IMG/VR virus record: IMGVR_UViG_3300010373_000634
Location: 1-43,061 of that record
Reading direction: 5' to 3' (one strand)
Origin: a virus
Length of the DNA: 43,061 nucleotides
The notes under the pieces were generated by a model. The model was not told the DNA's origin. It ran no database searches and saw nothing but the letters and a program-made list of their open reading frames with translations. Positions 1 through 43,061 of this stretch are shown piece after piece (position 1 is the first letter of the stretch; each line of letters opens with the position of its first letter). A program made the position numbers and the translations under genes.

Positions 1-280
1 CACCGGTGTTCTTGTCCTCCCAGGACTCCTCCTCGACCCGGCCCACGACGATCACCGCCGCGCCCTTGTCGGGGAAGGTCTCGCACAGGTTCTCGGCCAG
101 CTCACCGAACGCCGTGCAGCGCCACCACGTGGTTCCCGTCGAGGTCCACTCGTTGGTCTGCTTGTCAAACTGCCGCCGGTCAGTAACGACGGAGAACGTC
201 GCGACTGCCTTGCCGGACTGGGCGAACCGAAGCTCCGGGGTGCCGCCGAGACGGCCGGTCAGGGTGATGGGGGCGCTCAT
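1..280 (-). CDS. ssb: single-stranded DNA-binding protein (partial, C terminus off the left end)
   Basis: The 93 visible residues form the start of a bacterial/phage SSB OB fold. They begin MSAPITLTGRLGGTPELRF, followed by a basic strand around TFSVVTDRR, the typical WWRCTAFGELAENL segment and GAAVIVVGRVEEESW. SSB coats single-stranded DNA during replication and recombination. The ATG at 280 overlaps the stop of the upstream gene in an ATGA, so the two are translationally coupled. The C-terminal tail, which normally carries acidic residues that recruit partners, lies outside the window. It is the last visible gene of the replication block. Identification is secure; whether it serves replication, ERF-mediated annealing or both is inference. 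Confidence 0.93.
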   Translation of the reverse strand, partial: MSAPITLTGRLGGTPELRFAQSGKAVATFSVVTDRRQFDKQTNEWTSTGTTWWRCTAFGELAENLCETFPDKGAAVIVVGRVEEESWEDKNTG

Positions 281-597
281 CGGGCGACCACCTTCGCGAC
301 GTCGACCGGCTCCCACGGCCCGAAGCGCCCGGCGCGCTGCTCAAGCTCCCAGCCGTCCCAGCCGCCCGCGAGGACGTCCTCCTCGGCAATGCCGACGGTG
401 ACCCGGAGGCCTGTGGCGCGGTACTGCATCTCAACCTCGGTGGCGTCCTGCTCGGCGTACAGCCGCTCGACCTCGTCAAGCAGCTCGCCGACGATGGGGT
501 GGCCGTCGGCAACCCAGTAGTTGCGGAACTCGCGCAGCCTTTCGCTGCTGATGCGTTCGGCACGGTCCGTCCGCGCCTCGGGAGTGGTGTCGTTCAC
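277..597 (-). CDS. hypothetical protein, 106 aa
   Basis: An acidic, helix-rich protein with no family I recognise. The first part (about residues 1-55) is rich in Arg and Glu with amphipathic helices (RISSERLREFRNYWV, DEVERLYAEQDA); the second half is shorter strands (YRATGLRVTVGI). The start is GTG at 597, with a purine-rich AAGGA about ten bases upstream, preceded by a 69-bp gap. The stop overlaps the SSB start by ATGA, so it belongs to the same transcript and may act in DNA replication, but nothing in the sequence says how. Confidence 0.7.
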   Translation of the reverse strand: MNDTTPEARTDRAERISSERLREFRNYWVADGHPIVGELLDEVERLYAEQDATEVEMQYRATGLRVTVGIAEEDVLAGGWDGWELEQRAGRFGPWEPVDVAKVVAR

Positions 598-666
598 GGT
601 CGTTTTGTCCTTCGTGTCGGGGGTTGGTGTTCCTGGGTTGCAGGTCAGAGAGCTGTGGGCCGTGCT

Positions 667-912
667 TCAGGTGATCTCGGCCGTGGCCCACAGCGCCGCG
701 TACTTGTCGGCCGCCGCCTTCAGGACCCTGCGGGCCTCGCGCCAGTCCGTGCGGCGCTCCACCAGCCACGGGTGGGCGGCAATAACCCGCTTGTGGGCAT
801 CCAGCTCGTAAGTGCAGGCGCCCGGATACTCGTCGAGCTCTGCCTGGATCCCGCGGCTTTCGAGTTCAAGGGCGATGAGGTCTTCGGGGACGCCGGCGAA
901 CAGGGCGGACAT
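667..912 (-). CDS. hypothetical protein, 81 aa
   Basis: A small, mostly helical acidic protein beginning MSALFAGVPEDL. I chose the ATG at 912 because it shares one base with the stop of the upstream gene (TGATG). The longer reading that starts at 963 is only the antisense-type composition of the neighbour. It contains an HPWLVERRTDWREARRVLKAA stretch typical of small actinophage proteins, but I cannot assign a function. Confidence 0.65.
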   Translation of the reverse strand: MSALFAGVPEDLIALELESRGIQAELDEYPGACTYELDAHKRVIAAHPWLVERRTDWREARRVLKAAADKYAALWATAEIT

Positions 913-1571
913 CACGCACCGTCCTGCACGCTCGGCGCGAACCGCTCCACGACGGCAAGGCACTTAGCGCGCCGCTCAGCCGTTTCCGGCAGGTACTTGC
1001 GGGCGTGTGCGGCACGGCCGTTGGCCTCCTCGGACAGCCACGCCGTGTACCGGTCGACGTCCTCCTGGAGGTTCGCAGCCGCCTTCAACGCGGCCTCGAC
1101 GATGGCCTCGGGCGTGGCCCAGGTGTCGTCGGACTCCAAATCCCAGTCGCCGTACAGGTGGCCCTGCAGGTAGCCGGCGACGGTGGCCAGGCGCATGTGG
1201 GCGCTGCGGTTGTAGAACGCGGCCTTGTAGAAAATCGCGACGCGCTGGCGCCCGCGCTCGTCAAGGATGTACGACCACATGTCGTGATCGCTGCCGGTCT
1301 TGGTCCAGCCAGCAGGGAGGGTGGCGGGACGGAACATGGGATCGCCGGCGACGGGCTCGCCGAAGGTGAAGCCGGCGGCGAGGAAGTCGGCGTCGGTACC
1401 ACAAGTATCGGTGGGCAGCATCTGGGAGGCGACGAGCTGCTGCTGGCCGGCGCGTTCCTGGGAGGCAATGAAGTCGTCGGTGCGGCCGGACATGCCTTCG
1501 AGGAGGAAGACGAGCCGGTCGATGCTGTCGGGGCCGGTCATGTCGGCGGTGGTGTTGCGGATCTCGGTCAT
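912..1571 (-). CDS. conserved phage hypothetical protein, 219 aa
   Basis: A mixed alpha/beta protein. The N-terminal half carries a compact segment with the phrases PAGWTKTGSDHDMWSYILDE and RVAIFYKAAFYNRSAHM, which I recall as a conserved block in hypothetical proteins of streptomycete phages. The C-terminal 70 residues are a helical region rich in Ala, Arg and Glu. The ATG at 1571 has an AAAGG ribosome site upstream. A 36-bp gap separates it from the 50-residue gene before it. It sits between the zinc-finger and DnaB-like proteins and SSB, so an early role is likely; the function is unknown. Confidence 0.7.
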   Translation of the reverse strand: MTEIRNTTADMTGPDSIDRLVFLLEGMSGRTDDFIASQERAGQQQLVASQMLPTDTCGTDADFLAAGFTFGEPVAGDPMFRPATLPAGWTKTGSDHDMWSYILDERGRQRVAIFYKAAFYNRSAHMRLATVAGYLQGHLYGDWDLESDDTWATPEAIVEAALKAAANLQEDVDRYTAWLSEEANGRAAHARKYLPETAERRAKCLAVVERFAPSVQDGA

Positions 1572-1607
1572 GATCGGGCCTTTCGGGTTCGGTCGGGTCG
1601 GTCGGGT

Positions 1608-1760
1608 TCAGGCGGCGTTACTGAGGGCGGCAAGCAGCTCGGCCCGGTGCCGTGCCGCGTCGGCATTGGTCACAGGTGGGAACGTCGGCTTCTTCGGCAG
1701 CCGCGGCGTCGGCTGCGCACGTTCCACCTCGAGGGCTGCGGCAAGTTCGGCGGCGGTCAC
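1608..1760 (-). CDS. small hypothetical protein, 50 aa
   Basis: A 50-residue protein starting at GTG 1760 (VTAAELAAALEVERAQ) and ending RHRAELLAALSNAA. It has two short Ala-rich helices separated by a Pro/Lys-rich stretch (PTPRLPKKPTFPP). The start is set by a GTGA overlap with the upstream zinc-finger gene. No known family. Confidence 0.5.
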   Translation of the reverse strand: MTAAELAAALEVERAQPTPRLPKKPTFPPVTNADAARHRAELLAALSNAA

Positions 1761-2086
1761 AACACACCACCGCCCGCGGCCTGCTCCGCGGCTGCCCGCT
1801 CGGCCACCGCAACCACCGCGGCGGTCTCCACGCGCGACGGGTGCGGCTGAAGCACCTTCAGGCCGCGGCGGCACGGCTGCCCGGGGGAGGCCTTGCAGAA
1901 CGGGCAGCGGACCTTCTCGGCGGCGATACGTGCGTCGCGACCGGGCCGGCCGGTGATCTCCGGGGGTGCGGGGCGTGTCGCGGCGCGTTCAGCGTCGAGG
2001 CGTGCGGCGGCCTGCTGGGCGCGTTCGTGCGCGGCGATGCTGGCTATGCCGGCGGCCATGCGGGCGCCGTCGCCCTGGCCGGTCAC
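1757..2086 (-). CDS. phage zinc-finger protein, 109 aa
   Basis: The C-terminal half contains CPFCKASPGQPCRRGLKVLQ followed by PHPSR, a CxxC-x(n)-C-x(n)-H pattern of the small zinc-finger domain common in actinophage early proteins. The N-terminal half is an Ala/Arg-rich helix. GTG 2086 overlaps the stop of the DnaB-like gene (GTGA). The same CxxCxAxPGxxC...H..R pattern occurs twice in the protein encoded at 2853-3587, so three copies of this finger lie within 2 kb. DNA or RNA binding is the likely activity, but the partner is unknown. Confidence 0.65.
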   Translation of the reverse strand: MTGQGDGARMAAGIASIAAHERAQQAAARLDAERAATRPAPPEITGRPGRDARIAAEKVRCPFCKASPGQPCRRGLKVLQPHPSRVETAAVVAVAERAAAEQAAGGGVL

Positions 2087-2853
2087 GAGGCACCGTCGCG
2101 GTGAAAACCGATGATGCGGTCGTACTCGGGCTGGATGCAGGCGGTCGTGCTGAACGCGACCCCGTTGCGGTGCTTGGCGACGACGATGTCGATCTCGCAG
2201 ACGCGGGGCGTGTTGCTGACCTGGTCGGGACGGTGAACCAGGATGACCGCGTCGGACGGCATCGTGTACGGGTCCCGGTAGTCGAAGTCGCGCAGGACAG
2301 GTTCGGCATCGGCCGGCCGTCCGGCACGGCCGGGAAGCGCTACGGAGACGACGACTGGAATTCCGGCGGTCATGGCCAGGCGCTTCAGCGCGCACGCCTG
2401 GATGTCGGCACGGTGCTCCGGGTCCTCGGGCGTCTCCTCGTCAGTCAGCAGGTGCGCGCCCTCGATGACGGCGAGCCGGGCACCGGTCTTTGCGACGTGC
2501 TCGGCGATCTGGGTAACGGTGAGCTTGTCAGCGTTGAGGAACAGCGGCGCCGCCTCCATACGGTCGGCGATCCGGGCAATGCGCGTCTCGTCGTCGGCGG
2601 TGAGCTTGTTGTTCGCCAGACGCGTCAGGGGAACGCCGGCCTGTGCCGCGATCAGGCGCTCCGCCATCTCCTGGATGCCGCTCCAGCAGCTGGTGAACAG
2701 GGTGGGGACGGCGTCGTTGACGGCGGCGTTCCTAGCGATGTTCGTAGCGAGGATGTCGGCGCCGTGGCCGAAGCGGCCCGCGATGACGATGAGGTTGCAG
2801 GGCTTGAGCAGCCGGTCCAGGTCTTTGAGGCCGGTGGGGATGATGTCGTTCAT
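2083..2853 (-). CDS. DnaB-like RecA-fold protein with degenerate ATPase motifs, 256 aa
   Basis: The order of segments follows the C-terminal RecA-like domain of DnaB helicases: IPTGLKDLDRLL at residues 5-16, the P-loop position at 26-33, a TLFTSCWSGIQEMAERLIAA block at 51-70, a Walker B-like RLAVIEGAHLL at 126-136, and VVVSVALPGRAG where the H motif normally sits. The catalytic residues are missing. The P-loop reads GRFGHGAD (Lys and Ser/Thr replaced by Ala32 and Asp33), the SLEMS-type glutamate block reads SCWSG, and Walker B ends in Glu131. It lacks the DnaB N-terminal domain. It follows the zinc-finger gene with a one-base TGATG overlap. Fold assignment is confident. A non-hydrolysing helicase adaptor or loader is inference. 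Confidence 0.75.
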   Translation of the reverse strand: MNDIIPTGLKDLDRLLKPCNLIVIAGRFGHGADILATNIARNAAVNDAVPTLFTSCWSGIQEMAERLIAAQAGVPLTRLANNKLTADDETRIARIADRMEAAPLFLNADKLTVTQIAEHVAKTGARLAVIEGAHLLTDEETPEDPEHRADIQACALKRLAMTAGIPVVVSVALPGRAGRPADAEPVLRDFDYRDPYTMPSDAVILVHRPDQVSNTPRVCEIDIVVAKHRNGVAFSTTACIQPEYDRIIGFHRDGAS

Positions 2854-3587
2854 CAGGCTCCTTCGGTGGCTCGGATGGCTTCGGCGGCGGCCTTGACACG
2901 GCCGGGGTGCGCGCCCGGGTACGGCTCGCCCATCTGGCGGCAGCCGTCACCCGGTGCGGCGTGGCATTCGGGGCAGGTGGCGATCTGCACGGCGTGCGCG
3001 TCGATGCGCATCGGGTGCGGCGCATGCATCGGCCTGCCGTTCTCGGTGGTGCAGCGGGCCCGCGGCTCGGCCGAGCACTTCGGGCAGCGCAGAGACCTGG
3101 GCCCGAAACGACGGTCGGCCGGCAGGTTGAACACCTTGGCGGGCATCCGCTTGGCTTCGGCGACGCCGGCAACAAGCGCGGCGACCGGGCGTTGCGACAG
3201 TTCCGCCGTGGAGTGCGCCGGGGCGTATCCGTTGCCGACGGCCGCGAGCTGCATGCGCAGCCGCTGTACGTACTGCGCGCCGGTTTCCTCCGGGTCGGGC
3301 TCGTACACGAAGTTCGCCTGCTCGAACCGCTTGTTCCTGATCTCGCGGACGAGCTCAATCAGCACCGGGGCGGTAAGGCGGAATCGCTCGGCCGGGGACT
3401 GCTTGGGCCAATGGATCGAGTAGTAGCGGGACACGGCGGCCAGGGCGTCGTCGTAGTTGACGCGGGCGACGTTGAGGTCGGTGTACCAGGCGGCGATGTC
3501 GGTGGCGCCGATGGTGCGCTGGTCGCGCATCGCCGCTTCCTTTAGGAGCCGGTTGGTTTCCTCGTCGGTGATGGTCTCGTGGGTCAT
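2853..3587 (-). CDS. early protein with two phage zinc fingers, 244 aa
   Basis: The N-terminal two thirds are helical (residues 1-150). One segment, TDIAAWYTDLNVARVNYDDA, is followed by HWPKQSPAERFRLTAPVLIE, resembling a small protein often found beside actinophage replication initiators. The C-terminal third holds two zinc fingers, CPKCSAEPRARC...HAPHPMR and CPECHAAPGDGCRQ...GAHPGR. The ATG at 3587 overlaps the initiator stop by ATGA. The position between initiator and DnaB-like protein suggests a replisome accessory factor; this is inferred from context only. Confidence 0.7.
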   Translation of the reverse strand: MTHETITDEETNRLLKEAAMRDQRTIGATDIAAWYTDLNVARVNYDDALAAVSRYYSIHWPKQSPAERFRLTAPVLIELVREIRNKRFEQANFVYEPDPEETGAQYVQRLRMQLAAVGNGYAPAHSTAELSQRPVAALVAGVAEAKRMPAKVFNLPADRRFGPRSLRCPKCSAEPRARCTTENGRPMHAPHPMRIDAHAVQIATCPECHAAPGDGCRQMGEPYPGAHPGRVKAAAEAIRATEGA

Positions 3588-4855
3588 GCGGTGCGTCCCG
3601 TTATGCGCCGGAACTCGGCCAGGGCGATGTCACCTGAGGCGACGGCGCGGTCGGTGGTGGATGGACGGGGTGCCGGGATGTTCGGGCGGATCGCGACGAC
3701 GTTGTCGCCGGAGTACGGCTCGACGACGGCACCAGCGGCGGAAAGCACGTCAACGGCGGCGTGGTTGCGGCGCCACTCGGCGTTCGCCTTCTGCCGGAGC
3801 TTTTCGTACTGCCGGCGGAACGTCGGCATGGAGTGGATGTTGGTGTGCCAGAACTCGTCGGCCTGGCACCACTCCAGCAGCGCCATGGCCTTGCCGAAAT
3901 CGCGCTTGTCCTTGTCGAGCAGCAGCCGGGCGGCGTCACGCCAGGCCTGGCTGATGTCGGGCGGGTTGCAGCCGTTGCCGACCATCAGCTCGACGAGGCG
4001 CGTGCAGAGGGCTTCGACGTCGGGGCGCGGTGTGCCGGGGTCCTGCTTCTGGGTCCGCTTCAACTTGGAGGCCTTCTGCTTGTCTGCGATCGGCGTAGCC
4101 GTCGCGGACGAAGAAGGTTCTTCTTTGGTAAGGGGAAGGGGGTAAGGGGAAAACGCGCGCGCGAGGGAACCCTTCCCGGAACCCTTCCCGGAACCCTTAG
4201 AAAGATGCTCCTCACCTGCGGCGTTGTCGTTATCCACAAGGGAGAGTGCGATCATGGAATCCTGGCGGATTTCGGACATGGCCCTTGTGGTGGCACCCTC
4301 GGAACCGTTGATTTCAGAAACGGGGCAATCTGGGTTAGCCGAAGGGTTCCCGGAAGGGTTCCCGGAACCCTTAGCGGAAGGGTTCGGCGAGGGATCCCCG
4401 GAGTTCGCACGGAGCCAGTCGATGACGCCGTGGTGGACCTTGCGGATCTCCGCGTTCATCCCCGACTCGTCTAGCCGCGTCAGTTCCGACAGCAGGACGG
4501 CGCGGATCGCCTTTGACTTCACCATGTAGATGTGGTCGATCGCCGACTTGTAGACGTTCGGCTGCTTGTACACGCCATCGCGGCGGATTAGCGACCGGAC
4601 CAGCAGTTCGAACCGCCGGCGGTCGGTGACGACGAACCGGGCGTCGTGTAGCTCGTTGAGCGCTGCGTCGGTCTGCTCATCGGTGTAGCCGATCATCTCC
4701 GCCCACAGCGGCGCACGCATGATGATCGTCCCCGCGTGGCTCAAGTCCTCCTGCGAGAGCAGGAAGGAGTAGACGTTCTTCGCCTCGGGGGTCAGTGCCA
4801 GGAAGTCGTTGTCATCCCAGATGCTGCAAAACAGGCGTCCGTGCGTGCGGGCCAT
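3584..4855 (-). CDS. replication initiator-like protein with embedded origin repeats, 423 aa
   Basis: Residues 1-125 look like the winged-helix initiator/replisome-organiser domain of Gram-positive phages (GRLFCSIWDDNDFLALTPEA, then HAGTIIMRAPLWAEMIGYT and LNELHDARFVV). Residues 150-285 are a low-complexity Gly/Ser/Asn/Pro/Lys linker containing NPSGNPSANP and KGSGKGSGKGS. Residues 285-423 form a helical domain (DISQAWRDAARLLLDKDKRD, FRRQYEKLRQ). The two peptide repeats are encoded by one 12-bp DNA unit read in opposite orientations, which points to selection on the DNA (see the origin feature). It is the first gene leftwards from the divergent region at 4856-5051. Binding of its own gene, as lambda O does, is inference. 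Confidence 0.8.
   Translation of the reverse strand: MARTHGRLFCSIWDDNDFLALTPEAKNVYSFLLSQEDLSHAGTIIMRAPLWAEMIGYTDEQTDAALNELHDARFVVTDRRRFELLVRSLIRRDGVYKQPNVYKSAIDHIYMVKSKAIRAVLLSELTRLDESGMNAEIRKVHHGVIDWLRANSGDPSPNPSAKGSGNPSGNPSANPDCPVSEINGSEGATTRAMSEIRQDSMIALSLVDNDNAAGEEHLSKGSGKGSGKGSLARAFSPYPLPLTKEEPSSSATATPIADKQKASKLKRTQKQDPGTPRPDVEALCTRLVELMVGNGCNPPDISQAWRDAARLLLDKDKRDFGKAMALLEWCQADEFWHTNIHSMPTFRRQYEKLRQKANAEWRRNHAAVDVLSAAGAVVEPYSGDNVVAIRPNIPAPRPSTTDRAVASGDIALAEFRRITGRTA
4110..4123. repeat. short inverted repeat GAAGAA-GG-TTCTTC
   Basis: A 6-bp inverted repeat with a 2-bp centre, 44 bp from iteron cluster 1 and inside the initiator gene. It may belong to the origin, but it is short enough to be chance. 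Confidence 0.3.
4167..4198 (+). repeat. iteron cluster 1, three direct copies of GAACCCTT at 12-bp spacing
   Basis: The unit is GAACCCTTCCCG, repeated in frame. On the coding (minus) strand it encodes the Lys-Gly-Ser-Gly repeat of the initiator linker. Confidence 0.85.
4230..4238 (+). promoter_or_regulatory. DnaA box TTATCCACA
   Basis: An exact match to the classical 9-bp DnaA binding consensus, midway between the two iteron clusters. In the protein it encodes part of the Leu-Val-Asp-Asn stretch. Confidence 0.6.
4342..4385 (-). repeat. iteron cluster 2, three AAGGGTTC and one inverted GAACCCTT
   Basis: Copies start at 4342, 4354 and 4378, with the inverted core at 4365-4372 between the second and third. 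Relative to cluster 1 the main orientation is reversed, and here the coding strand gives Gly-Asn-Pro-Ser repeats. Confidence 0.85.
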
Positions 4856-4975
4856 GGGTGGTGTGCTTTCTCCCGTGTCGATCGGTGTGTTGGGTGCGAC
4901 CCCGAGGGGCGCGAGCTGGCCTTGCGGAAGGTGTCAGCGTTCTTGCAAGTGGTCTCCGCGTGGTGCACGATGTAT

Positions 4976-5028
4976 CTACGCCGTATATACAGAGATCCTA
5001 GCGCGTCAGGCGCTACGCTGTATATACA
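4976..5028. promoter_or_regulatory. two 16-bp operator-like repeats with TGTATATACA core in the divergent initiator/RHH region
   Basis: CTACGCCGTATATACA (4976-4991) and CTACGCTGTATATACA (5013-5028) differ at one base and are 37 bp apart. The second contains the perfect palindrome TGTATATACA. A weaker third copy, CTACGCTGTGTCTATG (5102-5117), overlaps an alternative start of the RHH gene. They are strikingly AT-rich in a GC-rich window and lie between the leftward initiator and the rightward RHH gene. They are therefore good candidates for autoregulatory operators that also overlap promoter -10 regions. The rest of 4856-5051 shows no gene. Confidence 0.6.
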
Positions 5029-5051
5029 TTGGAGAGACGTTGGGGGACCGG

Positions 5052-5330
5052 ATGACCACGGCAATGGAGATCACGAACTGGACCGGCTGCGTGTGCAGTG
5101 CCTACGCTGTGTCTATGCAGCAGGACGACACGCCTGTGACCAGCGGCAAAGCCACGCCCGGACGCCTGATCCGCCTGACCGACGAGATGTGGGCTGACTA
5201 CGGCGAGGCGTGCGAAGCGATGGGCACCAACCGCTCCGACGACATCCGCCGGCACGTCGCGGCCACCATCGCCGCCCACAAGCGCGAGCTGCGCCGGATC
5301 GCCCGGGAGTCCGGGGCTGCCGAGTCCTGA
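5052..5330 (+). CDS. ribbon-helix-helix DNA-binding protein, 92 aa
   Basis: The core reads ATPGRLIRLTDEMWADYGEA then GTNRSDDIRRHVAATIAAH: a short beta strand with alternating side chains, followed by two helices, which is the CopG/Arc-type ribbon-helix-helix pattern. ATG 5052 has GGGGGA upstream. ATG 5115 (71 aa) is an equally possible start that would leave only the core, and a degenerate operator-like repeat overlaps it. It is transcribed away from the initiator, with two strong operator-like repeats in between, so it probably represses itself and the replication operon. It ends 47 bp before the convergent methyltransferase stop. Confidence 0.7.
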   Translation: MTTAMEITNWTGCVCSAYAVSMQQDDTPVTSGKATPGRLIRLTDEMWADYGEACEAMGTNRSDDIRRHVAATIAAHKRELRRIARESGAAES

Positions 5331-5377
5331 CCGCGCCGGCCGCGCGCACCCGTTGCCACCGTTCAGGTTGCCAACAG

Positions 5378-6589
5378 TCACGACAGGCTCCCGACCTGCG
5401 TTTTTGATGCGAACGGCAACTCGAACAGGGCGTCCTGAACAAGGTTTTCCGGAGCCACGGCAACAAGGCCGGGGACTTCTCCATCGCCGCGGATGGCGAG
5501 TTCGAACATGAGCGCGGCGAACGGCACGCTGGCGGGGAACTTGCCGTGGCACACGTTCCGGTAGGCAGTGCGGACGGCTTCGCGAACCACAGCATCATTA
5601 ATAACCTTGTACGGCGGGTTTCCGATGACGGCGTGGTAGGTGCCGCGGGCGAGGATGCCCGGGTAGTCTGCGGTGTCGTCGATGACCGTGCCGGGAGGGT
5701 TGGGGTCGTCGAGTCCGGCGAGCAGCGAGTTGCCGACGGCGATGCGGGGCCGCACCCATGCGGGGATGCGGTCCAGCCGTAGCGGCGTCACGCCGAGAAG
5801 TGCTCCGGCGAGGACGGTGAGCCGCAGGCGTGCGACGGCCGCGGTGAGCGGGTCGAGTTCGACGCCGTGGACGCCTTCGATGATGCGGCGCACGGACTGC
5901 TCGGCGGTGACCGGCGGCCGGCCGGGGACGCCCGCGGTGTAGAGCTGGTGTAGCCCGATTGACGCCCACACGAGTAGGTGCCCTGCACCTGCAGCGGGAT
6001 CGATGACGCGTAGCGTTCGATTCGGGAACGTACCGGCGGCCGGGGTGATGGTGCGTTCGCACAGGAGGTCGGCGACGAACCATGGCGTCTGGCAGAACGC
6101 GTTGCCTGCGATGCGGTCTCCGAACAGTCCTTGCAGCAGGTCGGCGACGATCCAGCCGGTGATGGACGCGGGCCCTTGGGCGGGGTTCGGGTATGCCAGG
6201 TCGGGTGCTTCGTTGGCCCACCAGTCCAGCAGGTCCGAGAGGGGTTCCCACGTCCAGGCGTCGTGTTCGGGCAGGGGGCTGTAGCGGGGGTCGAGCAGGC
6301 ATGCGGTCGATGGGTGTGCGCCGAGGCGGGCGTAGGCCCGGCGGATCCAGCCGGCGTTGGTGCCCCCGTCGCGCAGGTGCTCCTTGCGTGCTGCTGCGGC
6401 TTCGGCGCGCAGCGACTGCGGGATGAGGCCGTGGTCTTCGGCCCATGCGGCCATGACGGTGGCGAACACCCAGCCTGCGGCCTGCTGCCGCGGCATGTGC
6501 TTGGCGAGCGCATCGACATGGCGGATGAGTGCCTTGATGAGGGGCTGGTTGCTTTTGGCGTAGCCTTCGCCGGTGGTGATCGCGTCCAT
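5378..6589 (-). CDS. N6-adenine DNA methyltransferase, PglX/BREX-like, C-terminally truncated, 403 aa
   Basis: Motif I is VIDPAAGAGHLLVWA and motif IV is GNPPY, the gamma-type amino-methyltransferase arrangement. The acidic GVELDPLTAAVARLRL segment between them is the second SAM-pocket motif. The N-terminal region (SNQPLIKALIRHVDALAKHM and VMAAWAEDHGLIPQSL) and the post-NPPY part (YRNVCHGKFPASVPFAALMF) recall PglX-type enzymes. Those normally continue for several hundred residues with a target-recognition region; this protein stops about 75 residues after NPPY, at GSLS. No continuation is visible in the other frames before 5330. ATG 6589 shares one base with the upstream stop. A methyltransferase is certain; activity and specificity are not. 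Confidence 0.8.
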   Translation of the reverse strand: MDAITTGEGYAKSNQPLIKALIRHVDALAKHMPRQQAAGWVFATVMAAWAEDHGLIPQSLRAEAAAARKEHLRDGGTNAGWIRRAYARLGAHPSTACLLDPRYSPLPEHDAWTWEPLSDLLDWWANEAPDLAYPNPAQGPASITGWIVADLLQGLFGDRIAGNAFCQTPWFVADLLCERTITPAAGTFPNRTLRVIDPAAGAGHLLVWASIGLHQLYTAGVPGRPPVTAEQSVRRIIEGVHGVELDPLTAAVARLRLTVLAGALLGVTPLRLDRIPAWVRPRIAVGNSLLAGLDDPNPPGTVIDDTADYPGILARGTYHAVIGNPPYKVINDAVVREAVRTAYRNVCHGKFPASVPFAALMFELAIRGDGEVPGLVAVAPENLVQDALFELPFASKTQVGSLS

Positions 6590-7443
6590 CAGGCACCTGC
6601 CGTATCTGCTGCTGGGCGCCGGGCACCGCGCAGCAGTGCGTGAAGCGCTTGGCGGGTGATTCCGGCTTCTGCGGCCATGTCGCGCACGAGTTCGCCGGCG
6701 AGGTGCCGTTCGCGGATGTGCTGCACTTCGGATTCGGTCAGCCGACGGCGGCCGTCGGGTCCGGTGCCGGTGCGGCTCCATACCCGGCGGTCGCGGGTGG
6801 TTTCACGGCGCGGCGTTTCGGGGGAGTGCCATGCCTGCTTGAAGGTTTCCCGGGCCTTTTTCAGGCGCATGTCGAGCGCGCTCGCTTTGACCCCGAGCGC
6901 GTCGGCCGCGGCCTTGTAGTCGCCGAACGCTGCAACGGCGGTGACGGCTTCGGTCTGCTTGGGGGTCAGCAGCGGCATGATCTGGCGGACGGCGAAGCGT
7001 TCGACGATGCTGCTTTCTGGCGACGGGATGTTCGCTCCCGCGGCCCACCAGTAGCGTTCGAAGCTGGTGGTTGTACCACCGCCGCGTTCGGCCCTGTTGA
7101 CGCCGTGCTCGCGCATCTCTGCGACGACGAACTGGTGGTCGGCGAGCCATGCTTCGTTGACGAGGTCGTGAAACGGCGGCCGTTCCGTGGCGGCGTAGAG
7201 GTGTTCGAGGACGGCGAGGCGCGATACGGCAAAGCGTTCTTCGGCGTCGTTGGCGTGCCAGCCGTAGCTGCGGGCGATGCCGCTGCGCGCGGCTTGGTCG
7301 ATGTCGGCCAGGGTGTAGCCGTGCGTTGAGCCGGATGATCCCTGCGGATCTTGCGGGAGGTTGTGGGGCGCGTTCTCAATCGCCGTGGTCTTCCAGCCGA
7401 GGACTTGTGCCCGGGACGGAATGCTGTTGCGTGCGCGGCTCAT
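6589..7443 (-). CDS. sigma-like/HTH transcription regulator, 284 aa
   Basis: Residues 50-135 form a helical block with SYGWHANDAEERFAVSRLAV and SFERYWWAAG, reminiscent of sigma region 2 in position only. Residues 158-203 (PLLTPKQTEAVTAVAAFGDY, then KAAADALGVKASALDMRLKKA) match a sigma region 4-type helix-turn-helix. Residues 235-272 (LTESEVQHIRERHLAGELVR, then DMAAEAGITRQALHALLRG) form a second, resolvase-type HTH. ATG 7443 overlaps the DUF4326 stop by ATGA. It could steer host polymerase to phage promoters or be an early regulator; the sequence does not distinguish these. Confidence 0.65.
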   Translation of the reverse strand: MSRARNSIPSRAQVLGWKTTAIENAPHNLPQDPQGSSGSTHGYTLADIDQAARSGIARSYGWHANDAEERFAVSRLAVLEHLYAATERPPFHDLVNEAWLADHQFVVAEMREHGVNRAERGGGTTTSFERYWWAAGANIPSPESSIVERFAVRQIMPLLTPKQTEAVTAVAAFGDYKAAADALGVKASALDMRLKKARETFKQAWHSPETPRRETTRDRRVWSRTGTGPDGRRRLTESEVQHIRERHLAGELVRDMAAEAGITRQALHALLRGARRPAADTAGA

Positions 7444-7820
7444 CGGGTGGCCGCCTGTTCTGTGCGGGCCATGGCGAGCAACACGTCCGCATTGCAGGGG
7501 CTTGATTCCGGACACCAGCACGCGAGGTCCTTGCCAGCCAGCTCGTGCAGGTGTTCCAGGATCCAGGTGCGACGGGGCGGCAGAATCGTGTCGCGGAACT
7601 GGTCGGCCCAGGCGTCATCCGTCAGCCACCACCGGTAGACGGAGACAACGTGCGCGCGAAGCTGATCGTCGGACAGTTCCTCGTGGCCGAGGCGTGCCCA
7701 ATCGAGCGTGAACGGGTTTCCGAAGTGCGATGGCCGGGACACGACCCGGTAGTTGTCGGAGATGTCGGCGAGGCGGAAGCCGCGGGCGCGGGACAGCCGG
7801 AGACGGCGGCGCTCACTCAT
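7440..7820 (-). CDS. DUF4326 domain protein, 126 aa
   Basis: The family signature is clear: YRVVSRPSHFGNPF near the N terminus, YRWWLTDDAW in the middle and LAGKDLACWCPESSPCNADV near the C terminus. DUF4326 proteins are widespread in phages and bacteria and their biochemical role is not established. ATG 7820 lies inside the end of the upstream small gene (8-bp overlap, ATGAGTGA). Confidence 0.85.
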   Translation of the reverse strand: MSERRRLRLSRARGFRLADISDNYRVVSRPSHFGNPFTLDWARLGHEELSDDQLRAHVVSVYRWWLTDDAWADQFRDTILPPRRTWILEHLHELAGKDLACWCPESSPCNADVLLAMARTEQAATR

Positions 7821-7983
7821 CGCCGGCCGCCTCAGCGCTCGCGGCCTTGCGCTTCCGTTCGGCACGCCACTCGCGCATGTACTTGGCCTGCGCCGTCAGG
7901 CATGCCGGATCGGCGATCTCGCGCTTGCGGATATGACGCCGGGTAGCGGCCGGGGTCCCGCACGGCTTGAGCTCGCGGGTCAC
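7813..7983 (-). CDS. small basic protein, 56 aa
   Basis: It starts at GTG 7983, behind GGGAGG, and begins VTRELKPCGTPAATRRHIRK. It contains KYMREWRAERKRKAASA and ends AAGDE. The KPCGTPAA..RH.R opening recurs in small actinophage proteins of unknown function. The GTGA start overlaps the upstream 44-residue gene. Nucleic-acid binding is plausible from the basic charge. Confidence 0.55.
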   Translation of the reverse strand: MTRELKPCGTPAATRRHIRKREIADPACLTAQAKYMREWRAERKRKAASAEAAGDE

Positions 7984-8114
7984 GACGTCCTCCCGTTGCA
8001 GAACACGCGGTCGCCGATGGTGTTCCCGACGTGCAGTTTGATGCGGCCGGTCCAGCGCGACCGCTTGGCGGCCTGGCGGCAGACGGGGCAGGGGAAGGTG
8101 CGCGGCTCACTCAT
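7980..8114 (-). CDS. small putative zinc-binding protein, 44 aa
   Basis: The translation is MSEPRTFPCPVCRQAAKRSR followed by WTGRIKLHVGNTIGDRVFCN and GRTS. The CPVC pair with a later His and Cys suggests one zinc site. It overlaps both neighbours (ATGAGTGA with the upstream gene, GTGA with the downstream gene), which supports it as a real gene despite its size. Confidence 0.55.
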   Translation of the reverse strand: MSEPRTFPCPVCRQAAKRSRWTGRIKLHVGNTIGDRVFCNGRTS

Positions 8115-8571
8115 CGCCGGCCTCCTCGAGCAGGCCGCCGAGCATGTCGTGCAGCACCCGCACGTCGGCCAGGTCGAGGACCATGTCGCCGGTCCAGTCG
8201 CCGCCGCTGTCGAACGGGATGGTGACGGTGGTGGTGCCGTTGTCGGTGCATGCGCTGACGGTCTGGCCCCAGGCGAAGGCCGGGATACCGGTTCCGTCGG
8301 GCTCGTAGTAGGCGCGGAAGTCTTCGTCGCCTTCCGCGCTGAAGTCGCCGGTGGAGGTTTCGCGGAGGATCCAGTCGTCGACCCAGGCGGTGTCGTTGCT
8401 TCCGCCGGCCCGGACCGGGAGCGTGATTTCGTCGTGTTGGGTGTTGCGGTCGTGCTCGGGGTGCGGCAGGCCGAGGAGCGTGAACACTTCGGCGCAGTTG
8501 TCGCCGGTCCAGTGCACGGCCTCGTACACGGCGCGCGGCTCGGGCTTCTGGCGGTAAAGGGCGATGGTCAC
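8107..8571 (-). CDS. conserved phage hypothetical protein, 154 aa
   Basis: An acidic protein of mixed strands and helices, beginning at GTG 8571 with VTIALYRQKPEPRAVYEAVH. It has a WTGDNCAEVFTLLGLP block and ends in a helix MLGGLLEEAGDE. Proteins with this VHWTGDN-type opening occur in actinophage early regions; no function is known. The GTGA start overlaps the preceding gene. Confidence 0.65.
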   Translation of the reverse strand: MTIALYRQKPEPRAVYEAVHWTGDNCAEVFTLLGLPHPEHDRNTQHDEITLPVRAGGSNDTAWVDDWILRETSTGDFSAEGDEDFRAYYEPDGTGIPAFAWGQTVSACTDNGTTTVTIPFDSGGDWTGDMVLDLADVRVLHDMLGGLLEEAGDE

Positions 8572-8909
8572 GGCCGGTCTCCGTCCTCGGTGGCCTTCCA
8601 CGTGGCGCACGGCCAGTCGATGCGGGCGCCGTGCAGCGAGCAGCCGGTGCAAATTGCGCCGGGCGCGGCCGGGTCGTGGGAGTTCGCCGGGGCGTGGAGG
8701 TCGCGGATCTTCTGCCGCTGCTCGCGCAGCCGCTTGACCTCGCCAACAAGGGTGCTGTTGTCGCCGAGGCCCTCAACGACCTTCTTCATGAAGGTCTGCG
8801 CAAGAGCCTCGTCGGGTGTCTCGCCGGGTGCACGGAACGTCAGGGTGATGAAATCGACGACGGCATCGGCGTTGCGCTTGGTGATGGCGTCGAGGTCAAT
8901 GGCTGCCAC
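8568..8909 (-). CDS. hypothetical protein with C-terminal Cys cluster, 113 aa
   Basis: GTG 8909 is preceded by a strong AGGAG and starts VAAIDLDAITKRNADAVVDF. The middle is a coiled-coil-like helix (VGEVKRLREQRQKIRDL). The C-terminal 30 residues contain ICTGCSLHGARIDWPCATW, a possible zinc site (Cys, Cys, His, Cys). The hairpin at 8939-8967 lies just upstream, so this gene may begin a separate transcript segment. Confidence 0.6.
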   Translation of the reverse strand: MAAIDLDAITKRNADAVVDFITLTFRAPGETPDEALAQTFMKKVVEGLGDNSTLVGEVKRLREQRQKIRDLHAPANSHDPAAPGAICTGCSLHGARIDWPCATWKATEDGDRP

Positions 8910-8938
8910 GGGTTCTCCTGGTTGGTTGTTGGGGTGGG

Positions 8939-8967
8939 GCCGGGCGCGCGGGGAAGGCGCGCCCGGC
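8939..8967. terminator. 11-bp perfect hairpin without T-tract
   Basis: GCCGGGCGCGC and GCGCGCCCGGC flank a 7-base loop in the 68-bp gap between the DGQHR/ParB-like gene and the next minus-strand gene. It is a candidate U-less terminator or attenuator. Confidence 0.5.
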
Positions 8968-8977
8968 GGGGGAGGGG

Positions 8978-10057
8978 TCAGCGGGGGATCGGGAACGCCT
9001 CGGGGTGCTCGCCGCCGGACTTCCACGCCAGCAGCCGCACTTCCTGGCCGAGGCGGTAGAAGTTCCACGCCTTGATCCACAGCGCGAGCATCTCGGCGGC
9101 CGACAGCTTCCGCTTCGCCGCCGCGTTCTTCAGCAGCACCTCGCGCAGCCGCCAGATCGGATCGTTCGCGCCCATGCCGGTCCCGGCGCACAGCTGGTCG
9201 AAGAAGAACCTCGCGTCGCCGGGGTTGATGCCGGCGAACAGCCACCACGACAGCCCGACCACCGAGTTCCGAACCGGCCCGATCCGCTTGTGGACCTGCC
9301 GGATCGCTACCGTTGCGTCCCGGATCTCCGGGTGGTCGCGGAACACGCGCTTGAGGACCGGCACCGACAGGCTGATCTTCGCGCCGCGGATCTGGTCGGT
9401 CTTCCACCGTGCGACCGCCGCGGTGACGGTGGCCAGGTTCACGCAGTCGGTTTCGCCGGCGAGCTTCAGGATGTCTGCGAACGAGCGCTTGATTCCGACG
9501 TCGATGGTGTCCTGCGACAGCGGCTCGAGACCGGTGACGAGCAGCAGCGGCACAGGGGAACCTGCGGCGACGACGGCCTTGAGTCGGTGCTGGCCGTCGA
9601 GGATCGCCAGGTCGGCGGAGAACTTGACGCTCTCGCCGTTGAGGTCCCAGCCGCCGGTCATGATGTCGACGGCGAGCGCGGACACGCCGGCGCCGCGGAT
9701 GCCGCGGTTGTGGGTGTTGAACTCCAGCAGCCAGTACGCGGCGACCTTGGGGCTGACGACGACGAACCCGGCGCCGAGGTCGGTACTGGGCCGCAGCGGC
9801 GCCTTGGGGAACGTGACCGCGGCGGCGTCGATGCGCTTGGAGGAGGTTCGCAGCGGCTTGGGGCTGATCTCGGGGTGGGTGGTGAGGTGCCAGTGGTCGG
9901 TGCACTCGTACACGGCGTGGGTACTGACGCCGTATTCGGCGTCCTTGGCCGCGGCGGTTGCGAGCGCGTCGGTTTCGGTGTCGAAGCGGAGCTTGTTCGG
10001 GGACTGGCAGTTCGGGTCGGTGGCGGTGGGGGTGTCGGGGCCGACGGTGATGGTCAT
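8978..10057 (-). CDS. DGQHR/ParB-like domain protein, 359 aa
   Basis: The motif LAILDGQHRLKAVVAAG at about residues 150-166 is the hallmark of the DGQHR/ParB-type fold, here without the usual ParB HTH. The first 65 residues form an extra N-terminal module (CQSPNKLRFDTETDAL and YECTDHWHLTTH) like the small zinc-like host-factor domains of actinophages. The C-terminal half is helical with PVRNSVVGLSWWLFAGINPG. ATG 10057 follows an AAGGAAACC ribosome site and a hairpin-containing gap. DNA binding or nuclease activity is possible; partitioning is not implied, as no ParA is seen. Confidence 0.7.
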   Translation of the reverse strand: MTITVGPDTPTATDPNCQSPNKLRFDTETDALATAAAKDAEYGVSTHAVYECTDHWHLTTHPEISPKPLRTSSKRIDAAAVTFPKAPLRPSTDLGAGFVVVSPKVAAYWLLEFNTHNRGIRGAGVSALAVDIMTGGWDLNGESVKFSADLAILDGQHRLKAVVAAGSPVPLLLVTGLEPLSQDTIDVGIKRSFADILKLAGETDCVNLATVTAAVARWKTDQIRGAKISLSVPVLKRVFRDHPEIRDATVAIRQVHKRIGPVRNSVVGLSWWLFAGINPGDARFFFDQLCAGTGMGANDPIWRLREVLLKNAAAKRKLSAAEMLALWIKAWNFYRLGQEVRLLAWKSGGEHPEAFPIPR

Positions 10058-10087
10058 GGTCTGGTTTCCTTGTCGTGGTTGGCGGGT

Positions 10088-10124
10088 GGCCGCCCCGGGC
10101 TCGTTGGGTGGGCCCGGGACGGCC
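10088..10124. terminator. 13-bp hairpin (12 of 13 paired) without T-tract
   Basis: GGCCGCCCCGGGC (10088-10100) pairs with GCCCGGGACGGCC (10112-10124) around an 11-base loop, filling the 71-bp gap between the coiled-coil gene and the DGQHR gene. Confidence 0.5.
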
Positions 10125-10128
10125 GGTT

Positions 10129-10371
10129 TCACAGCTGCCTGCCGAGGTACGGCAGCGGCAGCGCGGATTTGGGCCGCGTCCACCGGGATCCCGGTGCGGG
10201 CGTCTGTGTGTGGCTGAGGCGGTCGAGCTGCTGCCGCAACTCCTCGTTCTCGCGGGCCAGCCGCCGGTTCTCCCGCTGGGCCAGGGCCAGTGCGCGCTGG
10301 GTGGCGGCGTGGTCGGAGGGCTGCTGCACGGCGGGGATGCTGCGGAACGTGGGGTACTCGGTGGCGCTCAC
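10129..10371 (-). CDS. small coiled-coil protein, 80 aa
   Basis: It starts at GTG 10371, overlapping the upstream stop (GTGA). Residues 25-55 (RALALAQRENRRLARENEEL, then RQQLDRLSHT) have a regular heptad pattern with Leu/Ala core positions, indicating a dimeric coiled coil. Both ends look disordered and Pro-rich. No family recognised; a co-regulator of the HTH protein encoded upstream is conceivable. Confidence 0.6.
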   Translation of the reverse strand: MSATEYPTFRSIPAVQQPSDHAATQRALALAQRENRRLARENEELRQQLDRLSHTQTPAPGSRWTRPKSALPLPYLGRQL

Positions 10372-11117
10372 GCGGCCTTCTCCCTGTCCTCGGCCGTGCG
10401 CGCCTCACGGCACGGCGCGCACACGGGCAAGATGCGCCGCTTGCGATGCCGGTCCCGCCCGCGTGGCGTACCGCAGGCCCCGGTCCAGTCGGGGAAGGTG
10501 CCCGGGTCGTCCATGTCGATGCCGTCCCAGTGGGCCGGCCGCGCCCAGTTCTCCCGCTCGCCACGCAGCCGGTTGCGGACGCTGGCGCCCGGATCCACGG
10601 ACAGCACCTGATAGGCGCGGGTGACGGCGTCAGCCGTGCGCCTGAGGACAATCTCGTTTGCGCCGGCGACGATGCGGGTGATGGTGACGTCGTCGATGCC
10701 GCCCGCGGTGGTGATGTCGGCGACGGCATGCCCGTCTGCGAGCAGGGCCCGCAACCGCCGCGTGGAGCCGGTGGCGTTGGTGAAGCCGCCGGGCTCTACG
10801 GCGGTGATGGCGAGAATCTTGTCGCGGGTGGCTTGGCGAATCTTGGTGCGCCGACCGGACAGGATCGCCCAGATCTGGCCGGGGGAGGTGTCGGCGGCGT
10901 CGGCGATGGACTGCTGGGTGGCGCCCTGGGCCAGAAGCGTGCGGATGTGGGCGACGGCCGGCGCCGGGTCGACGGTGAGTTTCCCGAATCGGCGGTGGCG
11001 CTTCTTGTAGCGCAGTTCGGGGGTGCGGCAGCAGTCTTCGCGGCAGCCGAGACGGTAGCCGCGGGATGTGCCGTGGTGGCCGTCCGTTGCGACGGGTGCG
11101 GTTGCCATGGCGGTCAT
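10368..11117 (-). CDS. helix-turn-helix DNA-binding protein, 249 aa
   Basis: The N terminus carries HGTSRGYRLGCREDCCRTPE followed by LRYKKRHRR, a Cys-containing basic motif common in actinophage HTH proteins. Residues about 60-100 form an HTH (TQQSIADAADTSPGQIWAIL) and a second HTH-like segment follows at about 125-160 (DITTAGGIDDVTITRIVAG). The C terminus has CGTPRGRDRHRKRRILPVCA, again Cys- and Arg-rich. ATG 11117 overlaps the methyltransferase stop by ATGA. It is probably a transcription regulator or DNA-organising protein. Confidence 0.65.
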   Translation of the reverse strand: MTAMATAPVATDGHHGTSRGYRLGCREDCCRTPELRYKKRHRRFGKLTVDPAPAVAHIRTLLAQGATQQSIADAADTSPGQIWAILSGRRTKIRQATRDKILAITAVEPGGFTNATGSTRRLRALLADGHAVADITTAGGIDDVTITRIVAGANEIVLRRTADAVTRAYQVLSVDPGASVRNRLRGERENWARPAHWDGIDMDDPGTFPDWTGACGTPRGRDRHRKRRILPVCAPCREARTAEDREKAA

Positions 11118-12820
11118 GCGGACACCGCCCGCTCCAGCTCCTCGCCGGTGATGGCCTCGACCAGCGCCGAGACGATCACCTCGGCCACGGCACCCACCAC
11201 CGCGTTCCCGTAGCCCCGGACCTGCGCCCGCTTCGAACCGAACGGCACCTTGAAGTCCGCGTCGAAACCCATCGCCGCCGCGATCTCGTGCGGCTCCAGC
11301 ATCCGGAACTCGAACGCGTCCAGGCCCATACCGGCGGCCACCGCGGCGGCCTCGGCGTCCAGCGCCACCCGGCCGGCCTCGCGCTCCGGGCCCTTCTTCA
11401 AGGCCTGCGCCTGGCGGTCCAGCTCTTCGATGCGTCCCACCGCCGCCATCACGGCCTGCGGGTCGAGCTGCACGGTGCCGCGCCCGAGGGCGTACCGGTC
11501 GACGGTGGAAAGCGTCCCGATGGGCTCCGTGACAGGCTTCGCGACCCCAGTGGAGTAGTAGGGGACGAGCATGTCGGGGGTGGTAACAAGGCCGTGGTGG
11601 TTGCCCGAGGCCGTCACCGCAGCCAGGGGGTCGGCGACCAGCGTCGGGGTGCGCATCGATCCGCCGCCGCGCAGGTTTGCTACAAACGGCGGCACCGCCA
11701 GCCCGGTCTCGTTCCGGCACGTCTGCGTCCGTGCGGGCTCGTGCGCAGGCCGCGCCTCCTTGCCGACCCGGCCCTCGACGGGCACCAGAAGCGGAGGCAC
11801 CGCCAGGCCGTCGGACTCCCGCGTGGTCCGCGCAGGCATCGGCTCGGTCACCGGCGTCGGCGCCTGCCGCCACGTACCCCCTGCGGGAGCCAGGACCGGG
11901 ATCCCGAACTTCACCGCACCCACACCGATCCGCGCCATCGTTTTCGGCGCCAGCGGATCGGCACGGTCTCCGATCCGCTGCGACGGCAGCGACCAGTCGA
12001 TGACCGTGGACGCGGCGTGCACCGCGGGCTCCACAATCTGTCCGCGGCACTCGTGCGACGGGCACCGGTACACGTACTGCTGCCGGTAGCGGCCCATGTC
12101 CACACCCGGCCGGGCCCACGTCTGGATCGCCTCGACCTGCTTGTCGCAGCGCGGGCACCACGCAACTGGGCGCAGCCACTTGTCCCAGTCGGGCGTGCGT
12201 CCCAGCGCCCTCAGCCAGTACGCCAGGTAGTGGCGGTCGCGAGACTGCGGGGCGCTGCGGGCCCGGACCGGGCGGGCGTGCATGGCGTTGAACGCGATCA
12301 GCTTCGTGTCGTAGCCGAGGTCGTGGAACTGGCGGCGCCACTGGTCGTAGCGGTGCCATTTGCGGACCTCGACGACGTTCTCCACGACGCCGGCCAGGAC
12401 CGGCTGGGAGGCGAGCCACTGGGCTTCCAGGTACCGGTGCACCTCGTCCATGAGCAGCCTGGACCGTTCGGCGTCCTCGTCGACTTCCGATTCCAGTCCG
12501 GGCAGCTGTTCGGCGTTGGCGCGGTCGAAGGTGCGGCGCACGCCCTTGGCGGTGGTCCAGTCCGGGCAGGCGGGGGAGGCCCAGAAGATGGCGCAGGGCA
12601 CGAATTTGGTGACGTCGTGGCGCTGGACGTCGCCGCAGAAGTGCTCGACGTCGGGGTGGTTCGCGCCGGACACGGCCAGGGCGTATTTGCTGTGGTTGGC
12701 GGCGAAGCGGCCCTGGACGCCGGGGACTTTGAGCATCCCGGACAGGGATCCGCCGAAGCCGCTGAATTCGTCGAAGACGTCGAGCGTTTCGCCGGCGCCG
12801 AGGGTGTTGAACGCGGTCAT
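11114..12820 (-). CDS. C5-cytosine DNA methyltransferase (Dcm-like), 568 aa
   Basis: The motifs appear in canonical order: motif I DVFDEFSGFGG (14-24), motif IV ASPACPDW with catalytic Cys85, motif VI ENV (147-149), motif VIII QSRDR (192-196), and at the C terminus LEPHEIAAAMGFDADF with the motif X-type GYGNAV. A long region of about 300 residues between motifs VIII and IX contains a zinc-like CPRC/CPSHEC pair and probably makes up the target-recognition domain. The modified base would protect the phage genome from restriction. ATG 12820 overlaps the RusA stop. The target sequence cannot be read from the protein. Confidence 0.88.
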   Translation of the reverse strand: MTAFNTLGAGETLDVFDEFSGFGGSLSGMLKVPGVQGRFAANHSKYALAVSGANHPDVEHFCGDVQRHDVTKFVPCAIFWASPACPDWTTAKGVRRTFDRANAEQLPGLESEVDEDAERSRLLMDEVHRYLEAQWLASQPVLAGVVENVVEVRKWHRYDQWRRQFHDLGYDTKLIAFNAMHARPVRARSAPQSRDRHYLAYWLRALGRTPDWDKWLRPVAWCPRCDKQVEAIQTWARPGVDMGRYRQQYVYRCPSHECRGQIVEPAVHAASTVIDWSLPSQRIGDRADPLAPKTMARIGVGAVKFGIPVLAPAGGTWRQAPTPVTEPMPARTTRESDGLAVPPLLVPVEGRVGKEARPAHEPARTQTCRNETGLAVPPFVANLRGGGSMRTPTLVADPLAAVTASGNHHGLVTTPDMLVPYYSTGVAKPVTEPIGTLSTVDRYALGRGTVQLDPQAVMAAVGRIEELDRQAQALKKGPEREAGRVALDAEAAAVAAGMGLDAFEFRMLEPHEIAAAMGFDADFKVPFGSKRAQVRGYGNAVVGAVAEVIVSALVEAITGEELERAVSA

Positions 12821-13332
12821 GCCGCACCCCCGAGCCGCCAGACGCGGATGACCGCGCCCGGCACGTCGAGGGCGTCACGGTGCTGCCCCGGGTAGTACTT
12901 GCCGCTGTCCAGGTACCGCACGACCTGGGCGTCATCACCCCACGCCAGATCCTTGAGGGCGTCCTCGGTGGACCGGATCAGCTTGGAGAAGTCCGGGTAG
13001 CAGGTGGGGTAAACGCGGCCCTTCGGCATCCGCTGCGGCGGCTGCAGCGTGAACACCATCTGCACCTCGAGCGGGCCGCGCATCGGCGTGAAACCGGCTT
13101 CCTTCGCGGTCTTCGCAACGGCCTCACGCCACGGCTCGACCTTCTTGGAGGACTCGGCGAGGATCGTGACCTGCTTGCCGGTCTTCTTGCTCCGGCGCGT
13201 CCCGACAGCCTTCTTCGAGCCCTGCGGTCCTGGGGTGCCGTGGACGACGAGCATCAGGTCGGCGTTGAGCAGCGGGTACCACGGGACGCGGTCGACGCTC
13301 GCGCTGCCAGCGGTGACGAGCTGGGCGGTCAC
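12817..13332 (-). CDS. rusA: RusA-like Holliday junction resolvase, 171 aa
   Basis: It contains the RusA order of elements: VVHGTPGPQGSKK near the N terminus, a central basic region, and the conserved acidic block YPDFSKLIRSTEDALKDLAW followed by GDDAQV. The Asp residues of this block coordinate the catalytic metal in the family. It resolves four-way junctions formed during phage recombination or replication. GTG 13332 (GTGA overlap) gives a length typical for phage RusA, slightly long at the C terminus. Confidence 0.88.
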   Translation of the reverse strand: MTAQLVTAGSASVDRVPWYPLLNADLMLVVHGTPGPQGSKKAVGTRRSKKTGKQVTILAESSKKVEPWREAVAKTAKEAGFTPMRGPLEVQMVFTLQPPQRMPKGRVYPTCYPDFSKLIRSTEDALKDLAWGDDAQVVRYLDSGKYYPGQHRDALDVPGAVIRVWRLGGAA

Positions 13333-13766
13333 GACGCACCTCCGCAGACAATGACGAGGTGCTGGGGCAGCCCGAACCCGAGGAGCAGGTCGCGCGTTGC
13401 GTGCGCCGCGCCGCGGCCGGCGCAGTGGAAACGGACCATGCCGGTCGGGTACGCGGTGTGTTCGCTGCGCGCGGTGTACTGCTCGAACCAGTCGCGTGCG
13501 CGCATGGACGTGCTGGCGTCGAAGCGGTGCGGGTAGACGTCGACCCACCACGAGGACGACGTGGTGCCGTGTGTGTGGCCGTCGAGGACGATGCCTTCGC
13601 AGTCGGGGCAGCGGTTGGCGGTTCGGAAGTTCGCGAGGACCGCAACGATTTCGGCGGCGGTCAGCGGCGCGTCTTCGACGTGCTGGGGGTACTTGGCTTC
13701 GAGGGCGGCGAGTGCGCGGCCGGGAACGCGGACCGGCAGCGGCTTGTCCAGTACCGGGGCAGTCAA
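13329..13766 (-). CDS. hypothetical protein with two Cys pairs, 145 aa
   Basis: The start is probably TTG 13766, which overlaps the upstream stop (TTGA) and gives LTAPVLDKPLPVRVPGRALA. The centre has ANRCPDCEGIVLDGHTHGTT, a CxxC with two following His residues. The C terminus has VRFHCAGRGAAHATRDLLLG. No family recognised. Confidence 0.6.
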   Translation of the reverse strand: MTAPVLDKPLPVRVPGRALAALEAKYPQHVEDAPLTAAEIVAVLANFRTANRCPDCEGIVLDGHTHGTTSSSWWVDVYPHRFDASTSMRARDWFEQYTARSEHTAYPTGMVRFHCAGRGAAHATRDLLLGFGLPQHLVIVCGGAS

Positions 13767-14488
13767 CGCGACCACCGCCAGGCGATGACGTTGGCGTGGC
13801 GCCCGCGCCCGTTGCAGTCGGACCAGCGCAGTCCCTTGACCACGTTCAGCCGGAACAGCAGCGATAGCGCGCGGTCCGTAACCCGCCACCGGCGCCACGC
13901 GCGGCAGCGACTGTGCTCGCAGTCCTTGTGCGCCTCGTTCATCGCGTCGTAGGCACACCAGCCGCACGGCGCCCCGTAGCCGCCGTTGTCGACGTACACG
14001 AATGTCCGCGGGTGCCGGGGCTCGGCGTAGCAGTCGGTCTGCTGCATGCCCGGGATGTCGGTGGGTGCGCAGGCGGGGCAGGCCTGCTTGCCGTCGAGCT
14101 GGTTGAAGCACTGGTTGCAGAACCAGTCGCACTCCTCGATGTCGAACCATTCGCAGTACACGGCGGCCGACTCGTTCAGCTCCGGCATCCACGGCTCGCC
14201 GTGGTGGAACACCACCGCGCGGTACATCAGCGGCGGGTTCTCACCGGGGTGCGGCGGCTGGGCGGCGACGAACGCGTTCAGCTCCGAGGCGGTCTTCAGC
14301 GCCGTGCGCTGCGTCAGCTCCGGGTTGTCGTCGGCGTCCGGGTCCTTCTCGAAGTCGACGTTGTAGTGAACCTCGTCGGGGCCGATCAGGTGGATCGCCC
14401 ACGGCCGGGCGGCAGTCAGGTTGTACAGGTACTGCAGGGTCTCCTCGTCGTAGAACGCGTTGAGGTCGACGGGCGGTGCGTAGGACAT
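13763..14488 (-). CDS. Cys-rich conserved phage protein, 241 aa
   Basis: The N-terminal half is acidic alpha/beta (PVDLNAFYDEETLQYLYNLT, WAIHLIGPDEVHYNVDFEKD). The C-terminal half is dense in cysteines: CDWFCNQCFNQLDGKQACPA, then CYAEPRH, CGWCAYDAMNEAHKDC and HSRCRAWRRWR, enough for two or three zinc sites. Such Cys-rich proteins are frequent between RusA and recombination genes of actinophages. It shares one base with the upstream stop (TGATG). Function unknown. Confidence 0.65.
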   Translation of the reverse strand: MSYAPPVDLNAFYDEETLQYLYNLTAARPWAIHLIGPDEVHYNVDFEKDPDADDNPELTQRTALKTASELNAFVAAQPPHPGENPPLMYRAVVFHHGEPWMPELNESAAVYCEWFDIEECDWFCNQCFNQLDGKQACPACAPTDIPGMQQTDCYAEPRHPRTFVYVDNGGYGAPCGWCAYDAMNEAHKDCEHSRCRAWRRWRVTDRALSLLFRLNVVKGLRWSDCNGRGRHANVIAWRWSR

Positions 14489-14838
14489 CAGCGGACCTTC
14501 CTCGTCTTGATGGGGTTGCGGAACTCGGGCCGCAGAGGGAGCCGGCGCAGCGGGATGCGGCGCTTCGGCTGGGAGACGTAGCCCGGCATCTGCGGCCGGG
14601 CGCCGGTGGATTCGTCAGCGTGCTCGAGGGCGCCGAGTTCACGGATCACCTCACGCGCCCCGCGGCGGCAGTACCACCACGTGTTGAACCTGGCCGCGGC
14701 CTGCGTGCCGTGGTGCCACAGCACCGCCAGGCCGCCGGCAGTCAGGATGACAATCCCGAACACCAGCTCTGCGATCAGCGGATAGTCCAGCGGGTGTCGA
14801 ATCGCGGCCAGCATCAGCACCGGGAACGGGGACTTCAC
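14488..14838 (-). CDS. small membrane protein, 116 aa
   Basis: One clear membrane segment, LIAELVFGIVILTAGGLAVL (about residues 21-40), is followed by a long basic cytoplasmic tail rich in Arg and Pro. The start is GTG 14838 (GTGA overlap). It may anchor an early complex at the membrane or act in exclusion; no evidence decides this. Confidence 0.6.
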   Translation of the reverse strand: MKSPFPVLMLAAIRHPLDYPLIAELVFGIVILTAGGLAVLWHHGTQAAARFNTWWYCRRGAREVIRELGALEHADESTGARPQMPGYVSQPKRRIPLRRLPLRPEFRNPIKTRKVR

Positions 14839-15203
14839 CGGGCACCCGCCTTCAGCGCCGGCCCGGCAACCCAGGTGTGCACCAGCGACGACGCGGTGCG
14901 CTTACGGATGGACAACGCCGCACCCGCCGGAGACAGAACCTCCTCGCGGTGCAGCCGCTGAACCAGCCGGCCCCAGTCGTGCGACGGATCCGGCGGCTCG
15001 GGGATGCTCATGGCCACGGCGGCCTCGTTGATCTGAAATGACATCAGGCCGCGGGCTTTGGCGAAGGCGATGATCGCGGTTTCTGCGGCGGTTTCCCAGT
15101 CGAGGCGGGCCGCGGCGGGACTGTCGGCAACGGAGCCTTCGGGCAGTTCGTCGCGGCTGATGAGGGCCGTCTGGCCGGGGATGGGCGGTGCGGATTTGGT
15201 CAT
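14835..15203 (-). CDS. putative winged-helix protein, 122 aa
   Basis: Residues 38-75 (WETAAETAIIAFAKARGLMS, then FQINEAAVAM) look like the helix-rich part of a winged helix. They are followed by PPDPSHDWGRLVQRLHREEV and a basic strand RKRTASSLVHTWVAG. This arrangement recurs in small actinophage DNA-binding proteins. It is the first gene after the double-hairpin gap, has no obvious ribosome site, and may start at or near its own promoter. Confidence 0.6.
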   Translation of the reverse strand: MTKSAPPIPGQTALISRDELPEGSVADSPAAARLDWETAAETAIIAFAKARGLMSFQINEAAVAMSIPEPPDPSHDWGRLVQRLHREEVLSPAGAALSIRKRTASSLVHTWVAGPALKAGAR

Positions 15204-15253
15204 GGGTTAAGCCACATTCCGGAGCTAGATGTGCAGGTGAAAAAGGGTGATGG

Positions 15254-15297
15254 GGCCGGCCGTCGCTAACTTGGGGGGTTGAGTGCGACGGCCGGCC
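15254..15297. terminator. hairpin 1 of a tandem pair, 13-bp perfect stem
   Basis: GGCCGGCCGTCGC (15254-15266) and GCGACGGCCGGCC (15285-15297) pair around an 18-base loop with GGGGGG on the plus strand. No T-tract. Confidence 0.55.
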
Positions 15298-15301
15298 GGG
15301 T

Positions 15302-15337
15302 GCCCCGGGAACCACTGGGGGGAGGAAGTCCCGGGGC
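15302..15337. terminator. hairpin 2 of a tandem pair, 9-bp perfect stem
   Basis: GCCCCGGGA (15302-15310) and TCCCGGGGC (15329-15337) pair around an 18-base loop that again contains GGGGGG. The two hairpins fill the 148-bp gap downstream (leftwards) of the recombination operon and could end it. Confidence 0.55.
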
Positions 15338-15351
15338 GGCTTGGCGGTGCG

Positions 15352-15570
15352 CTACCGGAGCGGCACCCGTTCTCGGAGGGCGTGACGGCCCGACGACTGC
15401 ATGCGGGCCTCCTCGAGACGCCGCCGGTGCTCAATGCGCTTAGGCAGCGCGATCAGCTCGTCGTCAGCGTTCTCACGGTTTGCCTTGGCCTGAAGCCGGA
15501 AGATGCAGCAGAACCCGTAGGCGAGCGCGGCAAGCAGGGCTGCCACGGACAGGATCGCGACGGTAGTCAC
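15352..15570 (-). CDS. small membrane protein, 72 aa
   Basis: GTG 15570 overlaps the ERF stop (GTGA). Residues 2-24 form a membrane helix (TVAILSVAALLAALAYGFCC), then comes a basic amphipathic tail with LPKRIEHRRRLEEARMQS. It is the last gene before the tandem hairpins. Function unknown. Confidence 0.55.
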   Translation of the reverse strand: MTTVAILSVAALLAALAYGFCCIFRLQAKANRENADDELIALPKRIEHRRRLEEARMQSSGRHALRERVPLR

Positions 15571-16421
15571 AACGCGCCGCCGTTCAGCGTCGGGCACGCG
15601 TCCGGGTGGTGGCCCGGCTGCTCGCACCGCTGGCAGAACTGCTGTGCCGCCTCAGCCTGCGCCTTGCGCGCCTTGCCGATACGGTCCAGCGCCTCCAGCA
15701 GGCCCTCCCGCTCACCCTCCTCGTTGGTGATCGGCTCCCACGCCAGGCGCAGGCTCACGATCTCCGAACGGATCTGCACCAGCCGGTCCCGGCTCGTCGC
15801 CTTCCGAACGATCTCCGTGAAGTAGTCCTGCGGCTCGCGCGCCCGCGCCTCACCCCGGTCGTGCGCCGTGTACTCCGGATCCGGATCCCGCGTCGGAATC
15901 ATCCCGGCCTCGAACAGCAGCACCCGGAACGCCACCGACTGCGCCTTCGCCGAAGCCTTGTCCTGCGTGTCCAACGCCTGCCCGCACGACTCGGCCTCGA
16001 AGAAGTCATCCATCGGCCCGTAGATCCGCCACGTCACCGTGACCGTGCAGTCGCACTGCGGCTTCCCGCCGGACGTCTTCGTCTCCCTGTAGACCGCCAC
16101 CTTCTTAACCGGAATGACGTTCACGCCGTGGCGCAGCGTCACCGGACTGAAGGCGTTGACTGCGGTGTCCACGCCGCGGAACTTGTACTTGGTGCCGGCG
16201 GCGTCGTACTGCTCGGCCTTGCCGATCGAGCGAATGTCGCGCCGCACGCGGCTCCACGCCTGGATCGCGGTCAGCTTCGCCGACTCCGGATCCAGGGTGT
16301 CGTCGATGTTCACGTCGGGCAGCTCGTCGCTGCCGGCGGTCGCGATCGGCATAACGGTGACGGAACCGTTCGCCGGGGTGTTTGCGGCCAGCTCCCCGGC
16401 GCGCTCAGCGAGGCTCTTCAT
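15567..16421 (-). CDS. erf: ERF-family single-strand annealing protein with C-terminal zinc knuckle, 284 aa
   Basis: Residues 48-175 carry the ERF signature: AWSRVRRDIRSIGKAEQYDA, KFRGVDTAVNAFSPVTLRHG, and the C-terminal part DTQDKASAKAQSVAFRVLLF ending in EAGMIPT. ERF proteins anneal complementary single strands for phage recombination. The C terminus ends in an exact CX2CX4HX4C zinc knuckle (C263, C266, H271, C276), the retroviral nucleocapsid-type pattern. I placed the start at ATG 16421, which overlaps the exonuclease stop by ATGA. Together with the YqaJ exonuclease it forms a two-gene recombination module. Confidence 0.88.
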   Translation of the reverse strand: MKSLAERAGELAANTPANGSVTVMPIATAGSDELPDVNIDDTLDPESAKLTAIQAWSRVRRDIRSIGKAEQYDAAGTKYKFRGVDTAVNAFSPVTLRHGVNVIPVKKVAVYRETKTSGGKPQCDCTVTVTWRIYGPMDDFFEAESCGQALDTQDKASAKAQSVAFRVLLFEAGMIPTRDPDPEYTAHDRGEARAREPQDYFTEIVRKATSRDRLVQIRSEIVSLRLAWEPITNEEGEREGLLEALDRIGKARKAQAEAAQQFCQRCEQPGHHPDACPTLNGGAL

Positions 16422-17455
16422 GCCAGCTCCTTGCGAAAGTCGGAGGAGATGTTCAGACGCCGGTCCGTACCGCTCTTGCCGCCGGTACGCACACACGCCG
16501 CATACGCCTCCGGCCACCCCTCGGCCAAGGCCTCCATGTCGACGTAGCGCCGCGACGACTTCGCGTAGGTGTAGGCGATCCGGTTATCCATGACCGCCGC
16601 CTCGGCGCTGTTCAGCCGGGCAATCAACCGCGCCTGAATAACCTTGCGCTGCTTACTGATCTCGGACTCCTGAAGCCCGAGCGTCACGTAGTCGCGCATG
16701 TCGTCGTAAGCGGCCATGTCCGCGTCGAGGTCCACGAAGCCGTCGCGGTCCGAGTGCAGCGACCCGTACAGGTCAATCAGGTCGTCCGGGTCGTCGTTCT
16801 CCGCAATCGGCGGCGGGCTGCCGGCCTGCACGCTGTCGTGCCAGAACCTGGAGGCAACCTTGGTGATGTCCGCGATGGTGCGCTCGTGCTCGCTGCGGCG
16901 CACGGTGAACTGCCGCGGGTCGTTGCCGCCGATCAGAACCATGACGTGGATGTGCTCGTAGCCGGTCACGGCGATCTGCCACAGCACCTGGGCCAGGACG
17001 TCGTCGGGAACGCCGTGGCGCCACCGGCCGGCCACATACGCCGACCGGGTCTTGATCTCCAGGGCGCAGGACTCGTGCACGTCCGGGTTCAGCGGGCACT
17101 CGGTACACCGCCGGTCCAGAGTGCACATCATCCAGCGGTGCTCCACGTGGCAGACCAAGCCAACACGGCGGATGACGGTGCGGTTGCGGCGAGCCCATTC
17201 GCGGGCGACGGGCTCCTCCATGACGTTGCCCCACAGCGCAGGCTCGCTGATGTCGTTGTCGAACGGCAGGTTGCCGCGCTTCTCGTGGAAGACACGCAGG
17301 GCGCTGTGCCCGTAGGCGGACACGCCCATCACGGAAGCGATGTCGGAGGATCCGAGGCCTTCGCGGCGTGCGGCCAGCCAGTCGCTGCGGTCGGCAGATG
17401 CGGGCAGCACCAGGGCCGCAGTGGGGGTGACTCGGCGGAGCGCGGTCGAGATCAC
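16418..17455 (-). CDS. YqaJ-type viral recombinase (lambda exonuclease family), 345 aa
   Basis: The N-terminal motif RREGLGSSDIASVMGVSAYG and WGNVMEEPVAREWA, followed by TLDRR (D114) and CALEIKTRSAY (E133, K135), give the PD-(D/E)XK active site of the YqaJ family. It resects 5' ends to load ERF. Between D114 and E133 lies an unusual cysteine cluster (C111, C117, C120, C130), possibly a metal or Fe-S site. ATG 17455 overlaps the upstream stop by ATGA, and its own stop overlaps erf. Confidence 0.88.
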   Translation of the reverse strand: MISTALRRVTPTAALVLPASADRSDWLAARREGLGSSDIASVMGVSAYGHSALRVFHEKRGNLPFDNDISEPALWGNVMEEPVAREWARRNRTVIRRVGLVCHVEHRWMMCTLDRRCTECPLNPDVHESCALEIKTRSAYVAGRWRHGVPDDVLAQVLWQIAVTGYEHIHVMVLIGGNDPRQFTVRRSEHERTIADITKVASRFWHDSVQAGSPPPIAENDDPDDLIDLYGSLHSDRDGFVDLDADMAAYDDMRDYVTLGLQESEISKQRKVIQARLIARLNSAEAAVMDNRIAYTYAKSSRRYVDMEALAEGWPEAYAACVRTGGKSGTDRRLNISSDFRKELA

Positions 17456-17850
17456 GCAGTCACCGCCGGGCGGCTCCTGAACCAGTCCACGCTCGCGACC
17501 GACTCGCGCCAGTCACCCGCGACCGCACGCGCCGGCATCGACACCCGCGGACGGGCCGCCCAGTACTCCCAGCCCAGATCCAGCACGTTCTCCGACAGCT
17601 CCGCGCCCGAAGCCGAAGCCTCGCGCACGACCAGGCCCCACGCGTCGGAAGCCTCGCCGTGCAGGCGCTCCGCCTCGTCGTCGAGCCACACGGCATCCGC
17701 CAGGCGCGCACGCTCGGAAGCCTCCACCGACGCTTCGTGTGCGGCCTCGAACTCCTCGAGGAGCACCGCCAGACGACGGTCGATCTGCGCGCCGGCCGCC
17801 AGCACGGGAGCCTCGGCGGCCACGAAGGTACGCACGTCGATGGTGGTCAC
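17452..17850 (-). CDS. hypothetical helical protein, 132 aa
   Basis: A largely helical, Ala/Glu-rich protein from GTG 17850 (VTTIDVRTFVAAEAPVLAAG) to SVDWFRSRPAVTA. The middle (RRLAVLLEEFEAAHEASVEA) could be a coiled coil. GTGA junction upstream, ATGA downstream. It lies directly before the exonuclease, so a role in recombination or nuclease control is possible but unproven. Confidence 0.6.
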   Translation of the reverse strand: MTTIDVRTFVAAEAPVLAAGAQIDRRLAVLLEEFEAAHEASVEASERARLADAVWLDDEAERLHGEASDAWGLVVREASASGAELSENVLDLGWEYWAARPRVSMPARAVAGDWRESVASVDWFRSRPAVTA

Positions 17851-18098
17851 CGGGCACCCCCCTCGGCCAGCCGGTTCAGCAGGCCGCCGTCGATGGCGTC
17901 GGCCAGTAGGCCCCACGCACGCACCCGCACGTCCGCGTCCGCAGCGAGCCGCACCCACTTGTCGGCGGGGTCCAGGCGGTCCGTTACCGGCTGCCGGTCA
18001 CGGAACGCGCCGGCGGAGTCGGCGTGCATCGACGCGATCATGTGCAGGCTCGTCGCCATCTCGCGGGCGAGAGCATCAGTGGTCAAGGCCGCGGTCAC
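17847..18098 (-). CDS. hypothetical protein, 83 aa
   Basis: GTG 18098 (GTGA overlap) gives VTAALTTDALAREMATSLHM, a His/Met-containing helical N terminus, then a basic middle and a Leu-rich end. No family recognised. Confidence 0.55.
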   Translation of the reverse strand: MTAALTTDALAREMATSLHMIASMHADSAGAFRDRQPVTDRLDPADKWVRLAADADVRVRAWGLLADAIDGGLLNRLAEGGAR

Positions 18099-18547
18099 CG
18101 GGCCGCCCCCATCGTGAGGCCGGCAATAGCCGCATGCGGCTGCCAGTCGGTAACGGTCTTGCTCTCCACCCGCGTCGTAGCCGTCCCGGCCTGCGACAGC
18201 GGCGCGTAGATGAACAGCTCGACCAGACCGAACCAGGCGCTGACGCCCGCGTACCGATCGTCGAAGCTCTGCTCCAGCCGGGCGCCGTGCTCGGCAGCCT
18301 CGGCCGCCAGCGACGCCATGTGCTCCGGAACGTCCTCGCCGTCACCGGCGTGGTCGCCGACGAACAGGTGGACGCGGGCCGGGTGGTGGTTGCCGTGGCG
18401 CATCGCCGAGGCCAGCCGGTCGGCAACGCGGTTGGCGATGTCGGGCCGTGCCTGGACGAACGACGCCAGGTTGTACAGGCCCGTCATGGCGTCGGCGATA
18501 AGGCCGGCGACGTTGGTCGCGACGGGGGTGGTGTCGACGGCGGTCAC
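18095..18547 (-). CDS. hypothetical protein, 150 aa
   Basis: GTG 18547 (GTGA overlap). Helical N-terminal half (NVAGLIADAMTGLYNLASFV), a His-rich turn (RHGNHHPARVHLFVGDHAGD) and a hydrophobic C-terminal segment (VSAWFGLVELFIYAPLSQAG). It could be peripheral to the membrane. Function unknown. Confidence 0.55.
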   Translation of the reverse strand: MTAVDTTPVATNVAGLIADAMTGLYNLASFVQARPDIANRVADRLASAMRHGNHHPARVHLFVGDHAGDGEDVPEHMASLAAEAAEHGARLEQSFDDRYAGVSAWFGLVELFIYAPLSQAGTATTRVESKTVTDWQPHAAIAGLTMGAAR

Positions 18548-19071
18548 TTCGACTCACCGCCCGACGTCTTCTCCGCGACGGTGGCCTTCACCCTGGCGGA
18601 CCGCGGCGCCGGCGCCTTCTTCGCCGGCTTGGACTCCACCGGCTCCTCGACGGTCACGGTCTCGGTCACTGGCTCCGCGGACTCCTCGGCCTTCGCCAAG
18701 AGCGCCTCGCGGCCCAGCCGCTGCTCCTCCCGCGAACGCTCCAGCTCCGCATCCGACACCGAGAACACGTAGTAGTGCGCCCGGCCGATGCTCATGCCCG
18801 CGCCGAACTGGCCCGTCGGGCTCACCGGCTCCACACCCAGCACGTTGGCCACCGTGCCCACCACGTTCCGCGCGTCCTCCTGTCCCAACGTCGCCGACAC
18901 CGCGACCGAGATCTCGAAGTAGGCGGGCAGCGGCAGGTCCGGACGGGAACGGAGCAGCTCCAACAGCATGTGAGCGTCCCGCAGCCACGCCTCGCGGGCC
19001 GCGACGATCCGTGCGGCCTCACGCTCCGCAGTCTCGTCGGACACGACCGCCGTCTCGTCCAGCACGGTCAC
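18544..19071 (-). CDS. hypothetical protein with charged C-terminal tail, 175 aa
   Basis: GTG 19071 (GTGA overlap). Residues 1-115 are a folded domain (AREAWLRDAHMLLELLRSRP and ISVAVSATLGQEDARNVVGT), residues 115-140 a Glu/Arg-rich helix, and the last 40 residues a Lys/Ala/Pro-rich tail (PAKKAPAPRSARVKATVAEK) of the kind that binds nucleic acid nonspecifically. Confidence 0.55.
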   Translation of the reverse strand: MTVLDETAVVSDETAEREAARIVAAREAWLRDAHMLLELLRSRPDLPLPAYFEISVAVSATLGQEDARNVVGTVANVLGVEPVSPTGQFGAGMSIGRAHYYVFSVSDAELERSREEQRLGREALLAKAEESAEPVTETVTVEEPVESKPAKKAPAPRSARVKATVAEKTSGGESK

Positions 19072-19616
19072 CGGGCCACCCCCGAACCGGGGAAGTCCGC
19101 GTGCCCGATCGCCGTCATCACGACCGTTTTCGGGGACGCCTTCGGGTTCAGCTGCACGCTCGGCGCCATCCGCGCGTACCACTCCCGGTGGAACGTCGCC
19201 AGCGACAAGTCCGAGGCCGCCGTGTTCGGCTCGGGGCGAAAGAACGGCGCGTTCGGTGGCAGCGAGTATGCCGGCCGGGACGAACCCGACAGCGCCGCCA
19301 CGACCCGCGCCTGCGCGTCCCGCAGGTTCGGCTGGGTGGCCATCGCCACCGACGGCGGCAGGGCCGTGGCCGCGGGCATCACCGACGTTTCGTCGGACAC
19401 CGCACGCAGGACGCGCATCTCCGAGTCCGTCACCGGCCGGACGCCGATGACATGGCCGGCCAGCGGGGCGCTGGGCCCGCGGTGCCTGCCGGGCTGCGTG
19501 GCCGGGCGCTGCTCCATGTCGCCGTTCAGGAAGTCCTGGGGGCGCTTGAGGACGACAGGGATCTGCGATGTGGTGCGCTTGTGCTTGCGGGGCTTGCGGG
19601 TACGCTTGAACAGCAA
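19068..19616 (-). CDS. hypothetical basic protein, 182 aa, TTG start
   Basis: The TTG at 19616 lies eight bases behind a very good AGAGGTG ribosome site and gives a strongly basic N terminus, LLFKRTRKPRKHKRTTSQIP. An in-frame ATG at 19721 exists, but it lies within hairpins of the leader and has no ribosome site, and the codons between are poor in G/C at the third position near the real start. The body has no family I recognise, with a VTDSEMRVLRAVSDETSVMP segment. It begins the GTGA-linked recombination operon. Confidence 0.6.
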   Translation of the reverse strand: MLFKRTRKPRKHKRTTSQIPVVLKRPQDFLNGDMEQRPATQPGRHRGPSAPLAGHVIGVRPVTDSEMRVLRAVSDETSVMPAATALPPSVAMATQPNLRDAQARVVAALSGSSRPAYSLPPNAPFFRPEPNTAASDLSLATFHREWYARMAPSVQLNPKASPKTVVMTAIGHADFPGSGVAR

Positions 19617-19732
19617 AGCCCTCACCTCTTTCTCTCTTGTGGGTGGTACTTGTGGGGGCGCGTTGAGCGCCTTGAGCGCTCCGGGCGATCGGTCGGCGGC
19701 ATCCGACTGGTCGCCCATCACGCTTTGATGGG
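19617..19732 (-). promoter_or_regulatory. hairpin-rich 116-nt leader of the recombination operon
   Basis: Three stem-loops follow each other on the minus strand: CCCATCA/TGATGGG (19714-19732), a 14-bp stem with two G-U pairs (19683-19716) and GAGCGC/GCGCTC (19665-19681). The first two share 19714-19716, so they compete. They precede the AGAGGTG ribosome site at about 19624-19630. An attenuator or antitermination leader is the natural reading. Confidence 0.5.
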
Positions 19733-19939
19733 TCAGGCCGCCTCGGCGGTCGGGACGGCGAGGGGTACGGCTTCGCGTTCGGTGCGCAGCCGCTTGACGG
19801 TGGGCGCGAGCAGGATCCGCAGACCCTCGACGATTCGGGGATTCGGCGGCGGGGCCGCGGCGACCAGCGCGTCGATCTGCGCCACCACCGCGGGTCCCAG
19901 GTCCAGCTCGAACGCCTCGTCCGTGTAGCCGGCGTTCAT
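19733..19939 (-). CDS. small hypothetical protein, 68 aa
   Basis: It begins MNAGYTDEAFELDLGPAVVA and is helical, ending in EREAVPLAVPTAEAA. ATG 19939 overlaps the Cro-like stop (ATGA). It may be a partner of the Cro-like protein; no family recognised. Confidence 0.55.
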   Translation of the reverse strand: MNAGYTDEAFELDLGPAVVAQIDALVAAAPPPNPRIVEGLRILLAPTVKRLRTEREAVPLAVPTAEAA

Positions 19940-20250
19940 GCCGCGACCGCGGTCTCCGCCTCGTCGGGCAGGCGCAGCACGGCGGCCATCGCTTCTTTGT
20001 CGCTGACGCCGTGGATGTTGGCGTAGCAGCGGACGAGGGCGCCGAGGGTGTTGATGTCCGGCTTACCGATGCCGGACAGGCGCTGCTTGTGGATCCCGGC
20101 CACGGCGGCGATGCGGGACATAACCGGCTCGCCGCGGCGGTTGCACAGGTCGCTGCGGCCGGCGGCGATGAGGTCCAGGACGTTGTCCTCCAGCACCAGC
20201 GGGACGCCCCGCCTGGGTCCTGGCCGTCTTTCTGTACTGACGTCCGTCAT
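19936..20250 (-). CDS. Cro-like HTH regulator, 104 aa
   Basis: First gene of the leftward early operon. Residues 42-75 (PVMSRIAAVAGIHKQRLSGI, then GKPDINTLGALVRCY) form a lambda repressor-type helix-turn-helix. The ATG 20250 has no ribosome site and lies seven bases after a TAGTCT -10 box, so the transcript may be leaderless. It is divergent from the plus-strand repressor, and the 20272-20287 palindrome lies 22 bp upstream. The role (Cro or excision control) is inferred from position. Confidence 0.7.
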   Translation of the reverse strand: MTDVSTERRPGPRRGVPLVLEDNVLDLIAAGRSDLCNRRGEPVMSRIAAVAGIHKQRLSGIGKPDINTLGALVRCYANIHGVSDKEAMAAVLRLPDEAETAVAA

Positions 20251-20257
20251 GCAAGAC

Positions 20258-20263
20258 AGACTA
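20258..20263 (-). promoter_or_regulatory. -10 box of the leftward promoter (TAGTCT on minus strand)
   Basis: TAGTCT followed by seven bases and the ATG fits a leaderless start. A possible TTGTCC -35 at 20284-20289 has a 20-bp spacer, which is longer than usual; the operator at 20272-20287 would cover it. Confidence 0.4.
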
Positions 20264-20271
20264 CACCTTGC

Positions 20272-20287
20272 GTCCTGGTCTCAGGAC
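20272..20287. promoter_or_regulatory. operator 1, GTCCTGGTCTCAGGAC
   Basis: A 16-bp palindrome-like site with perfect GTCCT/AGGAC arms, next to the leftward promoter of the Cro-like gene. It shares arms and length with operator 2. Confidence 0.65.
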
Positions 20288-20445
20288 AACGTTAGGGCAA
20301 CGGGATGGCAAAGAGATACGGGGCGCTCGGCCCGGATGCGCGCCTCGAATTGGAGCGCCGCACCATATGGCGGTCTCAGGGTTCTGGCTCTATCGTCCGA
20401 AACGATGACAGCCACCCGGCGCCACCCTAGTGGCCTACCTGGAAT

Positions 20446-20461
20446 GTCCTTAGCTCAGGAC
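20446..20461. promoter_or_regulatory. operator 2, GTCCTTAGCTCAGGAC
   Basis: A 16-bp site one base from the perfect palindrome GTCCTGAGCTCAGGAC. It lies 55 bp before the repressor start. A partial site, GGTCTCAGG, occurs at 20372-20380 between the two. The 265-bp region 20251-20515 has no gene. Confidence 0.65.
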
Positions 20462-20515
20462 GAATCAGGTAGTGTGCACGCACACAGCCTTACCACTTCC
20501 CCAAGGCGGAGACTG

Positions 20516-20998
20516 ATGGCGCGCGACAATACCAACGCCCGCACCTGGGGCGAATACGTCCGCTCCCGGATGTCCGCCCTCGGCATGACCCAGGCAGACC
20601 TACGACGGCGACTCGACGAACTCGGCGAACCCATCTCCCGGCAGACCGCCAGCCAATGGGCCAAGGGAGACAACGCCGCCGAACCCGACACCGTCCCCAT
20701 AGTCTCCATCGCCTTCGAAGACGAAAGCCCCGACGAAGCCCTCCGCGCCGCCGGGCTCGCCCGCATCGCCGACGCCATCGCCGGCCGCCCCCTGCGCCTC
20801 GCCGGCGCACCCCCCGAACCGGTTGACGACGGAATCCGCATCATTCTCGCGAATTCACAGCTAGACGCCGATCAGAAAGCAGACGCCATCGCCCACTACA
20901 AACGGCGCAAAGCCAGGCTCCTCGCCGAGGTCAACGCCCTAGTGGACGCCATGTCGGGCACCGACGGAAGCCAAGGCAACACGCCGGCGGCTGGTTAA
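20516..20998 (+). CDS. XRE-family phage repressor, 160 aa
   Basis: ATG 20516 is preceded by AAGGCGGAG. Residues 8-60 carry an HTH: TWGEYVRSRMSALGMTQADL, RRRLDELGEPISRQTASQWA and KGDNAAEPDTVP, typical of Cro/cI-type proteins. The C-terminal half (ARIADAIAGRPLRLAG and ILANSQLDADQKADAIAHYK) is an oligomerisation-type helical region without a LexA-like protease. It is the only regulator reading rightwards in the immunity region and is divergent from the Cro-like gene, with operator palindromes between. It is the likely lysogeny repressor. Confidence 0.78.
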   Translation: MARDNTNARTWGEYVRSRMSALGMTQADLRRRLDELGEPISRQTASQWAKGDNAAEPDTVPIVSIAFEDESPDEALRAAGLARIADAIAGRPLRLAGAPPEPVDDGIRIILANSQLDADQKADAIAHYKRRKARLLAEVNALVDAMSGTDGSQGNTPAAG

Positions 20999-21043
20999 CG
21001 AGGTTGCCCAACGTCCAACTTTTCATAACAGAATGAACTCCCC

Positions 21044-21072
21044 TTCACAGGCCTCTGACCTCACGTTACGGT
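21044..21072 (+). promoter_or_regulatory. candidate sigma70-type promoter TTCACA-17 bp-TACGGT
   Basis: The -35 at 21044-21049 and -10 at 21067-21072 are separated by the ideal 17 bp and point to the membrane-protein gene at 21124. The rest of 20999-21123 shows no gene. Confidence 0.5.
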
Positions 21073-21123
21073 GGATCACCTAGCCGCCGCGTACCCCGCG
21101 GCGCACGGCGGAAGAGCTGCCCT

Positions 21124-21555
21124 ATGACCGTCCGACAACGGCGTCGCCCACGGCTGTCCGACACCCTGTGGGCCATGTGCGGCATTGGCTGGCTCGTACT
21201 CCTCACAGCCCCCACCGACTACATGCAGCGGATCGGCGGCATCACCGCCATCACCGCCGGGATGCTTGCGGCGCTGCGCACCAGCCTTGCCAGCCAGGCG
21301 AAAACCAGATCCCTCATGACCGAAACGCTCGCAGCCAACGCCAAACTCAACGAATACCTCAACGACTGCGCGATCACCACCGCCGTGCAGCGCAGACTCG
21401 CCACCCTTCAACACGACCAAGCCCCCGCCGGCACACCCACCTGGGAACGCCCCCGAAACGGCGCCGCCCAGGCAGGCACCGGCAGACACCGGATAAGCGG
21501 CGGCGATGTCGTGTACTTCCCCACGCAGCAGAACCGCGCCGACGAGGCATCCTGA
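21124..21555 (+). CDS. membrane protein of the immunity region, 143 aa
   Basis: After a basic N terminus (MTVRQRRRPRLSDTLWAMCG) there are two hydrophobic segments, GIGWLVLLTAP at about 20-30 and GGITAITAGMLAALRTSLAS at about 38-57. A helical, Gln/Arg-rich tail of about 85 residues follows. It has its own promoter-like sequence and lies beside the repressor, in the place where superinfection-exclusion genes often sit. Its TGA abuts the integrase stop as TGATCA. Function is unknown; exclusion is inference. Confidence 0.65.
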   Translation: MTVRQRRRPRLSDTLWAMCGIGWLVLLTAPTDYMQRIGGITAITAGMLAALRTSLASQAKTRSLMTETLAANAKLNEYLNDCAITTAVQRRLATLQHDQAPAGTPTWERPRNGAAQAGTGRHRISGGDVVYFPTQQNRADEAS

Positions 21556-23019
21556 TCAGTACTTCCAGGCCAGGCCTACCCGTCCCGGCTCGATCACCCG
21601 CACGCCCTTAGCCCGCGCCGGATTCAACGTCACCCCCACCAGCAGCCGCAACGCCGCACGCCGCTGCGGCAGATCCATCGCCGCCCACACCTCCCGCACA
21701 TCCCCGGACGCCAGCGACACCAGCACCGGCGGCGCGGACGACTGCATCATCCGCTGGTTCTCCGCCTCGATCAGCGGCAGCAGCTCGGACTCCACCAGCG
21801 ACAGGCCGCCCACCGACAACTTCCGGGCCCGGAACAGCTCCTGCGCCTCGTCGATCTCCGCCTGGTACCCGGCGATCGCCGTCGCGGCCTTCGCCACCAC
21901 ATCGTCCCGGTCGTCCGGCTCCAGGGCCCGCGCGAACTCCGGCCGCTCCATGTACTTCAGCACCGCCAGCTCCACGAACCGCTCGAGCTTCCGCACCTCC
22001 ATCGACGTGCAGAACCCGCCGGTGCAGGTGTAGGCCAGCTGCTCCCGGTTGTGCCTGGGGCGCAGCACCGACCCGCAGTGGCACTTCGCGATCCCCGACA
22101 GCAGGTGCACGATCGCCGAGTCCCGCTGCGTGCGCCGCGCCGGATTCCCCAGGATCAGCTTGCACGCGTTGTACAGCGGCACCTCCAGGATCGGTTTCCA
22201 CACCGCGTCGCCGACGATCCGGCCGCGGTGCACCCGCTTGCCGACCACCGCCGGGTTCAGCACGATCTGGTTGATCGTCTGCGGGTCCCAGCCGCGCTTG
22301 GCGTTCCGTGGCGCCGGGATGCCGCGCTTCTGGAAGTCCTTCGCAATCGAATACGTGGTCTGGCCAGCCGCCACCCGCTTCGCGGCCTCCTTCAGGACCG
22401 CCGCCGTCGCGTCGTCCTCGATCTGCCACAGCAGGTCCCCGGTCCTCGGGTCGTACTCGCGCCGAAAGCCGTAGGGAATCTTGCCGTGGATCGCGCCGCG
22501 CTCCGCGCTCAGGCGCGTCGTGCGCAGGATCCGCTCCCGGATCTTCTCCGCCTCGTCTTCGGCGTCGACCGCGTCGCGGGTCAGGCGCTTCCAGTCCGAG
22601 CGCTTGCTCAGGTCGTAGACGTCGCCGTCGTAGCACAGCAGGATGCCGTTCTGAAGGCAGATGCGGCGAAGCTGCACGAATACCTCGAGGTCGCGGTAGC
22701 CGCGGGCGGCTTCCCAGAACACGATGACGTCGCACTCGCCGGCTTCGGAACGGGCCATCATCTCGTTCCAGTCGGGGCGGCTGCGCTTGGCATGCCGGGA
22801 TGCCGATCGGTCGGGGTCGGCGAACTCCCCGGCCACGTCCCAGTTGTTGTCGGCGCAAGTGCGGTGGTTCTCGGTTTGCTGGTCCCGCACGGAGGTGTTG
22901 CGCTTGCGGGGGTCGCGGGAGACGCGGGCGTAGATGAAGGCGCGAAGCCTGTGCCTGCGCTGGTCGGCCAGGGCGGCGTGTAGGACGCGGCGGTTCGGAG
23001 ACGCTTCCATGCATCTCAA
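21556..23019 (-). CDS. int: large serine integrase, 487 aa
   Basis: Residues 26-170 are the resolvase-type catalytic domain: FIYARVSRD with the catalytic Ser34, then TSVRDQQTENH and EAGECDVIVFWEAARGYRDL. The recombinase domain follows (GKIPYGFRREYDP and IAKDFQKRGIPAPRN), then the zinc ribbon CHCGSVLRPRHNREQLAYTC ending in CTGGFC, and a coiled-coil C-terminal region. The TTG at 23019 has GGAG eight bases upstream; an internal ATG at 23010 is the alternative. It catalyses directional attP x attB recombination. The length (487 aa) is at the compact end of phage serine integrases. Confidence 0.93.
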   Translation of the reverse strand: MRCMEASPNRRVLHAALADQRRHRLRAFIYARVSRDPRKRNTSVRDQQTENHRTCADNNWDVAGEFADPDRSASRHAKRSRPDWNEMMARSEAGECDVIVFWEAARGYRDLEVFVQLRRICLQNGILLCYDGDVYDLSKRSDWKRLTRDAVDAEDEAEKIRERILRTTRLSAERGAIHGKIPYGFRREYDPRTGDLLWQIEDDATAAVLKEAAKRVAAGQTTYSIAKDFQKRGIPAPRNAKRGWDPQTINQIVLNPAVVGKRVHRGRIVGDAVWKPILEVPLYNACKLILGNPARRTQRDSAIVHLLSGIAKCHCGSVLRPRHNREQLAYTCTGGFCTSMEVRKLERFVELAVLKYMERPEFARALEPDDRDDVVAKAATAIAGYQAEIDEAQELFRARKLSVGGLSLVESELLPLIEAENQRMMQSSAPPVLVSLASGDVREVWAAMDLPQRRAALRLLVGVTLNPARAKGVRVIEPGRVGLAWKY

Positions 23020-23023
23020 AATA

Positions 23024-23069
23024 CTGTCTCCAACTCATTTTGTCCGGCGAGAAGGACAATTAGAGACAG
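23024..23069. other. candidate attP, interrupted inverted repeats next to the integrase start
   Basis: CTGTCTC (23024-23030) and GAGACAG (23063-23069) flank TTGTCC (23040-23045) and GGACAA (23054-23059), giving roughly two-fold symmetry over 46 bp. Serine-integrase attP sites are about 50 bp with imperfect inverted repeats and are often directly beside int. The crossover dinucleotide cannot be read. The rest of 23020-23234 holds the late-operon terminator and no gene. Confidence 0.5.
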
Positions 23070-23120
23070 GGGTGAGACACGGCAAAACCCTACAACGCGC
23101 AGGTCAAAGCCCTGGGAACG

Positions 23121-23161
23121 CAAAAAGCACGGCGCCCCCTGCCGAAGCAGGAGGCGCCGTG
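23121..23161 (-). terminator. rho-independent terminator with UUCG loop, end of the late operon
   Basis: On the minus strand CACGGCGCC pairs with GGCGCCGTG (9 bp), continued by CCTGC/GCAGG with one mismatch in between, around TTCG. A CTTTTT tract follows (forward strand 23122-23127). It ends transcription of lysis and tail genes before int. Confidence 0.85.
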
Positions 23162-23234
23162 TCGTGATGCGCGCGAGGATCCCTCACCTTGTAATCGTCT
23201 CCGAGGGTACGCCGCTTGCGCGGCCGTCGCAGGG

Positions 23235-23750
23235 CTAACGCGTGGAAGTACCCGAAGGGGTGGCCGGTACCAGCGGCGGCACGCACCCGAGGGTGCCGTA
23301 GCCGTCCCGGATGGTCTTCACCGCAAGGTCGAACTGCGCCTTCGCTGCCGGGCTGGCCTGCGCTTCCGGCGACGGGTTCGCCACCGCGGCCAGCAGCACC
23401 TCGTACAGCGGGCACAGCACCCGAACCCGGGTCTGGGCCTGCTGCTGCGCGGTCACGTAGTCTTGCGCCAGCGACTGCCGCACCGCGTCGTTGGTGCGTA
23501 CCAGCCCGATCACCACGAAAGCCATGGTGATCGTCAGGGCGATGTCCAGGGCGAAACCCATCGACACCAGCCACAGCCCGACCCGGTTGCGGTCGCTGTG
23601 CCTTCCGACGCGTTCGATCGCCGGCGGCAGCGCCTGTACGGTCTCGGCCAGCGCCCCCACGGCGACCCGCAGCTCCGCTGTGGTGGCCGCGAGATCCGCG
23701 ATCTGCTCGGTGCGGACGTCCGGCCCTGCGGGGGCCTGCTCGTTGGTCAT
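23235..23750 (-). CDS. membrane protein of the lysis region, 171 aa
   Basis: ATG 23750 has a strong GGAGG. Residues 1-60 are soluble and helical (IADLAATTAELRVAVGALAE). Then comes one membrane segment VGLWLVSMGFALDIALTITM, continuing AFVVIGLV, and a C-terminal part with CPLYEVLLAAVANPSPEA and PPLVPATPSG. The single membrane helix and position after holin and endolysin suggest a lysis accessory protein such as a second holin or spanin-like function; this is inference. Confidence 0.6.
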   Translation of the reverse strand: MTNEQAPAGPDVRTEQIADLAATTAELRVAVGALAETVQALPPAIERVGRHSDRNRVGLWLVSMGFALDIALTITMAFVVIGLVRTNDAVRQSLAQDYVTAQQQAQTRVRVLCPLYEVLLAAVANPSPEAQASPAAKAQFDLAVKTIRDGYGTLGCVPPLVPATPSGTSTR

Positions 23751-23968
23751 GGTTCCTCCCCGCGCCGGCCGTCCCGGTCCTTGTCGTCGCCGCGGCGGAG
23801 CTCCTCGAACCGGTCGACCGCTGTTTGCAGCCGTTCGACGTGGATCCCGAGCCGGGCGGTGATGGCCGCGAGTTCGGCCCGGACTTCCAGCGCGTCGTCG
23901 ATGACGGCCTGGGTTTCGGCCGCGGCGCCTACAGTCCGGCGTCGGCGCCTCAGATGAAGACTCATCAT
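23747..23968 (-). CDS. small coiled-coil protein, 73 aa
   Basis: It begins MMSLHLRRRRRTVG and contains VIDDALEVRAELAAITARLG then HVERLQTAVDRFEELRRG, an amphipathic helix with heptad spacing. It overlaps both neighbours (ATGA). Small helical proteins of this kind accompany holins in actinophage lysis cassettes; function not established. Confidence 0.55.
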   Translation of the reverse strand: MMSLHLRRRRRTVGAAAETQAVIDDALEVRAELAAITARLGIHVERLQTAVDRFEELRRGDDKDRDGRRGEEP

Positions 23969-24213
23969 GGGGGTTGCGTCCTCCGGACCACGGCGAGGGC
24001 ATCCCCGATGGCCCGTGTCGCGTCGCTGATCGTGGCCGTGTACTGGGTGCGGAGCATCTCGTTGAGGGCTTTGAGCTCGGTTTCGAGCCGGTCAGCGCGC
24101 TGCTGCTCGCGTTCGTAGTCTTTGACGAGGCGCCCGTAGAGGATTTTGACGACGGCGCCGGCCACGGCGCAGAAGGCGCCGAGCGCACCGTATTGGATGA
24201 GGGCTGTGTCCAT
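23965..24213 (-). CDS. putative holin, 82 aa
   Basis: One hydrophobic helix near the N terminus (ALIQYGALGAFCAVAGAVVK) is followed by a charged coiled coil (DYEREQQRADRLETELKALN). A single membrane segment with a highly charged tail and a position directly after the endolysin gene fit a holin. It would permeabilise the membrane for lysis. The ATG at 24213 lacks a good ribosome site; the start may be slightly different. Confidence 0.6.
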   Translation of the reverse strand: MDTALIQYGALGAFCAVAGAVVKILYGRLVKDYEREQQRADRLETELKALNEMLRTQYTATISDATRAIGDALAVVRRTQPP

Positions 24214-24236
24214 CGCGGCGCCGAGCTGTGCGGTGT

Positions 24237-25157
24237 TTAGCCGTTGGCGAGGTCTGCGCCGAGGTGCGCGACGACGGCGTGCGCAATCTGGTCGGCGGTG
24301 GCGCCGGTGGCCAGGAGCGGCGCGAGCGCGGCGGCCAGCGCCTTCACGTCGACCTGCGGCGCGGGCGCAGACGTGACCTTCGCGACGAGTGCGTTGACGG
24401 CGTCGCGGGCTTCCTTGGCGTACAGCGCCGCGGCACGGGCGCCCCCGTCGCCCCAAATCAGGGCGTCCTCGTTGGTGAACTGGCCGTTCGCCGGGAAATC
24501 CGCGGCGATCTCCGGCCACTTCTGGCCGATCGTGGCGGGAATGGTGCCCATGGCGTCTCCGATCAGAGCGCTGTCGACGGGCCGGGTGGTCCAGGCGCCG
24601 AGCGCGTTGAAGTCTTCGATCTCGTTCACGTCCACCTGGACGCCGCCGACAATCTGCTGCCGCCCGGTCTGCCGGGCCACGTCGCGCGGATCCCACACCC
24701 CGCCGGACCAGGCGACGGTCTGCCACGGACGCATCCCGGCCGCCGCTGCGGCCTGCGAGATCCGCAGCCCCCCGTAGGCGTCGACCTCCGCGGCGCCGTC
24801 CACGGACGCCGCGCCCCGCAGGAACGCCATGACAGTCGGGACCTGCCCGGCGGTGACGTCGAAGTCCGCCGAGTAGTAGATGCGGGCGGTTTTCGGCGCG
24901 CCGAGCACGTCGGCCTGCGCCCGCGCGGACTTCGCACACGCCTGGCCGGCGCTGTAGCCGCCGAGCATGAACGTGGCACTGGTCTCGTAGTTGAGAACAA
25001 TCGCAATGCCCGCGGCCAGAAGCTCCTGCGCCTCGGGCTTGGTGAGGTTCTTCGGCCAGCCGGGCTGCGACAGGTAGCGGAACACGACCTTGCATCCGGC
25101 TTGCTTCAGCGCGGCCGGGGCGATGCGGTCGGTGTAGTCAAAGCCGAGGACGGTCAC
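24237..25157 (-). CDS. endolysin with DUF1906 glycoside hydrolase-like domain, 306 aa
   Basis: The N-terminal domain matches DUF1906/Rv2525c-like proteins with a TIM-barrel glycoside hydrolase fold: VTVLGFDYTDRIAPAALKQA, then CKVVFRYLSQPGWPKNLT and LAAGIAIVLNYETSATFM, with ARIYYSADFDVTAGQ in the middle and QVDVNEIEDFNALG further on. Residues 190-306 form a C-terminal region with a helical end (VKALAAALAPLLATGATADQ) like that of streptomycete phage lysins, probably for wall binding. GTG 25157 overlaps the preceding stop. It has no signal peptide, consistent with holin-dependent release. Confidence 0.85.
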   Translation of the reverse strand: MTVLGFDYTDRIAPAALKQAGCKVVFRYLSQPGWPKNLTKPEAQELLAAGIAIVLNYETSATFMLGGYSAGQACAKSARAQADVLGAPKTARIYYSADFDVTAGQVPTVMAFLRGAASVDGAAEVDAYGGLRISQAAAAAGMRPWQTVAWSGGVWDPRDVARQTGRQQIVGGVQVDVNEIEDFNALGAWTTRPVDSALIGDAMGTIPATIGQKWPEIAADFPANGQFTNEDALIWGDGGARAAALYAKEARDAVNALVAKVTSAPAPQVDVKALAAALAPLLATGATADQIAHAVVAHLGADLANG

Positions 25158-25462
25158 GGGGCCTCCCTGCATCCGCAAGCACTGTGACCTTCGCAGTCGG
25201 CGTTGTGCAACAGGGCGCGCAGCTTCATACCGGAGTCGGGATCCTGCGGATCGTCGCCCAGATGGTGATCGGCGCAGCCGGAGACCGCGACACGCAGCGG
25301 ACCGTACCGCTGGGCAATGTCCTCGTCGGACAGCACGCGGCCCTGCAAGCGGAAAATATCAGCCTTCTGCGACGCCGCTTCGGCGGCGGTGGCCAGCCGC
25401 GACCACTGGTACAGGGGCGGCGCACTGCATGCGTGGCACGCCGGCACATCGGATTTGTGCAC
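25154..25462 (-). CDS. Cys-rich small protein between tail and lysis genes, 102 aa
   Basis: The GTG at 25462 follows GGAGG by five bases and begins VHKSDVPACHACSAPPLYQW. The protein has CHAC, CADHH and a C-terminal CEGHSACGCRE, probably two zinc sites. A helical middle (RLATAAEAASQKADIFRLQG) separates them. It might be a tail-tip or lysis-timing factor; no family recognised. Confidence 0.6.
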   Translation of the reverse strand: MHKSDVPACHACSAPPLYQWSRLATAAEAASQKADIFRLQGRVLSDEDIAQRYGPLRVAVSGCADHHLGDDPQDPDSGMKLRALLHNADCEGHSACGCREAP

Positions 25463-25473
25463 CTGCGCCTCCG

Positions 25474-26022
25474 TTACGGGTTCGCCAGGGATTCGAGGCG
25501 TCCCTCGAAGTAGGAGTAGTCGGGAGCGGTACTCACGCCGGTGTTCAAGCCGGCCCCGGATGTCTGCCGCCCGTAAAGGGCGATGACGTCGCCGGCGCTG
25601 ACCAGGAACATGCGTGGAAGGCCGACCACGAACGTCGACACGCCGGTCAAGCCCTGCTCGAAAGCGTTCGTCGCGGTTGCCTGAGATCCGTTGATGAACA
25701 GTGCCGCGGCCCTTGTGCCGGTGGCATTCGACGACCACGCCGTCTTGTAGGTGAACGTCCACACGCCGCCCATGCCGGCTGGGATCGTGTACGACCACGG
25801 CGTGGATCCGCCGCGGCCGCCGTCGGTATCGATGTCGAGGGTGTCGCAGGTGATCTGCGTGAACGTCGTGTTCGGAACCGACTGGACCACCGACTGGTAC
25901 ATACGGAACATGGGCCTGTCGGCCCAGAAGCTTCCCCAGGTGGTGATTTGTTGAAGCTGCGAGGCCAGAACGCGCTGGCCGGCAGTCCAAGACGGTAGGG
26001 ACGGTACAGAGCGGGCAGCCAC
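25474..26022 (-). CDS. C1q/jelly-roll-like tail protein, 182 aa
   Basis: The N-terminal 45 residues begin VAARSVPSLPSWTAGQRVLA, a common opening of actinophage tail-tip proteins. The rest is strand-rich (YQSVVQSVPNTTFTQITCDT, GVWTFTYKTAWSSNATGTRA, VSAGDVIALYGRQTSGAGL), fitting a jelly-roll or C1q-like fold often used in receptor-binding proteins. It is the most downstream structural gene. Binding to the host surface is inference. Confidence 0.7.
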   Translation of the reverse strand: MAARSVPSLPSWTAGQRVLASQLQQITTWGSFWADRPMFRMYQSVVQSVPNTTFTQITCDTLDIDTDGGRGGSTPWSYTIPAGMGGVWTFTYKTAWSSNATGTRAAALFINGSQATATNAFEQGLTGVSTFVVGLPRMFLVSAGDVIALYGRQTSGAGLNTGVSTAPDYSYFEGRLESLANP

Positions 26023-26035
26023 GGCACCCCCGGTT

Positions 26036-28372
26036 TCACAGTGAGAGGATCATCGGCTGCCACAGCCGGATGTCAGCGCCCGCGGTCTGCGTCTTGACAA
26101 CGCCGTTGACCGACCGGGCCGAGGCGGTAAACGTCTGCGGCGACGAGCCGCCGGAGATCCCGGATATGGTGATGCGCTCGCCACCCATGGCGATGTCGAA
26201 CGGGAAGTCTCCGGCGGACGTCGTCCACAGCGGCGAACCGGAGGCCGCGCCCGTGGTATCGACTTGGAACGTCAAAGTGGTGGCGTCGATGCCGGCGTGG
26301 AGTGTCGACCCGTCGGTGTCGGCGTGCCCCAGGACGGCGTCCTCGAGGACCGCGATACGCCACGGCGATTCCGGCGAGCAGTTGAGCACCATGTCGTGCT
26401 CCCACGTCCCCAGCGTTTCGCTGTACCCCTGCAGGAGTTGGGAGATCGCGTCGGGCGGCATCCACGGCGGCGGGTTGGTGATTGCAAGCCGGTCGCCGAT
26501 GTCGATGGTCAGCGCGGCGTTCATCATGTCGACGCTCGACGTGAAGGTGCTGTGCCGCAGGTTGATGGAGATCTGCGGATACCGGGGCTCGTCCACGGTG
26601 CCCAGATGCAGCCGCCAGCCCGCCTGGTCGGCGAGTCCCGAATCGTCGAAGGCGCTGATGGAATAGCTAGTCTGGTAATCGCCTACGCCGGCGGGGAACG
26701 GCTTCACCGACAGCGTCCCCGACGTTTGCACTGCCACAGCGGACGAGCCGCCGATTCGTGAGACGGTGATGTCGTTGCGGGTCAGCGCGTCGTCGTCGAC
26801 AGGGTCCAGAGGCCCTGACAGTTGGTGTTGGCTGTGGTCGAGCGTCAGGTGCGCGGCTTGGTTGAACAGGGATCCGCGGGTGCGCAGGACCAGTGCCTGC
26901 TGATCGCGCGATTCGAACAGCAAACCCATCGTCATGTCCGCAGGCTGCTGAATGAGGCTCAGGAACGTGTCGGACGTTTGGTAGCCCATCAGCGCGTTCG
27001 GTCCCGACAAGGTGTCGAAATCGGCGACGGAGGCCGGGACCACGACCGCGGTCACGCCCTGTTCGGCGCACAGGCGTGTGAACCGTGACTGGACGACGAA
27101 GCCGGTGAAATCCGTGATGGTCAGGTCTGGCTGTTCAAGTTCCCAGGCCAGCAGCGGATCGGTGTCCTCAAGCGCGGTCAGGGCGTTGTACTGGACCACC
27201 ACGTGGCCAAGCGCGGTGTCGTTGATATGCCCGTCGGGGTTGATGATGACGCGGCTGACGTTCCCGATCGTCGCGGACGACTGGGTACCCGATGTGGCGG
27301 GGGCACCCCCGTTGGACAGTACCGACAGGCTTTGCAGCGCCCAGTCAACGCTGGTGCCGTCCTGCTGGAGGAACACCGCGATCCGGGACGGGTTGGCGTT
27401 GAAGCCCGTGATGGTAGACGAGGTGAACAGCGCCGTCCCGGCCGCGTTGTAGCCGATGATCCGCAGGGATCCGCTGCCGGCGACGAGGTACTGGACGTCG
27501 AGGCGTGCAATGGTGCCGGCCGTGTAGAAGCGGCACACCACGGCGGTATCGAACGCCCCGCCGGACGGCACCGACAGCAGGAACGACACGACGTTGTCGA
27601 CGCCGCCGGTGTAGGCCGGAACGGTACCGGTCCAGATGCTCGCGGACAGCAGCGGTAGCGGGTCGGAGCAGACAAAGTCACTGTTCTGAGCAAAGCTGGG
27701 GGCGGCTTGCCCAGACAGGGTCATGGCGGTGCCGCCCGGCATGCCGGAGGCGATCGAGGAGGAGTTCTTGCCGTCTTGGCAGGGCCAGTAGGCCGCCAGC
27801 GGCAGGGAGGCGCCTTCGGTCAGGTACGCCTGCGTGGACGGCACGGTGTAGGCGCGGTACAGGGCCGACCCGAGAACGGCGTTGCCTTGGCTGAGGCGCC
27901 GAAGCTGCCCTGCGGCAGCGATTGACGCGCGGACGTCCTTGCCGGAGACGTCCCAGGTCGTCGGCCACGACGGGACTTCGCCGTAGAAGCGGTACCGGCG
28001 GATCCCGTTCGCCAGGCGGCTGATCCTGATCGGGGTGTTGCGTCCGATCTGGCCGTACCACGGGCCCAGGGGGTTCCTCGGAGAGAACCGGCCGTCCCTG
28101 TTGTTGATCGTCATGGTGGCGGTCTGCGGCTGGACCTGGCTGGTCTCGTCGGGCCGCCCCCGCGTGATGGTGATTTTGTCGCTGTAGTAGACGTACTGCG
28201 AAATGTCAACCCAGACGCTGTTGAGGAACAGCTCGACCATCAGGCCGATGGTGTCGCCGGTGCCGCCGTCGGGGACGGGCGTCCCGGCGACCGTCGGGAA
28301 CGGTAGCCCGAAGCCGAACTTCCCGGCGCGCCTGTTCCAGGCAGTGGCCAGCGGCGCTACCGAGGCACCCAT
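26036..28372 (-). CDS. minor tail protein with central LamG-like domain, 778 aa
   Basis: Residues 45-180 resemble distal-tail/tail-tip proteins of actinophages (FLNSVWVDISQYVYYSDKIT, ITRGRPDETSQVQPQTATMT, IGRNTPIRISRL). Residues about 190-400 form an insert with LAAYWPCQDGKNSSSI and RIAVFLQQDGTSVDWALQSL, typical of LamG/ConA-like lectin folds. The C-terminal part (YQTSYSISAFDDSGLADQAG, LNCSPESPWRIAVLE) is tail-associated. It probably forms the tail-tip hub and could bind carbohydrate. A later in-frame ATG at 28240 is an alternative start. Confidence 0.75.
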   Translation of the reverse strand: MGASVAPLATAWNRRAGKFGFGLPFPTVAGTPVPDGGTGDTIGLMVELFLNSVWVDISQYVYYSDKITITRGRPDETSQVQPQTATMTINNRDGRFSPRNPLGPWYGQIGRNTPIRISRLANGIRRYRFYGEVPSWPTTWDVSGKDVRASIAAAGQLRRLSQGNAVLGSALYRAYTVPSTQAYLTEGASLPLAAYWPCQDGKNSSSIASGMPGGTAMTLSGQAAPSFAQNSDFVCSDPLPLLSASIWTGTVPAYTGGVDNVVSFLLSVPSGGAFDTAVVCRFYTAGTIARLDVQYLVAGSGSLRIIGYNAAGTALFTSSTITGFNANPSRIAVFLQQDGTSVDWALQSLSVLSNGGAPATSGTQSSATIGNVSRVIINPDGHINDTALGHVVVQYNALTALEDTDPLLAWELEQPDLTITDFTGFVVQSRFTRLCAEQGVTAVVVPASVADFDTLSGPNALMGYQTSDTFLSLIQQPADMTMGLLFESRDQQALVLRTRGSLFNQAAHLTLDHSQHQLSGPLDPVDDDALTRNDITVSRIGGSSAVAVQTSGTLSVKPFPAGVGDYQTSYSISAFDDSGLADQAGWRLHLGTVDEPRYPQISINLRHSTFTSSVDMMNAALTIDIGDRLAITNPPPWMPPDAISQLLQGYSETLGTWEHDMVLNCSPESPWRIAVLEDAVLGHADTDGSTLHAGIDATTLTFQVDTTGAASGSPLWTTSAGDFPFDIAMGGERITISGISGGSSPQTFTASARSVNGVVKTQTAGADIRLWQPMILSL

Positions 28373-28381
28373 GGGTTACGC

Positions 28382-28885
28382 CTAGATCTCGTTCCAGGCG
28401 ACCCAGCACAGCATGTTCACGCCGGTCGTCGGCGTTGTTGCCCGCACCCGCAGGAACTTCGTCGCGGGCACAATCGGGCGCTCATCCGGCATGAACTGGT
28501 AGTCGTAATTGACCTGCACCAGGCCTGCGGTGATGGGGATCTGGTCGGTGTCGAACACCGTCGTCGCCGTGGTCGACCCCTCGAGTGAGGCCGTGAACCC
28601 GGTCGCGGTCGTACCGAGCGTCAGCCGCGAAGCAGACCCGGCATCCAGGGTCATGATGCCGGTGGAGGTGTGCGCCGTGACGGTCGCCGCCACGTCGGTC
28701 TGGACGAGCTCGATCGTGCCGACCGCGCCCGGCAGCGCCGACAGGGTGTAGCCCCAGGCCATCACCTGTATGCGGCAGCCGGACGGGGGTGCCAGTTGGA
28801 GCATGGTTTTGGTGGAGGTGCCTGTCGCGACCGCCAACATGGGTGCCGTGGTGGGCATGGCGGCGTTGAACGCCTTGTAGGGCAC
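28382..28885 (-). CDS. strand-rich minor structural protein, 167 aa
   Basis: GTG 28885 lies behind AAGGAGG. The protein is Thr- and Ala-rich and strand-forming (KTMLQLAPPSGCRIQVMAWG, TSTGIMTLDAGSASRLTLGT, NYDYQFMPDERPIVPATKFL). The family is common in tail regions of actinophages but has no clear role. It would be read after the tape measure if transcription crosses the opposite-strand lipoprotein gene. Confidence 0.65.
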   Translation of the reverse strand: MPYKAFNAAMPTTAPMLAVATGTSTKTMLQLAPPSGCRIQVMAWGYTLSALPGAVGTIELVQTDVAATVTAHTSTGIMTLDAGSASRLTLGTTATGFTASLEGSTTATTVFDTDQIPITAGLVQVNYDYQFMPDERPIVPATKFLRVRATTPTTGVNMLCWVAWNEI

Positions 28886-28946
28886 GTCAGCCCTCCTTGT
28901 CGCGCGGATGACGGTTGGGGGGAAGCCCGAAAGAAGGGGGTTGAAC

Positions 28947-28970
28947 GCCGGTTCCGGTTCCGGAACCGGC
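28947..28970. terminator. 9-bp perfect hairpin upstream of the lipoprotein gene
   Basis: GCCGGTTCC and GGAACCGGC flank a 6-base GGTTCC loop. It lies between a minus-strand tail gene and the plus-strand lipoprotein gene and contains the palindrome CCGGTTCCGGAACCGG. It could be a protein-binding site or hairpin; no T-tract follows. Confidence 0.4.
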
Positions 28971-29022
28971 GGCGGGCGCGTACCGTGCTGCTGACGTAGC
29001 GCCTCAGACCTGTGGGGGGATC

Positions 29023-29589
29023 ATGCGCATCGCAGTTGTTGTTTTCGCAGCCGGATGCTTCGCTGTCTCGGCCTGTTCTTCGGCCGTCCCGGCAAAGAGG
29101 CCCGGTACCGATGCGCCGTCCATCGGGCAGGTGGTGGCGCCGGAGAAAACGACGGGCCCGGCGGGTACAGCACCCTTCGGAAAACCGATCAGCGTAGGCG
29201 CCTTAAGCATCACCGTCTCCGGGCCCGTCACCACCGAGAAGGACAGCAGCGAGTTGCTGGTGACGTTCCACGCAACCATGACGAACACGTCCACTGGCGG
29301 CGACGTCGTCGGCCCCGACTGGTTCGGTGTCCGCTGCGACAAGAACCGCGACGACCGCAATCCCGGCGACCAGATGGCGAACACCACATTCCCCCAGGAC
29401 AAGCACGTCCCGTCGGGGCAGACGGTCAAGGGCGACGTGGTTGACGCCTGGCTGAAGTGGAACTCAATCGACGTGTGTACTGGGCCAACGACGATCGAGG
29501 CGAGGTTCCTCACCGGCGGGTTCGTATCGTGGACGCTGCCCGCAGACGTGGTCGCCACGGTGAACGCGGCCGGGAAGCCGTCAAGCTAG
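29023..29589 (+). CDS. lipoprotein moron on the opposite strand to the tail genes, 188 aa
   Basis: The N terminus MRIAVVVFAAGCFAVSACSS is a lipoprotein signal with lipobox V15-S16-A17-C18. After a Pro/Gly linker the domain (GALSITVSGPVTTEKDSSEL, LVTFHATMTNTSTGG) resembles the beta-sandwich of DUF4352-type surface lipoproteins. ATG 29023 follows GGGGGGA, and a TACCGT -10-like hexamer lies at 28981-28986. It is transcribed against all surrounding tail genes, a mark of lysogenic-conversion genes. Its TAG overlaps the tape-measure TAG on the other strand within one CTAG. Superinfection exclusion is a plausible role (see findings). Confidence 0.72.
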   Translation: MRIAVVVFAAGCFAVSACSSAVPAKRPGTDAPSIGQVVAPEKTTGPAGTAPFGKPISVGALSITVSGPVTTEKDSSELLVTFHATMTNTSTGGDVVGPDWFGVRCDKNRDDRNPGDQMANTTFPQDKHVPSGQTVKGDVVDAWLKWNSIDVCTGPTTIEARFLTGGFVSWTLPADVVATVNAAGKPSS

Positions 29590-32447
29590 GCGGTCTGTCC
29601 CAGGGCCCGCTGGACGCTGTTGGAACCGGCGCCGCCGACGATGCGGATGTTCTTGCGCAACCACCGCATGAACTCGTCGCCGGCGTTCCCGCCGACCCAT
29701 TCAACCTGTACGGTCGCGTTGCCACCAAAGCGGCCGCTTTCGATGGCGGAGCGCGTGTTGGACGCGGGCATGATCTGGGTGCCGTCGGGCAGCTTCATCA
29801 GCTCGACGCCCTTGTCGCCGATGATGGCGGACAGCCCGCCGGCGGCGCCGCCGAAGGCGTGCCAGGTGGGGATCTTGTCGATTTGCGGGATGCCGCTGCC
29901 TCCGGCCCCTGGGATCCACGTCCACGCGTCGGAGATCTTCTGCGTGGCGCCGTTCACGTAGCCGATCGCCCAGTTGATCCCAGCTATCAGGCCATTGACA
30001 AATGTGTGGAAGTTTCCCGATACAACCGCGCTGACGTTCGCGATTCCGGTGGCGATCCAGTCCCACATGCCCTTACCGATTTTAGCAAGTTCGCCCGGTA
30101 GGCCCTTAATGTACGTTTTGATGTCGTCGAACTTCTGAACAACGAACTTGTAGCCGTCCACGATCGGATTGATCAAGTACGACTTGATCAAAAGCCACGC
30201 CACGCGCGTGCCTTCGGCCAGGTCCTGCCAGATGTGGTTGATGAAGTGCCAGACGTCGAAGAACCAGTTGTGCAAATCCGTGATCATCTGGTGCACAAAG
30301 TCACGAAAGCCCTTAAAGTGGTCCCAAAGGTACAAAACGGCAATGACGGCCGACTGCATCGGGAAAATCAGGGCCAAGATCCCGGCCGCCACGTACTTCA
30401 GCCACCCCGCGTTATCTTGGAGGAATTTCGCCAATCCGTTCAGAAGTGGGCCGAGGATCCTAAGCGCGCCCACCAAGGCCTGCGAGATCACCGGAATCAG
30501 CGGCTCCAGGATCTTCAGAAGCGCCCCGATCAGCTGAACAAACCCGTCCAGGGCCTGCGGCAGCGCACCCGAGCTGATCGCCGGAAGCAGCCCCTGGACG
30601 ATCTGCGTCACCAGGTCCACGAACATCGGGGACAGGTCCTTCAGGGCCGGACCCAGCGCCCCCGCGAACGCCCCAGCAAGCTGCCCGATCGGCCCGAGCG
30701 CCCCCGAAATCCCGCTTCCCAGCGCCGCCAGCCCCTGACCGACGCCCGACGAGTTCGAGGTCAGCCCCGAGAAGAACGCCGGCAGGCCGCCCTTCATGAT
30801 GCTCGCGACGCCGTCCGCGAAGCCCTTCAGGATCGGCCCCGCACCCGACGCCGCCTGAACGATCCCGCCGACCATCGGCGTGAAAGCCGAACCCAGCGTC
30901 CCGGCCGCATCCGCGCCGTCCTTGAAAATCTGCTTCAGCTGGCCCTTAAACGCGGGCGACGACAACAGCTGCCCGAACGAAGTCGCGGTGTGCCCGACCA
31001 CGTCGCCCATGTCCTTCAGGGCCTGGTTGAACGTCGGGAGCAGCGGCGATGCGTCCTTCAGCATCTGCGTCAGGCCCGGCAGCATCGCCGTCTGCGCAGT
31101 GTTGGACAGCTGCTTCGCGCCGTCCTTCATCGCCAGCAGCTGCTTGACGAACGCCTGCCCGGCCGGCGTCAAATTGGCCATGTCCTGCGCGAACTTGTTC
31201 GCAGCGGCACCCCCGCCTGCTGCCGCTGCGGCGGCAGCAAGCTGCTGCTGCTTGTACGTGTCCGAAAGGTTCTGGACGGCTTTCTCCACCTGCTCCGCCG
31301 ACTGGCGCTGCGCCTCCGCGGCGTCCCGCTGCGCGCGCGCCAGCGACTTCTGCGCGTCCATCACGCCCTGCGCCGCCTGCGCCTGCGCCCGCTGCGCCTG
31401 CACGACCTGCGTCGACCCGGCGACGCCCTTGGCGTTCGCGTCGTCGGCCTGCTGCTGCGCCTCCAGGGCGCGCTGCTGGGCGTCCGTCAAATGCTGCTGC
31501 GCGTCCTGGACGGCCTGAAGCGCTTCGGCTTTGTCCAGATCTGTCGACAGCGACGAGGACGTGATCCGGGCCGCCTCCTGCTGGGCCCGCGTCAGTGCCA
31601 ACTGCGCGTCGGCCACGCTGTTCGAGGCGTCCGCCGAAGCATTGTTCAGGTCCGCCAGGGTGTTGGTGGCGTCCTTCCAGGCCTGGTTCAGTGCCTCCGT
31701 GGCGTCCTGCTCGGACTGCTGGGCGTTCGCCAGCCGCTCCTGTGCCGACGCCACCGAATCGGCGGAGTTCTGCGCCTCGATCGCCGCCTGATGCCGGGCG
31801 TCCGAGATCGCCTGCTCGGCGTTGCGGATTGCGACCGCGTTGTTGAACGCGGTCAGCGCCATCTGTGCCGATGACTCGCCGGCCGCCGCGGACTGGGTAC
31901 CGTAGTCCTTCAAGGCGGCGATCACACCGCCGAGGCCGAACGCCATCAGCGCGCCGCCGGCAGCCACCGCACCCATCGCCGCAGGGATCGCGGCCAGCAC
32001 CGGAGCCAGCGCCAGCGCCATCTCGGCCATCAAAGCCATGTGCGAGCCAAGGAACGAGAAGTGCGACGCCGCCCCCGACACTGCGTCGCCCGCGGAAGAA
32101 ACCCGGGCCCGCAGGGACTCGAATCCGCCGCCGGCGCCGTTCGATGCCGGCTCGAGGTCGGCCATCGCCGCACGCAGCGACCGCGATCCGGACTCTATCG
32201 ATGAAAACGAACCGCGAAGGCTCCGGGACGCCTCGTCGCCGACCTTGTCCGCCTCGGCCATGGACCGGGCGAACTCGGCCTCGAAGTCGTCGCCCAGCTT
32301 GGGCTCGACCGGTACCTCAATGGCGTGGGACGCCCCGCCGGACTTGCTCGCGGCATCCCCAATGGCCCGAAGCTTCCGCTCGATCTCCGCAGCTTTGGCC
32401 GACGCCTGATCGTTGACCTTGACGACGATCTCGATCGTGTTCGCCAC
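29586..32447 (-). CDS. tape measure protein, 953 aa
   Basis: GTG 32447 gives VANTIEIVVKVNDQASAKAA. Residues about 110-160 are hydrophobic (SHMALMAEMALALAPVLAAI). A very long coiled coil rich in Ala and Gln follows (AQQHLTDAQQRALEAQQQAD), then a Gly/Pro-rich membrane-like part (GISGALGPIGQLAGAFAGAL), the hydrophobic YVAAGILALIFPMQSAVIAV and a C-terminal domain ending in the WLRKNIRIVGG motif. Length, position after the frameshift chaperones and composition identify it. It sets tail length and probably forms part of the DNA channel. The stop overlaps the lipoprotein stop in CTAG. Confidence 0.92.
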   Translation of the reverse strand: MANTIEIVVKVNDQASAKAAEIERKLRAIGDAASKSGGASHAIEVPVEPKLGDDFEAEFARSMAEADKVGDEASRSLRGSFSSIESGSRSLRAAMADLEPASNGAGGGFESLRARVSSAGDAVSGAASHFSFLGSHMALMAEMALALAPVLAAIPAAMGAVAAGGALMAFGLGGVIAALKDYGTQSAAAGESSAQMALTAFNNAVAIRNAEQAISDARHQAAIEAQNSADSVASAQERLANAQQSEQDATEALNQAWKDATNTLADLNNASADASNSVADAQLALTRAQQEAARITSSSLSTDLDKAEALQAVQDAQQHLTDAQQRALEAQQQADDANAKGVAGSTQVVQAQRAQAQAAQGVMDAQKSLARAQRDAAEAQRQSAEQVEKAVQNLSDTYKQQQLAAAAAAAGGGAAANKFAQDMANLTPAGQAFVKQLLAMKDGAKQLSNTAQTAMLPGLTQMLKDASPLLPTFNQALKDMGDVVGHTATSFGQLLSSPAFKGQLKQIFKDGADAAGTLGSAFTPMVGGIVQAASGAGPILKGFADGVASIMKGGLPAFFSGLTSNSSGVGQGLAALGSGISGALGPIGQLAGAFAGALGPALKDLSPMFVDLVTQIVQGLLPAISSGALPQALDGFVQLIGALLKILEPLIPVISQALVGALRILGPLLNGLAKFLQDNAGWLKYVAAGILALIFPMQSAVIAVLYLWDHFKGFRDFVHQMITDLHNWFFDVWHFINHIWQDLAEGTRVAWLLIKSYLINPIVDGYKFVVQKFDDIKTYIKGLPGELAKIGKGMWDWIATGIANVSAVVSGNFHTFVNGLIAGINWAIGYVNGATQKISDAWTWIPGAGGSGIPQIDKIPTWHAFGGAAGGLSAIIGDKGVELMKLPDGTQIMPASNTRSAIESGRFGGNATVQVEWVGGNAGDEFMRWLRKNIRIVGGAGSNSVQRALGQTA

Positions 32448-32483
32448 GGACGCCGCCCCCGATCGTTGCATCGCGCGGGGGAG

Positions 32484-33118
32484 TTACCAGCTATCAGCAG
32501 GCGGCTGTTCGGGGGTTTCGTCCGGCGGATTCCCCAGGGCTTGGATCTTCAGCATCCGCAGCACGGTTGCGTCCATGGCCCTGGCCACCTCGGGAATGCA
32601 GTGGAACCGGTCGCACAGGCCGAGGATCAGGTTGGCCTCGGTCAGCTCGGGAGGCTCACCAACGCTTCCGTCGGGATTGACGACAGATCCGGTGGCCGCC
32701 CACTGCTCGAGCCGCTCGGCAAAGGGTTACCAACTCCCGACAGGGCTTCCTGCCACGCCCGCGACAGGCGCAGGATGAACGTCGAGTCCTGGGTGTTGAC
32801 GCCTTCCAGCGTGGCCGGCACCGGCACGCCGTCCTCCTGCAAATTCCAGGACACCAGGTGGGCGGCGAAGTCCTGGAAGACTTCGCGAACCCCGGACACC
32901 GAGTCGGCGTCGATGTCCGCGAACGCCTTCTTGGCGGACTCTTCGTCGCTGGCATCCATGTCAAGCATGCGCTTGGCGACGACCGCCATGGCGGCCATGC
33001 GGCTCGTGGCCTGCGAGAGTTCCCCGACGGACTGGGAACGCATGCGCACCTCGAGCCCCTCCAGGTCGGTGCCGGCGAAGTCAAGCTTCACGATGATGCG
33101 GGGCGCTTCGAAGCCCAT
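32484..33118 (-). CDS. tail assembly chaperone GT fusion by -1 frameshift, 211 aa
   Basis: Reading continues from the G protein through the CCCTTTG heptamer (32726-32720) into the -1 frame, giving AERLEQWAATGSVVNPDGSV, then LTEANLILGLCDRFHCIPEV and a Trp ending at TAA 32484. This 78-residue extension is a typical T domain. Its length and a -1 shift agree with the distance to the stop. Chaperones of this kind hold the tape measure during tail assembly. Confidence 0.8.
32642..33118 (-). CDS. tail assembly chaperone G, 158 aa
   Basis: It begins MGFEAPRIIVKLDFAGTDLE and contains ATSRMAAMAVVAKRMLDMDA and REVFQDFAAHLVSWNLQEDG, as in actinophage tail chaperones located just before the tape measure. 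Without frameshift it ends in SGRPPDLSSIPTEALVSLPS. The ratio of G to GT is set by the slippery site. Confidence 0.8.
   Translation of the reverse strand: MGFEAPRIIVKLDFAGTDLEGLEVRMRSQSVGELSQATSRMAAMAVVAKRMLDMDASDEESAKKAFADIDADSVSGVREVFQDFAAHLVSWNLQEDGVPVPATLEGVNTQDSTFILRLSRAWQEALSGVGNPLPSGSSSGRPPDLSSIPTEALVSLPS
32720..32726 (-). other. -1 slippery heptamer C CCT TTG
   Basis: On the minus strand the in-frame codons CCT (132) and TTG (133) can slip to CCC and TTT, the canonical XXXYYYZ pattern. The -1 frame is open for the next 78 codons. Confidence 0.8.
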
Positions 33119-33157
33119 GCGTTACCTTTCAGAATGCCCGGGGGCGCGGGTGGGCGG

Positions 33158-33574
33158 TCAGCTCCAGGTCGGGACGGCGCCGTCGGAAAGCGAGCCGGGA
33201 ACCGACCACGTGAGAGCACCACCGGTGGCGCGGGTCACGTTGTAGTCGGTGAGCACGCAGTTCGCCGTCAGGCTCTTCCCGGACACCGTCATCGCGACGG
33301 CACGGGCCACAGAGGTCGACGGGATCGTGGCGAACACGGCGTGGGAAGCGTTCGCGCCGGGGTTGAACACCCCGTTCAGGGTGATCGAGAAGTCGGCGAG
33401 CAGCAGCAGCCGCTCGTTCGCCGCCTTGTCGATGCCGGTCACGTCCTGAACGGCCCGCGGCGTCGAGAACTGGAGGTTCGTGATGTCGTTGCGGAGGTCC
33501 TGTGCCGACGCTGCAGCATCTGCCACGGTGAGCGTCGTCCACGAAAGCCCGCTGGTCTTTGCCAAGGCCAACAC
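33158..33574 (-). CDS. major tail (tube) protein paralogue 1, 138 aa
   Basis: GTG 33574 begins VLALAKTSGLSWTTLTVADA. Residues 44-122 align with the larger protein at 34075-34854: DVTGIDK, ER, IT..GVFNP, C, DY and RATGGALT occur in the same order. The fold is strand-rich as in tail tube proteins. It lies directly before the chaperones. One of the two paralogues should be the main tube subunit; which one is not clear. Confidence 0.7.
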   Translation of the reverse strand: MLALAKTSGLSWTTLTVADAAASAQDLRNDITNLQFSTPRAVQDVTGIDKAANERLLLLADFSITLNGVFNPGANASHAVFATIPSTSVARAVAMTVSGKSLTANCVLTDYNVTRATGGALTWSVPGSLSDGAVPTWS

Positions 33575-33637
33575 CCTCTCTGATGTGCAGGGATACGAAA
33601 ACCGCCGTTGCCGACGGCCGGAAATGAGGGAGCGCGG

Positions 33638-34066
33638 TCAGCCGCGGTCGATGGCGGTCTGGATCCGGTCCTGGTGGGTGGCGAAGTCGTCAACCCACGA
33701 CTCGGCACCGGAGTGCTGGAACACGTCGCCGAGGGGGTTGCCCCGCCAGTCGCCGCCGCGGACAACGAACAGCTCCGGACGGTTCAGCGGGATCTTGTGG
33801 GGTGACCGGAAGCAGGGCTGGCCGGCTTCGTATACGAGCCACGTCTCGTTTTCGGCGACCTGGACTTCGCTGTACCTGCGCCCGCAGTTCCGCACGTCGT
33901 GCAGCTGCTGCGCGTCCAGAACCTCCACGCGGATCCGCCAGCCGAACCGCCAGTCCGGGCAGTTCGCCTCCTCGCAGGTGCCGTTGCGGTAGTGCGTCGA
34001 GAGGGGGCTGACGATCTGGTAGGTCTTGTACGCCGTGACCGGCATTCCGGGAGGCAGGCGGAACAT
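33638..34066 (-). CDS. conserved structural-region protein, 142 aa
   Basis: ATG 34066 has an AGGGGG ribosome site. It begins MFRLPPGMPVTAYKTYQIVS and contains CEEANCPDWRFGWRIRVEVL, VRNCGRRYSEVQVAENETWL and ends TAIDRG. The mixture of Cys and aromatic residues is typical of a small conserved actinophage protein found between tail tube and chaperone genes. No function known. Confidence 0.65.
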   Translation of the reverse strand: MFRLPPGMPVTAYKTYQIVSPLSTHYRNGTCEEANCPDWRFGWRIRVEVLDAQQLHDVRNCGRRYSEVQVAENETWLVYEAGQPCFRSPHKIPLNRPELFVVRGGDWRGNPLGDVFQHSGAESWVDDFATHQDRIQTAIDRG

Positions 34067-34074
34067 GCAGCCCC

Positions 34075-34854
34075 CTAGAAGACCTGGTTGGCGATCGGGT
34101 TGCGGTTGACCATCACGGCGAACGACACGGATGTGAACCCGCCCGATGTTGTGGTGACCGCGCGCAGGTATCTGCGGATCGTGGCCGCGTTCGAGGTGGC
34201 TATCCGCTGCGCGGTGTGCGCTGCGGTGGTGGCCGTGAACGACAGGCCGGTGACGTTCGTGAAGCTGCTGTTGTCGGCCGAGTCCTGGATGGTCACGGTG
34301 ACGTCGGTGCCGGTGAACGCTGTCACCTGCAGGTAGGCCTGCGCGCCGAAGGTGGACGAGGCGCCGCCGTCGATCGAGGATCCGTTGGTGGCTGTCGTGT
34401 CCGTTCGGACGCCTGCCGTCAGCGACAGGCCCCATTCCAGGCCGAAGGAGTTCGCGTCGGCGGTGATCGCGAAGGTCAGCATGCCGCCGGTCGCGCGCGT
34501 CGGGGCGTAGTCGATCTCTTTGGCGACCATGCAGGCGGTGGGGGTGCCGAGCGCCGAGCGGTGCAGGTACATGGTGTGCTGGTCGGCGGTCGGGAGTGCC
34601 GACAGCACGGTGTGCTCCTGGCCGGCCGTCGGGTTGAAGAACGCGCTGTAGGTGATCTGGCCGTCGCGCAGGCCTGCGATGCGTTCGAATCCGAGCTTGT
34701 TGATGCCGGTGACATCCAGGAGCGCCACAGAACCGGAGATCTTGCTCAGTGAGCCGACGTCTCCGGACATGTCGTAGCCGCCGACGAGCATTGCAGCGCC
34801 GAGGCCGCTGGACTTGGTGATCTCTGCTGCCCGTCCTTCCTGCGTATCCCGCAC
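34075..34854 (-). CDS. major tail protein paralogue 2 with C-terminal Ig-like extension, 259 aa
   Basis: Residues 1-140 match the smaller tail protein (DVTGINKLGFERI, GQITYSAFFNPTAGQEHTVL, KEIDYAPTRATGGMLTF). Residues 150-259 are a further strand-rich domain (GSSIDGGASSTFGAQAYLQV, DVTVTIQDSADNSSFTNVTG) of the Ig-like or discoidin-like type commonly displayed on tail tubes. The start at GTG 34854 lacks a clear ribosome site, so the true start may be different. It sits directly downstream of the DUF4082-containing terminator gene. Confidence 0.72.
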   Translation of the reverse strand: MRDTQEGRAAEITKSSGLGAAMLVGGYDMSGDVGSLSKISGSVALLDVTGINKLGFERIAGLRDGQITYSAFFNPTAGQEHTVLSALPTADQHTMYLHRSALGTPTACMVAKEIDYAPTRATGGMLTFAITADANSFGLEWGLSLTAGVRTDTTATNGSSIDGGASSTFGAQAYLQVTAFTGTDVTVTIQDSADNSSFTNVTGLSFTATTAAHTAQRIATSNAATIRRYLRAVTTTSGGFTSVSFAVMVNRNPIANQVF

Positions 34855-34911
34855 AAAGGCAGGCGCAACGGGGCGCCATGGGCTGGGCGCCGAAACCGAA
34901 GGGGGTGGGTT

Positions 34912-36135
34912 CTACTCGGCCTGCGTCCAGACGTCGCCGACGACGCACGGCACGGCGATGTTCATGCAGCGGTAGACGGTGCCGGAGATCGCAACGTAGC
35001 CCGCTTTGGCTGCGAGGCGCGTGCCGTGGACGCCGAAGATGTCGACGTTCTTGATCAGGCCGCCGAGGGTGAAGTCGCCGTTGTAGGCGGCCATCACCGC
35101 GTCCACGGCCTGGGTGATGGCCGGGTCGATGGCGTCCAGCGGCTCGGAAACGGCGTTCAGGTGGATCCGGACCGTCAGGAGCAGGAGCGCCGTGGTGGAG
35201 GCCAGGCCGGATTCGTTGTCGAGGGGGTCGACGGCTTCCACCCACGCTGCCGCGATCAGGCCGTTCCCGGGCGCCGACCGCGGTTCGTGTCCTTCGACGG
35301 TCTCGAAAAGCCCCGTCTGCGCCAGGTCGGACAGGGCCGCGTTGATGATCGCGGTCGAGTCCAGCGGGACGACGCCGGGCCCCGGCACGGTGATGTCGAT
35401 GCCGGCCGCCGCATAGACCGAGGAGCCCGCGGAGTCGGTGACCCAGCCGAGGACGCCGTACAGGCCGTCGGCCGTGTAGGTGTGGTGGGCGATGCCGGAG
35501 GACAAGCCGAGGGACTTGGCCCCGTCGCCCCAGTCGATGCTGTACGACGCGCCCGCCAGGCCGCCGGTTTCGGTGGCGATGATAGTGGCGGTCGCGGCAC
35601 CGGTCCCGTCGGAGGTGACGGTGAAGTCGGTGATCGCGAGGTCTCCGCCGCCGCCGGTGCTGTAGACGACGTCGACGCCGTAGAACGTGCCGCCGCCGGC
35701 GTTCGTCGGGAACGATCCCGGCGACAGCGTGAACGACCCGTTGCCGTGCGCCCCGGTGGCGTTCGACACCGCGGTCAGGGCCGAATCGCCGGAATCCACC
35801 GGGCCGTTCAGCGCACCAGACAGGGCGCCGTAGTTGCCGCCGGTAGTGTAGGAGACGACGAACTGGTCGCCGGTGGTGAAGCTGACCGGGGTGTCGAGGT
35901 TGTAGGTGGACCAGCCGCCCGGCAGGTTGTCCGCCATGGTGATGGTCGCGGTCAAGGTGCCGGCCGTGGTCCACAGGTGCCCGCGGCGGCCTGTAACCGC
36001 CACCGTGCCCGGCCCGGCCCACACGCGGACTGCCGTGACGTTGACGGCGGTGTTGACGTGGTATTGGGTGCCGAGTTCGTAGCTGGTCGGGTCGGAGGCC
36101 TGTGTCGGGTCGGCGCCGCCCCAGCCATTAGCCAC
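34912..36135 (-). CDS. DUF4082-PKD-tail terminator fusion protein, 407 aa
   Basis: Residues 14-158 match DUF4082 (YELGTQYHVNTAVNVTAVRV, GHLWTTAGTLTATITMADNL, PGSFPTNAGGGTFYGVDVVY). Residues 168-250 are a PKD-like domain with SIDWGDG at 199-205 and HHTYTADGLYGVLGWVTD. Residues 258-407 are a tail terminator/completion domain (INAALSDLAQTGLFETVEGH, EPRSAPGNGLIAAAWVEAVD, NGDFTLGGLIKNVDIFGVHG). In related phages the terminator is a stand-alone protein of about 150 residues. GTG 36135 overlaps the upstream stop. It completes the tail and may display the two N-terminal domains at the neck. Confidence 0.78.
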   Translation of the reverse strand: MANGWGGADPTQASDPTSYELGTQYHVNTAVNVTAVRVWAGPGTVAVTGRRGHLWTTAGTLTATITMADNLPGGWSTYNLDTPVSFTTGDQFVVSYTTGGNYGALSGALNGPVDSGDSALTAVSNATGAHGNGSFTLSPGSFPTNAGGGTFYGVDVVYSTGGGGDLAITDFTVTSDGTGAATATIIATETGGLAGASYSIDWGDGAKSLGLSSGIAHHTYTADGLYGVLGWVTDSAGSSVYAAAGIDITVPGPGVVPLDSTAIINAALSDLAQTGLFETVEGHEPRSAPGNGLIAAAWVEAVDPLDNESGLASTTALLLLTVRIHLNAVSEPLDAIDPAITQAVDAVMAAYNGDFTLGGLIKNVDIFGVHGTRLAAKAGYVAISGTVYRCMNIAVPCVVGDVWTQAE

Positions 36136-36526
36136 GGTTGATCTCCTCGATGTGCCGGTCCACGACCGGCTGCGTCAGCACGCGAATGTTCCGTTCGGTC
36201 TCTGCAGCGGCGCGGGACAGCGCGTGGTATCCGGGGAACCGGGTGACCGGGGAGTTGCGGGATCCGACGCCCTCGAGCCACGGCCCGTATTCGAGGTCGC
36301 TCTCGGGCCAGCCGTCGTTGACGACCAGGTTCGGGCCGTCGTGGGCGATGTTGACGTGCGACTGGTAGGCGCCAGTGGGGTGCCGGAAGCTGGCATCCAT
36401 CAGGGACTGCCAGGTGTCCTCGGCGGCCTCGGCGACGGTTTTCTGCACGTCCGCGCACATCTTGCCGAGCTGCTCCACGGTGCGCCCGTCGAACATCGGC
36501 CCGTCGAAGTGAACCTCGGTGCTCAT
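36128..36526 (-). CDS. HK97 gp10-like tail-completion/head-tail joining protein, 132 aa
   Basis: A helical N-terminal half (EQLGKMCADVQKTVAEAAED) is followed by a loop-rich segment YGPWLEGVGSRNSPVTRFPG and a C-terminal helix (YHALSRAAAETERNIRVLTQ), the arrangement of HK97 gp10-type proteins. Position between connector and tail terminator agrees. ATG 36526 overlaps the connector stop by ATGA. Confidence 0.75.
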   Translation of the reverse strand: MSTEVHFDGPMFDGRTVEQLGKMCADVQKTVAEAAEDTWQSLMDASFRHPTGAYQSHVNIAHDGPNLVVNDGWPESDLEYGPWLEGVGSRNSPVTRFPGYHALSRAAAETERNIRVLTQPVVDRHIEEINRG

Positions 36527-37590
36527 ACGACGCGCAGCCTGGCCTGGCGGGCGTAGGCGCTGTACGCCTGCTTGCGGATGTCCGCCAGCGACGCCCCGGA
36601 GACGGGGCGTTCGTTGTCAGCCGAGCCGACGGTGCGGGCGTACCCGGCGAGGCCCTGCAGCAGGTTGTTCTCAGCCTCGGCCAGCGCAAGCTGCGAGATC
36701 AACGACGGTGGCGTGTAGCGCAAGACGGGATCCGCGGCGGTGTGCGTGGCCGCGGGGGTGCCGAATGCTGCGCGGGTCACCGTCCACGACCGGAGGGCGT
36801 AGATGGTGGCGCCCGTGTGGGTGGCGGCGCTTGTACCGTCCCAGCCCCGCTTGACGACAACATTCGCGCCGGCCAGGTCGGTGATGAGCATCCGTTCCCC
36901 GCCCAGCAGCAGCGTCTCGCCGACGTAGAACGTCCCGCCGGATGGCGTGAGGACCGTGTCGCCGGGGTTGGCCGTGCCGCATCCCGAGCCGGTCTGCGTT
37001 TGGCCGGTGGAGGACATTGCCTTGTCCGTCAGCAGCATCCGCTCGGTGCCGGCGAGCACGATGTCGCCGACGCCGGCTGCGGCACCGTTGGTGACGGACA
37101 GGGTGGTGCCGGTCAGGTCGGTCACGTTGGCGGCCAGCGTTCCCGCCGGCGCCGTGGCGGTGTTGTACCCGTAGGTGCCGATGATGGAGATGCTGCGCTG
37201 CGGCGTGGATCCGGAACTGAAAGCCGCGACCGTCGACCGGTCGAGTTCCAGGTAGGTGAACGGCGGCCCGGAGTTGAACGGCTCGAAGAAGCAGTCGCCA
37301 ATCGGGATGGTGACGCCGCCGGACACGACCGCGCCGGGGTCGGTGGGGACGGCGGCCAGTTCCCACTGGTCGAGCCACAGGCGCCACGGCACGGCCCGCT
37401 GGTGGTTCGGCCACGCCCACTTGCGGGTGGTGTCCCGGGGGTAGAACACGCGCCGCATCTGGCTGTCGATCTGGCGGGACGCTCCCTGGATGGCGCGGTC
37501 GACGTCGTCGTCCGAGCGGGCGGTCGCCTTGATGTCGAGGGCCTTCTTAACGGCCTCGCGGGTGATGTAGCAGGGCTCCGAGACGGCCAT
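36523..37590 (-). CDS. head-tail connector (gp6-like) with internal repeat insert, 355 aa
   Basis: The first 60 residues (CYITREAVKKALDIKATARS, DDDVDRAIQGASRQIDSQMR) and the last 75 (LISQLALAEAENNLLQGLAG) are the helical parts of a gp6-type adaptor. Residues 150-265 are an inserted strand-rich region with two related units, VGDIVLAGTERMLLTD at 174-189 and VGETLLLGGERMLITD at 223-238. The insert would project from the connector ring. ATG 37590 follows a 24-bp gap. Confidence 0.78.
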   Translation of the reverse strand: MAVSEPCYITREAVKKALDIKATARSDDDVDRAIQGASRQIDSQMRRVFYPRDTTRKWAWPNHQRAVPWRLWLDQWELAAVPTDPGAVVSGGVTIPIGDCFFEPFNSGPPFTYLELDRSTVAAFSSGSTPQRSISIIGTYGYNTATAPAGTLAANVTDLTGTTLSVTNGAAAGVGDIVLAGTERMLLTDKAMSSTGQTQTGSGCGTANPGDTVLTPSGGTFYVGETLLLGGERMLITDLAGANVVVKRGWDGTSAATHTGATIYALRSWTVTRAAFGTPAATHTAADPVLRYTPPSLISQLALAEAENNLLQGLAGYARTVGSADNERPVSGASLADIRKQAYSAYARQARLRVV

Positions 37591-37614
37591 GACACCCCCT
37601 GCCGGTGCGAGTGC

Positions 37615-37809
37615 CTACAGGGAGGGGCGCATCCAGTCCCGGGGGTACTTGAAGTCCCCCCAGGGACAGTAGAGCTCGTTCTCGGCCCCCGATGGAGTGG
37701 TGAGCAGCGGTTCTCCGTCGTTCGGGCAGGCCATCGGCGGCGTGGTGGCCCAGTACTCGCGCTCGGCCGCGGCCTCTTGGAGGATGCTATAGAGCTGGTA
37801 CCAGGACAC
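37615..37809 (-). CDS. small zinc-ribbon protein, 64 aa
   Basis: GTG 37809 has GGAGG upstream. It begins VSWYQLYSILQEAAAEREYW and carries CPNDGEPL with a later CPWGDF. Similar tiny proteins occur beside the connector gene of actinophages; the role is unknown. Confidence 0.65.
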   Translation of the reverse strand: MSWYQLYSILQEAAAEREYWATTPPMACPNDGEPLLTTPSGAENELYCPWGDFKYPRDWMRPSL

Positions 37810-37827
37810 TGCGGACCTCCGCCACGA

Positions 37828-38172
37828 CTACGGCGCCGGCGACGCCTTCTTCGCCGCCGTCTTGCGGGCCAGCTTCGCCGGGGGCATCTCGGCGTCCGGT
37901 GCGGCATTTTCGTTGCGGTCGCCATCCGTGACGGCCGTTTCGAATTCCGCAGTCATGACCTCGTCGGCCACAACCTCGTTGGCAACTTCTTCGGTGTCGG
38001 CCAGGGCGTTCGACGCCCCGCCGCCCACGGTGATCTTCGGCATGTTCTCCTCCTCCGCGTCCGCCTCATGCTCGGGCCTCGCGTAGATCTCGGAAACGGC
38101 CTGGCACTGTGGGCACCGCAGCAGCCCCACCGCGAACCGGGTGGAGCAGCCGCGGCACCTCATCAACGACAT
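37828..38172 (-). CDS. zinc-ribbon protein with Lys/Ala-rich tail, 114 aa
   Basis: It starts MSLMRCRGCSTRFAVGLLRC then PQC, a four-Cys zinc ribbon. An acidic middle follows (EHEADAEEENMPKITVGGGA), and the end is PPAKLARKTAAKKASPAP. ATG 38172 shares one base with the upstream stop (TGATG). It is found beside capsid genes of related phages, but no role is known. Confidence 0.6.
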   Translation of the reverse strand: MSLMRCRGCSTRFAVGLLRCPQCQAVSEIYARPEHEADAEEENMPKITVGGGASNALADTEEVANEVVADEVMTAEFETAVTDGDRNENAAPDAEMPPAKLARKTAAKKASPAP

Positions 38173-38639
38173 CAGGCCGCCACCACCTGCGCGGCGACGT
38201 CCAGCGGGATGTACACCAAGTCCCACTTGACGCTGCCGGTGTTCGTCGCCGACGTGGTGATGGTGATGCTGCCGATGTTCACCACGAACGGCGCCGACGG
38301 CAGCGCCACGCCGGCCTGGGTGGACAGGTCGACCACCGTCGCGCCGCCCGGGTTGGTCCCGAAGTGGGTGCCGATCGGCGCGGCGATGATGGACGTGGCA
38401 GTCCCCATGGCTGTGGTCGAGCCGGTGCCGACGGTCGGCGCCGTGCCGATCGCCAGGGTGCAGGCCTGGTTCTGCACGGCCGTGGTGACCTCGCCGACCA
38501 GGGACACCACGGCGATCCGGCCGCCGGACACGGTGAAGATGTTGCCGGTCGCGCCGCCGGGAAGCGTTGCCGTGGCCCGTGCGACGGCGATGCCCAGGGC
38601 GATGGTGCGGACGTCCTGGTTCTTGATCAGGGTCGTCAT
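38172..38639 (-). CDS. putative capsid decoration-like protein 1, 155 aa
   Basis: A Thr/Gly/Ala-rich strand-forming protein (DVRTIALGIAVARATATLPG, FTVSGGRIAVVSLVGEVTTA, PSAPFVVNIGSITITTSATN). Low complexity and position after the major capsid gene suggest a decoration or head-fibre protein, but this is inference only. Confidence 0.55.
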   Translation of the reverse strand: MTTLIKNQDVRTIALGIAVARATATLPGGATGNIFTVSGGRIAVVSLVGEVTTAVQNQACTLAIGTAPTVGTGSTTAMGTATSIIAAPIGTHFGTNPGGATVVDLSTQAGVALPSAPFVVNIGSITITTSATNTGSVKWDLVYIPLDVAAQVVAA

Positions 38640-38640
38640 G

Positions 38641-39057
38641 TCAGGCGCTCACCTTCGCGAGGTTCGCCGGGCCGCGCTGGACGGTCAGGTCGTGCAGGAT
38701 TGCCATGACCAGGCCGGAGCCGCCCGCGGAGACCTTCACGTAGTTCTTCGGGTCCGGCAGCATCGTGCCGAGCACGTCGAAGGACACGGTGCCGGAAGCG
38801 ATGGTGACCGCGTTCGACGCGGCCTGCGTCGCCTTGACCCAGGTGGCGGTACCGTCGGTGGCCGTGCAGGTGTACTTGCGGGTGATGATGTTGCCGGGGG
38901 TCGCATACGAGCCGGCGAACGACGACGCCACGGTGATCGTGAACGTGTCGTTGCCGGTGCACACGAACGTGATACCGGAGCAGTCACGCATGGACAGCGC
39001 GACTCCCGCGGCGATCGGCACCACGTTGTACTTGTAGCCAAGACCTTCGATGGCCAT
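38641..39057 (-). CDS. putative capsid decoration-like protein 2, 138 aa
   Basis: ATG 39057 is preceded by GGAAAGG. The protein is strand-rich: YNVVPIAAGVALSMRDCSGI, TITVASSFAGSYATPGNIIT, ASGTVSFDVLGTMLPDPKNY. It is the first gene after the capsid terminator and ends one base before the next start. Decoration is inferred from position. Confidence 0.55.
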   Translation of the reverse strand: MAIEGLGYKYNVVPIAAGVALSMRDCSGITFVCTGNDTFTITVASSFAGSYATPGNIITRKYTCTATDGTATWVKATQAASNAVTIASGTVSFDVLGTMLPDPKNYVKVSAGGSGLVMAILHDLTVQRGPANLAKVSA

Positions 39058-39163
39058 GATGTGCCTTTCCGACTGGGTACTTGGCGCGGGGCGTCACTGC
39101 CGCGTTGCGAACCCCCGGCCGGGGGCTTATTGCCGGCCGGGGACGGCGCTGGTTCCGGGCATG

Positions 39164-39189
39164 AAAAAAGCCCCTCGATGTCGAGGAGC
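39164..39189 (-). terminator. intrinsic terminator after the major capsid gene
   Basis: On the minus strand CCTCGA-CA-TCGAGG is followed by GGC and six T (forward strand 39164-39169). It lies in the 179-bp gap after the capsid gene, which has no other gene; a CCCCCGGCCGGGGG palindrome lies at 39112-39125. Partial termination here would boost capsid over later proteins. Confidence 0.7.
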
Positions 39190-39236
39190 TGCCTGGAGGT
39201 CTTGCGGATGGAGCAGGGGTGAGCCGGTCGTCTGCG

Positions 39237-40625
39237 TCAGGGGCGCGTGGCCAGGTTCACGAACGGCGACAGGGTCGGTCCGGAGTTCTTCGGGGTGATC
39301 GCCGACTGGATCCACGGTCGGCCGTCGAGACGCTCGATGATCCGGAAGGCGGTCTTGTCCGACTGGAACTTGAACTCCGTCGAGGAGCTCGACTGCATCA
39401 TCTGCCGGTCGCCGATGAGGTAGTACGACAGGTCGACGAAGTTCAGGTCGCCGGCGGTGCCGAGCGCGCTGGTCTTCTCCGTGAAGATCACCGGGCGGCC
39501 CAGGACCGACACCGGAGGCGCCGCCGAGCCGGAGTTCTGCAGGTTGCCCAGCCACACGGCCGAACCGCCGGTACCGACCGACAGGGCCATGGTGGCCAGC
39601 TGCGGGAAGGTGTCGATGCTCGCGATCCACACGGCGCTCTGCAGAGCCGTCGGCAGCATGCGGCTGAACATCTTGACGACGTTCTCCCACACGATCGTCG
39701 CCGTCGGCTGGCCGGACTCGGCCGCGACCTGCGCGGTCGCGGGGCAGCCGATGAAGCCGAGGGGCTCGCCGGCGGCGGAGCCGGTCATGAACGCCACATC
39801 CTCGTACCAGGCGATGGCCTTGGGGAAGATGCTGTCGAAGAACGCCGAGAAGGCAGGCGCGTCGGCGAGCAGCTCGTTGGGAACCTCGGCGTAGGCCGTC
39901 AGCTTCTTGGCGTCAAGGGTGACGCGGCCGAAGCTGGCCTGGGACTCGGTGAGGTTCGCGGCCTCCTCCGTCCAGTAGGCGGTGATGCCGCCGAAGATGG
40001 AGGAGGCGTTGCTGGTGGAGTCCACCATCGGGATCGGGACGCGCAGCGAGTCCATCGGGATGACCTGCGCCCGGGGCCGGACGACCGCGCTCTCCAGCGC
40101 CACCTGCAGCAGGTCGCTGCGCAGGTTCTCCGGGATGAGGAACCCGCCGTCGGCCGGCACCTCGGACCCGAAGGAGTTCATCAGGGTCTCGTAGCGCTCG
40201 CGCTTGGCCAGCAGCTGCGGGTCGCGGGCGACCCGGACCCGGTCGGCCTGGATGGCCTGGAACAGCTCGGCAGAGTCGGCGAAGATGCCCTCCGTTTTCA
40301 GGCCCGGGGCGTGCCGGTTGTTCAGCGCCCGCTCGGCCGACGTGAGGCCCTTGACGTAGGGGCGTGCCGACGGCCCCGGGGACAGGTCGACGGGCGGCGC
40401 GTCCTTGGCGTCGCCGCCGTTGGCAGCCAGGAACTCGGCCATGCCGAGCTGCACGCCCTCGCGGATCTGCGCCTGGATGTCCGGGTCCTTCTTGGCGACC
40501 TTGGCCTGATAGGCCCTCATGAAGTCGCCGAACTTGCCCTCGGTGAAAACGGCCTGCATGCGCGGGCCGTCGTTGAGCATCTCCTCGAGCTCGTGGGGGG
40601 CTTCGGGAATGGTGATCGTCGTCAT
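39237..40625 (-). CDS. HK97-type major capsid protein, 462 aa
   Basis: The N-terminal 120 residues are helical and charged (PHELEEMLNDGPRMQAVFTE), the scaffold-like part removed by the prohead protease in this family. The body shows HK97-fold blocks: EVPADGGFLIPENLRSDLLQ, RVPIPMVDSTSNASSIFGGI, SFGRVTLDAKKLTAYAEVPN, and the C-terminal YLIGDRQMMQSSSSTEFKF. ATG 40625 shares one base with the protease stop. High expression is supported by the terminator behind it. Confidence 0.92.
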   Translation of the reverse strand: MTTITIPEAPHELEEMLNDGPRMQAVFTEGKFGDFMRAYQAKVAKKDPDIQAQIREGVQLGMAEFLAANGGDAKDAPPVDLSPGPSARPYVKGLTSAERALNNRHAPGLKTEGIFADSAELFQAIQADRVRVARDPQLLAKRERYETLMNSFGSEVPADGGFLIPENLRSDLLQVALESAVVRPRAQVIPMDSLRVPIPMVDSTSNASSIFGGITAYWTEEAANLTESQASFGRVTLDAKKLTAYAEVPNELLADAPAFSAFFDSIFPKAIAWYEDVAFMTGSAAGEPLGFIGCPATAQVAAESGQPTATIVWENVVKMFSRMLPTALQSAVWIASIDTFPQLATMALSVGTGGSAVWLGNLQNSGSAAPPVSVLGRPVIFTEKTSALGTAGDLNFVDLSYYLIGDRQMMQSSSSTEFKFQSDKTAFRIIERLDGRPWIQSAITPKNSGPTLSPFVNLATRP

Positions 40626-42085
40626 CAGTGGGCCCCTTCCACGGCCTGGATGAACTGCTTGGGATCCCACGTCCAGGCGTCGCCGGGGTTGTCGTGGGTG
40701 TGGTTCTTGGTCTCGTCGTCGCCCTTCTCGGCGTCGTCGAGGTGGGCTTGGAGGTGGGCTTCGACGCCCGCGCGGTCGGCGTCCGGGATGTCGGCGCCGG
40801 ACAGGCGCGCCTTGCCGTTGCGGCAGGCGGCGAGGTTCGCCGGGCCGCCCTTCTTCTCGTGGTGCGGGAACTTGAAGGCGCTCTTCTTGTCGTCTTCGTC
40901 GTCGTCGCCCGGCGTGTGACTGGACTCGTCGGCGTCGGCGCTTTGCCACGCGTGGCAGTAGTGCAGGTCGGCGTATTCGGCGGGCATCGCCGCCACGGCG
41001 GCCGGCCCGTCCCATGCGGTGTCCTCGGTGGCGGTGTGGTGCACCGGGATGGCCTTGTTCAGCAGCGGCATTGACTCGAGGCCGAGGATCCGCTGCGAAT
41101 CGCTACCGTCGTCGGGGTCAGCAACCTGATTTGCGGAACCGCGGATGCGGAGGTTCGTGCGCAGCCACGCCAGAAGCGCATCCCCGGAACCCTCGCCGCT
41201 CCATTCGATCTCCACGGTACGAACGTCCGGACCCCGTTCGGATTCAACGTCGGCTTCGGGCCCGGGAACGACGAAACCCCGGTCCGTTTCGGCCGGGGCT
41301 TCGGTGGGCGGGGCTTCTGGAGTTGGCGGCGGTACGGCTTCGGGCTCGGGCACCGCCGTTTCCGGTGCTTCGGACATCTGGTTCCGCAGCGCCTGCGGGA
41401 CGCGCCTGAACACCGACAGGTCGAAGGTCGCAGCCATCTGCTGCAGATCCTCGTCCCAGTTGCCGCCGCCAGCCCCAGGCACGACCGTCTGACCCGTGCC
41501 GGCCGGTGCCGCCTGGGGCACAAGCCGGTCGGCCAGGCCAGCATCGACTGCTTCTTGCCCGATGTACCAGGTCTCCGCGAGCATCGCGGCCCGCCAGTCC
41601 GCGACCGGCTTGCCGGTGCGATCGGCGTAGATCGACGCGATGTTGTCCGAGACGCGGTCGAGCAGTTCGGCCTGCTCACGCATGTCAGCCGCGTTGCCGA
41701 TGCACATCCCGAAGCCGTCGTGGATCATCATGCTGGCGTTGCGGCCCATGACGATCTCGGTGCCGGCCATGGCGATGACTGACGCGATCGATGCGGCCAG
41801 GGCATCGACGTAGGTGGTGACGTTGCCACGTGCGGCGAGGAACGCGTGGATCGCGATCCCGTCGAAAACCTCGCCGCCGGGGCTGTTCAGGTGCAGGTCG
41901 ATGGGCCCCTGGATGTCCTTGAGGTCGTCGATGAAATCCTGCGCGGTGACGCCCCACCAGCCGATCTCGTCATACACCATGACCTGGGTGGGGGCTCCGG
42001 CCTGGGCCTTGATGCGGTACCAGTCGTTGCGTCCGGCGCGGAGGTTCGCGATCGTCCTGGTGGTCTTGAAGCGCGACCGATCCAT
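40625..42085 (-). CDS. ClpP-like prohead protease with scaffold-like C-terminal region, 486 aa
   Basis: Residues 30-190 are the ClpP/S14-type protease: VDALAASIASVIAMAG with Ser99, MIHDGFG with His122 and AETWYIGQEAVDAGLADRLV with Glu171 in the acid position. Residues 230-285 are a Pro/Glu-rich linker. Residues 291-335 carry VEIEWSGEGSGDALLAWLRT then NLRIRGSANQ and QRILGLE, strikingly like the C terminus of the tape measure. Residues 370-452 (HYCHAWQSADADESS, KGGPANLAACRNGKARL, DRAGVEAHLQAHLDD) form a domain also seen in other actinophage proteases. It cleaves capsid scaffold during maturation. Confidence 0.88.
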   Translation of the reverse strand: MDRSRFKTTRTIANLRAGRNDWYRIKAQAGAPTQVMVYDEIGWWGVTAQDFIDDLKDIQGPIDLHLNSPGGEVFDGIAIHAFLAARGNVTTYVDALAASIASVIAMAGTEIVMGRNASMMIHDGFGMCIGNAADMREQAELLDRVSDNIASIYADRTGKPVADWRAAMLAETWYIGQEAVDAGLADRLVPQAAPAGTGQTVVPGAGGGNWDEDLQQMAATFDLSVFRRVPQALRNQMSEAPETAVPEPEAVPPPTPEAPPTEAPAETDRGFVVPGPEADVESERGPDVRTVEIEWSGEGSGDALLAWLRTNLRIRGSANQVADPDDGSDSQRILGLESMPLLNKAIPVHHTATEDTAWDGPAAVAAMPAEYADLHYCHAWQSADADESSHTPGDDDEDDKKSAFKFPHHEKKGGPANLAACRNGKARLSGADIPDADRAGVEAHLQAHLDDAEKGDDETKNHTHDNPGDAWTWDPKQFIQAVEGAH

Positions 42086-43061
42086 CACACCGCCTCGAGT
42101 TCGTGTCCGTTGATGTGGGCCGTGTGAGCCGGCTCCAGGAGGTCGACGAGCCGGTGGAGCATGCTCATCACGTCGCCGTCGAGGCGGTTCTCCGGCTCGG
42201 CCGCGGTCTCGTAGCGGGCGATCAACGCGCCGCGGCAGCGTTCGCCGCCCTCGCAGCCGATGTAGCCGGACGTGGGGTAGGCCGCGGACGCCTCGGCGAC
42301 AGCACCGGGATCGTCGGAGAACCCGAACGAATGACCGTCGATCTCGTAGCAGGCCGGGCACGTGTTGGTGTCCCGGATCTCCGAGGCGATCAGTTCGCAG
42401 CGGGGCCCTGCGGTGAATGTGCCGTGCCGCGCCTGGTTCCCGGCGGCGGCCAGCGCCCCGGCCAGGTGCGTCTTCGCGGTGGCCGGCGACAATCCCTGTA
42501 GGAATGCCTCGACGTGCGCAGTCACCTGTTCGGGGTCCGGGATGGTCGCACCGCCGGCGTAGCGAGCGGCTTCCCGGCCGGCGGAGGTGGCCAGCTCGTT
42601 CGCCATCGTCGCGGCGGTCGCCTCGGCGAGCCCTTCGAGTTGTGTCGAGGCGGGCGCGACGGCCTGGATGGTGACACCCTGCCGCTTGGCTTCCCGCGCT
42701 GCCTGCTCGGCGGCGGTGGTGCCGTAGGCGAGCATCGCGGCCAGGATCAGCGCCTTGGCGGCGGCGTAGTCGATGACGAGGGATCCGAGTGTACCGATGG
42801 CTCCAGCAACGACGGCTTCCTTGATCTGCTCGACGGCCTGCGCCTGCTGGTCCGGGGTAACCTGCTGGGCGTAGTCGGCGGCGAGCTGGTCGGCTGCCTG
42901 CTGGTGTTGGGCGTCAAGTTCGGACAGGTCGACCTGGGAGGGGTCGTGGCCTTCGGCAACCGCGTTGAACGGACGCAAAACATCGGCGCGCATCCGGTTC
43001 TGGGTCGGAGCTTCGACGTCGGTGGCGACGTTCGGGTCGGCGTCCTGTCCGGGCTGGCCGC
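42085..43061 (-). CDS. portal/MuF-type head morphogenesis protein, partial (N terminus off the right end)
   Basis: The reading frame stays open to the end of the window, with GQPGQDADPNVATDVEAPTQ upstream of the first internal ATG at 42993. The middle is helical and Ala/Gln-rich, and the C-terminal domain has CELIASEIRDTNTCPACYEI and GYIGCEGGERCRGALIARY, a Cys-containing MuF-type minor-capsid block in which DxxxCPxC and CxGGxxCR are conserved. It may be a portal-MuF fusion or a separate minor head protein; the missing N terminus decides this. The ATG at 42993 is probably internal. Confidence 0.7.
   Translation of the reverse strand, partial: GQPGQDADPNVATDVEAPTQNRMRADVLRPFNAVAEGHDPSQVDLSELDAQHQQAADQLAADYAQQVTPDQQAQAVEQIKEAVVAGAIGTLGSLVIDYAAAKALILAAMLAYGTTAAEQAAREAKRQGVTIQAVAPASTQLEGLAEATAATMANELATSAGREAARYAGGATIPDPEQVTAHVEAFLQGLSPATAKTHLAGALAAAGNQARHGTFTAGPRCELIASEIRDTNTCPACYEIDGHSFGFSDDPGAVAEASAAYPTSGYIGCEGGERCRGALIARYETAAEPENRLDGDVMSMLHRLVDLLEPAHTAHINGHELEAV

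What the first reader, a model, noticed from the sequence alone, without database searches (positions are those of the whole stretch)
4110..4385. Replication origin embedded in the initiator gene: iterons in both orientations around a DnaA box
Seen: seven copies of the 8-bp core GAACCCTT/AAGGGTTC in 220 bp, three at exact 12-bp spacing on one side and four on the other, with a perfect TTATCCACA at 4230-4238 between them. The two clusters are mainly in opposite orientation, so the same DNA unit encodes Lys-Gly-Ser-Gly in one place and Gly-Asn-Pro-Ser in the other. The peptide is not conserved but the DNA is, which argues for selection on the DNA. Known: lambda O and several plasmid initiators bind iterons inside or next to their own gene. 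Inference: the protein binds these repeats and recruits host DnaA.
Basis: partly seen in the sequence, partly recalled or inferred. Interest (0 to 1): 0.85.

Follow-up and report, generated by a model that had tools for sequence, protein, structure and literature searches.

The report
Phage replication origin inside initiator gene
The linker of a phage replication-initiator gene is built from short DNA repeats that recur in dozens of related actinobacterial phage genes and go with the protein's DNA-binding domain, so this stretch is very probably where the phage starts copying its DNA.

Summary
In detail: seven exact GAACCCTT/AAGGGTTC copies, the only ones in the 43-kb window, lie in the linker of initiator gene 3584-4855(-), at 12-bp spacing. 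The core claim (selection on DNA; an in-gene origin read by the protein's own N-terminal winged-helix domain) is well supported by comparison. In 57 relatives found by the N-domain alone, the 7-mer is 28 times denser inside the gene than outside, in the linker. It occurs in all six frame/orientation combinations. Sites sit centre-to-centre at 12 bp (20 genes) or 11 bp (17 genes) whatever their orientation; an 11-bp period cannot be a peptide repeat. Relatives sharing only the C-domain lack it (0/25 against 39/75). The site is a quasi-palindrome, GAA-CCC-TTC, so 'opposite orientation' is only a CCC-GGG swap on one lattice. The DnaA part is not supported: TTATCCACA is missing in the nearest relative and nearly all others. 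An adjoining 27-bp polypurine tract, conserved at codon third positions, is a candidate unwinding element. The architecture is that of RepA_N plasmids and lambda O; the actinophage iteron appears undescribed in the open literature searched. Verdict: new variant of a known kind. Binding and replication are untested.

The parts
3584..4855 (-). Replication initiator gene (423 aa): N-terminal winged-helix domain 1-150, iteron-encoded linker about 151-262, DnaD/O-like C-terminal domain about 278-380
   Evidence: phrog_3171 'replication initiation protein' E 5e-39 on residues 1-182; phrog_22834, DnaD-like phrog_2514 and O-like phrog_391 on about 257-365
4406..4855 (-). N-terminal winged-helix domain, presumed iteron reader
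   Evidence: AlphaFold2 pLDDT 96; best PDB matches are RepA_N initiator N-domains 4PQL/4PT7/5KBJ, Z 9.3-9.7, with CRP-type winged helices nearly as high; iterons travel with this domain
4341..4386 (.). Iteron cluster 1: four 12-bp units, centres 4345, 4357, 4369, 4381 (GGG, GGG, CCC, GGG on the + strand)
4166..4199 (.). Iteron cluster 2: three 12-bp units, centres 4171, 4183, 4195 (all CCC on the + strand)
   Evidence: third-position identity 0.93 with L169 over 4100-4201 against about 0.65 elsewhere
4301..4309 (+). Degenerate eighth iteron GGAACCGTT
   Evidence: one mismatch
4127..4153 (+). 27-bp polypurine tract GGTAAGGGGAAGGGGGTAAGGGGAAAA beside cluster 2; candidate unwinding or helicase-entry element
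   Evidence: near-invariant in L169; longest purine/pyrimidine tract in the linker exceeds the codon-shuffle null across 75 genes, mean 22.1 against 18.0, Wilcoxon P 4e-8
4110..4123 (.). Palindrome GAAGAAGGTTCTTC next to the polypurine tract, conserved in L169; role unknown
4230..4238 (+). TTATCCACA (DnaA-box match), probably incidental
   Evidence: present, not conserved
2853..3587 (-). Zinc-finger protein gene, next in the same operon
   Evidence: Pfam Phage_zn_bind_8 E 1.6e-13
2083..2853 (-). DnaB-like helicase (C-terminal domain only), last of the three replication genes
   Evidence: Pfam DnaB_C E 2.1e-27

Best explanation
The segment about 4110-4386 is the phage's replication origin, embedded in the linker of its own initiator gene. 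SHOWN computationally: a quasi-palindromic iteron GAA-CCC-TTC on a rigid 12-bp (sister lineages 11-bp) lattice, conserved as DNA, located between the two protein domains, and inherited together with the N-terminal winged-helix domain. INFERRED: the N-domain binds each unit cooperatively to build a nucleoprotein array; this strains or opens the neighbouring polypurine tract (4127-4153); the DnaD/O-like C-domain then brings in the DnaB-like helicase encoded two genes downstream. The peptide made from the iterons is a tolerant Gly/Ser/Asn/Pro linker. Host DnaA is not needed for the model.
For: 57 loci found by N-domain alone: 2.04 sites/kb in the gene against 0.074/kb outside, nearly all in the linker. 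Protein-blind search: 21 of 25 loci with 5 or more copies lie just after an N-domain, and 2 of the other 4 are cut by locus ends. C-only relatives 0/25 against 39/75. Lattice and frames. Centre triplet CCC/GGG in 117 of 132 GAANNNTTC. 158 sites against 32 expected over 75 genes under codon shuffling. Lattice period follows the N-domain tree: 6 changes against 17 in shuffles, minimum 13. Some relatives without this 7-mer have other repeats on a 12-bp lattice, e.g. ATACCCCAT, TTAGCCCCT. Fold and architecture resemble RepA_N.
Against: No binding, footprint or replication assay exists. Repeats could serve autoregulation or partition. 23 of 57 N-domain genes have no exact GAACCCT, and several of these (L190, L195-197; also L164 among the annotated phages) show no convincing repeat at all. 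The C-domain link to DnaD/O rests on profile hits; its model had no clear PDB match.
Confidence: 0.83

Rival explanations
1. Coding-level explanation: the repeats exist because the linker needs a repetitive Gly/Ser/Asn/Pro peptide.
For: In the 12-bp lattice a given orientation repeats the same peptide (KGSG, GNPS); flexible linkers are often repetitive.
Against: Sites occur in all six frame/orientation combinations, encoding NPS, KGS, EPF, EGF, GTL, RVR; the 11-bp lineage passes through all three frames; codon-shuffle null rejected; in Mufasa8 the iterons lie beyond the stop of the N-domain ORF.
Confidence: 0.03
2. The repeats are an autoregulatory or partition (centromere-like) site bound by the protein and not the origin.
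For: Initiator iterons often also control expression and copy number (own knowledge); binding alone would give the same conservation.
Against: Mid-gene position between DNA-binding and DnaD/O-like domains is that of known origins (lambda O; pSK41 Rep); a conserved polypurine tract adjoins. ParA/ParB genes were not sought specifically, so this is not excluded.
Confidence: 0.1
3. A lambda-like or chromosome-like origin that depends on host DnaA bound at TTATCCACA 4230-4238.
For: Perfect E. coli-type box between the clusters; 2 exact boxes in 75 linkers against 0.25 expected.
Against: Lost in the nearest relative L169, where two of the three cluster-2 iterons and the polypurine tract are kept; absent in 73 of 75 family linkers.
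Confidence: 0.1
4. The repeats are recombination junctions that let phages swap N- and C-terminal domains and have no replication role.
For: C-domains are indeed exchanged: 121 loci have the N-domain without this C-domain, 12 have both.
Against: A junction needs no exact 11- or 12-bp lattice, no centre-triplet constraint and no lineage-specific iteron variants.
Confidence: 0.04

Closest known systems
RepA_N plasmid initiators (pSK41/pTZ2162 Rep of staphylococci)
   Same: N-terminal winged-helix domain binds Rep boxes located centrally in its own gene; ori-encoded linker; DnaD-like C-domain; natural NTD+ori swaps such as pPR9 (PMC5703833); best PDB fold matches of the N-domain
   Different: No RepA_N Pfam hit, about 13% identity over the aligned fold; phage not plasmid; GC-rich 9-bp quasi-palindrome at 11/12-bp spacing instead of four Rep boxes with A+T tracts; helicase encoded in the operon
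Lambda O / ori-lambda
   Same: Iterons inside the initiator gene between DNA-binding and helicase-recruiting domains, followed by a strand-asymmetric tract (own knowledge of lambda); O-like profile hit in the C-domain
   Different: Lambda iterons are longer and all in one orientation (own knowledge); here an 11/12-bp lattice with either orientation; the phage brings a DnaB-like helicase, no P-like loader seen
Actinophage 'RepA-like replication initiator' genes (e.g. Gordonia APunk, Arthrobacter Mufasa8, Thermobifida P1312)
   Same: Same N-domain family and same iterons
   Different: Annotated only as HTH, RepA-like or hypothetical; no iterons reported in the open papers searched
Mycobacteriophage Miko/Jeeves RepA replicons (PMC7157519)
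   Same: Phage RepA-type origin; authors suspected the origin within or next to repA
   Different: They reported no repeated motifs; kinship of Miko RepA with this family was not tested here

Membership tests
phrog_3171 phage replication initiation proteins | Profile match over the N-terminal domain | tested here: met
   E 5.4e-39, residues 1-182
Iteron origin embedded in initiator gene (functional class) | Multiple ordered repeats beyond chance inside the gene | tested here: met
Iteron origin embedded in initiator gene (functional class) | Repeats are bound by the encoded initiator | not testable with these tools
   only co-inheritance with the N-domain shown
Iteron origin embedded in initiator gene (functional class) | Segment supports autonomous replication | not testable with these tools
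   needs an experiment
RepA_N (PF06970) | RepA_N Pfam domain | tested here: not met
   no hit at E 0.1
RepA_N (PF06970) | Winged-helix N-domain fold of 4PQL/4PT7/5KBJ | tested here: inconclusive
   best-ranked, Z 9.7 over 82 residues, but CRP-family winged helices reach Z 9.2; Foldseek E only 0.03
Lambda O | O-like helicase-recruiting C-domain | tested here: inconclusive
   phrog_391 'O-like' E 3e-11 and DnaD-like phrog_2514 E 2e-15; no structural match
Lambda O | Pfam O-protein family hit in the N-domain | tested here: not met
   none at E 0.1
DnaA-dependent origin | Conserved DnaA box | tested here: not met
   present here, absent in L169 and in 73 of 75 linkers

The most novel reading that the evidence does not exclude
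A widespread, undescribed class of phage origin: an orientation-indifferent GAA-CCC-TTC iteron on a rigid 11- or 12-bp lattice, read by a winged-helix domain whose lineages have changed both iteron sequence and lattice pitch, so that a protein-DNA recognition code can be read from sequence. Where two arrays occur they are often mirror images 90-150 bp apart (6 of 9 two-cluster genes), which could load two helicases in opposite directions.
Probability: 0.3. Interest if true: 0.75.

Novelty: new variant of a known kind. Interest (0 to 1): 0.6.

Why it matters
Origins of most actinobacterial phages are, as far as I know, unmapped; the one open experimental study of RepA-type mycobacterial prophages that I found reported no repeats. 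A fixed motif, spacing rule and domain partner give an immediate way to point to the origin in many sequenced phages, to build replicons from them, and to study how an initiator and its binding sites change together when both are written in the same DNA.

Tried and rejected
G-quadruplex motif beside the iterons: 36 of 75 genes against 22.6 expected under codon shuffling; not a convincing general feature. A general 7-bp second repeat: clear in L168, L205, L214, L218, weak in the window, z 1.6. DnaA box as a general part: rejected. N-domain alignment A1 was too diverse to search with; A2 was used. PDB sequence search with the N-domain profile gave only chance hits. C-domain fold search gave no match above Z 5.1. 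Low-GC loci with the pattern (L029, L083, L065) are repetitive-peptide genes or unrelated proteins. Two enterobacterial/Pasteurellaceae initiators of a neighbouring family had no such iterons. Megablast of 1-25000 against phages found only 41 bp in Mufasa8, which is part of the iteron array itself. Literature: no paper on this motif in the open library; subscription journals were not covered.

Full report
OBSERVATION. The gene 3584-4855(-) encodes a 423-aa protein. Its linker holds seven exact GAACCCTT/AAGGGTTC copies, the only ones in the window, and TTATCCACA at 4230-4238. A synonymous-codon shuffle that keeps the protein gives 1.7 copies on average and reaches seven in 0.04% of trials.

THE SITE. 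Aligned over 167 copies from 75 genes, the motif extends to GAACCCTTC with a weaker frame around it. GAACCCTTC and GAAGGGTTC are reverse complements, so flipping a site merely exchanges the central CCC and GGG. Within linkers 117 of 132 GAANNNTTC have exactly those centres. Measured centre to centre, neighbours are 12 bp apart in one set of genes (45 same-orientation and 36 opposite-orientation neighbours) and 11 bp apart in another (39 and 15). In this window the centres are 4171, 4183, 4195 and 4345, 4357, 4369, 4381.

DNA, NOT PEPTIDE. Across the family the exact site is found in all six frame/orientation combinations. Genes with the 11-bp lattice run through the reading frames, so no peptide repeat can explain them. 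In Arthrobacter phage Mufasa8 the N-domain ORF ends and the iterons (11 exact 7-mers, two arrays) lie beyond its stop. Between the window and its nearest relative L169, third codon positions agree in 93% of same-residue codons across cluster 2 and the block after it, against about 65% in the N- and C-domains (binomial P 0.001). Cluster 1 is less well kept in L169 (third-position identity 0.57, several sites with one or more mismatches).

WHICH DOMAIN GOES WITH THE REPEATS. Three routes agree. (a) Loci fetched with the N-domain only: 30 of 57 have two or more exact 7-mers in the gene, 2.04/kb inside against 0.074/kb outside, nearly all at about +410 to +680 from the start. (b) Loci fetched with the DNA pattern only: of those with five or more copies 21 of 25 lie directly after an N-domain. 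(c) Relatives that share only the C-domain: none of 25 has two sites, against 39 of 75 N-domain genes, Fisher P 5e-7. The sequences are related to each other, so these P values overstate independence. Some genes of (a) without the 7-mer carry other repeats on a 12-bp lattice (ATACCCCAT in L201/203/204; TTAGCCCCT in phage Shade); others, such as L164 and L195-197, show none that is convincing. Lattice pitch changes 6 times on the N-domain tree, against 17 on average for shuffled labels; the tree is short (140 columns) and many forks are unresolved.

PROTEIN. The N-domain is modelled with confidence (pLDDT 96) as a winged helix; the first PDB matches are the N-domains of RepA_N initiators, including the Rep-DNA complex 5KBJ (Z 9.3-9.7), with CRP-type winged helices close behind, so the fold shows a DNA-binding domain more surely than kinship. 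The C-domain matches DnaD-like and O-like PHROGs; its model (pLDDT 73) has no clear structural match. Downstream in the same orientation lie a zinc-finger gene and a DnaB-like helicase. A serine integrase (21556-23019) suggests a temperate phage.

MECHANISM. By analogy with pSK41 Rep, where the N-domain binds Rep boxes in the middle of its own gene, the ori-encoded middle of the protein is dispensable, and the C-domain is DnaD-like (PMC5703833), the likely order is: N-domain arrays on the iterons, opening of the adjacent polypurine tract 4127-4153, C-domain delivery of the helicase. The longest tract exceeds the codon-shuffle mean in 57 of 75 genes (P 4e-8), but that it melts is inference. Two-array genes put a mainly '+' array first and a mainly '-' array second in 6 of 9 cases, never the reverse; what that does is unknown.

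DnaA. The box is real but not shared: absent in L169 although neighbouring elements are kept, and in 73 of 75 linkers. Two where 0.25 is expected leaves a lineage-specific role possible.

KNOWN OR NEW. Origins inside initiator genes are known (lambda O, RepA_N). The open study of RepA-type mycobacterial prophage origins suspected such a place but reported no repeats (PMC7157519). No paper describing this iteron was found in the open library. I therefore file it as a new variant of a known kind.

SCOPE. The same iterons also occur in a second initiator family (L067, L096, L132; for L096 the N-domain matches phrog_25711 and phrog_1701 and only weakly phrog_3171), whereas two enterobacterial-type relatives had none. 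A Prescottella plasmid relative shows a 12-bp lattice with another unit (L229, by eye).

Noticed in passing
window 4976-4990 and 5013-5027: Two exact CTACGCYGTATATAC repeats, 37 bp apart, with palindromic GTATATAC cores, in the divergent intergenic region upstream of the initiator; 5 matches at up to 3 mismatches against 0.18 expected. Operator-like.
   Followed up: partly
window 5115-5330 (+): 71-aa ORF divergent from the initiator, no Pfam or PHROG hit; candidate small DNA-binding regulator of the operator-like repeats.
   Followed up: partly
L067, L096, L132: A second winged-helix initiator family ('KYRKIDPRIWNDEKF' type) carries the same GAACCCT units in its linker.
   Followed up: partly
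L168, L205, L214, L218 (linker of the initiator gene): Tandem 7-bp repeats (e.g. CCTCAAC, CCCCAAG/CCCCAGT) close to the expected iteron place; 7 is not a multiple of 3, so DNA-level selection is likely.
   Followed up: partly
L149 4447-4755 (Mufasa8 gene 50): Annotated 'hypothetical protein' overlaps the iteron arrays; probably a by-product of the origin DNA or a split linker.
   Followed up: no
L229 1501-2697 (Prescottella equi plasmid plas1): Plasmid initiator relative with a 12-bp lattice of another unit, GGTTNNCCCCGA/GGTTNNGGGGTC, seen by eye.
   Followed up: no
window 5378-6781 and 11114-12820 (-): Two DNA methyltransferase-like genes (Eco57I-like; phrog_116) near the replication module.
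   Followed up: no
window 4154-4163: (CG)5 run between cluster 2 and the polypurine tract, kept in L169.
   Followed up: no
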